Below, in pieces: positions 1 through 52,606 of a stretch of DNA of 52,606 nucleotides. The DNA is from Acidithiobacillus sp. (lineage in GTDB: Bacteria; Pseudomonadota; Gammaproteobacteria; Acidithiobacillales; Acidithiobacillaceae), in assembly GCF_027322205.1 (NCBI RefSeq), contig NZ_DAHVHY010000006.1:1-52606 (forward strand), written 5' to 3'. Under the pieces are notes generated by a model that ran no database searches, was not told the origin of the DNA, and worked only from the letters and a program-made list of their open reading frames with translations. The stretch's first letter is position 1. The number at the start of each line of letters is the position of its first letter. The translations under genes and the position numbers were made by a program.

Positions 1-14
1 CACGGTAGATTTGT
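1..14 (+). repeat. Left terminal inverted repeat of the IS
   Basis: CACGGTAGATTTGT matches the reverse complement of the right end at 13 of 14 positions. The true left tip could lie a few bases before the window. Confidence 0.8.
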
Positions 15-95
15 CCTACCTAGAACCCGGATATAAACCAAACCAGTAACCCCCGATGCTGGACTCCGGCCCGGATTTCCGGTATAACGGGCGGT

Positions 96-1906
96 ATGGA
101 ATCGGCAAAATCTTTTAATCAAATGCTCGCGGATATCCGTGTGCGCCGGGTTGAACGCCACGAGGAAGCGCGTTACCAGGCACTGATGGCGGAGCATCAT
201 TATCTGGGTGCGCTGCCCAAGATCGGCGAGACGCTGTGGTACGTCGCCACCTGGCAGGATCAGTGGGTGGCGCAGATCAGCATGTCCGGGGCCGCATTGA
301 AATGCGGGGTCCGTGATCGCTGGATCGGCTGGGACTTCCGTTCCCAGTATGGGCGTCTCCGGCTCATCGCCAATAACAGCCGCTTTCTGATTTTGCCTGA
401 CTGGCATCGCCCCAATGTCGGGTCGCGCGTCCTGTCGCTGATTGAGCGGCGTATCGCTGACGACTGGCAGACTCACTTCGGGCATCCCTTATTTCTGCTG
501 GAAACCTTTGTCGACCCAGAGCGCTTTTACGGAGGCGTGTATCGGGCGGCCAACTGGATAGAGCTGGGATTGACCCAAGGCTATCGTCGCACCCCAAGCG
601 GCTACAGCGCCACCGCTGCGTCCCCCAAACGGGTCTTTATCCGGCCTCTGGTCCGTAATCCTCAAGCCCGCCTGACCCACCCGAACTATGCCCACCTGCA
701 ACTCACCGGAGACCCTAACCGTATGCTCAATGCCGATGAAATGCGTTCACTACCGCTCTGCTTCTCGGATATTCCCGACCCCCGTCGGCCGCAAGGGAGA
801 CGGCATCGTTTACCGGTCGTGCTGGGGATCGCGGCGGGGGCCACGCTCTGCGGCATGTCCGGTTACAAGGCCATGGCGGACTGGGCCCAGGGACTGGGGC
901 AACCTGCACGGGAGCGTTTCGGCTGCCGGTGCGAGAATAAACGTTATGTCGTTCCCAGTGAATTTGTGATCCGCGATTGCCTGGTGCGGGTTGAACCGGG
1001 AACACTGGACCGAGCGCTCAGTCTCTGGAATCAATCCTGGGGACAACCGGGGGACAGTGCCTTGGCCATGGATGGCAAAACCATGAAAAACGCCGTCGAC
1101 GAAAAGGGTGCCCAGACTCATATCCTGAGCGCGGTGGGCCACACTTCGCGCACCTGTTATGCCCAAAAAAAGTAGGCACCTTACCCGTAGCCCATAGCGA
1201 TGCGGTCAAACGCACCAATGAGATCGGGATGGCGATTCCCGTACTGGATCGCTGCGATATCGCCGGCAAGGATGTGACTGCAGATGCCCTGCTGACGCAA
1301 CGGGCGCTGGCTACCTACCTGATAGAACAGCAGGCCCATTACCACTTTACCGTGAAGGGAAATCAGCCGACCCTGGAACACGATATCGCCGTACAATTCG
1401 AACATTGTGGTACGCCCGATTTCGTGGAAGTCTCGCCTGCGGATCACGGTCGGATCGAAACCCGCCGGATCTGGTGCAGTACAACCCTCAATGACTACGT
1501 CGACTTCCCCCATGTCGGCCAGACTTTCCGGATAGAGCGGGAATGTATCCAGAAGAAAACCGGCAAGCGCTCCCTGGAAGTGGCATTGGGGATCACCAGT
1601 CGTACTCCGCAGGAGGCTTCACCGCAGCGCCTGCTGGAAGTGAACCGTGGACACTGGGCCATAGAGAGCGTGCATTATCTCATTGACTGGAACTTCAACG
1701 AGGACCGCAGTCGCGTCCGCACCGGCTTCGGCCCGGAAAATCTCACCCGCCTGCGCCGCTTCGCCATCGGCATTCTTAAATCCTTCCAGAAACCCTCTCA
1801 GTCTATCGCAGAAATGATGCGCACCCTCTGCTTCCGTACCCGTCTCGTCTTCGATTATCTGCGCATGACGAAAAACTCGGCGCCCACAATCCCTGGAGGC
1901 GGCTGA
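96..1906 (+). CDS. ISAs1 transposase with N-terminal DUF4338/DruA-like domain, split by a -1 frameshift
   Basis: The first frame (96-1175) encodes 359 residues. About residues 15-190 resemble DUF4338/DruA: conserved IGW, NSRFLILP, LLETFVD and YRAANW motifs are visible. From about residue 210 the ISAs1 N-terminal region follows (FSDIPDPRRPQGRRH) with the first DDE aspartate in AMDGKT. The frame stops at 1173-1175. A -1 shift on the A run just before the stop gives continuous homology (QKKVGTLPVAHSDAVKRTNE) into the second frame, which carries the rest of the DDE domain, including HWAIES and FNEDRSRVRTG, and stops at 1906. The joined product would be about 603 residues. Two readings are possible: programmed frameshifting, or an indel (natural or sequencing) in a homopolymer. 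The family call is strong. The DruA call rests on motif recognition only, and no DruB-E genes are nearby. Confidence 0.85.
1166..1172 (+). other. Candidate -1 ribosomal slippery heptamer
   Basis: A AAA AAG lies in the correct X XXY YYZ phase: the zero-frame codons are CAA AAA AAG followed at once by TAG. This is the same heptamer used by E. coli dnaX. Tandem slippage by one base joins the two transposase frames. I did not see an obvious upstream Shine-Dalgarno-like stimulator or a clear downstream hairpin, so function is inferred. Confidence 0.5.
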
Positions 1907-1908
1907 GA

Positions 1909-1922
1909 ACAAATTTACCGTG
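1909..1922 (-). repeat. Right terminal inverted repeat of the IS
   Basis: ACAAATTTACCGTG is the inverted counterpart of the left end, with one mismatch. It starts three bases after the transposase stop codon. Confidence 0.8.
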
Positions 1923-2014
1923 GGTTGCAGGCCTTTGAGCTTGAGGTGCTTGAGATGCGTCTGGTATTGCCGCTCAAAGTGATCGGCGGTGGGGGTCTTT
2001 ATGCTGGTTTGTCC
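1923..2014 (-). pseudogene. N-terminal remnant of a tyrosine recombinase/integrase
   Basis: The minus-strand frame reads ADHFERQYQTHLKHLKLKGL and then QP before running into the IS end at 1922. It looks like the start of the N-terminal SAM-like domain of tyrosine integrases, of the type that accompanies IS91-like elements. That assignment is recalled from family appearance and not searched. The frame is open back to a TGA at 2015-2017 but has no ATG, GTG or TTG, so the true start is also lost or altered. It lies just beyond the 3' end of the tRNA-Thr gene, a common integration site. Confidence 0.5.
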
Positions 2015-2036
2015 TCACGAAATATTGCAGAATCAA

Positions 2037-2054
2037 CCCCTCGGCATTGAGGGG
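2037..2054 (-). terminator. Possible terminator hairpin after tRNA-Thr
   Basis: CCCCTC and GAGGGG form a perfect 6-bp stem with a 6-base loop about 80 bases past the tRNA 3' end. In the minus direction it is followed by TTGATT, not a true T tract, so termination is uncertain. Confidence 0.3.
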
Positions 2055-2133
2055 AGGAAGGTGCAGAATAATTCGTGGCGCCGCAGCAGGCGACTCCTCC
2101 GCGTAGCGGCTTCGTCCAACCAATTGTTCTGTA

Positions 2134-2209
2134 TGGTGCCGGAGGCCAGATTCGAACTGGCTACCTACCGATTACGAATCGGTTGCTCTACCAACTGAGC
2201 TACGCCGGC
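2134..2209 (-). tRNA. tRNA-Thr (anticodon CGT)
   Basis: On the minus strand the sequence folds into a 76-nt cloverleaf with encoded CCA. It has D-arm bases GCTCAGTTGGTAGAGC, an anticodon stem around the loop TTCGTAA (anticodon CGT, reading ACG) and a T-arm with TTCGAAT. The acceptor stem GCCGGCG pairs with CTCCGGC except for one C-U mismatch at pair 6-67. All other landmarks are canonical, so I consider the gene probably functional. Confidence 0.93.
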
Positions 2210-2267
2210 GTGGGCGCGATTGTACCTGTCACCGGGCATGGCGACAAGAATCAACCGCGCTTGGTGA

Positions 2268-3491
2268 TCAGGTGGCCTCTTCTGCCTCTTCGGATAACTC
2301 TTCCCGACGGTGGATGAAGAAGCCTTTGAGATAATTGCTTTCGGGCACCGCCGGGTGGACGGGATGATCCATATCTTGACTGCCTTCGCCAATAATCTGA
2401 TAGTCTCCACGCTGGGCGGCAAAAGCGATCTGGCTGAGCAGCGTTTCCCGGCTCAGGTGATGCGAGCAGGACGCCGAGAACAGGATGCCGCCGGGGGTCA
2501 GTAAACGCATGGCCATGTCGTTGAAACGACGATAGGCGATGCTACCTTCCTTGAAATCCTTTTTCGATTTAATCAGCGCCGGGGGATCAAGGACGATGAG
2601 ATCGAACTGCTCACCACGGTCGCGTAGATTGTGCAGCGTCTCCATGGCGTCGCCGTGAATGCTGCGCAAGCCTTCAACCTCGTTGCGTCGGGCGTTTTCT
2701 TCGAGGATCGCCAAGGCCGGCGCCGAACTGTCCACAGCGGTGACGGCGGTTGCTCCGGCCTTGGCCAGAGGGATGGCAAAGCCACCGAGATAGGCGAAGC
2801 AGTCCAGCACCCGGCGCCCCAGGGCGAAGTCCCGCAAGCGGCGACGATTGGCGCGATGGTCATAAAACCAGCCGGTTTTTTGCCCGCCGCGCGGGTCAAC
2901 TTGGAACAGGCAGTTGTTTTCCCAAACTTCCAGTCGCTCCGGAATATGCCCGAAGAGGACTTCGACGCGGTCTTCCAATCCTTCCAATCGCCGCACCGCC
3001 CCGCTGGCCTTCAGCAAAATGCCCGCCGGGCGCAGCAGACCCTGCAAAGCCGCCGTGATCAGGGGCAAATCGCGATTCATGCCGAGACTGCCTGCCTGCA
3101 GCACCAGATGGTCCTCATAGCGGTCGATAATCAGGCCCGGCAAACCATCGCCTTCACCATGCACCAGGCGGTAAAAAGGCGCACTGAACAGACGCTCCCG
3201 CATCAGCAAAGCCTGCTGTAAGCGGGTGCGATAAAAGCCCTCATCGATGCTGACATGCGGGTCACGGCTCAACAAGCGCGCACAGAGCAGGGTATGAGGA
3301 TTAACGTGGGCGAGCCCCAAGGCCTTGCCCTGGGCGTCTTCCATCCGGCAGACGCTGCCTGGAGTGACGGCGGTGAGGGGGGTTTTCTGGACGTCGATTT
3401 CGTTGCTGTAAATCCAGAGGTGACCGGCGCGCAGGCGGCGATCCTCCTTGGGACGCAGACGAAGAACAGGGTATGGGCTGGCAGAAGACAT
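2268..3491 (-). CDS. rlmI: RlmI-like 23S rRNA (cytosine-5) methyltransferase with PUA domain
   Basis: A 407-residue class I SAM-dependent RNA methyltransferase. The N-terminal approximately 80 residues (VLRLRPKEDRRLRAGHLWIYSNEI) look like the PUA-type RNA-binding domain of the RlmI/YccW family. The central part has QKTGWFYDHRANR and the SAM-binding motif VLDCFAYLGGFAIPLAKAG. The catalytic region has DPPALIKSKKDF and the motif SASCSHHL with the expected cysteine. The family methylates m5C1962 of 23S rRNA. The frame is open further upstream, but homology starts at the ATG at 3491; that extension has no family resemblance and overlaps the promoter region shared with mtnA. RlmI against another RlmI/RlmK-type paralogue cannot be settled by eye. 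Confidence 0.85.
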   Translation of the reverse strand: MSSASPYPVLRLRPKEDRRLRAGHLWIYSNEIDVQKTPLTAVTPGSVCRMEDAQGKALGLAHVNPHTLLCARLLSRDPHVSIDEGFYRTRLQQALLMRERLFSAPFYRLVHGEGDGLPGLIIDRYEDHLVLQAGSLGMNRDLPLITAALQGLLRPAGILLKASGAVRRLEGLEDRVEVLFGHIPERLEVWENNCLFQVDPRGGQKTGWFYDHRANRRRLRDFALGRRVLDCFAYLGGFAIPLAKAGATAVTAVDSSAPALAILEENARRNEVEGLRSIHGDAMETLHNLRDRGEQFDLIVLDPPALIKSKKDFKEGSIAYRRFNDMAMRLLTPGGILFSASCSHHLSRETLLSQIAFAAQRGDYQIIGEGSQDMDHPVHPAVPESNYLKGFFIHRREELSEEAEEAT

Positions 3492-3555
3492 GAGTGGACC
3501 TGATGGTGAAAGCGGGAGTGCCCCAGAAGCATGGGGTCTGGACGTTCCGGCGCAT

Positions 3556-3584
3556 TTTACAGACTTTTCAACTGCCCGTATATT
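3556..3584 (+). promoter_or_regulatory. Sigma-70-type promoter for mtnA
   Basis: TTTACA (3556-3561) and TATATT (3579-3584) are separated by 17 bases, in the divergent gap between rlmI and mtnA. The start site would be near 3591, about 55 bases before the mtnA start. Confidence 0.5.
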
Positions 3585-3645
3585 GAGCACACCATACTGC
3601 GGTGTTCCGCTCCCGACTGACCTGGTATCTTGCCGAGGAGGATAT

Positions 3646-4698
3646 GTGTCCAGTGCCGACCAAATTCGTGCCATCCGTTGGGAGGAGGGTCAGCTCTGCC
3701 TTCTCGATCAAAGACTGTTGCCGCAGCAGGAAACCTGGTTAAAGCTCGGTGATTATCGCGCGGTGGCGGTGGCGATTCGGCAGATGGTCGTGCGTGGTGC
3801 CCCGGCGATCGGCATCACCGCCGCTTATGCCATGGCACTGGCCGTGAGTGAGGCGAGCACACATGCGGACTGGCAGGCACGCCTGCTGAGTGCCGCCGAC
3901 GAGATCAAGGCGGCGCGACCGACCGCGGTGAATCTCGCCTGGGCGACGGACCGGCAACTGGCATTGGCGCAATCGGCGTCTACCGCGGGGCAGGCCGTCG
4001 CCGCGCTTTTACAGGCCGCCCATGACTTGCTCCGCGATGATATCGCCGATAACCAGCGTATGGGCCGTTATGGCGCGGAGCTCTTGCCGGCGGAGGGTGG
4101 CATTCTGACCCATTGCAACACCGGCAGCCTCGCGACCGGCGGATACGGCACGGCACTGGGCGTGATTCGTGCAGGGATTTCTGCGGGTAAGCAGCTCCAT
4201 ATCTATGCTGATGAAACCAGGCCCTGGCTGCAGGGCGCGCGCCTCACCGCTTGGGAGTTGCAGAAGGACGGTATTCCCTTTCATCTCAATGCCGACAGCG
4301 CCGCCGCCTATCTGATGCAACAGGGCCTGATCCATGCGGTGATCGTTGGTGCCGACCGCATTGCCGCCAATGGCGACGCGGCAAACAAAATTGGCACCTA
4401 CAGCCTCGCCGTACTGGCGCAATATCATCAGATTCCTTTCTATGTCGCGGCGCCTTTGAGTACGGTGGATTTCGCCATGCCCGATGGCGGCGGCATCCTC
4501 ATCGAAGAGCGCCCCGCCGCCGAGGTGCTGCAGTGTGCGAGCCATGCGGTGGCACCAGAAGGTGTCGAAGTGCGCAATCCGGCTTTTGATGTCACCCCCG
4601 CCAGTCTGATCACCGCCATTATCACCGAGCGTGGCGTGGCGCGCCCGGGGTTTCAGGCGGCGCTCCAGGCGCTAGCCGCTGGCCACATGCAGGCTTAG
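3646..4698 (+). CDS. mtnA: S-methyl-5-thioribose-1-phosphate isomerase
   Basis: A 350-residue aldose-ketose isomerase of the methionine salvage pathway, converting methylthioribose-1-phosphate to methylthioribulose-1-phosphate. VVRGAPAIGITAAYAMAL near the N-terminus, the catalytic cysteine at about residue 157 in THCNTGSLATGGYG and the catalytic aspartate at about residue 237 in GADRIAANGD are all present. The GTG at 3646 is preceded by GAGGAG at good spacing and starts homology, so the longer open frame upstream is not used. No other mtn genes are in the window. Its place just before gyrA matches the Pseudomonas arrangement, so it may be transcribed with that gene. Confidence 0.94.
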   Translation: MSSADQIRAIRWEEGQLCLLDQRLLPQQETWLKLGDYRAVAVAIRQMVVRGAPAIGITAAYAMALAVSEASTHADWQARLLSAADEIKAARPTAVNLAWATDRQLALAQSASTAGQAVAALLQAAHDLLRDDIADNQRMGRYGAELLPAEGGILTHCNTGSLATGGYGTALGVIRAGISAGKQLHIYADETRPWLQGARLTAWELQKDGIPFHLNADSAAAYLMQQGLIHAVIVGADRIAANGDAANKIGTYSLAVLAQYHQIPFYVAAPLSTVDFAMPDGGGILIEERPAAEVLQCASHAVAPEGVEVRNPAFDVTPASLITAIITERGVARPGFQAALQALAAGHMQA

Positions 4699-4754
4699 CC
4701 CCGCTGTGGCATAATGCCGTGTTGAAAAAATAATCAGGGGTACTCAGTCTCCAC

Positions 4755-7292
4755 ATGATCGAATTCGCCAAAGAAACTATTCCTGTCAGTCTCGAAAAGG
4801 AGATGCGCCAGTCCTACCTCGATTACGCCATGAGCGTGATCGTCGGTCGTGCCCTGCCGGATGCCCGCGACGGCCTCAAGCCAGTGCATCGTCGTGTGCT
4901 CTTCGCCATGCACGAGATGAACAACGACTGGAATAAGCCCTATAAGAAGTCGGCGCGTGTCGTCGGTGATGTCATCGGTAAATACCATCCCCACGGCGAC
5001 ACCGCCGTCTATGACACGATGGTGCGGATGGCGCAGGACTTTTCCATGCGCTACCCGCTCATCGACGGGCAGGGTAACTTTGGTTCGGTGGATGGCGACA
5101 GCCCCGCCGCTATGCGCTATACCGAAGTGCGCATGTCCCGCATTGCCCACGAGATGCTGGCGGATCTGGAAAAAGAGACCGTTGATTTCGGCCCCAACTA
5201 CGATGAGAAGGAGATGGAACCGCTGGTCATGCCGGCGCGTATCCCCAACCTGCTGATCAACGGTTCCGCCGGTATCGCAGTCGGTATGGCGACCAATATC
5301 CCGCCCCACAATCTGACGGAAGTGATCAGTGCCTGTCTGGCGCTGGTGGATGATCCCGAGACCCCGGATGAAGACTTGTTTACCTTGGTCCCGGCGCCGG
5401 ATTTCCCGACGGCAGGCTTTATTCATGGCCGTGCCGGCAGTATCGAAGCCTACCGCACCGGGCGGGGCCGGGTGGTCATGCGGGCGCGCTGCGAGTTCGA
5501 GACGGACAAAAAATCCAACCGGCAGAGCATCATCGTCACCGAACTGCCCTACCAGGTGAATAAGGCCAAGCTCATTGAGCGCATCGCCGAGATGGTCAAG
5601 GAAAAGCGTCTGGAAGGCATCAGTGACCTGCGCGACGAGTCGGACAAATCGGGTATGCGTATCGCCATTGAACTCAAGCGGGATGCCAATGCCGATGTGG
5701 TGCTGAATAATCTCTACCAGCACACGGTTATGCAGAGTGTGTTCAATATCAATATGGTGGCGCTGCTGGACGGGGCACCGCGGACCCTCGGTCTGCGCGA
5801 TCTGCTGCAGGCCTTCATCCAGCACCGCCGCGAAGTGGTCACCCGGCGCACCGTCTTCGAGCTGAAGAAGGCACGCGACCGCGCCCATATCCTCGAAGGC
5901 CTGGCGGTGGCGCTGGTCAATCTCGACCCGCTCATCAGCCTGATTCGGGCGGCGGCCAACCCGGCCGAAGCCAAGGCGCAGATGCTGGCGAAATCCTGGG
6001 AGCCGGGCATGGTCGCGGCGCTGTTGGTCGAGCGTGGTGAGCCTTCTGAGGGTATGCAGGCCGACGGCTATCATCTGTCCGAGACTCAGGCCCAGGCCAT
6101 TCTCGATTTGCGTTTGCACCGTCTGACCGGGCTGGAGCAGGACAAAATCCGCGATGAATACTTGGCCTTGCTGGATCGCATCCGTGAGTTGCTGGAGATT
6201 CTTGGCTCAAAGACCCGGCTGATGGAGGTCATCCGCGAAGAGCTGGTGGCCATCCGCGATCAGTACGGGGATGCCCGGCGCAGCGAGATCGTGGCGGACA
6301 CGGGTGATATTTCGACGGAAGATCTGATTACCGAAGAGGAAATGGTGGTGACCTTCACCCACGCCGGTTATATCAAGGCGCAGCCGGTGACGGTCTTCAA
6401 TGCCCAGAGACGGGGCGGCAAAGGCAAGATGGCCACCACCACCAAAGAAGAAGACTTTGTCGAACGCATGTTCTGCGCTTCGACCCATGCCTATTGTCTA
6501 TTCTTCAGCAATCTCGGTAAGGTTTTCTGGCAGAAGGTATATCAGTTACCGCAGGCGGGTCGCGGTGCCAAGGGCAAGCCCATCGTCAACATGTTGTCCC
6601 TGGCACCCACGGAGCGTATCACCGCCGTGTTGCCGATTCGAGACTTTACCGAGGGGCAGTTTGTTTGCATGGTGACCTCCCACGGTGTCGTCAAAAAGAC
6701 ACCGGTCATGGAGTATTCCCGCCCGCGCAGTCAGGGTATCAATGCCATCAACCTCGACCCCGGCGATCGTCTGGTCGCCGTTGGCCTCTCCGACGGGCAG
6801 CGCGAGTTCATGCTCTTTACCCGGCATGGTATGGCGGTACGCTTCCCCGAGGCGAAAGCCCGGGCCATGGGGCGTAATGCCCGGGGCGTGCGCGGCATCA
6901 GTCTGGAAGAGAATGATCGGGTGATCTCGGCACAGTGGGTGGACTCCAGTCAGGTGATCCTCACCACTACGGCCAATGGTTACGGTAAATTGACGGAAGT
7001 GGATGAATACCGCCGTACCAATCGGGGTGGAAAAGGCGTGATTGCCATCCAGACCAACGCGCGCAATGGTGATGTGGTCGGCGCGCTGGCGGTAACGGAG
7101 CGGGACGAACTGATGCTGGTCTCGGATCACGGCACCCTGATTCGTATTGCCATCAACAGCATCCGTCGTACCGGCCGGAATGCGCAGGGGGTGCGCCTGA
7201 TTAACCTGGGCGAGGGTGAGCAACTGGCGGGACTGGCATTGATTGCCGATACGGAAGAAGAGGAGGGGGAGCAGACTGATCTGCCCCAGTAA
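4755..7292 (+). CDS. gyrA: DNA gyrase subunit A
   Basis: An 845-residue type IIA topoisomerase subunit that cleaves and rejoins DNA in the GyrA2GyrB2 complex to introduce negative supercoils. The N-terminal domain has the catalytic tyrosine at residue 122 in RYTEVRM. The quinolone-determining stretch [10 protein letters not shown] puts Thr at position 83 and Asp at 87 (E. coli numbering coincides). Residue 83 is Ser in E. coli, but Thr is a natural wild-type residue in some bacteria. The GyrA box QRRGGKG at residues 551-557 shows this is GyrA and not ParC. The C-terminal domain has repeated beta-pinwheel motifs (for example [20 protein letters not shown]). It ends six bases before serC, indicating an operon. 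Confidence 0.98.
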
Positions 7293-7298
7293 CACATC

Positions 7299-8387
7299 AT
7301 GAACTATCCCGTTTATAATTTTGGTGCGGGTCCGGCGATGCTTCCCCGTGTGGTGCTGGAGCAGGTGCAGGCGGAGTTGCTCGACTGGCATGGCCGCGGT
7401 ATTTCGGTCATGGAAATGAGTCATCGCGGTGCAGATTACATGCAGATTATCGCCGCGGCCGAGCAGGACCTCCGTGACCTCCTGCAGGTTCCCGTTCATT
7501 ATAAGGTGCTGTTTTTGCAGGGCGGGGCGACCCTGCAGTTTGCCATGGTTCCCATCAACCTGCTGCGCGGTCATGCGCGGGCGAGTTATGTGCAGACCGG
7601 TATCTGGTCTGCAAAAGCCATAGCAGAGGCCAGGCGTTTTGCGACCGTGGAAGTGGCGGCCAGCAATGCGGATCGTCAGGCCCGTGTGGTGCCTCTGCAA
7701 TCGGAATGGCAGGTTAGCGCCGATACCGCCTACGTGCATATTGCCGGTAATGAAACCATCGGTGGTCTGGAGTTCGATTTTGTCCCGGAACTGGGCGATA
7801 TCCCGCTGGTCAGTGATGCTTCTTCCCATATCCTCTCAAAGCCGGTGGATGTCAGTCGTTTTGGCCTCATTTATGCCGGTGCCCAGAAGAACATCGGGCC
7901 GGCCGGTCTGACCCTGGTCATCGTCCGCGACGACCTCATCGGTCATGCGCCGACCGGTACTGCAACTATGCTGGACTACGCCGTGCACGCTAAAGAGGGC
8001 TCCATGCACAATACGCCCCCGACCTTTGCCATTTACGTGGCTGCTTTAGTGTTCAAATGGTTGCAGCAGTTGGGCGGATTGGGCGCTATGGCGGAGATCA
8101 ATGCGCGTAAGGCCGCATTGCTGTATGCGGCGATTGATAACTCTGGCGGCTTCTATAACAACGCCATAGAGCACCGTAATCGCTCGCAGATGAATGTGCC
8201 CTTTACCCTGCACGATGCGGCATTAGACGCGATATTTCTGAAAGAAGCGGATGCGCAGGGGCTCCTCCAGCTCAAGGGGCACCGCCTGCTGGGTGGTATG
8301 CGCGCTTCTATCTACAACGCCATGCCGGAGGCTGGGGTGCTGGCGCTGGTTGACTTCATGCGGGATTTCGCCCGCCGCCAGGGTTAG
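7299..8387 (+). CDS. serC: Phosphoserine aminotransferase
   Basis: A 362-residue class V PLP enzyme converting 3-phosphohydroxypyruvate and glutamate to phosphoserine (serine pathway; also used for vitamin B6 precursors). It begins NYPVYNFGAGPAMLP, typical of SerC. The PLP lysine is K197 in YAGAQKNIGPAGL, after the conserved SDASSHILSKPVDV. HNTPPTFAIY and GGMRASIYNAMP are also typical. Length is normal. It lies six bases after gyrA and fifteen before pheA, in one transcription unit. Confidence 0.97.
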   Translation: MNYPVYNFGAGPAMLPRVVLEQVQAELLDWHGRGISVMEMSHRGADYMQIIAAAEQDLRDLLQVPVHYKVLFLQGGATLQFAMVPINLLRGHARASYVQTGIWSAKAIAEARRFATVEVAASNADRQARVVPLQSEWQVSADTAYVHIAGNETIGGLEFDFVPELGDIPLVSDASSHILSKPVDVSRFGLIYAGAQKNIGPAGLTLVIVRDDLIGHAPTGTATMLDYAVHAKEGSMHNTPPTFAIYVAALVFKWLQQLGGLGAMAEINARKAALLYAAIDNSGGFYNNAIEHRNRSQMNVPFTLHDAALDAIFLKEADAQGLLQLKGHRLLGGMRASIYNAMPEAGVLALVDFMRDFARRQG

Positions 8388-8402
8388 GGAGGCAGCTTAT
8401 CC

Positions 8403-9479
8403 GTGAGTGTACGAACGCTTCCCGAATTGCGCGGGGTCATTGATCAGGTGGATGCACAAATCCTCCAGTTGCTGGCGGAGCGGGGCCGCCTGGCTGCTGA
8501 AGTCGGTGCAGTGAAGCGCGCCGCGGACGAGACGAATTTTTATTATCCCGACCGGGAGTCGGAGATTCTTCGCCGGGTGATGGCGGAGAATCCGGGGCCC
8601 TTTTCTGCGGAGCAAATTGCCACTATCTTCCGCGAAATCATTTCTGCTGGTCTGGCCTTGGAAGAGCCGTTACAGGTGGCTTATCTCGGTCCAGCAGGCA
8701 CCTTCACGCAAATGGCGGCACAAAAGCATTTCGGGCGGGCTGCGGTGTTGCAACCCACCACGGGGATTGCCGAGATTTTTCGTTTGGTGGACAGTGGGCA
8801 GGCGCAGTTCGGCGTGGTACCGGTGGAAAACAGCACCGAGGGCTCCGTCAATCTCAGCCTCGATCTGCTGTTGGATTATCCGCTGCATATATGTGGCGAG
8901 GTGCAGTTACGTATCGTCCATAATCTGGTGGGCAAAGGTGCTCTGGATGCCATGCGGAGGGTCTATGTGCACTACCAGACCCGGGCTCAGTGTCGCCAGT
9001 GGCTTGCGGCCCACTTGCCGCAGGTGCAATTGGTGGATGTCTCCAGCAATGCCGTGGCGGCTGAACGTGCAGCGGCGGATGCCGAAGGTGGTGCTATTTC
9101 CACTACGGTGGCTGCGGAAGCTTATGGCCTCGATATTCTGGCTGCCGGTATTGAAGACAATCCCGAGAACACCACGCGCTTTTGGGTGATCGGCAAGATC
9201 AGTACTCGCTCCACAGGGAACGACAAGACCAGTCTGGTGGTGGCCGCGGCCAATCGCCCCGGGAGCCTGCATGCGCTGCTGTCGCCATTGGCCGGTGCCG
9301 GGATCAGCCTCACGCGCATTGAGTCGCGACCGGCACGCTCCGCTATTTGGGAGTACGTCTTTTATCTCGATCTGCTCGGTCATTGTCGGGATGCCGCCAT
9401 TGCACCGGCGCTGGATGCCCTCGCGCAACAGGCGTCTTTCTATCGCTGTCTCGGCAGTTATCCCAGGGCGGTATTTTAA
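8403..9479 (+). CDS. pheA: Bifunctional chorismate mutase / prephenate dehydratase
   Basis: A 358-residue P-protein for phenylalanine synthesis. Residues 1-90 form an AroQ chorismate mutase domain (LRGVIDQVDAQILQLLAERGRLA). Residues about 95-270 form the prephenate dehydratase domain (AYLGPAGTFTQMAA; NTTRFWVIG with the catalytic TRF). The C-terminal ACT domain (RPGSLHALLSPLAGAGISLTRIESRPAR) keeps the ESRP motif used for phenylalanine feedback inhibition in the family. The GTG start is preceded by GGGAGG. The stop codon overlaps the hisC start by one base (TAATG), suggesting translational coupling. Confidence 0.97.
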   Translation: MSVRTLPELRGVIDQVDAQILQLLAERGRLAAEVGAVKRAADETNFYYPDRESEILRRVMAENPGPFSAEQIATIFREIISAGLALEEPLQVAYLGPAGTFTQMAAQKHFGRAAVLQPTTGIAEIFRLVDSGQAQFGVVPVENSTEGSVNLSLDLLLDYPLHICGEVQLRIVHNLVGKGALDAMRRVYVHYQTRAQCRQWLAAHLPQVQLVDVSSNAVAAERAAADAEGGAISTTVAAEAYGLDILAAGIEDNPENTTRFWVIGKISTRSTGNDKTSLVVAAANRPGSLHALLSPLAGAGISLTRIESRPARSAIWEYVFYLDLLGHCRDAAIAPALDALAQQASFYRCLGSYPRAVF

Positions 9480-10576
9480 TGTGCAATAAATATCTGGAAT
9501 ATGCGGCAGCGGGGGTGTCTGACTTGCGTCCTTATCAGCCGGGTAAGCCCTTGGCGGAACTGGAACGGGAACAGGGCATCCGTGATGCCATCAAGCTGGC
9601 CTCCAATGAAAATCCGCTGGGACCGAGCCCCATGGCGCTGACGGCTATCCGAGCTGCGTTGCCTACCCTGGCTCTGTATCCCGAGGGATCAGCGCCAGAG
9701 TTGCGCGCGTTGCTGGCGCGGCAGTTAGATCTGGACCCCAGGCAATTTATCTTCGGCAATGGTTCTGATCAGGTGGTGGAGTTTGCCGTACGCGCCTTTG
9801 CCGGGCCGGGTACCGAGGTGATTGTTTCACAATATGCCTTTGCCGCTTATGCGATTGCTGCGCAAGCGAGTGGAGCGACCGTGCGGATTGCCCCGGCACG
9901 GGACTACGGTCATGACCTGGAGGCTATGGCCGGTCTGCTCAACGCACAAACCCGGCTGGTTTTTATCGCCAATCCCAATAATCCCACGGGTACGTACCTT
10001 ACAGCGGAGGCGCTGGAGACCTTTATCGACAGTGTGCCTGCGCATGCCCTGGTGGTGCTGGATGAGGCTTATCTGGAACTGATGGATACGGCGGATTATC
10101 CTGACGGTAAGCTGTGGCTGCGGCGCTTCAGTAATCTGCTGCTTACCCGGACCTTTTCTAAGGCCTATGGGCTGGCAGGCCTGCGTTGCGGTTACGGCAT
10201 TGGCCACCCTGACTTGATAGCAGTGCTGGAGCGGGTTCGTCAGCCATTCAATGTCAATACGTTAGCGCAGGTGGCAGCGCATGCTGCGCTAACGGACAAT
10301 GACCACCTGCGGGCTACCTTGGCCAACAATCGCCAGGGGATCGTGGCCCTCCGTGATGGATTACGCCATCTTGGATTGACAATCCTGCCGCCTGCAGGCA
10401 ACTTTACCACCTTTGCCGTACCAGGGGGTGGACAGCGTGTGTATGATGCCCTGTTACACCGAGGCGTCATCGTTCGACCGCTTACCCCTTATGGCATGCC
10501 GGATCATCTGCGGGTCAGTGTCGGTCTGCCGGTGGAAAATCAACGTTTTCTAAAAATGCTGGGTGAGGTCCTATAA
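9479..10576 (+). CDS. hisC: Histidinol-phosphate / aromatic aminotransferase
   Basis: A 365-residue class I/II PLP aminotransferase. ASNENPLGPSP, GNGSDQ, FIANPNNPTGTYL, LDEAYLEL and TFSKAYGLAGLRCGYGIG (PLP lysine K228) are diagnostic of the HisC family. Its position between pheA and the DAHP synthase, as for hisC2 in pseudomonads, suggests it transaminates phenylpyruvate, hydroxyphenylpyruvate or prephenate as well as, or instead of, imidazole acetol phosphate. The sequence alone cannot tell which. The ATG at 9479 overlaps the pheA stop and begins homology. The same frame is open upstream inside pheA, but that part is only shadow. Confidence 0.93.
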   Translation: MCNKYLEYAAAGVSDLRPYQPGKPLAELEREQGIRDAIKLASNENPLGPSPMALTAIRAALPTLALYPEGSAPELRALLARQLDLDPRQFIFGNGSDQVVEFAVRAFAGPGTEVIVSQYAFAAYAIAAQASGATVRIAPARDYGHDLEAMAGLLNAQTRLVFIANPNNPTGTYLTAEALETFIDSVPAHALVVLDEAYLELMDTADYPDGKLWLRRFSNLLLTRTFSKAYGLAGLRCGYGIGHPDLIAVLERVRQPFNVNTLAQVAAHAALTDNDHLRATLANNRQGIVALRDGLRHLGLTILPPAGNFTTFAVPGGGQRVYDALLHRGVIVRPLTPYGMPDHLRVSVGLPVENQRFLKMLGEVL

Positions 10577-10580
10577 TTCC

Positions 10581-11597
10581 ATGATCGTCATTGTTAATCC
10601 ACAAGCTACCGCTGAGCAGATGGAGCAGTTGCTGGAGCGTATCCGCCAGTTTGGCCTGCAGCCCATGGTCAGCACCGGTTCCGAGCGCACCGTGGTGGGC
10701 CTGTTAGGAGATGAACGGCTGTTGCCTGAGGGCGCGCTGGAATCCTTGCCTGCTGTGGAACAGGTGATGCCCATTCTGAAACCCTACAAGCTCGTCAGCC
10801 GCGAGTTCAAATCCACTGATACCGTGATTGAGGTGCGTGGTATCCCCATTGGCGGCAAGCAGATTCAAGTGATCGCCGGACCCTGTTCGGTCGAAACACC
10901 TGAGCAGATGCGCAGCTCCGCAGAGGCCGTCAAGGCGGCGGGCTGCCGTCTGATGCGCGGTGGCGCTTTCAAACCCCGCACCAGCCCCTACACCTTCCAA
11001 GGCGTGGGCGACGAAGGCTTGGATTATTTCCGGACCGCCGCCGATGCGGTCGGTCTGCCCATCGTCACCGAACTGATGGATGTCCGCAAGATTGATCTTT
11101 TCCTCGAAAAAGGGGTGGATATCATTCAGATCGGCACGCGCAACATGCAGAATTTCGATCTTCTCAAAGAAGTCGGGCGTCTGGATGTGCCGGTCATACT
11201 CAAACGCGGCCTGAGTGCCACCATTAAGGAATGGCTCATGGCGGCCGAATATATCGCTGCTCACGGTAACCACCGGATTATCTTCGCCGAGCGCGGTATT
11301 CGCACCTTTGAGACGGCCTATCGTAATGTCCTTGACGTCACCGCTATTCCGGTCCTCAAGCGGGAGACGCATCTGCCGGTTATCGTTGATCCCAGTCACG
11401 CTGGCGGTAAGGCCTGGCTCGTACCGCAATTGTCCAAGGCCGCCATTGCGGCTGGTGCAGATGGTTTGCTGGTGGAGTCGCATCCCTGTCCCGAAGAAGC
11501 CTGGTGCGATGCCGATCAGGCACTGAGTCCGCAGCAACTCATGACGCTGATGGGTGATCTGCGTAAAATCGCCGAGGCCATCGGTCGCGAACTCTAG
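10581..11597 (+). CDS. aroF: 3-deoxy-7-phosphoheptulonate (DAHP) synthase, type I-beta
   Basis: A 338-residue first enzyme of the shikimate pathway, condensing phosphoenolpyruvate and erythrose-4-phosphate. Residues 1-70 form the ferredoxin-like N-terminal domain (IVIVNPQATAEQMEQLLERI) found in feedback-sensitive I-beta enzymes. The catalytic barrel follows with IAGPCSVET, GAFKPRTSPYTFQG, GTRNMQNFDLL, LKRGL and IVDPSHAGG. The ATG at 10581 starts family homology; a GTG at 10563 that overlaps hisC is in the same frame but less likely. Placement between hisC and tyrA brings the pathway's entry step into the same operon as its last steps. Confidence 0.96.
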   Translation: MIVIVNPQATAEQMEQLLERIRQFGLQPMVSTGSERTVVGLLGDERLLPEGALESLPAVEQVMPILKPYKLVSREFKSTDTVIEVRGIPIGGKQIQVIAGPCSVETPEQMRSSAEAVKAAGCRLMRGGAFKPRTSPYTFQGVGDEGLDYFRTAADAVGLPIVTELMDVRKIDLFLEKGVDIIQIGTRNMQNFDLLKEVGRLDVPVILKRGLSATIKEWLMAAEYIAAHGNHRIIFAERGIRTFETAYRNVLDVTAIPVLKRETHLPVIVDPSHAGGKAWLVPQLSKAAIAAGADGLLVESHPCPEEAWCDADQALSPQQLMTLMGDLRKIAEAIGREL

Positions 11598-11598
11598 C

Positions 11599-12474
11599 AT
11601 GCCAGACATTCCTTTCCAGCGAGTTATCATTGTCGGCCTTGGCCTCATGGGTGGGAGTGTCGCTAAAGCCTTGCGCAGCAGGGGCTTCGCCGGATCGCTG
11701 GTGGGTGTACTTGCGGATGCGGCTGCGGTTCAGCGCATGGGACCTGCAGTGCAGCAATGGCGGATCAGCTTGGCTCATGAGTTGGAATCGGCGCTGCGAG
11801 ATGCCGACCTGGTCCTGCTGGCTACCCCCCCGCAAATCATCTTGCAGCAGTTGCCGGAATTGGCGCGTCATATATCTGCAGAGACCTTGGTCAGCGACGT
11901 CGCCAGCATCAAAGCGCCGATAGCGCAATTGGGTCGTCAGTTGCTGGGAGATCGCTTCATCGCCGGGCATCCCGTGGTTGGGGGAGAAAAAACCGGATTT
12001 GCAGCGGCGCGGGAGAGTCTTTATCAAGGGACGCGTGTTATCCTGACGCCGCTGCCGGGACAGGCACCTAATGCGGTAGACGCTTTAAGCGACTTTTGGC
12101 AGAGCCTCGGTGCGACTGTCTCGCAAATGACGCCGGAGGACCATGATCAAGCACTTGCTGCGACCAGTCATTTGCCTCATTTACTCGCCTTTGCCTATAT
12201 GGCTGGCCTGGATGATCAGGCCCCTGCGCTGCGTGATCTCGCTGGCGGAGGGCTCCGTGACTTTACCCGAATAGCGGCCTCTGATCCCGATCTCTGGGCA
12301 GCCATCCTCTGGGAGAATCGTGCAATCGTCGAACAGCATCTGCAGGCTTTGCAAAAAACCCTCGGCAATGTCGAGCAGATACTCGCAGGGAATGACAGGA
12401 GCGCCCTGCGCGCCTTGCTGGAGCGCGGTCGCGACTGTCGTCAACAATTTCAATTTCCTCCGGTATATCCCTGA
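11599..12474 (+). CDS. tyrA: Prephenate dehydrogenase
   Basis: A 291-residue NAD(P)-dependent enzyme of the tyrosine branch. The Rossmann motif IVGLGLMGGSVAKALR lies at the N-terminus, followed by LVLLATPPQ, SDVASIK, the GHPVVGGEKTGF motif and TSHLPHLLAFAY in the helical C-terminal domain. There is no ACT domain and no fusion to aroA, unlike the TyrA-AroA fusion of Pseudomonas. The ATG lies one base after the aroF stop, and the gene ends three bases before aroA. Confidence 0.95.
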   Translation: MPDIPFQRVIIVGLGLMGGSVAKALRSRGFAGSLVGVLADAAAVQRMGPAVQQWRISLAHELESALRDADLVLLATPPQIILQQLPELARHISAETLVSDVASIKAPIAQLGRQLLGDRFIAGHPVVGGEKTGFAAARESLYQGTRVILTPLPGQAPNAVDALSDFWQSLGATVSQMTPEDHDQALAATSHLPHLLAFAYMAGLDDQAPALRDLAGGGLRDFTRIAASDPDLWAAILWENRAIVEQHLQALQKTLGNVEQILAGNDRSALRALLERGRDCRQQFQFPPVYP

Positions 12475-12477
12475 ATC

Positions 12478-13779
12478 ATGACCCGATATCTCGTCCATCC
12501 AGGCAGTCAGCTCAAGGGGCGTTTTCCGGTCCCCGGCGATAAATCTATTTCCCATCGCGCTGTTATTCTTGGTGCGCTTGCTGAAGGTGTGACGGAAGTA
12601 GAGGGGTTGCTGGAAGGTGCCGATGTACTTGCTACTATCGCCGCCTTTCGCACCATGGGCGTAGAGATGCAAGGACCGGATCACGGGCGCTTGCGTATAC
12701 AGGGTGTCGGTCTGTATGGATTACGGGCACCTGGTGTACCGTTGGACTGCGGGAACTCCGGTACGGCAATGCGTCTTTTGGCAGGGGTGTTGGCCGGTCA
12801 GGCTTTCCCGAGTACGCTGATAGGCGATGCCAGTCTGCAGCAGCGGCCTATGGGCCGGGTGTTGAGGCCATTGACTGCTATGGGCGCGGAAATTGCCGCC
12901 CAGGACGGTAAGGCGCCCTTACAGATTCACGGGCGGCCCCTGCACGGCATCGACTATGTTCTGCCGATGGCCAGTGCCCAAGTCAAATCCGCCATCTTGC
13001 TGGCGGGCTTGTATGCCGAAGGCCAGACCTGCGTGACGGAGCCCGCGCCTACCCGTGATCACAGCGAGCGGATGCTGCGGGGCTTCGGTTACCCGATCGA
13101 GCGCCAAGATGCACGGACTTGCCTGCGCCAAGGTGGACACCTGCATGGGCAGTCGCTGCAGGTGCCCGGCGATATTTCTTCCGCGGCTTTCTTCCTGCTC
13201 GGCGCCACCATCGCGCCGGGTTCCGATCTCACCCTGGAAGGTGTAGGCATCAATCCGACGCGCACCGGCATCATTGAAATTCTCACCCGTATGGGCGCCC
13301 GGATTGATCTCACCGCGTTGCGCGTAGTGGGCGGTGAGCCGGTCGCCGATATCCGCGTCCGCTATGCGCCGTTGCAAGGCATTGCCGTTCCTCCCCATCT
13401 GGTACCTCTGGCTATTGATGAATTTCCTGTGTTGTTCATCGCCGCGGCGTGTGCGAAGGGGCAGACCGTGGTTACCGGTGCCGAAGAGCTCCGGGTGAAG
13501 GAAAGTGATCGCATTGCGGTGATGGCTAGTGGCCTGCGGGCAATGGGTATTATTGTAGAGGAGCGCGCGGACGGGGCCATTATCAATGGATCGCCTCTAC
13601 TGGGTGGTCGTATAAACAGTCATGGGGATCATCGTATCGCGATGGCCTTCGCTATGGCGGCCCTGGTGGCGCAAGGTGATATCGAAATCCTCGACTGTGC
13701 CAATGTGGTTACGTCTTTTCCAAGTTTTCCCGCTTTGGCGCATCAGGCCGGGCTGCTGCTGGAGGTGGTGGGCGCATGA
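12478..13779 (+). CDS. aroA: 3-phosphoshikimate 1-carboxyvinyltransferase (EPSP synthase)
   Basis: A 433-residue enzyme making EPSP from shikimate-3-phosphate and phosphoenolpyruvate. Visible motifs are GDKSISHRAVIL near the start, LDCGNSGTAMRLLAG, the paired-domain segment SAQVKSAILLAGL, ELRVKESDRIA and SHGDHRIAMAFAMAAL. The GNSGTAMRLL form differs from the enterobacterial GNAGTAMRPL and fits the class II-like group. It is the penultimate shikimate step, and its last four bases overlap the cmk start (ATGA). Confidence 0.97.
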   Translation: MTRYLVHPGSQLKGRFPVPGDKSISHRAVILGALAEGVTEVEGLLEGADVLATIAAFRTMGVEMQGPDHGRLRIQGVGLYGLRAPGVPLDCGNSGTAMRLLAGVLAGQAFPSTLIGDASLQQRPMGRVLRPLTAMGAEIAAQDGKAPLQIHGRPLHGIDYVLPMASAQVKSAILLAGLYAEGQTCVTEPAPTRDHSERMLRGFGYPIERQDARTCLRQGGHLHGQSLQVPGDISSAAFFLLGATIAPGSDLTLEGVGINPTRTGIIEILTRMGARIDLTALRVVGGEPVADIRVRYAPLQGIAVPPHLVPLAIDEFPVLFIAAACAKGQTVVTGAEELRVKESDRIAVMASGLRAMGIIVEERADGAIINGSPLLGGRINSHGDHRIAMAFAMAALVAQGDIEILDCANVVTSFPSFPALAHQAGLLLEVVGA

Positions 13780-14456
13780 ATAGCATTCCCGTCATCACAT
13801 TGGATGGTCCCGGCGGGGTTGGTAAGGGCACGCTGGGCCGTCTTTTGGCCCGTGATCTGGGTTGGCATCTTTTGGACAGTGGTGCTATTTATCGGGCGTT
13901 GGCGCTGGCGGCACAGCGTGCCGGGTTGCCTGCGGACAACGCCGTGGCCTTATCCGAACTGGCGCGCACATTGCCCCTGAGCTTTCGAGGTGGCACCGAC
14001 GAAACACATGTTTTGCTCGCGGGAGAGTTGGTCGATGCGGAAATCCGCAGCTCCGAAATCAGTGCGTTGACCTCTCAGATTGCCGCAATTCCTGCGGTGC
14101 GTGCGGCCTTATTGCAGCGCCAGCGGGATTTTCGCCAGGTACCGGGATTGGTAGCTGATGGCCGAGATATGGGGACCGTGGTTTTCCCGGATGCACCGCT
14201 CAAGGTATTTCTGACCGCCAGGACCGAAGAACGGGGCAAACGGCGTCTGAATCAGTTGATGGAACAGGGTATTAGTGCTAGTCTCGCCACAGTTGTGGCG
14301 GAAATTGCGGAACGCGATGCCCGGGATCAGCAGCGCAGCGTGGCACCGCTCCGGCCCGCGTCCGATGCGCGCCTCCTGGATACCAGCGAACAAAGCGTTT
14401 CCGACACATACAGGGTCCTGCAAAGCTGGGTTCAATCGGCTTTGCAGGAAAATTGA
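13776..14456 (+). CDS. cmk: Cytidylate kinase
   Basis: A 226-residue (d)CMP kinase. The Walker A motif DGPGGVGKGT is at residues 10-19, followed by LLDSGAIYRALALAA, the ADGRDMGTVVFPDA active-site segment and LTARTEERGKRR. Length is standard. The start overlaps the aroA stop by four bases, and cmk followed by rpsA is a widely conserved pair. Confidence 0.96.
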   Translation: MNSIPVITLDGPGGVGKGTLGRLLARDLGWHLLDSGAIYRALALAAQRAGLPADNAVALSELARTLPLSFRGGTDETHVLLAGELVDAEIRSSEISALTSQIAAIPAVRAALLQRQRDFRQVPGLVADGRDMGTVVFPDAPLKVFLTARTEERGKRRLNQLMEQGISASLATVVAEIAERDARDQQRSVAPLRPASDARLLDTSEQSVSDTYRVLQSWVQSALQEN

Positions 14457-14533
14457 AACCGCCATTTATGGCATCGAGCAGTGATTCAAGGGGCGCCCAT
14501 GGCGTGCCCGGTAAATGAGGCCTACTGAAATTT

Positions 14534-16240
14534 ATGACCACCCCTAACGCTGAAATGCTTGTTGAACCCAGTTTTGCCGAGATGTTTGAAGAAAGCCAGA
14601 ACACCCAGGGCCTCAAGCCTGGCGAGTTGCTCACCGGCATCGTGACCCGCGTCGATAACGACTTTGTCATCGTCGATGTGGGTCTCAAGTCTGAAGGGCC
14701 GATCCCCGCTGAGCAGTTCCGCAATGCGGAAGGCGAAATAGAGGTGAAGGTCGGTGACTCTGTAGAGGTCTGTCTGGAGCTGGTGGAAGACGGCATGGGC
14801 GAGACTCGCCTCTCCCGTGAGAAAGCCCGCCGCGCCAAGACCTGGGTCGACCTGGAGAAGTCCTTCAACGACAACGCCGTGGTGCATGGCTTCCTTACCG
14901 GCAAAGTGAAGGGTGGTTTTACGGTCAGCATCGACGGTGTGCGCGCCTTCCTGCCTGGCTCCTTGGTTGATGTGCGCCCGGTACGGGATGTCGCTTACCT
15001 CGAAGGCAAAGACCTGGAGATGAAGATCATCAAGCTGGACCGCAAGCGCAACAACGTGGTGGTTTCCCGCCGTGCGGTGGTCGAGCAGGAACAGAGTGTG
15101 GAACGTGGTGCACTGCTGGAGAGTATTCAGGAAGGTGCCATCCTGGATGGTGTGGTCAAGAATCTCACCGATTACGGCGCGTTCATCGACCTGGGTGGTA
15201 TCGACGGCCTGCTGCATATTACCGATATGGGCTGGCGCCGAGTCAAGCATCCCAGCGAGGTGGTCACCGTGGGCGGCGAAGTGCGCGTCCTGGTCCTCAA
15301 ATTCGACCGCGAGCGCGGTCGTATCTCTCTCGGTATGAAACAACTGGGTGAAGACCCCTGGCGCGATATCGCCCGCCGTTATCCGGAGGCCACCCGTATT
15401 TTCGGTAAGGTCACCAACGTTACGGATTATGGCGCGTTCGTCGAAATCGAAGAAGGTGTCGAAGGCCTGGTGCATGTTTCCGAAATCGACTGGACCAACA
15501 AAAACATCAATCCAGCCAAAGCGTTGCATGTAGGCCAGGAAGTTGAAGTGATGATCCTCGATATCGACGAAGAGCGTCGCCGTATTTCGCTGGGCATCAA
15601 GCAGTGCCTGCCCAACCCGTGGGATGACTTCGCGCAGAACTTCCAGAAGGGCGATCGTGTCTCTGGTCAGATCAAGAGTATTACCGATTTCGGTGTGTTC
15701 GTTGGCCTGGATGGCGGTATCGACGGCCTGATCCATCTTTCTGATCTCGCCTGGGATCGTACCGGCGAAGAAGCCGTGCGGGACTTCAAAAAGGGAGATA
15801 CTCTGGATGCGGTCGTCCTCAGCATTGATCCGGAGCGGGAGCGTATCAGTCTGGGCATCAAGCAGATGGAAACCGATCCCTTCATCCAGTTTGTGGTGGC
15901 CAATGAAAAGGGTGCCCTGGTCGAAGGCGAGGTCATCTCGGTGGATAGCCGTGGTGCCGAGATCCGTCTTAGTGAAGGCGTCGAAGGCTTCCTCCCCCAG
16001 CGCGAGTTGGCCCGTGGTCAGGCCTTGGCCGTCGGGGATAAAATCGAGGTCGCTATTGCCATGGTCGACCGCAAGAACCGCACCTTGACCCTCAGCACCA
16101 AGGCGCATGAAGCGACTGTTTCTCAGGAAGATCAGGCGGCTGTGGTGCAGCAATATGCGCGTAGTGCAGCGACGGGCACCACCAGTCTGGGCGATCTGAT
16201 TAAAGAACAGCTCAAGCGTAAGCAGGAAGAAGAAAGTTAA
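14534..16240 (+). CDS. rpsA: 30S ribosomal protein S1
   Basis: A 568-residue protein with six S1 repeats, as in gammaproteobacterial S1. Domains 3-6 carry clear RNA-binding cores ([75 protein letters not shown]). Domains 1 and 2 are the diverged ribosome-anchoring ones. The ATG at 14534 fits family length. A GC-rich hairpin at 14491-14509 (GGGCGCC-cat-GGC..GCCC) lies in the leader. E. coli rpsA is autoregulated through leader hairpins, so a similar role is possible but unproven here. Confidence 0.97.
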
Positions 16241-16253
16241 GAGTGACCCCTTT

Positions 16254-16285
16254 CCCCTCTCGGTCATGATGTTGATCGGGAGGGG
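16254..16285 (+). terminator. GC-rich stem-loop after rpsA
   Basis: CCCCTCTCGGTC pairs with GATCGGGAGGGG over 12 bp, with two G-U pairs and an 8-base loop, just after the rpsA stop. No T tract follows, so it may be a 3'-end stabiliser or a weak terminator. Confidence 0.4.
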
Positions 16286-16402
16286 AGGGTGAATGAGGTG
16301 GCGTTAGGTAAATGCCTTTTTTGGAGCGTCTACCTGCCGCTTACTTTTTAATTTTGTGATGATCTGTCAGTTCACCATTCTTTGTTAAGAAGCTAATAAA
16401 CT

Positions 16403-16708
16403 ATGACTAAATCAGAATTGATCAAAAACATCAGTGCACAATATCCGCATCTGAGTATGCGCGATATTGAAATGGCTACCCGCCAGATGCTCGATTATCT
16501 GAGCGATGCATTGGCTGAGGGGGAACGCATTGAAATTCGTGGTTTTGGAAGCTTTTCCATGCACGTGCGTCCTGCCAAGCAGGGGCGTAATCCGAAAACG
16601 GGAGAGCCGGTGCTGGTGCCCGAAAAACGGGTTCCGCATTTTAAACCGGGTAAGGAGCTCCGTGAGCAGGTTGATTACCCTGAGGCGGTTGTGGGTGGCA
16701 AGGTTTAA
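16403..16708 (+). CDS. ihfB: Integration host factor subunit beta
   Basis: A 101-residue DNA-bending protein of the HU/IHF family. TKSELIKNI at the start, the [32 protein letters not shown] helical and saddle region, and the DNA-binding arm [28 protein letters not shown] are characteristic of the beta subunit. It follows rpsA as in E. coli and Pseudomonas. Its partner IhfA is not in the window. Its stop is directly followed by the lapB start. Confidence 0.95.
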
Positions 16709-17878
16709 TTGACGGCTCCTGGCGTGGATGCAGTGGTTATCCTCGTTTTGCTCGCGGCGATCGCGCTGGGCATATGGATCGGTCGGATTACCGCTCACAG
16801 AAAATCTGCGCTGGGTGCCTCCGACACAATTCCCGAAATTTATATTCAAGGGCTCAACCATCTCCTCAGTGAGCGCAATGATGAGGCGGTAGAAGTTTTT
16901 CTTGATGCGTTACGGCAACATCCGGAGAGCGTTGACATTTTGCTCGCCCTGGGACGCCTCTTTCGGCGGCGCGGAGAGCTGGAACGTGCCTTGCGGGTAC
17001 ACCAGCATCTTCTGGATCAACCGGCACTGGCGCCTGATCTGCGGCAAAGTGTGCTTTTCGAGATCGCGCAGGATTATCTCAAGGCAGGAATTCTCGATCG
17101 GGCGGAATCCATTCTTAAAGAATTATTGGATCGCCAACCCGATCATCTAGAGGGTCTTGCTACGCTTGCCGAGTTGTACGAACTGGGCAGTGAGTGGGCG
17201 CAGTCTATCGCGGTTCGTCAGCGTTTACATAAAACAGGTACGCGCGGTCAGCGTCCCGTGATTGCCATGCTCTATGGTGAATTGGCCGAGCAATCGCTGC
17301 TCGCAGGAGAGGCAGAGCAGGCAAAGGTTTTTTTGGAGTTGGCCCGGAAGGAGGATCCAGAAAATCCACGGGCCTTGGTGATTGGCGGACGCATCGCCTT
17401 CGATCGGCAGGATTGGGGTGGTGCGTTAAGCCTTTGGGAAAAACTCCTCGATTCTTCAGTGGAGTCTGTGGTTCTGCTTATTTTGGAACCCTTTCTGAGT
17501 GTTTTACGATATGCTGCGAACGACACAGGTGCGCAAGAAACACGAGAACGCCTGTTAAAAATGTGTAATTCGCCATTGGCCGTAAAACTTTTGGCACATG
17601 CCTTGCGGGCGGTCGAAGGAACCCCCGCGGCGACGGCATATTTAAGGCATGTTCTGTTGCGGCAGCCGGATATGCGGGTGATGCAGGTTTTGCTGGAACT
17701 GGATCCCGATGCACCGGATCCCGCATTGTATCCTGTTATGGCGCTAGCAGTCAGGGGGCTGTCGGTGGAACCAGCGGTTTTTCATTGTCAGTCTTGTGGT
17801 TATCAAAGTCCCCAGTACTATTGGCGCTGCCCTAGCTGCCGTCAGTGGGGCACCTTTTCCGGAGGGTGTAGTTTGTGA
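16709..17878 (+). CDS. lapB: LapB/YciM-like TPR protein of LPS assembly regulation
   Basis: A 389-residue protein with one N-terminal membrane anchor (about residues 8-24, [17 protein letters not shown]). TPR-type helices run from about residue 45 to 340. The C-terminal rubredoxin-like metal knuckle is CQSCGYQ...[10 protein letters not shown]. LapB recruits FtsH to degrade LpxC, balancing lipopolysaccharide synthesis. The start is taken as TTG at 16709, preceded by AAGG at 5 bases; a GTG at 16724 is the alternative but has no ribosome site. There is no lapA between ihfB and lapB, in contrast to many gammaproteobacteria. The gene overlaps pyrF by four bases. Confidence 0.88.
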
Positions 17879-18597
17879 TTTCACCGCTCATTGTTGCGCT
17901 GGATTATGCGAACGAACGCGACGCCCTGGTTTTGGCGGATCAGCTTGACCCTGCCGCGTGCCGGGTCAAGGTAGGTAAGGAACTCTTTACCGCCTGTGGC
18001 CCCGCCATTGTGGAGCACCTGCAGGAGCAAGGATTTGACGTATTTCTTGACCTCAAATTTCACGATATTCCGCAGACCGTCGCCAATGCCTGTAAGGCGG
18101 CAGCGCGTCTCGGCGTATGGATGCTCAACGTGCATGCGAGTGGTGGTAGCACCATGCTGCGCGCTGCGCGCGAAGCGGTGAATGACGCCGCTGGGACACG
18201 GCGGACTCTCCTGGTTGCGGTGACGGTGCTCACGAGCATGAACGACGCCGCTTTACGCGAAGTTGGCGTCAACAGTTCGGTGCAGGATCAGGTTGGGCGT
18301 TTGGCGACACTTGCAGCGGAATGTGCCTTGGATGGTATCGTCTGCTCTGCGTTGGAGGCAAGTCGTTTACGGGAGATCGTGCCTGAACTCCTGCGTGTGA
18401 CCCCAGGGATTCGTCCCGCGCAGTATGTGGAGGATGACCAGAGGCGTATTATGACGCCCGCAGCGGCACTGGCGGCAGGATCGGATTTCCTCGTGGTGGG
18501 CAGGCCTATCACGGCTGCTAAAGATCCGGCACAGGCACTTAGCCAGATATTGAGTGAGTTGGCAGGAAATCCCGTTGATTCTCAGAAATCTGACTAA
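17875..18597 (+). CDS. pyrF: Orotidine 5'-phosphate decarboxylase
   Basis: A 240-residue TIM-barrel enzyme for the last step of UMP synthesis. [14 protein letters not shown] near the start, [12 protein letters not shown], the catalytic [12 protein letters not shown] and the phosphate-binding VTPGIRP and [14 protein letters not shown] motifs are all present. The GTG start overlaps the lapB stop (GTGA), indicating coupling. It is probably the last gene of the long gyrA-lapB unit. Confidence 0.96.
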
Positions 18598-18668
18598 TAT
18601 GCTGGATTGAATGAGGTGGTAAGGGCTGTTGTGCTTCACGTAACATTGATCATGGAGAAGGGGTCGCT

Positions 18669-19256
18669 GTGACTGCAGACGAGGTGGTGGTGTTGTACAA
18701 AGAAAATGGGGCGCTGCTCCAAGGACACTTTTTGCTATCCTCCGGGCTACATAGTGATACCTACCTGCAGTCGGCCAAGATACTGCAACATCCCGGACAT
18801 GCAGCGCGACTGTGTGCGGCGATGGTAGCGGGTATTCCTGCGGATTTGCAGCAGCGTATTTCCTGTGTCGTGGGACCAGCCATGGGCGCGGTTCTGGTAT
18901 CCTACGAATGCGGCCGCGCGCTTGGAGTACGCAGCCTGTTTGCCGAGCGGGAAGCCGGGCAGATGGTGCTGCGCCGGGGCTTTGCGCTGGCGCCGGGTGA
19001 AGGCGTGTTAGTGGTTGAAGATATTACGACGACGGGCGGCTCAATGCGGGAATGCATAGCGGCCATTACCGCAGCAGGCGGGCAAGTATTAGCGGCATCG
19101 GCGATTATTGATCGCAGTTCAGGATTCAGCGATTTTGACGACATACCATTTTTTCCGCTGTTGACGCTCCCGGTACGTACCTGGGAAGCTGTTGATTGTC
19201 CGCTCTGTGCAGTTGACGGGACGCCCGTTAAACCGGGGAGTCGAGGTCTGCACTGA
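18669..19256 (+). CDS. pyrE: Orotate phosphoribosyltransferase
   Basis: A 195-residue PRPP-dependent enzyme converting orotate to OMP, directly before PyrF in the pathway. GHFLLSSGLHSDTYLQSAKI binds the substrate, and VLVVEDITTTGGSM is the PRPP-binding loop. The GTG start has a strong GGAGAAGGGG site upstream. It sits 71 bases after pyrF, so the two successive steps are neighbours, and it ends with a cysteine pair (CPLC) also seen in some PyrE proteins. Confidence 0.95.
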   Translation: MTADEVVVLYKENGALLQGHFLLSSGLHSDTYLQSAKILQHPGHAARLCAAMVAGIPADLQQRISCVVGPAMGAVLVSYECGRALGVRSLFAEREAGQMVLRRGFALAPGEGVLVVEDITTTGGSMRECIAAITAAGGQVLAASAIIDRSSGFSDFDDIPFFPLLTLPVRTWEAVDCPLCAVDGTPVKPGSRGLH

Positions 19257-19329
19257 CCTTGAGAGGCAGGTGGCTTGTGTTTACTATTAACATTTAGGCT
19301 TAGACAAAATGCAAAAGAAGGATCAGTTC

Positions 19330-20616
19330 ATGCAAATCTCGACACCAGAGGCAGCGCCTTTGGAAAGGCACATCCATGTGACCATTCCCGCCAATGAGGT
19401 GGAGAGTGGGGTATCCCAGCGCCTGCGTAACAAGGCGCGCTCCGCGCGGTTACCCGGATTCCGGCCCGGCAAGGCGCCCATGGTCCTCATCGAACGCCAT
19501 TACGGTTCGGATGCCCTCATGGAGACCTTCGATCATCTTATCAATGAACGCTATTCTCAGGCAGTGCGCGACGAGTCCTTACGTCCGGTTGGAAGACCGG
19601 AAGTGCAGGTCGAGAAAGGTGGGCGTGGTGAGGATCTCGTGTTTACGGCCGTGGTAGAGGTGTATCCCGAATTTGATCCGCAGGTGCCGGACGCCACCGT
19701 TATCCGCAAGACGGCTGAAGTGACGGATGCGGACGTGGATGCCACCATAGACATTATGCGTCAGCAGCGGCGTTTTTATGTGTCTGCCGAGCGTCCTGCC
19801 CAGGACGAAGACCGGGTCACCGTGGATTTTCAGGGGACCATTGATGGTGTCCCCATGGCGGGCGGTGATGTGACCGACTACCCCGTGGTGTTGGGCTCCG
19901 GTCGTCTGCTGCGGGACATTGAGCAGGGACTGCTGGGGATGTCTGCGGGAGAAGACCGGACCGTCGCGGTACAGTTTCCGGCAGAATATCATGCTCCGGA
20001 ATTCGCCGGTCAGGCCGCCCAGTTCCATCTTCAGGTCAAGGAAGTAGCGGCCCCCCAATTGCCCGAAGTGGACGCGGCTTTTGCCCTGGCACTGGGTATT
20101 GAAGATGGGGATGTAGCCATACTGCGGCAGGAAGTACGGGAAAATCTGGAACGTGAAGCGCAGCGGATTAGCCGGGGCCAGGTGAAAGCGCAGATTCTGG
20201 AACTGGTAGCGGAGAGCAACCATCCCGATTTGCCCAGGCAAATGATCGGACAGGAATTGGAGCGTTTGCAAAAAGACGCCAATGCAGCGGCTGGCGGCAA
20301 TGATCTGGAGGCGCTGGCCAGGCGGCGTGTGGTACTCGGCCTGGTTTTGTCGGAAATTGTCCGGCGCGAAAAGCTGCGGGCATCCCCGGCGGAAGTCACT
20401 CAGGTTATTCGGGACATGTCCGAGCAGTATGAGGACCCTGAGCAGTTCATGAGCTGGTACCGCAGTAATCCCGAGCAGATGGAGCAGGCCGAGGCCTTGG
20501 TGCTGGAAGACAAAGTGGTGGCATGGCTTCTGGAGCGTGTTAAAGTGAACGACGAGGCTGTCAGCTTTAACCAGCTCATCGGCCGGGCGCCGGTAGCCGA
20601 AGCAAACGCGGAATAA
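19330..20616 (+). CDS. tig: Trigger factor
   Basis: A 428-residue ribosome-associated chaperone and peptidyl-prolyl isomerase. The ribosome-binding signature lies in RLPGFRPGKAPMVLIERHYG in the N-terminal domain. The FKBP-type domain is at about residues 155-240 (VTVDFQGTIDGVPMAGGDV). The C-terminal helical arms follow. The ATG at 19330 is chosen because homology begins with MQISTPEAAPLERHI and AAGGA lies nine bases upstream; an in-frame ATG at 19309 is less likely. It leads the tig-clpP-clpX-lon block. Confidence 0.96.
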   Translation: MQISTPEAAPLERHIHVTIPANEVESGVSQRLRNKARSARLPGFRPGKAPMVLIERHYGSDALMETFDHLINERYSQAVRDESLRPVGRPEVQVEKGGRGEDLVFTAVVEVYPEFDPQVPDATVIRKTAEVTDADVDATIDIMRQQRRFYVSAERPAQDEDRVTVDFQGTIDGVPMAGGDVTDYPVVLGSGRLLRDIEQGLLGMSAGEDRTVAVQFPAEYHAPEFAGQAAQFHLQVKEVAAPQLPEVDAAFALALGIEDGDVAILRQEVRENLEREAQRISRGQVKAQILELVAESNHPDLPRQMIGQELERLQKDANAAAGGNDLEALARRRVVLGLVLSEIVRREKLRASPAEVTQVIRDMSEQYEDPEQFMSWYRSNPEQMEQAEALVLEDKVVAWLLERVKVNDEAVSFNQLIGRAPVAEANAE

Positions 20617-20661
20617 CCGGTGTCCGTCGCGGGACCGTGTCAACAGACAGGAGCATGGATT

Positions 20662-21306
20662 ATGTGGAAACAGGCAGGAGACCAGTTGGCGCCCGCCATA
20701 CAGGGCTTGGGGTATGTGCCCATCGTGGTTGAGCAGACCGGACGTGGCGAACGATCCTATGATATTTACTCGCGGCTGCTCAAAGAGCGGGTGATTTTCA
20801 TGGTGGGGCAGGTAGAAGATATGATGGCCAACTTGGTTGTTGCTCAGCTACTTTTTCTGACAGCAGAAAATCCGGATAAAGACATCGAGCTTTACATCAA
20901 CAGCCCGGGTGGCTCTGTCACTGCGGGCATGGCGATTTACGACACGATGCAATTCATCCGTCCGAAGGTCAGCACGCTCTGCATCGGTCAGGCGGCGAGC
21001 ATGGGCGCGGTATTGTTGGCAGCCGGTGCCGAAGGCAAGCGTTACGCGCTGCCTAACGCACGGATCATGTTGCATCAGCCCTCTGGTGGTTTTCAGGGGC
21101 AGGCGCATGATATCGAGATTCATACGAAAGAAATCTTGCGTATTCGTGAGCGGCTCAATGATATTCTGGTCCATCATACCGGACAGAGCCGTGAACGCAT
21201 CGAGCAGGATCTCGACAGAGACTTTTTCATGTCGGCCGAAGAGGCCAAAACCTACCATCTTGTGGACGCCGTGATTGCCCGTCACGGTGAAAACGAGACC
21301 GCCTGA
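20662..21306 (+). CDS. clpP: ATP-dependent Clp protease proteolytic subunit
   Basis: A 214-residue serine peptidase that forms the double-heptamer chamber used by ClpX. The catalytic triad is visible: S113 in [12 protein letters not shown]138 in MLHQPSGG and D187 in [11 protein letters not shown]. The start is the ATG at 20662, with AGGAG upstream; the frame is open to 20620 without homology. The order tig-clpP-clpX-lon is the usual one in proteobacteria. Confidence 0.98.
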
Positions 21307-21324
21307 ACAGGCAGGAGAACAGCT

Positions 21325-22596
21325 ATGGCTGGAAAGCATGAGGGGAGTGGTGAAAAGACGCTCTATTGTTCATTCTGTGGCAAAAGCCAGCATGAAGTCC
21401 GCAAGCTGATTGCCGGTCCTTCGGTATTTATCTGTGATGAATGCATCGAGTTGTGCAATGACATCGTCAAGGACGAGATACTGGACGAGCACAGCGAGGG
21501 TCAGGACAAGTTGCCCAAGCCCATGGAAATCCGCAAAACGCTGGACGATTACGTCATTGGTCAGGACGTTGCCAAAAAGGTTTTGTCCGTGGCGGTTTAC
21601 AATCATTACAAGCGTCTGGAACATGGTGGCAAGGACAACGAGGTGGAGCTGGACAAGAGTAATATCCTGCTCATCGGCCCCACCGGTTCGGGCAAGACCC
21701 TGCTGGCGCAGACCTTGGCGCGCCTCCTGAACGTGCCCTTTGCCATGGCCGATGCCACGACACTCACGGAAGCCGGCTATGTGGGTGAGGATGTCGAAAA
21801 CATTATCCAGAAGTTGCTGCAGAAATGTGATTACGATGTGGAAAAGGCGCAGACTGGCATCGTCTATATCGATGAGATCGACAAGATCACTCGTAAGTCC
21901 GAGAACCCCTCTATCACCCGCGATGTTTCTGGTGAAGGTGTGCAGCAGGCGTTACTCAAGCTGATTGAAGGGACGGTGGCCTCGGTTCCGCCACAAGGCG
22001 GCCGCAAGCACCCGCAGCAGGAGTTCTTGCAGGTGGACACGCGGCATATCCTCTTCATCTGTGGTGGTGCTTTTGCGGGTTTGGAAAAGTCCGTCTCTGC
22101 GCGTCTGGAGAAGGGCGGTATGGGCTTCAATGCGCCCCTCAAGCGCCGCGATAAAGAAGCGACCGCAGCTATGCTGATGCAGAATCTGGAGCCGGAAGAT
22201 CTGGTTCGTTATGGTTTGATTCCCGAGTTTGTCGGACGGTTGCCCATTCTGGCGCTGCTGGAAGAACTGGATGAAGAAGCGCTGATTTCCATCCTCACCG
22301 ATCCGAAGAATGCTTTGGTGAAGCAGTATCAGAAACTATTCTCTCTGGAAGGCGTGACTCTGGAGTTCCGTACCGAGGCATTGCGGGCCATTGCCAAAAA
22401 GGCACTGACCCGCAAGACCGGAGCACGCGGCTTGCGCTCTATTCTTGAGCAGATTCTGTTGGATACGATGTACGAATTGCCCTCTATGAGTGGCGTGAAG
22501 AAGGTGGTAGTGGACCCCGCCGTCGTGGAAAGTGGCACCAAGCCGTTGCTAGTTTACGATGATGCTGCCAAGGTGGATATGTCTCATCCAGCCTGA
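21325..22596 (+). CDS. clpX: ClpX ATPase, substrate-specificity subunit of ClpXP
   Basis: A 423-residue AAA+ unfoldase. The N-terminal zinc-binding domain has four cysteines ([10 protein letters not shown], then [10 protein letters not shown]). Walker A is GPTGSGKT and Walker B is [11 protein letters not shown]. The ClpP-contacting loop IGFL-type segment and arginine-finger region lie downstream, with [11 protein letters not shown] and [13 protein letters not shown] near the C-terminus. It starts 19 bases after clpP with an AGGAG site. Confidence 0.98.
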
Positions 22597-22613
22597 AGTA
22601 GAGCGGGTTGTCA

Positions 22614-22641
22614 TTGAAAAGTGCTGTTGACGACCCCATCT
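22614..22641 (+). promoter_or_regulatory. Sigma-32-like heat-shock promoter before lon
   Basis: TTGAAA (22614-22619) and CCCCATCT (22634-22641) are 14 bases apart, close to the sigma-32 consensus (CTTGAAA, 13-17 bases, CCCCATnT). The start site would be near 22648, about 35 bases before the lon ATG. It sits in the clpX-lon gap, as expected for separate heat induction of lon. Confidence 0.6.
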
Positions 22642-22682
22642 GCCCTGTTATTGGCAGTAATCACCTGCTTTTGGAGTAGACC

Positions 22683-25112
22683 ATGGCCCAAATCGATAAA
22701 AGTCTCTTGGTGGAAGGGGAAGCACAGATGGTACCGGTGCTGCCTCTGCGCGATGTTGTGGTATTCCCGTTCATGGTTATTCCTCTTTTCGTGGGGCGGA
22801 CGAAGTCGATTCGCGCCCTGGAAGAAGCGATGTCTGGCGAAAAGCAGATTTTGCTGGTATCACAAAAAAATGCTGCGGACGATGATCCTCAGCCGGAAAA
22901 TATTTATCGGATTGGCACGCTGGCTACGATTCTGCAGTTACTCAAACTGCCTGATGGTACGGTTAAGGTGCTCGTTGAAGGCACTGAGCGGGCTAAAATC
23001 GTCTCCTTCTTGCCTGCTGAAGAATCCCTGCGCGCACAGGTGCAGATCGTTGCCAGTGGTGCGGCAAATGATCGTGAACTGGAAGCTCTTATGCGTTCGG
23101 TCAGCGCTCAGTTTGAGTCCTACGTCAAACTGAATAAAAAAATCCCCCCGGAGATTTTGTCTACTTTGGCGAGCATGGATGATCCGGCACGACTGGCAGA
23201 CACTGTGGCGGCACATCTCAGTCTCAAACTCGAAGAAAAACAAGAAATTCTGGAGAAGGCGGATACTCGCGCCCGGCTGGAGCATTTGCTGGGCATGATG
23301 GAGTCTGAAATTGACCTGCTGCAGGTGGAAAAGCGTATCCGCGGCCGCGTCAAGCGGCAGATGGAGAAGAGTCAGCGCGAGTATTATCTGAATGAGCAGA
23401 TGAAGGCTATTCAGAAAGAGTTGGGTGATCTGTCGGAAGAGGGCGGTAGTGAGCTGGATGAGTTGACGCGTAAAATCGACAAGGCCGGAATGCCTAAAGA
23501 TGTGCGGGCCAAGGCGGACGCCGAGCTGAAAAAGCTGCGGATGATGAGTCCTATGTCCGCAGAGGCGACGGTCGTACGTAACTACATCGACTGGCTGGTG
23601 GGAGTACCATGGCGCAAGCGCAGTAAAATTACCAAGGATCTTAAGCGGGCTAAGGCCATTCTCGACGCCGATCATTACGGCCTGGAGGATGTCAAGGAAC
23701 GTATTCTCGAATATCTTGCCGTACAGGAACGGGTCGGCAACAGCCGCGGTCCCATCCTATGTTTGGTAGGCCCGCCTGGTGTGGGTAAGACCAGTCTGGG
23801 GCGCTCTATCGCGGCGGCGACCGGGCGCAAATTCGTGCGGATGTCCCTGGGGGGGGTGCGCGACGAAGCGGAAATTCGCGGGCATCGGCGTACCTATATC
23901 GGCGCCCTGCCGGGTAAAATTGTCCAGAGTCTGGCCAAAATTGCCACGCGCAATCCGCTGATGCTGCTGGATGAAGTGGATAAGATGGCGATGGATTTTC
24001 GGGGTGACCCGGCCTCCGCCCTCCTCGAAGTGCTGGATCCCGAGCAAAATGCGACTTTCAACGACCATTACCTGGAAGTGGATTTCAATCTCTCGGAGGT
24101 GATGTTTGTCACGACGGCGAATACGCTCAATATCCCGGCACCGTTGATGGATCGCATGGAGGTGATTCGTATATCCGGGTACACCGAAGACGAAAAGATC
24201 CACATCGCCACCAAGTATCTTCTGCCCAAGCAGATAGAAAAGGCGGGGCTACTGGATGGGGAGATGCAAGTTTCACAGACGGTCATCCGGGACATCATCC
24301 GTTACTACACCCGGGAAGCCGGTGTGCGTAATCTGGAGCGAGAACTTGCCCGTATCTGTCGTAAGGTGGTGAAAGAACTCCTGCTTGACAAAAAGCGCAC
24401 GCGGGTACAGGTCTCGGATCGCAATTTGGACAAGTATCTCGGGGTGCGGCGCTTCGACTTCGGCAAGGCGGAGAAGGAAAATCGTATTGGTGAGGTCACT
24501 GGTCTGGCTTGGACGGAGGTCGGTGGTGAACTGTTAAGTATTGAGGCGGTAGTCGTGCCTGGCCGTGGCAAGCTGCTCATTACCGGAAAGCTGGGTGATG
24601 TGATGCAGGAGTCTATCCAGGCTGCCATGAGCGTGGTGCGTGCCCGGTCGCGGGCTCTGGGCATCCCTGCAGACTTTTATCAGAACCGTGACGTGCATAT
24701 CCATGTGCCGGAAGGTGCCACGCCTAAGGACGGGCCAAGTGCCGGCATTGGCATGGCCACCGCCTTGGTATCGGCACTGACGAATATTCCGGTGCATGCC
24801 ACGGTCGCCATGACCGGGGAGATCACTCTGCGCGGTGAGGTTTTGCCCATCGGTGGATTAAAGGAAAAGTTGCTGGCAGCGCATCGCGGCGGCATCAGCA
24901 CGGTCTTGATTCCGGCAGAGAATGAAAAAGATTTGCAGGAAATCCCCAAAAATGTGCGTGATGCGCTGACTATCAAACCGGTCCGGTGGATCGACGAAGT
25001 TCTAGCCATTGCGCTGGAGTCTTCGCCGACACCTCTACCTGACAGCGGAGAGCCGTTGGTTGGCGTCGTGGTTGTTCAAGAATCTTCTGAGGACAAGGCA
25101 ACGGCGCATTAA
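22683..25112 (+). CDS. lon: ATP-dependent Lon protease
   Basis: An 809-residue AAA+ serine protease. The N-terminal LON domain ([23 protein letters not shown]) is followed by a coiled-coil segment ([30 protein letters not shown], in part), Walker A GPPGVGKT, Walker [11 protein letters not shown] and the protease domain. The catalytic Ser-Lys pair is S686 in KDGPSAG and K729 in GGLKEK, with the family's 43-residue spacing. Length and start (ATG after GGAG) are normal. Promoter evidence points to heat induction. Confidence 0.98.
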
Positions 25113-25168
25113 GGATGTGATGTGAAAGCGGCCTCAAAAACTTTAGTTACATAGGAGAGGTGCAAAAT

Positions 25169-25231
25169 ATGGCGATATTTATGTCGTGCATTCTCGACAA
25201 GGATGGTTCCCTCGCGAAGGCTGGCCTATGA
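25169..25231 (+). CDS. Possible 20-residue small ORF between lon and hupB
   Basis: ATG at 25169 is preceded by AGGAGAGG at ideal spacing and opens a 20-codon frame beginning MAIFMSCILDKDG. I recognise no family. It could be a small protein, a leader peptide or a chance occurrence. It lies upstream of the hupB promoter, so it would be on a read-through transcript from lon. Confidence 0.25.
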   Translation: MAIFMSCILDKDGSLAKAGL

Positions 25232-25261
25232 TTTGTGATGCTGGCCGTTTTGTGCACTTTC

Positions 25262-25291
25262 TTGACAAGTCTTTTTTTACCCTGCTATAAC
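25262..25291 (+). promoter_or_regulatory. Strong sigma-70 promoter for hupB
   Basis: TTGACA (25262-25267) and TATAAC (25286-25291), with an 18-base spacer. The start site would be near 25298, about 58 bases before the hupB ATG. The following tRNA genes may share this transcript, as the next clear terminator is after tRNA-Asp. Confidence 0.65.
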
Positions 25292-25355
25292 GTTTTCTGG
25301 ATAGAGTTGATGCGCAGTTATACTTGTAACCGAGTCCATAACAGGAGAAAGAAAT

Positions 25356-25628
25356 ATGAATAAATCGGAGTTGATCGAGAAAATTGCAGAAGAAGCTGGT
25401 GTGACCCGTGCTGCCGCTGGCCATACTCTGGATGCGGTAGTCAAGGTGATTACAGAGGCGCTGAAGGCTGGTGATCAGGTCACTCTGGTCGGTTTCGGTT
25501 CCTTCCTTGTTTCTAGCCGTGAGGCACGTAAAGGCCGTAATCCTGCTACTGGTGCCGAAATCATGATCGCCGCAAGTCGTACGCCTAAATTTAAGGCTGG
25601 TAAAGCACTGCGTGATGCAGTAAACTAG
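25356..25628 (+). CDS. hupB: HU-family nucleoid protein, HU-beta type
   Basis: A 90-residue histone-like DNA-bending protein. [14 protein letters not shown] at the start, [11 protein letters not shown] and the arm [31 protein letters not shown] are typical of HU. The position after lon matches hupB in E. coli and Pseudomonas. AGGAGAAAG precedes the ATG. It is shorter than the IhfB in this window and lacks IHF-specific residues in the arm. Confidence 0.96.
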
Positions 25629-25640
25629 CGCGTCTGGTTT

Positions 25641-25716
25641 GGGCGGTTAGCTCAGTTGGTAGAGCGTCGGCTTTACACGCCGGATGTCGGGGGTTCGAGC
25701 CCCTCACCGCCCACCA
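25641..25716 (+). tRNA. tRNA-Val (anticodon TAC)
   Basis: A 76-nt cloverleaf with encoded CCA. Acceptor GGGCGGT pairs fully with ACCGCCC, the D-arm is GCTCAGTTGGTAGAGC, the anticodon loop TTTACAC gives TAC, and the T-arm is GGGGGTTCGAGCCCC. It starts 12 bases after hupB. Confidence 0.97.
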
Positions 25717-25727
25717 CAAATTTTATT

Positions 25728-25804
25728 GGGGTGGTAGTTCAGTTGGTCAGAATGCCGGCCTGTCACGCCGGAGGTCGCGGGTTCGAGCCCCGTCCGCCCC
25801 GCCA
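25728..25804 (+). tRNA. tRNA-Asp (anticodon GTC)
   Basis: A 77-nt cloverleaf with encoded CCA. Acceptor GGGGTGG pairs with CCGCCCC (one G-U), the anticodon loop CTGTCAC gives GTC, and the discriminator is G as expected for Asp. It lies 11 bases after tRNA-Val, so the two are probably co-transcribed. Confidence 0.97.
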
Positions 25805-25813
25805 ATGCGAGTA

Positions 25814-25841
25814 AGGCGACCCTTGTGGGGCGCCTTTTTTT
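25814..25841 (+). terminator. Rho-independent terminator after the tRNA pair
   Basis: AGGCG-A-CCC, loop TTGT, GGG-G-CGCCT, then seven T residues. It closes the hupB/tRNA-Val/tRNA-Asp unit. Confidence 0.88.
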
Positions 25842-25965
25842 GTGTCTGTTTTTTGTATGGCGAGGCACTGAGGCGGTCAGTATGGTTTTGAGAGATATTC
25901 CTTGATGGCCGATCGCTAAATATGGGCAGCGTTACCTCGGTACTATAGCTTTTGGAGATGTGCTT

Positions 25966-27534
25966 ATGATGGATACATTTCGGAATTTCGGCCAGTCTTG
26001 GGTAGCCAAAATACTCATAATCTTAATTGCATTGTCTTTCGTGCTCTGGGGCGTAAGCGGTTATTTATTCTCGGGGAGTTCAAGTTCATCGACCGTGGCG
26101 ACGGTGGACGGCCAGAAGATTAGCGATGCCATATTTCAGAAACGTATGAAGGATGTTCAGACGCGTTACAGTCATATTTTTGGTGCAGCAGCTGCAGCGA
26201 AGATGGCGGAGGACAAGAGCTTTGGGCTGGATGTGCTTAATGGATTGATTGACAACATGCTTCTAGGTGCGGAGGCAGAGCGTCTAGGGTTGCAGGTGCC
26301 CGATGCTGCCTTAGTGAAAAAAGTTGAATCCATTCCGGCCTTTCAAGATAAGGGTGTTTTTTCTAAAAGTCATTATCAGAAATTGCTGGCCGCTAACGGA
26401 ATGACACCAGCACAGTTTGAAGGTATGTTGCGAGAAAGTATGCGTCTGGAACAATTGCAAGTCATTCCCCAAGCTATTGCTACCGCCTCGGATGCGGAGG
26501 CAACCCAGGTTTGGGCCTGGTCTCAGGAATACCGTGATGTCAGTGCGGTAGATATCCCGGACGCTGACTTCGCGGCGGCAGCCAAGCCAACAAGTGCTGA
26601 AGTAGCCGATTACTATCACGCCAACGTCGATCAATTCAAATTGCCCGCGCAGGTGCAGGTGCAGTATGTCGTGCTGGGACCGAAGAACTTTGTCGGTAAG
26701 AGGGTATCTCCGACGACCTCGGCCAGCAGTGTTTCCACAGTAGCGGCCGGGCAGAGTGCAGCGCCTTTTGACAGCCAGGCGGAAAACGCCTTCCAGGCTC
26801 AGGTGGAAAACTTTAAGGATCGCCTGTTCAGTAGCCCCGATGGTTTGAGTGCAGTTGCCAAAGCCTATGATCTGAAAATTGAAAGGAGTGGTATACTAGT
26901 CGCCGGGAAGGTGCCTGCTCAGGGGCCTTTTGCAGAGACCAAAGCTCTCGACCTTGCCTTTAGTAAGGCTGTGCTTGCCGGCAAAAATAGCACGGCGCTC
27001 ACGTTGGCGAATGGTGATTTACTGGCTGTGCATTTGCTCCATTATACGCCGGGTAGCGCGCAACCCTTGAGTGCTGTTGCGGGAACCATTGCTGCAAAGT
27101 TGACCTCTGAGAAGGCGGGGCAACTGGCTAAAAACAAGGCGGAAGCGCTACTGGCGGCGGCGCGGCGAGCGAAAAATATGAATGTGCTAACAGATCATGG
27201 TGCTTATCCGCTGCACGCTTATCTCGATATAACCCGGCGTAATGGGCAAGGGCTGGATAGTGCTGCGTTAGTGGCCGCTTTCACGATCCCCGCACCAGTG
27301 GACGGAATCCCCTCTATGAATATGGTGAAGACGTCATCAGGCTACCAGATTTTTGCGACCACTCGCGTGACCGCACCTTCGGTAGCGGCCATGAACCCCA
27401 AAGTGGCGGCGCAAATTCGCGCATCTCTGGAGGAACAAAGAGGCCGTTTGCTGTCGACAGCTTACCTGAAGGACTTGCGTGAGCATGCTAAAGTGACGAT
27501 CAATGATGCGCAGTTGGCCCAGATCTCTCACTGA
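25966..27534 (+). CDS. ppiD: PpiD-like periplasmic SurA_N chaperone, apparently without a parvulin domain
   Basis: A 522-residue membrane-anchored protein. One membrane segment lies at about residues 12-36 (WVAKILIILIALSFVLWGVSGYLF, shown in part by its hydrophobic run). A SurA_N/PpiD N-terminal domain (VDGQKISDAIFQKRMKDVQTR; LDVLNGLIDNMLLGAEAERLG) follows. The stretch after VQVQYVVLG goes straight to a low-complexity Ser/Thr/Ala linker and then the PpiD C-terminal region (VENFKDRLFSSPDGL, AKAYDLKIERSG). I see no FA.LA..S....GGDLG-type PpiC block, and the length is about 100 residues under E. coli PpiD (623). It sits after lon-hupB, the usual ppiD place. The start is ATG 25966 or 25969, both after GGAG; a GTG at 25960 is too near the site. 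Confidence 0.85.
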   Translation: MMDTFRNFGQSWVAKILIILIALSFVLWGVSGYLFSGSSSSSTVATVDGQKISDAIFQKRMKDVQTRYSHIFGAAAAAKMAEDKSFGLDVLNGLIDNMLLGAEAERLGLQVPDAALVKKVESIPAFQDKGVFSKSHYQKLLAANGMTPAQFEGMLRESMRLEQLQVIPQAIATASDAEATQVWAWSQEYRDVSAVDIPDADFAAAAKPTSAEVADYYHANVDQFKLPAQVQVQYVVLGPKNFVGKRVSPTTSASSVSTVAAGQSAAPFDSQAENAFQAQVENFKDRLFSSPDGLSAVAKAYDLKIERSGILVAGKVPAQGPFAETKALDLAFSKAVLAGKNSTALTLANGDLLAVHLLHYTPGSAQPLSAVAGTIAAKLTSEKAGQLAKNKAEALLAAARRAKNMNVLTDHGAYPLHAYLDITRRNGQGLDSAALVAAFTIPAPVDGIPSMNMVKTSSGYQIFATTRVTAPSVAAMNPKVAAQIRASLEEQRGRLLSTAYLKDLREHAKVTINDAQLAQISH

Positions 27535-27857
27535 TCAATGGGGTTTTCAGTACGGATGCCCACAACAGATTGTCACAGGTTTCACAATGTACCCAGTGGC
27601 GGGTGGAATAATGGGAATAATGCACGCACGGAGTTAAGTACATAACCAGCAGCTTTGACAGCTTGAATATAAGCCAGTACTTTATATATTGACTGGGAAG
27701 CAGGAATGGGGAAGGCGCGCACGTTATGGGTGTCTGGTAAATGGTTTGGTATGGCGAATTGGGCAATACGGGTTCGGTGAAGTTCCCGGAAACTTGTGGG
27801 GTGAGCGATATTGCTACCGGGAGATCTGCTATAAGTGCGGATCTCCGTGTTGCTGGT
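27535..27857. other. Intergenic region with no recognised gene
   Basis: This stretch separates ppiD from the convergent DUF2147 gene. Open frames exist on both strands but show no family features, signal or ribosome site I can support. The minus-strand frame at the left contains Cys/Trp-rich text (HWVHCETCDNLLWASVL) that might be a decayed gene fragment, but I could not identify it. Confidence 0.5.
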
Positions 27858-28271
27858 TTAATTGGTCGAAACCCGGGTCCAGATAGTGTGTCCACCGAGC
27901 CAGGGAAAACCGATATAGCCGGATACTTTAAGTTCATCTGGGTCTAAGGCTGTCAGCGTGCCATGAAAATAAATTTTGTTGTTCGGATCGTAAATGCGGC
28001 CCTGTGCCCATTCTCCCGGACGCTTGGGTACGAAGTCGGCCAGAATCTGCGGTTGGCCCCTGGCGCGAGCCTGCTGTACAGTGTCTTGCAAGTGCCCCAC
28101 GCTTTGCCCGAATAGTGCGCCATTTTTCTCATAAATACGAATATAACCGTTGCCACCTGCAGTTTGCCACAGGCCAGTGATGCCCCCACTGCTCGTACTT
28201 GCGGAAGTGATACTGGTGCTTCCAAGAAGTAATCCGACGAGAATCAAGCAACGAATTAAAAGATGCTTCAT
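27858..28271 (-). CDS. Exported DUF2147 family protein
   Basis: A 137-residue secreted protein. Residues 1-24 form a signal peptide (KHLLIRCLILVGLLLGSTSITSA). The mature part has the DUF2147 pattern: GLWQTAGGNGYIRIYEKNGALFG at the start, WAQGRIYDPNNKIYFHGTL in the middle and LKVSGYIGFPWLGGHTIWTR at the end. The family is widespread and periplasmic with no firmly established activity. AAGG precedes the ATG, and a good promoter lies about 50 bases upstream. It stands alone, convergent with ppiD. Confidence 0.85.
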   Translation of the reverse strand: MKHLLIRCLILVGLLLGSTSITSASTSSGGITGLWQTAGGNGYIRIYEKNGALFGQSVGHLQDTVQQARARGQPQILADFVPKRPGEWAQGRIYDPNNKIYFHGTLTALDPDELKVSGYIGFPWLGGHTIWTRVSTN

Positions 28272-28320
28272 TTTTTGACCTTTTCAGCCTTGTATTCCTG
28301 TTACACATGACTATCTTAAA

Positions 28321-28349
28321 ATTTTAACAAAGTAAGAATTGTTAATCAA
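28321..28349 (-). promoter_or_regulatory. Sigma-70-type promoter for the DUF2147 gene
   Basis: On the minus strand TTGATT (28344-28349) and TAAAAT (28321-28326) are 17 bases apart. This places the start site near 28313, about 42 bases before the gene's ATG. Confidence 0.5.
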
Positions 28350-28579
28350 TATAGGCGGATTGTAGGCGGCTATTATTTTATTGTTAGTATTCGTTCCTTC
28401 GGCTAGGTTTGTGGAACATGGGTAGTTGATTTCTTTAGTGATGGCTATGGGCGCGCTATGATGCCTGTACATCGAAACAGCTGGAATTAGAACTCCAAAA
28501 AAGTCGTGGGTTTCGCATAGATCGTGTTGCTGGTATTGCGGCGCTAGCTGGGGAGCCGGGGCAGCGGATTCAGATCAAT

Positions 28580-28948
28580 GTGAATCGGGCGCATCGCGTT
28601 ACCAACACGGTTATGACTGCCGCCCTGCAGGCGAGCACCGACGGAACCAATGCGCAACGCCGGGGCGCTGCACAATCGGAGTTCGCCACAGTGGCCCGCG
28701 AAACCGCCGCTGTATCCCCAGTAAGCCTGCTGTTTAAAGGCGTGGTCCGGGTTTTTCAAGATGATCGCCTGGATCTGGTGATCGAAGCCTTGTTTAATTT
28801 GCTGCCGAAACCGAAACCGAAACCGAAACCGAAACCGAAACCGAAACCGAAAACTGATGGCTACCAAGCCAGTCTAAGTGCTGCGCCGGGACTGAACAAA
28901 GGTGCTGCTCTGAATCACTCTCTTGCATTCCGTAGGGAGACTGTATAA
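28580..28948 (+). CDS. Uncertain hypothetical reading frame with Lys-Pro repeat
   Basis: The frame is open from 28442 to 28948 but contains no ATG, GTG or TTG until the GTG at 28580, giving 122 residues. There is no convincing ribosome site. The upstream part (SRGFRIDRVAGIAALAGEPG) and the helical stretch VSLLFKGVVRVFQDDRLDL look protein-like, and an eightfold Lys-Pro repeat lies at about residues 76-91. It may be a pseudogene with a lost start, a real gene with an unusual start, or chance. I recognise no family. Confidence 0.3.
   Translation: MNRAHRVTNTVMTAALQASTDGTNAQRRGAAQSEFATVARETAAVSPVSLLFKGVVRVFQDDRLDLVIEALFNLLPKPKPKPKPKPKPKPKTDGYQASLSAAPGLNKGAALNHSLAFRRETV
28805..28852 (+). repeat. 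(CCGAAA)8 hexanucleotide tandem repeat
   Basis: Eight exact, uninterrupted copies of CCGAAA. In the plus frame they encode alternating Pro and Lys. On the minus strand one frame reads alternating Phe and Arg. The unit length is a multiple of three, so copy-number change would keep the frame. Confidence 0.97.
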
Positions 28949-28958
28949 AAACATAGTC
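28939..28958 (+). promoter_or_regulatory. Probable LexA operator (SOS box) before lexA
   Basis: GACTGTATAAAAACATAGTC is an imperfect dyad. Its core CTGT-8 bases-ATAG differs at one position from the gammaproteobacterial consensus CTGT-8 bases-ACAG. It ends 41 bases before the lexA ATG, fitting autoregulation. Confidence 0.55.
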
Positions 28959-28999
28959 ATTATCGGCAATGGTAACCCGCAACCCTCAGGAGATGTCGT

Positions 29000-29620
29000 A
29001 TGGACGAACTTACCCCTAGGCAGACCGAGATTCTCGCCTGGATTTGTGCCCGCATGGCGGAAGACAGGCTGCCACCGACCCGTGCTGAACTGATGCGTGC
29101 CTTTGCTTTCCGTTCACCCAATGCCGCCGAGAGTCATTTGCGGGTACTGGCACGCAAGGGCTATATCTTGTTGCAAAGTGGTACCGCCAGGGGCATTCGT
29201 CTATGTGAGACTGAAAAAGAGGAAAGTGGTTTGCCACTGATCGGGCGGGTGGCCGCCGGGCAACCCATGCTGGCTGAAGAGTTTCGGGAGGGGCAATTGC
29301 CCGTCGATTCCCGGCTCTTTTCACCGAAGGCTGATTATTTGTTGCGGGTGCAGGGTATGAGCATGCGTGATGCTGGCATTCTTGATGGCGATATCCTCGC
29401 AGTCCGTCGCGAAACCTCGCTTACTCCCCAGGCCGGGCAGATGGTAGTTGCTCGTGTCAACGGCGAAGTGACGGTCAAGCGCTGGAAGCGGGACGGTGAT
29501 CAGGTCTGGCTCCTGCCAGAAAACCCCGATTTTTTGCCCATTCCGGTAGATTTGCGGTGCGACAGTCTGGTGATTGAGGGTATTGTGGTCGGACTCTTGC
29601 GCATTGGAAGCAACCTATGA
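29000..29620 (+). CDS. lexA: LexA repressor
   Basis: A 206-residue SOS regulator. The winged-helix DNA-binding domain is at residues 1-67 (LTPRQTEILAWICARM; FRSPNAAESHLRVLARKGYI). The self-cleavage site is Ala86-Gly87 in GRVAAGQPM. The catalytic Ser121 lies in VQGMSMRDAGILDGD and Lys160 in VTVKRWKR. CAGGAGAT precedes the ATG. Repressor cleavage upon RecA activation is established for the family. Confidence 0.97.
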   Translation: MDELTPRQTEILAWICARMAEDRLPPTRAELMRAFAFRSPNAAESHLRVLARKGYILLQSGTARGIRLCETEKEESGLPLIGRVAAGQPMLAEEFREGQLPVDSRLFSPKADYLLRVQGMSMRDAGILDGDILAVRRETSLTPQAGQMVVARVNGEVTVKRWKRDGDQVWLLPENPDFLPIPVDLRCDSLVIEGIVVGLLRIGSNL

Positions 29621-29783
29621 TGGTGTCCTGAACATAGCCATACAGCACCGCTACCCAACTATTATCAAGCCACCTCATCGCGCTTCGCGGATGCGCCGTC
29701 TTGGTCTTCCCGTGAATTTATGGTAGCCATGCTGCACTTGAGTTCAAGCTTGGTGTTGCATAAATGCAGCGTGTATTCAAATG

Positions 29784-29818
29784 GAAATAATAAAGGGTTC
29801 AGGCAGTCTGCCCAACCC
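29784..29818 (-). terminator. Terminator after tRNA-Leu (possibly bidirectional)
   Basis: On the minus strand GGGTT-GGGCA, loop GAC, TGCCTG-AACCC forms a stem with one bulge, followed by TTTATTATTT. Read on the plus strand, the same hairpin is followed by CTTGTTTTA and could also stop transcription coming from lexA. Confidence 0.6.
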
Positions 29819-29829
29819 CTTGTTTTACT

Positions 29830-29914
29830 TGGTGCCCAGGGCGGGACTCGAACCCGCACTCCCTTCGGAGAGGGATTTTAAGTCCCTTGCGTCTACCGAT
29901 TTCGCCACCTGGGC
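29830..29914 (-). tRNA. tRNA-Leu (anticodon TAA)
   Basis: An 85-nt class II tRNA with encoded CCA. Acceptor GCCCAGG pairs fully with CCTGGGC, the anticodon loop CTTAAAA gives TAA (reads UUA/UUG), the long variable arm is CTCCGAAGGGAG-like, and the T-arm has TTCGAGT. Confidence 0.97.
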
Positions 29915-30274
29915 AGAAAAATCTGGGGTCTATTTACTGTATCTACCCCGACGGCTTGCAGCGTATCATAGGCCGAGGGGCTTTGGGAGGGGGGTCATTG
30001 CATTTTGGAGGCTGGAGCCGCCACCTAAGCTCATGGAACTTTTGGTCGGCGATCGGAATGGTTACGTATTTTGCTCATATTGTTAGGGTGTTGTTTGCAG
30101 TGGTCGACAACTGTCGACTTGATAAAATAAATAATTATCGGTATTCTGGTGCGGTAGTGTTAATTGATTCAGTGGCGTGCATGTAAATTATTTTTGAGAT
30201 AATCGGATAAACATAGTCCATATCACGACGATCTTTGTGAGTGAAAATACCCAACCATAATGAACAGGAGAGCA
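29915..30274. other. Intergenic region with a perfect inverted repeat
   Basis: It holds the upstream region of tRNA-Leu and the leader of the DUF481 pseudogene. The clearest structure is GTCGACA-AC-TGTCGAC at 30103-30118, a perfect 7-bp dyad followed by an A/T-rich stretch. That could be an operator or a hairpin. Base composition turns AT-rich from about 30060. No coding region is supported. Confidence 0.6.
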
Positions 30275-31047
30275 TATGAGATTGCCGAAAACTTCCCAAA
30301 TTCCATTCCATAACAAATATGGGAAGCGCACAAATATTTGTTTTAATTTTCATTTTCATATTTCCCGCATGGATAGCATCAATCACATGCGCTATGGCCA
30401 AAACTTCGAAGCCTTGGTCGGGTAGTGCCGCATTTGGGCTTTCCAGTGCCACCGGAACATTTCCCTCTTTAAATCTCAATAGTCATGATTGGGTGCGTTG
30501 GCAAAAGCATCATTGGCAAAATCGAGCGCACGTGAGTTACAATTACACTGCCGCGTCGTCGGCTATTTGTGCCAACCGCCTCGTGTTGGGAAACCAAACT
30601 CGATATTACTTTAAACCAAAGATTCGCTATGTTTTCGCTATGATCGCAATCAATTTAATGGATACTTTTGCCATCTGACAGAAATTATAGGCGAAGGTAA
30701 TGTTATACATCTAAATAGGACTATGTCCTTTAGATTACCAAGGAGGCATCGGCGCTCAGGAAGATCAACCTATAGGTCAGAAACATCAAACCAGCCCAGC
30801 CGCCCGGCTGGCGGTTAGTTATCGATGGCACTTGACCCATCACGCAACTTTCAAGGAAGCTATAACTACGCTACTATCAACAGCCAACAATAATACTTAT
30901 GAATCGATTACCAGCCTTGAATCCCGACTATATGGGAATTTTAATTTGCAATTATCTTATACCGCCATATATAATGAGTTTCCCGTGATTAGCTATTATA
31001 AAAAATTTAATACCATTACTACGGCGGATTTGATGTACCACTTTTAG
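30275..31047 (+). pseudogene. Frameshifted DUF481-type outer membrane protein gene
   Basis: The reading can be followed through three segments. Segment 30319-30678 has a signal-like start (FVLIFIFIFPAWIASITCAMA) and beta-strand text (WSGSAAFGLSSATG, WQNRAHVSYNYTA, QTRYYFKPKIRYVFA). At about 30639 it continues in another frame (YDRNQFNGYFCHLTEIIGEG), and from about 30739 it returns to the first frame (QGGIGAQEDQPIGQKHQT ... AVSYRWHL, TTADLMYHF). This order matches the DUF481/YdiY family, which ends in a Phe-terminated strand. The best ribosome site (AGGAGAG) serves the ATG at 30275, in yet another frame, suggesting a third shift. The gene looks inactivated. Its low GC suggests decay or transfer. 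Confidence 0.75.
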
Positions 31048-31097
31048 TAGCTCATGGCGCCATCAGGAGTGGTTAAGCTGCTTCGTAGATGTGCCCG

Positions 31098-31523
31098 TTA
31101 ACAGCCTGGCTGGTGTTGTGCCCAACGCACGGGCGGCAATTGGCTGAGGAGGTCCGGATTTTGCCAGTCCGGCTGGCGATGTTCGATGAGCACATCGGTG
31201 GTGATGCCGCCGCGCACATACCAGCGACCCAGCAGGCGTAGATAGCGTGGGTTGATCAGACTGATCAGATCGTCGGCGATGCGGTTGGTCATGGCCTCGT
31301 GAAAGGCGCCCGCGTCGCGAAAGCTCCAGAGGTACAGCTTGAGGGATTTCAGCTCGATATTGTGTTGATCCGGAATGAAATCCAGCACAAAGCGCGCAAA
31401 GTCGGGTTGCCCGGTTAGGGGGCAGAGGCAGGTGAATTCGGGCAGATCCATGTGCACCACATAGTCGCGCTCGGGGTGGGGATTAGGAAAACGCTCTAAC
31501 GCTTTGCTGGGTTGACTGGGCAT
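31098..31523 (-). CDS. queF: NADPH-dependent 7-cyano-7-deazaguanine (preQ0) reductase
   Basis: A 141-residue QueF of the short, single-domain type. It reduces preQ0 to preQ1 in queuosine synthesis. The active-site cysteine is C34 in [14 protein letters not shown], with D41 and E57 in [10 protein letters not shown] of the conserved QueF motif. [13 protein letters not shown] and [12 protein letters not shown] complete the fold. GAGGAG precedes the ATG. It is divergent from smc, and no other que genes are in the window. Confidence 0.96.
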
Positions 31524-31584
31524 CTGGAACTCCTCATCATCTGTGCTTCACCATTTCGGCACACTATAGCAAAAACCTCCCTTC

Positions 31585-34500
31585 ATGCGCCTCTCGGCCA
31601 TCCTCCTCCAGGGCTTTAAATCCTTCCGCGAAAGCACGCGCATTCAGTTCGACGCCAATCCGGTGGTGATCGTCGGACCCAATGGTTGCGGCAAATCCAA
31701 TACGGTCGATGCCCTGCGCTGGGTGCTCGGTGAATCCTCGGCGCGCCAACTGCGCGGCGGCACCCTGAGCGATGTGATTTCCAATGGCGGCGGCAGTCGA
31801 CCGGCCGCGTCGGTGGCAACGGTTGAATTGCGCTTTGATAACCGTGACGGGGTGGCTCCCGGCGCTTTCGCCGATGTGGCTGAAATCAGTGTCAAACGCA
31901 GTCTGGACCGCAAGGGCGACGGCCATTACCAGATTAATGGCGCCCGCTGTCGGCGGCGCGATGTGGGGGACCTGTTTCTCGGCACCGGGCTCGGCGGCAA
32001 TGCCTACGCCATTGTTGAGCAGGGGACCATCGGGCGGGTTATCGAAGCGCGCCCGGACGAGTTGCGCGCCATTCTCGAAGAGGCGGGCGGCATCAGCCGT
32101 TACAAGGAGCGCCGCCGGGAGACCACACAACGTATTGCCGAAACGCGGGAGCATCTTCAGCGTTTGCATGACATTCACGGCGAGATGGATGGTCAGTGGC
32201 AACGCTTGCAGCGGCAGGCCCAGGCGGCGCAAAAGTTGCGCACCCTACGGATGGAGGAGCGTCAGTGGCAGTGGTGGAGTGTGGTCCTTCGCATGGATGT
32301 CCTCGAAACGGAGCGCCAACAGACCTTAGCGCGGCGCACAGCGCTGCAAGCAACCTATCAGCACGAAGAGCAGCATCTTGTTGCCGCATCGCAGGCTCTG
32401 GATCAACTGCGTGTGGAAGAACGCCATGGCCAGGACGCCATTGCCGCCGCCCAAGGCGAACTGTATGCGGTGCAGGCCCGGCAAAGCGATGTGGAACATC
32501 AGCTTCGGGAACAGCAGGCGGCGATCCGACGCTGCCAGAGTGGTTTGGATCAGCAGCGGGCACAACAGCAAAAAATCCTATCTGAACAAACACGTCAGGC
32601 GGAGAGCGAAAGCCAGCGGCAGCAGCGTTTGCAGACGTTAACCGCAGGCCAGCACGCACTGATCGGAGAGGAGGAGCGCGCCCGGCGCGAACGGCAGGAA
32701 GCGGAGCGCGAGCTCGAAAAACAGGATCAGGAACGTCAGCAACAGCAACAGGCCTTGGCGGAACTGCGCCGCAAAAGCGATGTGACGACGGCGCAAATTC
32801 GTGAGCTGGAGCCGCGCCTGAAGGATATTGAACGACGCCTGCAACAGCAGTCCGCGGAAATACCTTCGGAGTGCCCCGCTTTGGAAGCGCTGGAGGCGCG
32901 TTGCCAATCCGGGGAAATGTCGTTAAAAGAGGCTGCAACGGCGCTTCAGGGGCAACGCGATGCCCTGGAAACGGCTCAGGCCCAAGCCGCTGCTTTGCGC
33001 GAACCCCGCGATAGCGCGCAGGCCAGGGTGCAGGAGTACGGGGCCCGGCAAAAGGCGCTGGAGAGTCTGCTGCAACGGCTGCAAAAACCGGCTGTTAAAA
33101 GTGACACTGCGAGCGCCCGACTGGTGGAACAGATACGGGTGCGGCCTGGCTGGGAACGTGCGGTGGAGGCGGCGTTGCGTGGTCGCCTGCACGCCTCGGT
33201 GATGGAAAGCGGCAGTACGGTCACTCAGGGCAGCATATTGTGGAAGAGCGCGGTGTTACCACCTGATCTGCCGCCGGACGCGCTGGTGCAGGCGTTGGAA
33301 AGGCCCGAGACCCTGAGCCGGGGACTGAGTGACTGGCTGTGGGGACTGCGTATGGCTCCGGATTTGGCCTTCGCCCTCAGTCAGCGTCAGCAATTGCAGG
33401 CGGGGGAGGCCTGGATTACGCCACAGGGTATATTGGTGCATCGCTCGGGGATGGAATATCCAGAACATGAAGATGGCGCCAGTCTGCTGCAATGTCGCCG
33501 CGAGCTGGCGGAAAATAGCGAGAGTTTTCGTCAAGCGCAGGCCGCGGCCGCGACCACACATGCTGCATTGGCGGACGCCGAACAACGGGCACGGGCCGCA
33601 CAGGAGCAACTCCGAACGGCAGACAGCCGCTGGCAAACCTTGAGTCGGCAAAGCGCCCAGGAGCGGGAATCCCTCGCCCGCCTGCGCAGCCGGGTGGAGG
33701 CGGAAGACCGACAACGGGCAGAACGCGTCGCTGAATCCAGGCGACTCAGCGACGAACGGACGGTGTTGGAGGCACGCCTGCAAGGACTGCACCAGGATTT
33801 GGCCACCGATGAAAGCGGCTGGCAGGATTTTGAACAGGCGGTACAAAACGCACAGCGGCTGGCCGATGGGTTGCGGCGTCGGGTGGGAGAATTACGCGCA
33901 GCTTATAGTCGCTTGCGGGACGAACGCCAGGCGCTGGAAGTCCAGCAACAGCGTTTGCAGGCTGAGTCAGAGGCCGCCGTTGCCCGTGCCATAGATCTGC
34001 AACAGCAAAGTGATCAGCTTGCCATGACGGCGGCTCAGGGAGACGAGGAACTTGCCCGCCTGCAAGCGGGGCTGCGGGAAATGGAGATGGCACGGGAGGC
34101 CGTAGCGCGTTTGCGGGCCGAACGTAATGCCCAACTGTTGACCCTGCAGACGGCGGCACAGACCGCAGAGCAGCAGATCCGCCAACAAGAAAGCCAGCGC
34201 CACCGTCTGGAGGAACAGTTGCACGTCCTGCAAAAGTCCGGGGCCGCCGCCGATCAGCAACTGGCGGGCCTGCAGGCGCGACTGGAAGAATTGCAGCAAC
34301 GCGCCGCGCTACTCGCGCAGGATTTGGGTGAAGACCCCGGACCCTGCCCCGATGCGACCCTTTGTGAAGAAAACATTGCCTGGATCGGCGCGGCCATCGT
34401 CCGTCTCGGCAATGTGAATCTCGCCGCCGAAGAAGAGTTGCAGGAGTTGGAAGGGCGCCGCGGCAACCTGCTTACGCAGGTCGAGGATGTGGAGTCGGCA

Positions 34501-35040
34501 CTGCGCAGTCTGGAAGAGGCGATGGCGGCGATGGATCAGGAGACGACTGCGCGCTTTCGGGACACCCTCGACAAGGTCAACCAGGTCTTGCAGGAACTTT
34601 TCGCCATTCTCTTTGGTGGTGGGCAGGCGCAACTGAGCCCGGTGGGCGAAGACCTGCTGGATGCGGGACTGGTCCTGCGCGCGCAACCGCCGGGCAAACG
34701 CAACGCCAGTCTGCAGCAGCTCTCCGGTGGCGAGAAGGCGCTCACCGCCATTGCGTTGGTATTTGCCTTGTTCCGCCTGAATCCTGCACCCTTTTGCGTG
34801 CTGGATGAAGTGGATGCGCCGCTGGATGATGCCAATGTCGGACGTTTCTGCCATCTGGTACAGAAAATGGCGGCACAGACCCAGTTTTTGATTGTGACCC
34901 ATCGCAGTCTGACCATGCAGGTCGCCGAACAACTGGTGGGCGTTACCATGACCGAGCCGGGTATCTCCCGTATTGTGCGGGTTGAGGTAGCCGATACGCT
35001 TGCGCAGGCAGCGCGTCGCGAGGAAACAGCTCCTTTATAA
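31585..35040 (+). CDS. smc: Chromosome segregation protein SMC
   Basis: A 1151-residue condensin ATPase. Walker A GPNGCGKS is at residues 31-38. About 330 residues of coiled coil rich in Gln, Glu and Arg follow, then the hinge at about residues 490-640 (RVRPGWERAVEAALRGRLHASV), the second coiled coil, the signature LSGGEKALTAIALVFA at 1046 and Walker B CVLDEVDAPLDDANV. The protein acts with ScpA and ScpB, which are absent here. No strong ribosome site precedes the ATG, but homology begins immediately (RLSAILLQGFKSF). Confidence 0.96.
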   Translation: MRLSAILLQGFKSFRESTRIQFDANPVVIVGPNGCGKSNTVDALRWVLGESSARQLRGGTLSDVISNGGGSRPAASVATVELRFDNRDGVAPGAFADVAEISVKRSLDRKGDGHYQINGARCRRRDVGDLFLGTGLGGNAYAIVEQGTIGRVIEARPDELRAILEEAGGISRYKERRRETTQRIAETREHLQRLHDIHGEMDGQWQRLQRQAQAAQKLRTLRMEERQWQWWSVVLRMDVLETERQQTLARRTALQATYQHEEQHLVAASQALDQLRVEERHGQDAIAAAQGELYAVQARQSDVEHQLREQQAAIRRCQSGLDQQRAQQQKILSEQTRQAESESQRQQRLQTLTAGQHALIGEEERARRERQEAERELEKQDQERQQQQQALAELRRKSDVTTAQIRELEPRLKDIERRLQQQSAEIPSECPALEALEARCQSGEMSLKEAATALQGQRDALETAQAQAAALREPRDSAQARVQEYGARQKALESLLQRLQKPAVKSDTASARLVEQIRVRPGWERAVEAALRGRLHASVMESGSTVTQGSILWKSAVLPPDLPPDALVQALERPETLSRGLSDWLWGLRMAPDLAFALSQRQQLQAGEAWITPQGILVHRSGMEYPEHEDGASLLQCRRELAENSESFRQAQAAAATTHAALADAEQRARAAQEQLRTADSRWQTLSRQSAQERESLARLRSRVEAEDRQRAERVAESRRLSDERTVLEARLQGLHQDLATDESGWQDFEQAVQNAQRLADGLRRRVGELRAAYSRLRDERQALEVQQQRLQAESEAAVARAIDLQQQSDQLAMTAAQGDEELARLQAGLREMEMAREAVARLRAERNAQLLTLQTAAQTAEQQIRQQESQRHRLEEQLHVLQKSGAAADQQLAGLQARLEELQQRAALLAQDLGEDPGPCPDATLCEENIAWIGAAIVRLGNVNLAAEEELQELEGRRGNLLTQVEDVESALRSLEEAMAAMDQETTARFRDTLDKVNQVLQELFAILFGGGQAQLSPVGEDLLDAGLVLRAQPPGKRNASLQQLSGGEKALTAIALVFALFRLNPAPFCVLDEVDAPLDDANVGRFCHLVQKMAAQTQFLIVTHRSLTMQVAEQLVGVTMTEPGISRIVRVEVADTLAQAARREETAPL

Positions 35041-35119
35041 CCTTGCTTGCTTGCCTGGCTGGTCTACAATTGCAGAATCAGGCTTGTTGCTTTCTGCAAA
35101 CCCGCGTGGGAGGTGTTTC

Positions 35120-36127
35120 ATGCATGCCATGGTCCTGGAAGAGGTGGGTAAGCCTTTGGTGCCCGCTGAATTGCCGCGACCGCAGCCACAGCCCAGCCAG
35201 GTTTTGGTAAAAATACTGGCGTGCGGAGTGTGCCGTACCGATCTGCATGTAGTGGACGGTGAATTGCCGAACCCCAAACTACCACTCGTTCCCGGCCATG
35301 AGGTAGTCGGCCAGATAGAATCGGTGGGAAGCCCCGATATTTCCTTACAGAATGGACAGATGGTGGGGATTCCCTGGCTCGCATGGACCTGCGGTGCCTG
35401 CGAATATTGTCGCGCAGGGCTGGAGAATCTTTGTGAGCAGGCGCGTTTTCATGGTTACACCGTGGATGGCGGTTACGCCGAATATATGGTTGCCGATGCG
35501 CGTTACTGCTTTCCTCTTCCAGACATTTACGCCAATCCGGAAGGTGCCCCGCTGTTGTGTGCGGGACTCATCGGCTTTCGGGCCTTACGTTTTGCGGAGG
35601 GGAGACGACGCCTGGGTCTTTATGGATTCGGCGCTGCCGCGCATTTACTGATTCAGGTGGCGCGTTACCAAGGCATGGAGGTCTATGCATTTACCCGCCC
35701 AGGCGATAGCGAGGCACAGGATTTAGCGATTAAATTGGGGGCTGTGTGGGTAGGTGGATCGGATATCCTACCGCCACAACCACTTGATGCGGCAATTTTG
35801 TTTGCGCCGGTTGGAACCCTGATACCTATTGCTCTTCAGGCGGTCAAGAAGGGGGGCATTGTTATCAGTGCGGGAATTCACATGTCGGATATCCCAGCTT
35901 TCCCCTATTCCTTACTCTGGGAGGAGCGACAGGTGCGATCCATCGCCAATCTGACGCGCAAAGATGCCGAGGACTATTTCCCACTGGCACGGCGTGTCCC
36001 GGTGCAAAGCCATATCACGACGTATCCCTTGGCCATGGCGAATGCGGCATTGGCGGATCTGAAACGTGGCGCGGTCCACGGTGCGGCGGTGCTGGTTATG
36101 GGGACATGGCAGGAACGCGAGACATGA
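35120..36127 (+). CDS. Zinc-dependent alcohol dehydrogenase family protein
   Basis: A 335-residue medium-chain dehydrogenase. The catalytic zinc ligands lie in CGVCRTDLHVVDG (C38), GHEVVGQ (H60, E61) and further on. The structural zinc site has four cysteines in CGACEYCRAGLENLC. The nucleotide-binding turn appears as GLYGFGAAAHLLIQVA. The substrate is unknown: the C-terminal part matches the AdhP/AdhA-like alcohol dehydrogenase group, but I cannot assign ethanol or any other alcohol. The ATG has GGGAGG upstream; the open frame extends back into smc without homology. It overlaps the next gene by four bases (ATGA). Confidence 0.88.
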   Translation: MHAMVLEEVGKPLVPAELPRPQPQPSQVLVKILACGVCRTDLHVVDGELPNPKLPLVPGHEVVGQIESVGSPDISLQNGQMVGIPWLAWTCGACEYCRAGLENLCEQARFHGYTVDGGYAEYMVADARYCFPLPDIYANPEGAPLLCAGLIGFRALRFAEGRRRLGLYGFGAAAHLLIQVARYQGMEVYAFTRPGDSEAQDLAIKLGAVWVGGSDILPPQPLDAAILFAPVGTLIPIALQAVKKGGIVISAGIHMSDIPAFPYSLLWEERQVRSIANLTRKDAEDYFPLARRVPVQSHITTYPLAMANAALADLKRGAVHGAAVLVMGTWQERET

Positions 36128-36903
36128 AAAGGGCGTGGATTCTGATGTGCCTGCTGTGGCTTGCTTCTGCCACTGGCGGCACACTAGCGGCAACAGCGCA
36201 GACACCGGCCTGGTTGCGCGCTGCCCGCGCGCTCGCGCAAATGCACTATTTGCCGGGCCAAGTGGGCTGGACCGGGCTACAGGGTACAACTCCACAAATA
36301 TGGTGGTTATGGCCGTCAGGTGCGCCATCTTCACTGCAGGTGCTCACCCCGGATTCTCCTGGATCGCCTTTGCTCTTCGGGGCTCTGGATTTTTTTGCCA
36401 AGGTGCATGGGCTGCCATGGTCTAACCAAAGCAGCGACTGGTTTGATCAGGACAACCGCCATCGCCTTTATGCGGCCGTCCTTGCCGCCCATCGGCACGG
36501 GGAAGGAGCGCCAAAGCCATTTGTGTGGGTTTATGTGCGCAAAGGTACGCCAGAAACTTTGTCCATTTGGCGGTACAATGCGGAAACGGATAGGGGTAAA
36601 TGGGTGTTGCATAGTCTGAGCAATACTGGAGTGCCCGGTGCGATCACCCCCAACGGTACCTGGGCGGTCTATGCGCGCTTTCTGAGCACGCGAATGACCG
36701 GTTGTTTTCCCCATGGCGAGTGTTATAACGATCCGGGCGTGCGCTTCGTCAATTATTTCTGGGATGGTCGTGCGGTACACTATTTTCCACGTCTCGCGTA
36801 CGGGTTTCGGCAAAGTAATGGTTGTGTGGAGCTGCCGTTAAAGGCGGCACAAAAGGCCTTCGGGATGATGCATATCGGTACCCCGGTGACGGTAGCACCG
36901 TGA
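36124..36903 (+). CDS. Exported L,D-transpeptidase (YkuD-fold) protein
   Basis: A 259-residue protein. Residues 1-25 form a signal peptide (KRAWILMCLLWLASATGGTLA). The YkuD-type active-site region near the C-terminus reads AVHYFPRLAYGFRQSNGCVELPL, in which His and Cys are spaced as in the HxxN-(S/T)xGC core. The usual SHGC is SNGC here, so activity is probable but not certain. The fold makes 3-3 peptidoglycan cross-links or attaches proteins to the wall. The start overlaps the alcohol dehydrogenase stop (ATGA), so the pair is probably co-transcribed. Confidence 0.8.
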   Translation: MKRAWILMCLLWLASATGGTLAATAQTPAWLRAARALAQMHYLPGQVGWTGLQGTTPQIWWLWPSGAPSSLQVLTPDSPGSPLLFGALDFFAKVHGLPWSNQSSDWFDQDNRHRLYAAVLAAHRHGEGAPKPFVWVYVRKGTPETLSIWRYNAETDRGKWVLHSLSNTGVPGAITPNGTWAVYARFLSTRMTGCFPHGECYNDPGVRFVNYFWDGRAVHYFPRLAYGFRQSNGCVELPLKAAQKAFGMMHIGTPVTVAP

Positions 36904-37052
36904 TCCGTTTTGAATGGTTACTATGGACACTGCTGCCCTTAATCCTGTCAGGGCAACACTTCACGCCAGCCAGTCGTCCAACAACAGGCCACGGATATTG
37001 CCATATCCGCCCCTTTTTACGTGTCCGACTGAGTCTGTTACTGCTCCAATGA
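36900..37052 (+). CDS. Possible 50-residue small membrane peptide
   Basis: A GTG at 36900 overlaps the transpeptidase stop codon (GTGA) and opens 50 codons with a hydrophobic start (FEWLLWTLLPLILSG) and a basic, Leu-rich end. The overlap suggests translational coupling. It has no recognised family, and chance is a real possibility. Confidence 0.25.
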   Translation: MIRFEWLLWTLLPLILSGQHFTPASRPTTGHGYCHIRPFLRVRLSLLLLQ

Positions 37053-37071
37053 GTTGGAAATTGAATAACAT

Positions 37072-37740
37072 ATGACCACGATTCCACAACATTTTGCCAA
37101 CCGTGAAGCGGCAGCGGAATTACTAGCCCATCGCTTGGCCTCTTATGCGGGTAAACACCCCTTGGTACTCGCTATTCCACGCGGAGCGCTGCCCATGGGG
37201 CGCATCATCGCCAATACCCTCCACGGGGACCTTGACGTCGTCCTGGTGCGCAAAATCGGGGCACCGGGCAACCCCGAATACGCCATAGGCGCCGTCGATG
37301 AAGATGGGCGGATATGGACCGATCCCATGGCCAGTCGCCTGGGTATCGACGCGCAGTACATTCGCGACGAAGCGGCCCGGCAACTGGAGGTGATCAAAGC
37401 GCGGCGCACGCAATACACGCCGATTCACCCGGCCATTGACTCCCAGGGCCGCATCGTTATTGTGGTTGACGATGGCGTCGCCACCGGTGCTACTCTGGGG
37501 GCTGCATTGCGTCTCCTTCGCCAGCAGCGACCTGCCCGCCTGATCGCCGCCTTTGCCGTGGCTCCTCCCGACACCATCGCGCAGTTGCGCCCCCTCGCCG
37601 ATGATCTGGTTTACCTGTCGGCCCCGGAGCCGTTTCGTGCGGTAGGAGAGTTCTTTACGGACTTCCGGGAAGTCAAGGACGAAGAGGTGCTGGAAATTTT
37701 GCGCGAAACATCGCCGCGGCAGGAACCGGAGCAGCCATAA
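37072..37740 (+). CDS. Phosphoribosyltransferase-domain protein
   Basis: A 222-residue type I PRTase-like protein. ANREAAAELLAHRLASYAG at the start and LVLAIPRGALPMGRIIA, DLDVVLVRKIGAPGNPEYAIGAV match a conserved family of predicted phosphoribosyltransferases. The PRPP loop is IVIVVDDGVATGATL. The substrate is unknown. Some relatives are fused to or located near hydrolase domains. It ends two bases before polX. Confidence 0.85.
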   Translation: MTTIPQHFANREAAAELLAHRLASYAGKHPLVLAIPRGALPMGRIIANTLHGDLDVVLVRKIGAPGNPEYAIGAVDEDGRIWTDPMASRLGIDAQYIRDEAARQLEVIKARRTQYTPIHPAIDSQGRIVIVVDDGVATGATLGAALRLLRQQRPARLIAAFAVAPPDTIAQLRPLADDLVYLSAPEPFRAVGEFFTDFREVKDEEVLEILRETSPRQEPEQP

Positions 37741-37742
37741 AC

Positions 37743-39473
37743 ATGCCAATTCTCAATCCTGATATTGTCCACATCTTCGACGAAATCGCCGATCTTTTGG
37801 AGATTGAGGATGCCAATCCCTTCCGGGTACGGGCCTACCGCAATGCCGCCCGTCTCGTACAAGGCCTGAGCAGCGACGTCAAGACCATGGTAGAGGCCGG
37901 CGAAGACCTCACCGAACTGCCCGGCATCGGCGACGACTTGGCTAAAAAAATCATCGAGATCGTTACCACGGGCCACTGCTCCTTTCTCGAAAAGCTGGAA
38001 AAACAGACCCCGCCGGCATTGACGGAGCTGCTCAAGGTGCCGGGCCTTGGACCTAAGCGGGTCAAGGCGCTTTGGCATGAACTGGACGTGGAGACCGTGG
38101 AGCAGCTCACCCGCGCCGCCAGGGAGGGGCGCATTCGCAGTGTCCCTGGTTTTGGCGAGAAGACCGAAACGCGCATCCTGGAAGCCATCCAGGCCCAGAT
38201 CGCCGCCGTTCCCCGTTTCCCTATCGCCATCGCCGCCCCGTATGCAGCCGCCCTGGTCCACTACCTGCAAAACATACCCGGCGTGCGGCGGGTGGTGGTG
38301 GCCGGCAGCTTCCGGCGTGGCAGGGACACGGTGGGCGACCTGGATATATTGGCTACGGCTACTGCCGACAGTCCGGTGATGGAACGCTTCACCGCCTATG
38401 AAGATGTGGCGGAAGTCCTCTCCCAGGGCACCACCCGGGCCACCGTGATCCTGCGGAACAAACTCCAGGTGGACCTGCGTGCCGTGGACGAATCCGCCTA
38501 TGGTGCCGCCCTGCATTATTTCACCGGCTCCAAGGCCCACAACATCGCCATCCGTCGCATGGGTCAGGATATGGGTCTGAAAGTCAACGAATATGGGCTT
38601 TTTCGCGGGAAAGAACGTATTGCCGGCGATACGGAGGAATCCGTCTACGCCGCTGTCGGCCTGCCCTATATTGAGCCGGAACTGCGGGAGAACCTCGGCG
38701 AAATCCAGGCCGCCCGCGCCGGACATTTGCCGAAACTGGTGGCGATGGGGGATTTACGCGGCGACCTTCACGCCCACAGCAAGGCCAGCGATGGTCGCTA
38801 TAGTGTGCGGGACATGGCCGCGGCGGCCAAGGCCGCAGGTTTGGAATATCTGGCTATCACCGAGCACAGCCGCCACCTGACCGTCGCCCATGGCCTCGAC
38901 CCGGTGCGTTTGCGCCGGCAGTTGGACGAGATTGACGCCCTTAATAGGGGACTCGATGGCATCACGCTCCTCAAGGGCATAGAGGTGGACATCCTGGAAG
39001 ACGGCAGCCTGGACTTGCCCGACGGCATCCTGGGTGACCTGGACCTGGTGGTGGCTGCGGTGCACTACCGGTTCGATCTGCCCAGGGGCAAACAGACCGC
39101 ACGCATCCTCAAGGCCATGGACAGCCCCCATTTCACCATCCTCGCCCATCCCAGCGGACGGCTCATCGGCAGCCGGGAAGCCATGGATGTGGACATGCCC
39201 CACATCATCCGCCATGCGCGCGAGCGGGGCTGCTTTCTGGAGATCAACGCTCAGCCCGAGCGTTTGGATCTCGTCGACACCCATGCCAGGATGGCCAAGG
39301 AAGAAGGGGTGCTATTGGCCGTCAATTCCGATGCCCACAGCATTCACGACTTCGACAACCTGCATTTTGGCCTACAGCAGGCGCGGCGCGGCTGGCTGGA
39401 GAAGAAAGACGTGCTCAATACGCGGACCCTCAAGGCATTGCGGCCACTGCTGGCGGCGACCATGAGCAGCTAG
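37743..39473 (+). CDS. polX: PolX-type DNA polymerase / PHP exonuclease
   Basis: A 576-residue X-family polymerase. The N-terminal 8-kDa-type domain and HhH motifs are ELPGIGDDLAKKI, KVPGLGPKRVKAL and SVPGFGEKTETRI. The nucleotidyltransferase site is VVVAGSFRRGRDTVGDLDILA, with the third acid in LQVDLRAVD. The C-terminal PHP domain, expected to hold a metal-dependent 3'-5' exonuclease, has GDLHAHSKASDGRYS, EHSRHL and NSDAHS. The family acts in base-excision or gap-filling repair. It probably shares a transcript with the preceding PRTase gene. Confidence 0.95.
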   Translation: MPILNPDIVHIFDEIADLLEIEDANPFRVRAYRNAARLVQGLSSDVKTMVEAGEDLTELPGIGDDLAKKIIEIVTTGHCSFLEKLEKQTPPALTELLKVPGLGPKRVKALWHELDVETVEQLTRAAREGRIRSVPGFGEKTETRILEAIQAQIAAVPRFPIAIAAPYAAALVHYLQNIPGVRRVVVAGSFRRGRDTVGDLDILATATADSPVMERFTAYEDVAEVLSQGTTRATVILRNKLQVDLRAVDESAYGAALHYFTGSKAHNIAIRRMGQDMGLKVNEYGLFRGKERIAGDTEESVYAAVGLPYIEPELRENLGEIQAARAGHLPKLVAMGDLRGDLHAHSKASDGRYSVRDMAAAAKAAGLEYLAITEHSRHLTVAHGLDPVRLRRQLDEIDALNRGLDGITLLKGIEVDILEDGSLDLPDGILGDLDLVVAAVHYRFDLPRGKQTARILKAMDSPHFTILAHPSGRLIGSREAMDVDMPHIIRHARERGCFLEINAQPERLDLVDTHARMAKEEGVLLAVNSDAHSIHDFDNLHFGLQQARRGWLEKKDVLNTRTLKALRPLLAATMSS

Positions 39474-39819
39474 TCCGAGGCATGCACGAACCTGTTTCGC
39501 TGAGGCTTTCGTCTTCATACACCGTCGTCGGTGCCTTGGCGGAAGTGATCATGATGGGTCCCCGTTGTCTAGTACTCCTTGGGGCTGAGGAGTTGGAATA
39601 GACCGCGGCTATTGTAGTGTCTCTGCTTCTCCCGAGCGCACGCCCAATAGGTCCAGGACGGCCCAAGTGAAACCTGTTTCCACTTCAATCCGTGGGGTAG
39701 CCGTCATGATGAATTCTCCAAGAAATGGCCAACTCCCGAAATTATATCGGCAACCGCCGCTAGGCGCTAGCTTGGCCGATGCACTACATGATGAGCCCGA
39801 TGGGCAGATGTGGCGGATT
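39474..39819. other. Intergenic stretch with a possible small ORF
   Basis: No clear gene. A hairpin-prone segment at 39567-39603 pairs GTCT.ACTCCT with AGGAGT.TAGAC. A minus-strand frame at 39609-39707 encodes 32 residues (MTATPRIEVETGFTWAVLDL and twelve more), with TTGGAG nine bases before its ATG, so it could be a small protein. I recognise no family. Confidence 0.4.
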
Positions 39820-40071
39820 CTACAATTTTTGTGGCTTTGGGTAATGACGCACATAAGTCAGTGCCCTCTTGGCTGACTCCTCCGCCTGGAATCGGCAATC
39901 CTCCGTTTCCGCAGCATTCATCATGGATATGGCTTCTGGTCTGCAGTAATAATGGGGCTGTATACCATTTAGCGCCATGGCCATAGCATCCCAAAACTCT
40001 TCCTCATCATCCGTAAACCGTCGCAGAACATCTTCCACCAGGGACTCGAAAAGATTTACTGGCCTACCCAT
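39820..40071 (-). CDS. Small hypothetical protein (83 residues)
   Basis: It begins GRPVNLFESLVEDVLRRF, is acidic in the middle (TDDEEEFWDAMAMAL), and ends ESAKRALTYVRHYPKPQKL. The ATG at 40071 is chosen because AGGAGGGG lies eight bases upstream and a TATAAT box lies at 40109-40114, which would place transcription after the alternative ATG at 40110. It has no recognised domain. It stands alone in the minus orientation between polX and the PilZ gene. Confidence 0.6.
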   Translation of the reverse strand: MGRPVNLFESLVEDVLRRFTDDEEEFWDAMAMALNGIQPHYYCRPEAISMMNAAETEDCRFQAEESAKRALTYVRHYPKPQKL

Positions 40072-40086
40072 GACAAAACCCCTCCT

Positions 40087-40114
40087 GTCAAATATTGACG
40101 GCTCTGTCATTATA
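40087..40114 (-). promoter_or_regulatory. -10 box and inverted repeat upstream of the 83-residue gene
   Basis: On the minus strand TATAAT (plus 40109-40114) is a perfect -10 box without a clear -35. Immediately downstream, GTCAA-ATA-TTGAC (40087-40099) is a perfect 5-bp dyad between the presumed start site and the ribosome site, placed like an operator. Confidence 0.4.
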
Positions 40115-40577
40115 GTTGTCCCTGTGGAACGACGTAGTTTTCGGTGCCCCCCATACCCTCCCATTTTTTTCCTATGTGGGGATCGTGGAGTATTGCGGCC
40201 CACGAATTTGCTGCCGACGGCAAAAAAATACCATATCCCAGATGATCAGCAACCAGCGCGACGAGTACATCCCGCACCTGTTCATTATGCGTAGATGATG
40301 GTGCTGGCGCCGGCGCTGAACAAAAAATGAGGTCCGCTACGCCACCACTGGCATGCTCGCCAGATTACGGTCGAGCTCGCCAATCCGCCAAAAACGACTA
40401 TATGACTAAAAGATAAGCTAAATGCCTTGGTAGAGGCATTGCACGGCACCTGCGTTTAGGCCGATGATGAACATATTCCGCCACTGGTGGAATAAAACTC
40501 AGAATGCTGGGCCAAGAAGTTGCCGTGCTGAACGCAAGATCTGGTAATGCCGGGGAAATTCCCCAAGGAAACACAAC
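40115..40577. other. Intergenic region before the PilZ gene
   Basis: Short frames on both strands lack features of real genes. A weak hairpin (ATTCC-gCCACTGGTGGAAT) is at about 40480-40495. I see no convincing sigma-28 or sigma-54 site for the PilZ gene. Some segments may be decayed coding sequence, but I cannot name a source. Confidence 0.5.
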
Positions 40578-41342
40578 ATGTCGCTGACTAAGGAAATTGA
40601 CAACCTGACCATGATCCTCCCGATTCGCGGAGAATTCAGTCTACCGGATTATTTCGCTCTGCTGCAGGCAGATCAGAGCGTCATCAAAGGTCCCTTTGAC
40701 CTCGGTAGTCACCTTGAGGAAGGACATCCGATGATCGTGTTCTCCGAAAACCCACAAGACTACGGGTGTCCCTTTCATTTCAGCGGAACCGAGTCAGGGC
40801 GAGTTTTGCTGACGCCGAAGTTTCAGGTTGATGTGGCGGATTATGACTGCGCGCTGGTCTTCGCAGAAAAAGATGATGTGGTCTGTTTCTTTCTCGCACG
40901 GCTGGAATATGTGGCGGATGGTGTTTTTCATTACACCCCGACCCCGGAACTCTTTCAGAGAAAAGTCCGTGTCCACAAAAGACTTTCCATGCCCGGACAC
41001 GTCATTGTTCGAAAACAGGATGCCAGGACCTTCACCTGCGATATCATCGATTTCAGCCCGGCAGGGATCAGCTTCAAATCCCATCACAACGATTTTGCCA
41101 TTGGGGAAATGCTGCTGTTGGAAATGGAGATCCCTGATTGCGGGCTCTGCGAAACCACGATCACCATTAGCCGTCGGGAGGAATGCGGACTGAGCAACGA
41201 CATTTACGGTGCCCAACTGCGGCTGACCAAGGAGCAAACGAAAAAGGCCGAACATCTCTATCTCTGCAAGAAGGGAGAGCAGATTCAAAACCTTTCTAAA
41301 AATAGCGCATCCCGCCTCCACGATTTGCGCTGGCGAGACTGA
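40578..41342 (+). CDS. PilZ-domain protein (c-di-GMP binding, YcgR-like placement)
   Basis: A 254-residue protein with an N-terminal PilZN/YcgR-like region (FSLPDYFALLQADQSVIKGPF) and a PilZ domain at about residues 130-230. The ligand motif appears as RKVRVHKR, followed by DFSPAGISF (DxSxxG). It starts with ATG after AAGG. PilZ proteins next to flagellar genes commonly act as motility brakes when c-di-GMP is high. Its location 315 bases before the flg operon on the same strand supports that idea, but the role is inferred. Confidence 0.75.
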   Translation: MSLTKEIDNLTMILPIRGEFSLPDYFALLQADQSVIKGPFDLGSHLEEGHPMIVFSENPQDYGCPFHFSGTESGRVLLTPKFQVDVADYDCALVFAEKDDVVCFFLARLEYVADGVFHYTPTPELFQRKVRVHKRLSMPGHVIVRKQDARTFTCDIIDFSPAGISFKSHHNDFAIGEMLLLEMEIPDCGLCETTITISRREECGLSNDIYGAQLRLTKEQTKKAEHLYLCKKGEQIQNLSKNSASRLHDLRWRD

Positions 41343-41599
41343 AACAAGCATTTATTCAAATACGGTGGAACCTCCACCGCATCATGATCATCAATAATCT
41401 CGTTCGGGACAACTCAGGACACGCTGTGGAGTTCATTGATGCCCGGTGGTGTTGTTGTCGGCAAAATCATGCCGCTCAGGGATGCTGCACGCAAAGGTTT
41501 GCGGTTTAGCTCTGCCGGTTTTTTGCCTGCGCGTGATACACCAAGAAGAAGAAAATAGAAAATCCTCGGTAAAACAATGCAAAATATGCCCCGCCTTGT
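41343..41599. other. Gap between the PilZ gene and the flagellar promoter
   Basis: A perfect hairpin CGGTGGA-ACC-TCCACCG lies at 41363-41379, 20 bases after the PilZ gene stop. No T tract follows, so terminator function is uncertain. No other gene is supported. Confidence 0.5.
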
Positions 41600-41615
41600 A
41601 GGCATGTGTTTTGCT
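41600..41615 (+). promoter_or_regulatory. Sigma-54 promoter for the flg operon
   Basis: AGGCATGTGTTTTGCT has GG (41601-41602) and GC (41613-41614) ten bases apart and closely matches TGGCACG-4-TTGCW. The start site would be near 41625, about 33 bases before flgB. RpoN with an FlrC/FleR-type activator is known to drive middle flagellar genes in many gammaproteobacteria. Confidence 0.7.
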
Positions 41616-41657
41616 TGTGTTGTCGCGTTATGATTTTTGTGGTGGGAGATGTTGATT

Positions 41658-42071
41658 ATGGGCGGTTTGCTGGATCAGGCATTCAATCCCCTGGCGGATG
41701 CCTTGCGGGTCAGCGGCTACCGGCAGCAACTGCTGTCGGCCAATATTGCTAATGCTGATACACCTAACTATAAGGCGGTGGACATTCCGTTCAGCAAAAC
41801 CTTACAAGCGGTTCAGGCGGGTGATCAGGGCGGGATGGCCATGCAGACGAATAATGTGCGGCAACTGGCGGGGGCGCCTTCAAGCGTCGGCCTGGCTGCC
41901 TTTGTGCAATATCAGCGCGGTAGCCAGGTGGGTCTGGACGGCAATTCGGTGGATATGAACCGCGAACAGGCCAGTTTTTTACAGAATAGTGTCATCTATC
42001 AGGCTGATCTGACTTTTTTGACCGGTGAGATCAAAACCCTGAACTCAGTCATCTCTGGCACCGTGATTTAA
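41658..42071 (+). CDS. flgB: Flagellar basal-body rod protein FlgB
   Basis: A 137-residue proximal rod protein. [34 protein letters not shown] is the conserved N-terminal flagellar rod signature ([13 protein letters not shown]). The C-terminal part [24 protein letters not shown] is typical of FlgB. The ATG at 41658 has GGGAG ten bases upstream; ATG 41649 is too close to that site. It is the first gene of the flg run, followed 16 bases later by flgC. Confidence 0.95.
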
Positions 42072-42087
42072 GGAGAGCTTCGATATT

Positions 42088-42498
42088 ATGTCCATGTTTT
42101 CAGTGCTTGATGTCGCCAGCTCGGCGCTTACTGCACAGAGTTACCGGCTTAATGTGGTTGCAAGCAATTTGGCCAATGCTAATTCTGCGACTAGTTCGGA
42201 CGGCCAGCCTTACCGTGCCCGAGAGGTGATTTTTGCCGCTCAGCCCCTCTCCGGTAACGCAGCGCCTGCTGGCGTCAGTGGCGTGCAGGTGGCAGGCGTG
42301 GTCACCAAACCCGGACCTTATAAAATGGAATATCAACCGGGCAATCCGCTCGCTGATAAGGCGGGTTATGTGAAAATGCCAAACGTGAATCCGGTGGAGG
42401 AAATGGTGAATATGATTTCGGCATCCCGCGCCTACCAGGCCAATGTCAATGTCATGAATACGGCCAAAATTCTGCTGCAAAAAACACTCACCTTATAG
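42088..42498 (+). CDS. flgC: Flagellar basal-body rod protein FlgC
   Basis: A 136-residue rod protein. It has the rod N-terminal motif [31 protein letters not shown]. The C-terminal [33 protein letters not shown] is the FlgC/rod consensus. AAGGAG precedes the ATG. It forms the proximal rod with FlgB and FlgF. Confidence 0.96.
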
Positions 42499-42508
42499 GA
42501 GCCTGATT

Positions 42509-43210
42509 ATGAGCGTCAATTCACTGACATCCAGCATCAATCCTTTCTACGCCTCTCTGCAGAGTAATTCGGCAACGACCTCAGGCAGTGCGAGCAGTGG
42601 CGCCAGCGGACTCGCCAGCGAGAATACCTTTTATAATCTGCTGGTTACCCAATTGACGAATCAGGACCCGCTCAACCCCATGAGTAATTCGCAACTGTCA
42701 TCACAACTGGCGCAATTCAGTGTTGCCAACGGGGTGCAGGCCATTCAGGGGTCGCTCAGTTCATTGATGGGGCAGATCAATCAGAATCAGGGTTTGCAGG
42801 CGGCATCTCTCATCGGCAAGTCGGTTACGACTTCCGGCAATCAGTTGACTCTGAGTGGTAGTACTTCAACCGGTGCCTATGACCTCAGCAGTGGTGCCAA
42901 CGCTGTCGATGTATTGGTGCAGAACAGTGCCGGGCAAACCCTGGCGGTGTTGCCTCAGGGACCGCAGGCAGCGGGGATGCAGAGTTTTAGCTGGAATGGT
43001 GCCGATGCCAGCGGCAACGTTTTGCCGGCCGGGACGTATCAGTTTTCGGTGCAGGCGCGTGGCACTAATGGTCAGAATGTGAGCAGCACGCCCTACATGA
43101 CGGGGGTTGTCAATGGTGTCACTTTAGGCACCGCTGGTGCAGGGCCGACACTGGAACTACAAGGTCAGCAAGGTTCAGTGCCATTCAGCGCCATTCAGAA
43201 TATCATTTAA
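42509..43210 (+). CDS. flgD: Flagellar hook assembly (capping) protein FlgD
   Basis: A 233-residue hook scaffold. The N-terminal conserved region is NTFYNLLVTQLTNQDPLNPMSNSQLSSQLAQFSVANGVQ. The C-terminal part holds FlgD-type fibronectin/tudor-like segments (FSWNGADASGNVLPAGTYQF). It caps the growing hook and is not part of the final structure. It sits between flgC and flgE, as in E. coli. Confidence 0.95.
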   Translation: MSVNSLTSSINPFYASLQSNSATTSGSASSGASGLASENTFYNLLVTQLTNQDPLNPMSNSQLSSQLAQFSVANGVQAIQGSLSSLMGQINQNQGLQAASLIGKSVTTSGNQLTLSGSTSTGAYDLSSGANAVDVLVQNSAGQTLAVLPQGPQAAGMQSFSWNGADASGNVLPAGTYQFSVQARGTNGQNVSSTPYMTGVVNGVTLGTAGAGPTLELQGQQGSVPFSAIQNII

Positions 43211-43222
43211 GGAGCCGGTGAT

Positions 43223-44461
43223 ATGGGTGCTTTCAATATAGCATTAAGTGGTCTGCAGGCAGCCAATTCCAATCTGCAGGTGCTGGGCAATAATATTTCC
43301 AATGCCAGTACGGTGGGGTTCAAAAGTTCCAATGCGCAATTCTCCGATGCCTATGCCGCCGCCATGGCTAATGCCGCGCCTGCTCAGGGCCAGGTGGGTA
43401 TCGGGACTCAGGTGCAGACGGTGGCCCAGCAATTTACCCAGGGGAACATCCAAACGACCAGCAATCCTCTGGATGTTGCGATCAATGGCAACGGTTTTTT
43501 TCAGTTCAATTACAACGGCTCTACTGTGTATAGTCGTAACGGTCAACTCCAGCTGAGCTCGGGCGGGGTCGTGGTGGATGGCAACGGCGGCCAACTGATC
43601 GGCATTCAAGCCCAGAATGGTGCGCTGACCGGCGCAAACGGACCGCTGACTGTCAGTCAGAACGCCTTGCCGCCGCAGGCTACCTCGGGTCTCAGTCTCG
43701 GGCTTAATCTGGATTCGATCAATACGCCGATTACCGGGACTGCCATCAATCCCAATAATCCTAGTACTTATAACTACTCTACGACGACGACGGTATATGA
43801 CAGCCTGGGTACACCGCAATTGTTAACTACTTATTATCAGTTGTCTTCGGCTAATTCCACCAGTGGCCAAGTGTGGAATGTGGGTTACTCCGCGACGGGG
43901 ACGGCCAGTGGCACGGTAGCCAGCGGAACGCTTGCAACCCCTCTTCAGTTCAATTCAAGCGGGCAAGTTCAGCCGCCTAGTAGTGGAACTGTCAGCCTCC
44001 AGTGGGCAGATGGGGCCGCCCCTAGTACTCTCGCGATCAATTTCAGTGGCAGTACGAATTATAATTCTGCCAACGCGGTCATTACCGCTAACAGCAATGG
44101 CTATGGCGTCGGGCAACTTTCGGGCCTATCTATCGATCCGGGCGGTAATATCTTCGCGCGTTACAGCAATGGACAGTCCCAGGTGCTGGGCCAGATTACC
44201 CTCACGCGTTTTCCGGATAATAACGGGTTACAGAACTTAGGCAATAATTACTGGGCGCAGACCTACGTGTCCGGTCAGCCTCTGTCGGGGTCGCCAGGCA
44301 GCACCAATCTGGGGGTGCTGCAGTCGGGTGCGGTGGAGCAGTCCAATGTGAACTTATCTCAGTCTCTGGTGAATCTGATTGTTGCGCAGCAGGCCTATCA
44401 GGCTAACGCTCAGACCATCAAGACCCAGAATGCCGTGGTTCAGACGCTGTTGAGCCTGTGA
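43223..44461 (+). CDS. flgE: Flagellar hook protein FlgE
   Basis: A 412-residue hook subunit. It begins GAFNIALSGLQAANSNLQVLGNNISNASTVGFK, the hook N-terminal signature. It has LDVAINGNGFFQF and ends with VEQSNVNLSQSLVNLIVAQQAYQANAQTIKTQNAV. The central part is rich in Ser, Thr, Gly and Asn, as usual for the exposed D2 domain. Length is near the E. coli protein (402). Confidence 0.97.
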   Translation: MGAFNIALSGLQAANSNLQVLGNNISNASTVGFKSSNAQFSDAYAAAMANAAPAQGQVGIGTQVQTVAQQFTQGNIQTTSNPLDVAINGNGFFQFNYNGSTVYSRNGQLQLSSGGVVVDGNGGQLIGIQAQNGALTGANGPLTVSQNALPPQATSGLSLGLNLDSINTPITGTAINPNNPSTYNYSTTTTVYDSLGTPQLLTTYYQLSSANSTSGQVWNVGYSATGTASGTVASGTLATPLQFNSSGQVQPPSSGTVSLQWADGAAPSTLAINFSGSTNYNSANAVITANSNGYGVGQLSGLSIDPGGNIFARYSNGQSQVLGQITLTRFPDNNGLQNLGNNYWAQTYVSGQPLSGSPGSTNLGVLQSGAVEQSNVNLSQSLVNLIVAQQAYQANAQTIKTQNAVVQTLLSL

Positions 44462-44473
44462 GGATAAGGGACC

Positions 44474-45214
44474 ATGGATACCCTCTATATCGCCATGACC
44501 GGAGCCAACGCGATTCTCCAACGGCAGACGGTAACGGCCAATAACCTGGCTAATGCCAACACCACGGGTTTCCGCGCCGACGAGGCGCAGTTCAGGGCCT
44601 TGCCGGTGTATGGTCAGGGGCTGCCGACCCGTGCTTATACAGCGACAGTGAGTCAGAGTGTGGATTTTCAGTCCGGACCGGTAGTGCATACGGGGCGGCC
44701 ATTGGATGTGGCGGTCAACGGTCGGGGCTGGCTTGCGGTGCAGGGTCCTGGCGGCCAGGAGGCCTACACGCGCGACGGTAATCTGCAGATCAGCGGGCAA
44801 GGGATTCTGACGACGGCGACAGGTCATCCAGTGTTGGGCGTTAATGGCGCGCCCATCTCTTTGCCTCCGATGCAATCCTTAGTGATCGGGGCCGATGGGG
44901 TGATCTCCGGGGTACCGGTGGGGGGGCAGCCGGACGCTATCATGGCCATTAACCAGATCAAGCTGGTGAATCCGCCGCAGCGGACTTTGCAGAAAGGTAC
45001 GGACGGCCTTTTTCAGACCAACGGCGGTAAATCTGCGCCGGAAAATGGCAACGTGGTGCTGGAGCCGGGAGCGCTGGAAGGCAGTAATGTCAATCCAGTG
45101 AATAGCATGATCCAGATGCTGCAGGACAGTCGTCAGTTTGAAATCCAGACCAAACTGATGCAGACCGTTTCGCAAGACCAGCAGAGCGCCACTCAGCTGC
45201 TGGTGGTGCCATGA
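44474..45214 (+). CDS. flgF: Flagellar basal-body rod protein FlgF
   Basis: A 246-residue rod protein. [38 protein letters not shown] is the rod signature. [29 protein letters not shown] and [24 protein letters not shown] distinguish the FlgF/FlgG group. It lies 12 bases after flgE. Confidence 0.95.
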
Positions 45215-45233
45215 TAGACAGGAGGAAAGTCCA

Positions 45234-46019
45234 ATGATGCGATCTTTGTACGTGGCCGCCACCGGTCTGGAGGGCGAGCAAACCAAGATGGATGTCATCG
45301 CCAATAATCTGGCGAATGTGAATACCACCGGTTTCAAACAATCCCGGGCGGTTTTTCAGGACCTGCTGTACCAAAACCTGCGTCAACCCGGTGCGCAGTC
45401 TTCCCAGACAACACAGTACCCTTCCGGTCTGCAACTGGGTACTGGCGTGCGCGTGGTTTCCACAGAGCGTCTGATGACCCAGGGTAATCTTACCCAGACG
45501 GGTAATTCTCTGGACGTGGGCATCAATGGGCAGGGTTTCTTCCAGATCATGCAGCCCAATGGCACGATTGCTTATTCCCGGGATGGTACCTTCCAGATGA
45601 ATAATCAGGGACAACTGGTTACTTCCAATGGTTACCTGTTACAGCCACCAGTTACCATCCCGCCCAACTCTCAGTCCATTACGATTGGCAGCGATGGTAC
45701 GGTATCGGTGGTATTGCCCGGTCAGGCGCTACCACAGCAGGTGGGTACCATCCAGCTCGCCAATTTTATCAATCCCACGGGTCTGCAGAGTATCGGTGAC
45801 AACCTCTACCTGCAGACGGGTTCGTCCGGTGCGCCCCAGACCGGCCAGCCGACTCTGAATGGTCTCGGTTCCGTGCAGCAGGGTTATTTGGAATCTTCCA
45901 ACGTCAATGTGGTATCAGAACTGGTGAACATGATTTCTACCCAGCGCGCCTATGAGATTAACAGCAAGGCGGTATCCACATCAGATTCTATGCTGGGATA
46001 TCTTACCCAGAATCTTTGA
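45234..46019 (+). CDS. flgG: Flagellar distal rod protein FlgG
   Basis: A 261-residue distal rod subunit. [45 protein letters not shown] is very typical. [13 protein letters not shown] follows, and the C-terminus is [39 protein letters not shown] site lies eight bases or so before the ATG. It lies 19 bases after flgF. Confidence 0.97.
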
Positions 46020-46025
46020 GGACAT

Positions 46026-46793
46026 ATGATGCGCACACGGGACGGTGAAGTGAGGATCCTGAGTGGTATGAACGGCTTCTTCCCGAATGCTTGGCGTGGC
46101 TTTGTCCGTGTTGCCATGGCCGTCGGCTTGCCACTCAGTCTAAGCGCCTGCGCATCGTTAGGGGGGCACCATGATCTCCAGCCGCTGACACCGCTGCCTA
46201 TCCCGGCGAAGCCGGAATCTCTTGCCGCGCACCCCGCCAATGGGGCTATCTGGCAGACGGGGACCAATGTTTCCCTGTTCAATGACAACCGGGCCAATCG
46301 CGTCGGTGATCTCATCACGGTGCTGATTCAGGAGAACTCCAGCGCCTCCAACAACACTAACACTGCCATCAATACTTCTGATACGTTGAGTGCGGCACTG
46401 ACCAATTTCTTTGGGATCGCCCCTGCCATTGGCAGTGTGGCGGGCAGCCCCTTCAGCCCCAGTATGGGAGCTAACAGTGCGCAGAAATATGGTGGCACTG
46501 GCGCCACCACCCAGAGTAATACCTTTACCGCGACGCTGGAGGTCACCGTGGTGCGGGTACAGGGGAATGGCAATCTGGTGATTGAGGGATCCAAAGAGGT
46601 GTTGCTGAACGGCGGGCATGAATATATCCGTGTGGCCGGGATCGTGCGGCCCGCGGATGTGACGCCGCAAAATACCATTCTCTCGACCCAGATTGCGGAT
46701 GCTCGGGTGGAATATAGTGGTAACGGTAGCATTTATTCGGCGGCGCGGATGCCTTGGATGGCGCGCTTTTTCCTGTCGTTGTGGCCGTTTTGA
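46026..46793 (+). CDS. flgH: Flagellar L-ring protein FlgH
   Basis: A 255-residue outer-membrane lipoprotein forming the L ring. The lipobox is SLSAC, with lipidated C42 counted from the ATG at 46026. An alternative ATG at 46068 would give a 27-residue signal peptide, which is closer to usual. GAGG precedes 46026, so I keep it, with some doubt. FNDNRANRVGDLITVLIQENSSASN and GNLVIEGSKEVLLNGGHEYIRVAGIVRPADVTPQNTILSTQIADARVEYSGNG are clear FlgH motifs. Confidence 0.94.
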   Translation: MMRTRDGEVRILSGMNGFFPNAWRGFVRVAMAVGLPLSLSACASLGGHHDLQPLTPLPIPAKPESLAAHPANGAIWQTGTNVSLFNDNRANRVGDLITVLIQENSSASNNTNTAINTSDTLSAALTNFFGIAPAIGSVAGSPFSPSMGANSAQKYGGTGATTQSNTFTATLEVTVVRVQGNGNLVIEGSKEVLLNGGHEYIRVAGIVRPADVTPQNTILSTQIADARVEYSGNGSIYSAARMPWMARFFLSLWPF

Positions 46794-46810
46794 CGGATAG
46801 GGTCTGAATT

Positions 46811-47938
46811 ATGGGAATGCTTCGTTGGCAACGACTCCTGCTGATCTTGATAATCATGACTCTGGCGGTCGGGTCTCTGGCCGAGGCGCACGCGGAAACG
46901 GTACGCAATCTGGTGACGATCGGTGGTGTGCGCAGCAACCAACTGGTGGGCTACGGACTGGTAGTGGGGTTGAATGGAACGGGCGATCAGGCTACTCAGG
47001 TGCCGTATACCACACAGTCCCTGCTCAACATGTTTCAACGCCTCGGCATCAATCTACCGGCTGCTGTAGCCACCAATCTGCAGCCCAAGGATGTGGCTGC
47101 TGTGATCGTGACCGCGCATCTGCCGCCTTTTGTGCAACCAGGGCAGACCATCAATGTCACGGTGTCGGCAGTCGGCAATGCCAGCAGTCTGATGGGAGGT
47201 ACTCTGCTGATGACGCCACTAAAGGGTGCGGATGGGCAGACATATGCCGTCGCCCAGGGCAATCTGATCGTCAGTGGTTTTGGGGCCAGCAGTAACGGTG
47301 CCTCGGCCCAGGTCAATGTGACGACTGCTGGTACTATCCCTAACGGGGCGAATGTGGAACGCACCGTCACCAATGGATTCGAGCAGGCAGGACCTATGAC
47401 CCTGGAACTGCATACCCCGAGTTTTACCACCGCCGCGCGGATCGCGGACGTCATCAATCAGCAACTCGGCTATGGTATTGCCGAGGCCATGAACGGCGGA
47501 GAAGTAGAAGTGCAGGCACCGGCATCCCCAGGAGCACGGGTGACCTTCCTTTCCGAGATCGAGAATCTGAATGTTACTCCGGAAACCCCGCTCGCCAGGG
47601 TGATTATTGATGCGCGTAGCGGAACTGTGGTGTTGGGCCAGAATGTGACCTTGGGCGCTTGTGCTGTCGCCCACGGTAACCTCTCGGTAACTATCTCTCA
47701 GAAATATCTGGTCAGTCAGCCGAATCCGCTGGGTGCCGGACAGACCGTAGCGGTTCCGCAAGCCAATGTGAACATTAAACAGGCTGGCGCCAAGCTTCTG
47801 ATGTTTAAGCCGGGTGTCAGTCTGGAGGCGGTTGTACGTGCCTTGAATGCGGTGGGTGCGACGCCTACCGACCTAATCGCCATATTACAGGCCATGAAGG
47901 CTGCGGGTGCACTGCATGCGCAACTGGAAGTGGTATGA
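46811..47938 (+). CDS. flgI: Flagellar P-ring protein FlgI
   Basis: A 375-residue periplasmic P-ring protein with an N-terminal signal (LLLILIIMTLAVGSLAEAHA). The core reads LVTIGGVRSNQLVGYGLVVGLNGTGDQ, LQPKDVAAVIVTAHLPPFVQPGQ and the C-terminal LEAVVRALNAVGATPTDLIAILQAMKAAGALHAQLEVV, all highly conserved in FlgI. It ends in an ATGA overlap with flgJ. Confidence 0.97.
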   Translation: MGMLRWQRLLLILIIMTLAVGSLAEAHAETVRNLVTIGGVRSNQLVGYGLVVGLNGTGDQATQVPYTTQSLLNMFQRLGINLPAAVATNLQPKDVAAVIVTAHLPPFVQPGQTINVTVSAVGNASSLMGGTLLMTPLKGADGQTYAVAQGNLIVSGFGASSNGASAQVNVTTAGTIPNGANVERTVTNGFEQAGPMTLELHTPSFTTAARIADVINQQLGYGIAEAMNGGEVEVQAPASPGARVTFLSEIENLNVTPETPLARVIIDARSGTVVLGQNVTLGACAVAHGNLSVTISQKYLVSQPNPLGAGQTVAVPQANVNIKQAGAKLLMFKPGVSLEAVVRALNAVGATPTDLIAILQAMKAAGALHAQLEVV

Positions 47939-48903
47939 GCGGCCCGATAAGTCTCGGCGCCGGTACTCAGGTGATGAACGACAACCCTAAGGCGGCATCC
48001 GTGGCAGCCAGTGATGCCCTGAGCTTCTCGGGGTTGGCGCAACTGCGCAGTGATGCGCAGGCGCATAACCCGCAGTCCATAATGGCGGTCGCTAAACAGT
48101 TTGAGGCGGTGCTGATGCAGGAAATGCTCTCGGCGATGTCTGCCACTTCATTTGGCTCCGACCTGACCGGAAAAAATGCCGGACCGATGTTTAAGTCGAT
48201 GTTCAACCAGCAGATCGCGCAAACCGTCAGTCAGGGTCAGGGGATGGGTATCGCGCAGACGCTCGCCAGGGAGATCGCCAGTCGTTACCACTTGCACTGG
48301 GGTGAAAATGGTAAGCCTGCACTGGCAGAAGCCGAAGGTGGAATGCCTGTTCCAGCGCGCAATGCTGCCCTGCAATCTCCCGCAGCCTCATCGCCCTTCT
48401 GGGCCAAACCATCGCAGGCGCTGGTTCAGCAGGCCACTGCCTTTGTCGCTGCCATCCTGCCCGCCGTGCAGACCGCAGCGCGAAAACTGGGTGTCGCGCC
48501 CAAGACCATCATTGCTCAGGCCGCGCTGGAAACCGGTTGGGGCAGCCATGTGGCGGGAAATAACCTCTTTGGTATAAAGGGGGCCGGTAGCTGGCAGGGT
48601 CCATCGGTGAGCAGTCTGACTCACGAATTTGAGGATGGCGTGAATCAGGTGGAAACGGCTGCTTTCCGCGCCTATGGCAGTTTCCGCGCCAGCGTGCAGA
48701 ATTACGCCCGTTTGTTGCTCGATAATCCGCGTTACCAGTCAGCGCTGGGGCAGGGGAATAATGTCGCGGCTTTCGCAGCGGCCCTGCAGCGGGGTGGATA
48801 TGCCAGCGATCCACAATATGCCAGCAAGCTGGTGGCTGTGGCGGGTAGCCCATTGATGGAGCAGGTGATGGCCGGGTTTCCGCAAGGCGCTGCTGGGGGC
48901 TAA
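47935..48903 (+). CDS. flgJ: Flagellar assembly muramidase FlgJ
   Basis: A 322-residue rod cap and peptidoglycan hydrolase. The N-terminal rod-binding part has AVAKQFEAVLMQEMLSAM and FKSMFNQQIAQTVSQGQGMGIA. The C-terminal glucosaminidase domain has FVAAILPAVQTAARKLGV, IIAQAALETGWGSHVAGNNLFGIK (catalytic Glu in ALETGWG) and VQNYARLLLDNPRYQSAL. The dual-domain form is the beta/gammaproteobacterial type. The start overlaps the flgI stop by four bases. Confidence 0.96.
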   Translation: MSGPISLGAGTQVMNDNPKAASVAASDALSFSGLAQLRSDAQAHNPQSIMAVAKQFEAVLMQEMLSAMSATSFGSDLTGKNAGPMFKSMFNQQIAQTVSQGQGMGIAQTLAREIASRYHLHWGENGKPALAEAEGGMPVPARNAALQSPAASSPFWAKPSQALVQQATAFVAAILPAVQTAARKLGVAPKTIIAQAALETGWGSHVAGNNLFGIKGAGSWQGPSVSSLTHEFEDGVNQVETAAFRAYGSFRASVQNYARLLLDNPRYQSALGQGNNVAAFAAALQRGGYASDPQYASKLVAVAGSPLMEQVMAGFPQGAAGG

Positions 48904-48972
48904 ACTCCGGCAGTTTTTGTGTCGTTATAACGAAGAAGTGGTGTTTCCTGCTATCGGGAGAAGGAAGACAGC

Positions 48973-49335
48973 ATGGGCGAGCATACCCCGGAACGGGATG
49001 AGCTGGAAACGGTGCAGGCGTTGACCAGCTTGCTGCAGCTACAGAAGGCATGCTTGGCGCGCGCTGACTGGGGACAAGGTTTGCCCGATTCCGAGCGGAG
49101 AAATTTTCTGGCCCGGCGTTTATTGCAGTTGCGTGCGGAAATGGTTGGTAATGCCGCACCCACTCCGGATCTGAATCAGGCGGTGCTAGGCCTGCAGGAA
49201 GCGTATAGCGAACTGGATCATGCCTTGCGCCTTGCCAGTGCCGCGCTGCGGGATGCGCTGGCGCTTCTGCAGGGGCAGAAGACCGCCGTATATGGTGATC
49301 ACGCCGGTCCGGGTCGTTCCTTGGGGAGTGCGTAA
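48973..49335 (+). CDS. Probable FlgN-like export chaperone
   Basis: A 120-residue, mostly helical protein (ALTSLLQLQKACLARADW; NFLARRLLQLRAEMVG; YSELDHALRLASAALRDALALLQG). It lies between flgJ and flgK. FlgN-type chaperones of FlgK/FlgL are small, helical and often encoded next to their clients. The sequence itself has no decisive motif, so the call rests on place, size and helical pattern. GGGAGAAGGA precedes the ATG. It ends one base before flgK. Confidence 0.5.
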   Translation: MGEHTPERDELETVQALTSLLQLQKACLARADWGQGLPDSERRNFLARRLLQLRAEMVGNAAPTPDLNQAVLGLQEAYSELDHALRLASAALRDALALLQGQKTAVYGDHAGPGRSLGSA

Positions 49336-49336
49336 G

Positions 49337-51346
49337 ATGTCGGGAATCAGCGGAATCGTCAATACAGCGCTTACGGGACTGCAGGCCGCACAAAACGCTT
49401 TGCAAGTAACCGGCAATAACATTGCCAACGTTAATACGCCCGGCTATAGCCAGGAAAATGTGGTGCAGTCTACCGCCACGCCCACTTTTGTGGGGGGGCA
49501 GTACTATGGTAACGGTACCCAGATCACGACGGTGCAGCGGAGTTACAGCGCTTTCCTGCAAGGGCAGGTGTGGTCGGCGACGGCCAGTGCGAGTGGCCAG
49601 GCCACGCTTTCGAGTTCGTTGCAGCAGGTCCTCGGGATACTCAATAACGGCGGCGTCAGTTCACAGGTCAGCCAGTTTTTTTCCGGGGTGGCGCAGGTGG
49701 CTGCCAGTCCCAGCGATATTCCCGCGCGTCAGAGTATGCTCAGTAATGCCCAGAACCTCAGTCAGACCTTTCAGTCCCTCGGTCAGCAATTAAGCAGCAT
49801 CGGCACCGGCGTCAACCAGCAAATCGGCCAGTCGGTCACCCAGATCAATGGTCTCAGCCAGCAGATCGCCCAATTGAATACACAGATCTCTACGTTACAG
49901 GGCGCGGGTAATGGTGCCGTCAACGACCTCCTCGACCAGCGCGACCAGCTCCTCACCCAGTTGAACAGCCAGGTGGGCGTGCAAGTGCTGCATCAGAACA
50001 ACAGTCAGATCAACGTCTATCTCAGTAACGGTCAGGTGCTGGTGGCGGGCAGCAAATCCTTTGACCTCAAAACCCAGCCCAGCGCTTACAACCAGCAGAC
50101 CATGGACGTCGCCTACGCCGGCAATGGTGCGAACATCAGCCATAACCTCAGCGGTGGCACCCTCGGTGGCCTGCTGCAGTTCCGCAGCCAGTCTCTCAAC
50201 CCTGCCGAGAATGGCTTGGGGCAATTGGCCGATGGCATATCGGCGGCCCTCAATGCACAGCAGGCGCAGGGGCTGAATCTCAACGGCAGCAGTGGCACGG
50301 CGCTCTTTGCTACGGGCGGTGTACAGATCTTTGCCAATCAGGCGAATGCGGGTAGTGCGACTATCAGCGGCAGCATTACCAACGGCGGCGCGCTGACCGC
50401 CTCCGATTATATTTTGACAGATGCGGGCGGTGGTAACTGGACGCTGGCGGATCGCGGCAGCGGACAGGTCGTAGCCACCACCAGCGGCAGCGTCAGCAGC
50501 GGCGTGACTACCTTGAACTTCGGAAGTTCGGGCTTCAGCATCAGCGTCTCCGGTGCCGTCTCCGGCAATAGCTTTCTCGTCGAGCCCACCCGTCTGGGCG
50601 CCAGCGGTATGCAGACCGTAATGACCGATCCCTTGGGCATCGCCGCCGCCAGCCCCTACGTCAGTAGTCCGGGGCAAGTGGTCAGCGGTAGCCTGGTCAA
50701 CACCAATCTCGGCAATATGACCCTGTCTGCGGGTCAGTATGTGAGCGGTACGGGTTCCGGTGCCGTGCTGGTCTCCGGACTGGCCAGCTTCCCGACCCCA
50801 TTGCAGGTCACCTTCACGCAGGGAGGGTCGGGCCATGCAACCGTCAGTTTTCAGATCAGTTCGGGGAGCGGGGGCGCCGGGGTGATCACCAGCGGCAGCG
50901 TGACCCTGGGCGGGTCGGGTACCAGCATCGCTATTCAGAACCCCAATCCGCCCGGCGGCTACTGGCAGGTGAATCTCAGCGGCAGTCTGGCGGCATCGGG
51001 CGACGCCTTTACCCTCAGTCCCGGCGGCGTGGGTAGTAACGGCAATGCGCAGGCCATGGCCGCGCTGGCGACCAGCAAGGTCATGAATAATGGCAGCACA
51101 ACCTTCAATGGCAGCGCGGCACAGTTGATTACGCAGGTGGCTTCTCAGGCCGGACAGGCGCAGACCAGCGCGCAAGCACAGGCGGCGGTCCTGCAGCAGG
51201 CACAGGCCTCCCAGCAGTCGGTGTCCGGGGTCAATCTCAATCAGGAGGCTGCCAACCTGATCCTCTATCAACAGGCCTTTCAGGCCGCCGCCAAAGCCAT
51301 TTCGGTGGGAAACACGCTGTTCGCGTCCCTCATTCAGGCCCTGTAA
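49337..51346 (+). CDS. flgK: Flagellar hook-associated protein 1 (FlgK)
   Basis: A 669-residue hook-filament junction protein. SGIVNTALTGLQAAQNALQVTGNNIANVNTPGYSQENV is the FlgK/FlgE-type N-terminal signature. SLGQQLSSIGTGVNQQIGQSVTQINGLSQQIAQLN and NDLLDQRDQLLTQLNSQVGV are FlgK-specific. It ends VSGVNLNQEAANLILYQQAFQAAAKAISVGNTLFASLIQAL. It is longer than E. coli FlgK (547), with extra Ser/Gly-rich central text. GGGGAG precedes the ATG at 49337; an open frame further upstream is shadow of the preceding gene. Confidence 0.96.
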   Translation: MSGISGIVNTALTGLQAAQNALQVTGNNIANVNTPGYSQENVVQSTATPTFVGGQYYGNGTQITTVQRSYSAFLQGQVWSATASASGQATLSSSLQQVLGILNNGGVSSQVSQFFSGVAQVAASPSDIPARQSMLSNAQNLSQTFQSLGQQLSSIGTGVNQQIGQSVTQINGLSQQIAQLNTQISTLQGAGNGAVNDLLDQRDQLLTQLNSQVGVQVLHQNNSQINVYLSNGQVLVAGSKSFDLKTQPSAYNQQTMDVAYAGNGANISHNLSGGTLGGLLQFRSQSLNPAENGLGQLADGISAALNAQQAQGLNLNGSSGTALFATGGVQIFANQANAGSATISGSITNGGALTASDYILTDAGGGNWTLADRGSGQVVATTSGSVSSGVTTLNFGSSGFSISVSGAVSGNSFLVEPTRLGASGMQTVMTDPLGIAAASPYVSSPGQVVSGSLVNTNLGNMTLSAGQYVSGTGSGAVLVSGLASFPTPLQVTFTQGGSGHATVSFQISSGSGGAGVITSGSVTLGGSGTSIAIQNPNPPGGYWQVNLSGSLAASGDAFTLSPGGVGSNGNAQAMAALATSKVMNNGSTTFNGSAAQLITQVASQAGQAQTSAQAQAAVLQQAQASQQSVSGVNLNQEAANLILYQQAFQAAAKAISVGNTLFASLIQAL

Positions 51347-51356
51347 GGAGATCAAC

Positions 51357-52606
51357 ATGCGTGTCAGCACTTCCGAAGTCTTTCAAAGCAGCCTGAGCGG
51401 CATGCTGAACCAGCAGAGCACGTTGAACACGCTCAGTCAGCAGCTCTCCACCGGTAATGCTTTGATCAATCCGGCGAGCAATCCGGTGGCTAATGCCCAG
51501 GTGCTCAACCTCAACAGTCAGATCGCCAATCTCGGTAGCTACCAGCAGAGTAATCAGTATGCCCAGCAGAACCTGCAACTGAGTTCCAGTACCCTGCAGG
51601 GGGTGGGTACCCTGATCAATCAGGTGCAGCAACTGGCGGTGCAGATGAATAACGCCACCATCAGTCCCAGCGATCTGCAGAATGCGGTGACCACCATGCA
51701 GGGCAACTTGCAGCAACTGGTACAGATGGCGAACACCCAGAATGCCAATGGCACCTACATGTTTGCCGGTTCGCAATCGGGTATTACGCCATTTCAATTG
51801 CAGGGTAATAACCAGGTGCAGTATTTGGGCGATTCCGGCCAAAAAACCCTGGAGATTGGACCAGGGCTGACGACGCCGGTGTCGCAGGCGGGGAATTCGG
51901 TTTTTATGAATATCCCGGCGGGGAATGGTAGTTTTACGGTGACGGCGTCCAGCGGTAACTACCAGATTCCGGTGGGTGGTACCGCCACCGATGTGGGAAC
52001 CACCACCCTAGGACCGGGAAGCGTTCTGAATCAGGCCGCCGCTAATGATCAGTTCGTGGTGAATGGCGCGCAGTATCAGGTGACGATCAGCAATAATGGC
52101 TCCAGCGGACTGACCTATAGCGTGAGCAGTGGCACGGGGCAGGTGGGCTCATCAGGCTGGAGTGGCAGTTCCGGGACGGTGGTATCCGGCAACTACACGC
52201 CGGGCCAGAGCATAGCCATACCCAGCACACCAGGAAGCAGCCCCTTTATCAGTGTGCCCACCAACGGACAGCCGGGCATCGGGCAGAGCGCTTCGTTTAC
52301 CCTTGCCGCCGCTCAGCCGCAGAGCTTGTTTCAGACCTTTAATAACCTTATCACGGCCTTTCAGGCGGGCGGAGGATCGCCGGGCGCCAACACGCAACGC
52401 GCCCAGGATATCAGCAACGTTCTCGCCAATCTCAGTCAGTCGCAAACCACCCTGCTCAGTACCCAGAGCCAGATCGGATCACAACTGCAACAGGCACAGA
52501 GTGTGCAGACGCTCAACGCCAATCTGACGGCACAGTTTCAGACCACGCAGGGCAATCTGGCTGATATCAGCTACCCGCAAGTGATTACCCAGTTTCAACA
52601 AAGCAC
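51357..52606 (+). CDS. flgL: Flagellar hook-associated protein 3 (FlgL), 3' end beyond the window
   Basis: It is open to the last base with 416 codons seen and no stop. The start is RVSTSEVFQSSLSGMLNQQSTLNTLSQQLSTGNALINPASNPVANAQVL, the FlgL/flagellin-like N-terminus. NANGTYMFAGSQSGITPF is characteristic. The C-terminal helix is under way at the edge (VLANLSQSQTTLLSTQSQIGSQL). E. coli FlgL has 317 residues, so this one is already longer. AAGGAG precedes the ATG, and it lies ten bases after flgK. Confidence 0.95.
   Translation, partial: MRVSTSEVFQSSLSGMLNQQSTLNTLSQQLSTGNALINPASNPVANAQVLNLNSQIANLGSYQQSNQYAQQNLQLSSSTLQGVGTLINQVQQLAVQMNNATISPSDLQNAVTTMQGNLQQLVQMANTQNANGTYMFAGSQSGITPFQLQGNNQVQYLGDSGQKTLEIGPGLTTPVSQAGNSVFMNIPAGNGSFTVTASSGNYQIPVGGTATDVGTTTLGPGSVLNQAAANDQFVVNGAQYQVTISNNGSSGLTYSVSSGTGQVGSSGWSGSSGTVVSGNYTPGQSIAIPSTPGSSPFISVPTNGQPGIGQSASFTLAAAQPQSLFQTFNNLITAFQAGGGSPGANTQRAQDISNVLANLSQSQTTLLSTQSQIGSQLQQAQSVQTLNANLTAQFQTTQGNLADISYPQVITQFQQS

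Follow-up and report, generated by a model that had tools for sequence, protein, structure and literature searches.

A DruA-fused ISAs1 transposase with a conserved A_AAA_AAG slip site, probably expressed by programmed −1 frameshifting

The window analyzed here, a stretch of 52,606 nucleotides from Acidithiobacillus sp., begins with an insertion sequence (IS) of the ISAs1 family, whose transposase is fused to DruA and divided between two reading frames. The comparison of related elements indicates that expression of this transposase very probably depends on programmed −1 ribosomal frameshifting at the heptamer A_AAA_AAG. The slip site is unchanged in distant relatives; this conservation makes it almost certain that the site is an intrinsic control rather than damage to the gene. 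The initial annotation had already raised the possibility that the site is programmed, and this interpretation is well supported by comparative genomics.

Overall organization of the element

The window corresponds to a complete contig (G000:C117), the first base of which is the first base of the IS left end. The features of the element are as follows.

1–1922, + strand: complete IS of the ISAs1 family, with its transposase fused to DruA, 1922 bp
1–14, + strand: left terminal inverted repeat CACGGTAGATTTGT, 13/14 match to the reverse complement of 1909–1922
96–1175, + strand: zero-frame ORF, 359 aa
aa 8–163 of the zero-frame ORF: DruA (PF14236), 76.3 bits versus a gathering score of 27
aa 222–311 of the zero-frame ORF: DDE_Tnp_1_assoc (PF13808), 62 bits
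1071–1073, + strand: GAT, putative first catalytic Asp D326, assigned from the conserved DGK in the alignment
1165–1171, + strand: run of seven A (A7), kept in 23 copies from 19 genomes
1166–1172, + strand: slippery heptamer A_AAA_AAG in zero-frame phase
1173–1175, + strand: zero-frame stop TAG, immediately 3′ of the heptamer
1172–1906, + strand: −1 frame, C-terminal 244 aa of the predicted transframe transposase, rest of the DDE domain (DDE_Tnp_1, PF01609)
1283–1285, + strand: GAT, putative catalytic D397, assigned from conserved columns
1664–1666, + strand: GAG, putative catalytic E524, assigned from conserved columns
1909–1922, − strand: right terminal inverted repeat CACGGTAAATTTGT (as read on the − strand)
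Peptide across the junction of the predicted transframe product: ...CYAQKKVGTLPVAH...

The sequence between positions 1160 and 1180 is TGCCCAAAAAAAGTAGGCACC. The zero-frame ORF ends with GCC CAA AAA AAG TAG, whereas the −1 frame continues as VGTLPVAHSD... over 244 codons and ends at 1906. As the initial annotation had claimed, the heptamer is in exact slippage phase and is directly followed by a stop codon in the window. The claim that a −1 shift restores continuous ISAs1 homology was also borne out: the joined protein is 603 aa in length and scores 165.1 bits with the NCBIfam ISAs1 model NF033564, the cut-off of which is 70. DruA, DDE_Tnp_1_assoc and DDE_Tnp_1 (Pfam) follow each other in this order along the joined protein. 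The break falls within the DDE domain; of the two putative catalytic Asp, the first lies before the break and the second after it. No solved structure matching the transposase by sequence was found.

Several traits of the ISAs1 family are present, including the match to the curated model, the 14-bp ends with 13 matching positions and, in relatives, the 10-bp target duplications. The single-frame ORF that is usual for ISAs1 is absent; in the window it is split at 1166–1175, and 22 further copies have the same split. Owing to the NF033564 match, we consider the split as a variant feature of ISAs1 more than as a ground for exclusion.

The left flank of the window copy is absent from the contig, so its left target duplication is unreadable; duplications were read in relatives. 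The same element ends are present at loci L003 and L033, together with 10-bp target duplications. The exact coincidence of the contig start with the IS left end points to an assembly that was broken at a repeat; however, no second IS end was found in this assembly, which is 90% complete, and a search of the window's genome for another copy of the element likewise found none. One tRNA-Thr (cgt) gene is located at 2134–2209 on the minus strand, ∼210 bp from the IS right end.

Conservation of the A7 run and the frame split

Relatives were gathered by DNA and protein searches through the genus, order, class and phylum, plus single families; viral contigs and phage records contained none. Since the window's genome has only one copy, the comparison relied on relatives and not on copies in the same genome. 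A7 with the same −1 split was observed in 23 copies in 19 genomes, with identities ranging from 50 to 98%; among the loci spanning the site, it reaches down to about 50–57% protein identity. Conservation of A7G together with the split frame had been named beforehand as the test for programming, and the element passed it strongly. One copy each is present in G000, G016, G012, G397, G399, G400, G401, G402, G403, G408, G470, G474, G628, G481, G486 and G1154; G275 and G440 contain two each, and G277 contains three. Both frames are otherwise open in ∼12 A7 copies from nine genomes. The immediate stop is not universal. In some copies the next codon is TCG, and the zero-frame stop is located several codons later.

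In addition to the 23 copies, G469 carries a C-to-A substitution, by which AAA replaces CAA; this gives eight A and leaves the phase unchanged. Four further loci differ, two with A8 and two with A6. The initial annotation had named A8 or A6 copies with an intact single frame as the observation that would speak against programming; A8 and A6 occurred only in these exceptional copies. G396 has A8, with one in-frame TGA further on; G655 has A8 in a derivative from which DruA is mostly deleted; G398 has A6 in a copy that is incomplete because its contig ends there; and the third copy of G275 has A6 and further breaks. In the G655 derivative (L127, minus strand, about 2785–1480), A8 is in frame and the ISAs1 ORF of ∼400 aa is intact; DruA and the frameshift are thus missing together. 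The G486 copy (L108, near 915) has a short insertion (∼20–30 bp, CCTGTCCTGAGCTTGTCGAAGGG-like) straight after A7G. One fragment in contig C32 of G402 appeared to be single-frame across the site; it was rejected because it is truncated shortly before the site and continues from there into unrelated sequence.

The same A7 and split across relatives rule out a sequencing error or a private indel. G016 and G440 are assembled into one contig each, G277 into two and G275 into seven; as two of the A7 genomes are single contigs, a shared assembly error is unlikely. Runs of seven A/T are not rare in the window, and it is the conservation, not the motif alone, that excludes a chance origin of the heptamer.

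Purifying selection on both frames

Codons of nine divergent elements were aligned, with each half in its own frame. Both frames are otherwise open in eight of them, and the C-terminal frame of the G400 element is shortened. For unsaturated pairs, dN/dS is about 0.09–0.14 in the N-terminal half and about 0.08–0.12 in the C-terminal half; synonymous sites are saturated in most other pairs. Purifying selection acts on both halves.

Leaving out Met and Trp, the alignment contains 204 columns with an invariant residue, only two of which use one codon throughout all nine elements. One is a Glu; the other is the Gln codon CAA that opens the A run. Both codons are in use in the remaining invariant Gln and Lys columns. 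The A run itself is constant in the nine elements because A7 copies were chosen, whereas the wider tally of 23 copies was not so selected. The slip codons are fixed although synonymous sites elsewhere are near saturation.

Mobility of the A7 copies

Perfect 10-bp target duplications surround six A7 copies, which are inserted at different sites.

L003: 10-bp target duplication CTGACAGATG
L033: 10-bp target duplication CGGGGTTAGC
Two G277 copies: 10-bp target duplications CAGGGTTCGG and CTTTCACCGG
G440: 10-bp target duplication CCCTTGTAGC
G474: 10-bp target duplication CTACGTTCTG

In the single-contig genome G440, two A7 copies at separate locations are identical, and two of the G277 copies differ at one position, ambiguous bases aside. 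Taken together, the target duplications and the identical or near-identical copies indicate that the A7 form moved recently. Among the copies located in G440 and G277, there was no A8 or single-frame helper copy.

Proposed mechanism

From the phase, conservation, purifying selection and past mobility observed above, we infer a slip at the heptamer that is ribosomal in nature. Most ribosomes would stop at or shortly past the heptamer, yielding the 359-aa protein with DruA, DDE_Tnp_1_assoc and the first catalytic Asp, which could not be catalytically complete. In a minority of ribosomes, tRNA-Lys would slip back by one base, exchanging its pairing with AAA-AAG for AAA-AAA; GTA GGC would be read next, and the full 603-aa transposase would be produced. 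By analogy with OrfA of the IS3 family, the short product may be regulatory, probably DNA-binding and inhibitory.

Two sequence features expected for −1 frameshifting are present. One X_XXY_YYZ heptamer is in zero-frame phase and is followed by a −1 ORF, and the heptamer and the frame arrangement are kept across divergent homologues under purifying selection. A_AAA_AAG is the natural shift site of dnaX (PMC5009743) and is among the most efficient shift motifs in Escherichia coli (PMC5009743; PMC4066793). Individual folds of 16 sequences revealed no stable or conserved downstream hairpin (z-scores from about −1.5 to +1.3), nor is any Shine-Dalgarno-like stretch evident upstream of the heptamer. 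As no conserved RNA stimulator was found, the slip rate may be low, which would suit a transposase. In E. coli, the best V_VV.A_AA.G heptamers support only about 0.3% frameshifting without a stimulator (PMC4066793).

Alternative explanations

The split could also be an ordinary decay product, in which one base was deleted from an A8 ancestor and a pseudogene was left. The two A8 relatives (G396 and G655) and the other breaks in many relatives would fit such a history; however, the same break recurs at all levels of identity covered by the 23 copies, in halves that are both constrained, and the A7 copies have transposed. The dN/dS values and the target duplications rule out the pseudogene reading, and we regard decay as extremely improbable. 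Alternatively, the C-terminal half could come from independent or reinitiated translation and act with the N-terminal half in trans. Most copies do have an ATG 57 nt downstream of the site. However, the −1-frame residues between the site and this ATG (VG.LP...K.TNEIG) are conserved, with synonymous variation, and G1154 lacks the ATG while both of its frames are open; these residues thus appear to be translated in the −1 frame and to be reached from upstream. There is no start codon at a shared or conserved position upstream of the site in the −1 frame, and two separate proteins would leave the invariant CAA AAA AAG unexplained. We therefore consider this explanation very unlikely, only slightly less so than decay.

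A more serious alternative is transcriptional slippage, in which RNA polymerase adds one A at A7, and the resulting A8 mRNAs are translated without any ribosomal shift. It would give the same products with the same control logic, and sequence alone cannot separate it from ribosomal slippage; A runs can serve both mechanisms. The GeneTack authors prefer transcriptional realignment for transposase families that show both shift directions (PMC3711429), and a DruA-ISAs1 relative within the genus is split in the opposite direction, at T4C5. In the clade of the window element, however, the direction is −1 only. Efficient transcriptional slippage in bacteria has been reported at runs of nine A or T (PMC5009743). 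By contrast, 23 copies here have a run of exactly seven, which in every case closes with the shift-prone Lys pair AAA AAG in phase; polymerase slippage should tolerate other run lengths, such as A10. The length and the phase make slippage of RNA polymerase the less likely mechanism, and we consider it improbable, though clearly less so than decay or separate translation. Programmed −1 ribosomal frameshifting is thus the reading that we prefer.

Origin of the slip site and the related element B

In the tree of joined proteins, the A7 elements form one clade with 100/100 support, with two A8 rows inside it. Its neighbors are the element B group, described below, and a DruA-ISAs1 protein of G262 that is encoded in a single frame. 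About 10 residues directly after the slip site are missing from ordinary ISAs1 relatives and from element B; the slip site is therefore located where a clade-specific segment begins.

Element B is a second DruA-ISAs1 element in congeners, 43% identical to the window element. It is present in G009 (16 copies), G016 (two) and G005 (one); the other loci include L047, L060 and further loci of G009, and L046 of G005.

L062, 1369–3414 (G016): element B, 2046 bp, inverted repeat CAGGGCCCTGTCAACC, 10-bp target duplications

The frame of element B is split by +1 (or −2) at TTTTCCCCC (T4C5), a motif common to the copies read, and the split cuts the DDE domain. In G009 and G016, the copies read share the split motif GATTTTCCCCCTC, which is present also in that of G005. 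Two of the copies checked have 10-bp target duplications, and six G009 copies contain an extra break near residue 209–237. Short stems are located just 5′ of the element B-type motif; because stems of equal size occur by chance in 18–39% of random places, we take them only as a lead. The split of element B may reflect slippage of the kind described for the Roseiflexus IS630 element. In Candidatus Thiodictyon, plasmids pTs485 (L101, 2030–2180) and pTs417 (L102) carry a relative in which the DruA-ISAs1 gene is interrupted at TTTCCCCCC and continues in the +1 frame; its two parts are annotated separately, as an ISAs1 transposase and a hypothetical protein. Elements A (the window element) and B are adjacent in G016 (L003, 1501–4922) in the same orientation, and B starts ∼50 bp past the end of A.

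The +1 split of element B at T4C5 suggests that recoding arose twice in DruA-ISAs1 elements. Tentatively, we envisage one acquisition as −1 at A_AAA_AAG and the other as +1 at T(3-4)C(5-6), where slippage is the probable cause, each cutting the DDE domain and leaving a short DruA protein as the main product. DruA might then be a regulator, the dosage of which relative to the full transposase is under selection; we hold this scenario to be somewhat less probable than its opposite.

Comparison with known systems

Control of transposases by recoding is already known; ISAs1 as its setting appears unreported in the open-access literature. One review from 2016 listed IS1, IS3, IS5 and IS630 as the families using frameshifting (PMC5009743). 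We found no description of frameshifting in ISAs1 in the open-access literature (subscription papers and ISfinder entries lay outside this search). If confirmed, recoding control would extend to another IS family, whose split copies are easily mistaken for pseudogenes or for two genes. DruA, known mainly from a defence system, would gain a second context in which its dosage versus the transposase is measurable.

The Druantia defence system consists of DruA together with other Druantia genes; DruA is here fused to a transposase inside an IS. Usual members of the ISAs1 family share with the window element the NF033564 match and the DDE_Tnp_1_assoc and DDE_Tnp_1 domains. However, they have one ORF of ∼380 aa and lack both DruA and the ∼10-aa segment after the slip site.

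In the IS427 group of the IS5 family, only the fusion of two frames contains the full DDE motif. This group has two overlapping ORFs and one frameshift motif (PMC3281130). Like the window element, its transposase is split over two frames, but it belongs to another IS family and lacks DruA. Transcriptional slippage at T5C5 in the Roseiflexus IS630 element resembles element B, with its +1 split at T4C5 and stems 5′ of the motif; the mechanism is unlike that proposed for the window element, where a −1 shift would occur at an A run. E. coli dnaX uses the same heptamer, A_AAA_AAG. The dnaX shift is stimulated by a Shine-Dalgarno-like sequence and a stem-loop, neither of which is evident in the window element, and it yields the shorter product.

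The IS3 family (IS911 and IS3) and IS1 have an A_AAA_AAG-type heptamer, a short N-terminal product and a transframe transposase in common with our model; A_AAA_AAG or A_AAA_AAA accounts for 72% of IS1/IS3 heptamers (PMC4066793). Compared to these elements, the window element encodes an ISAs1 transposase, is broken inside the DDE domain, carries DruA on the N-terminal product and has no evident downstream stimulator.
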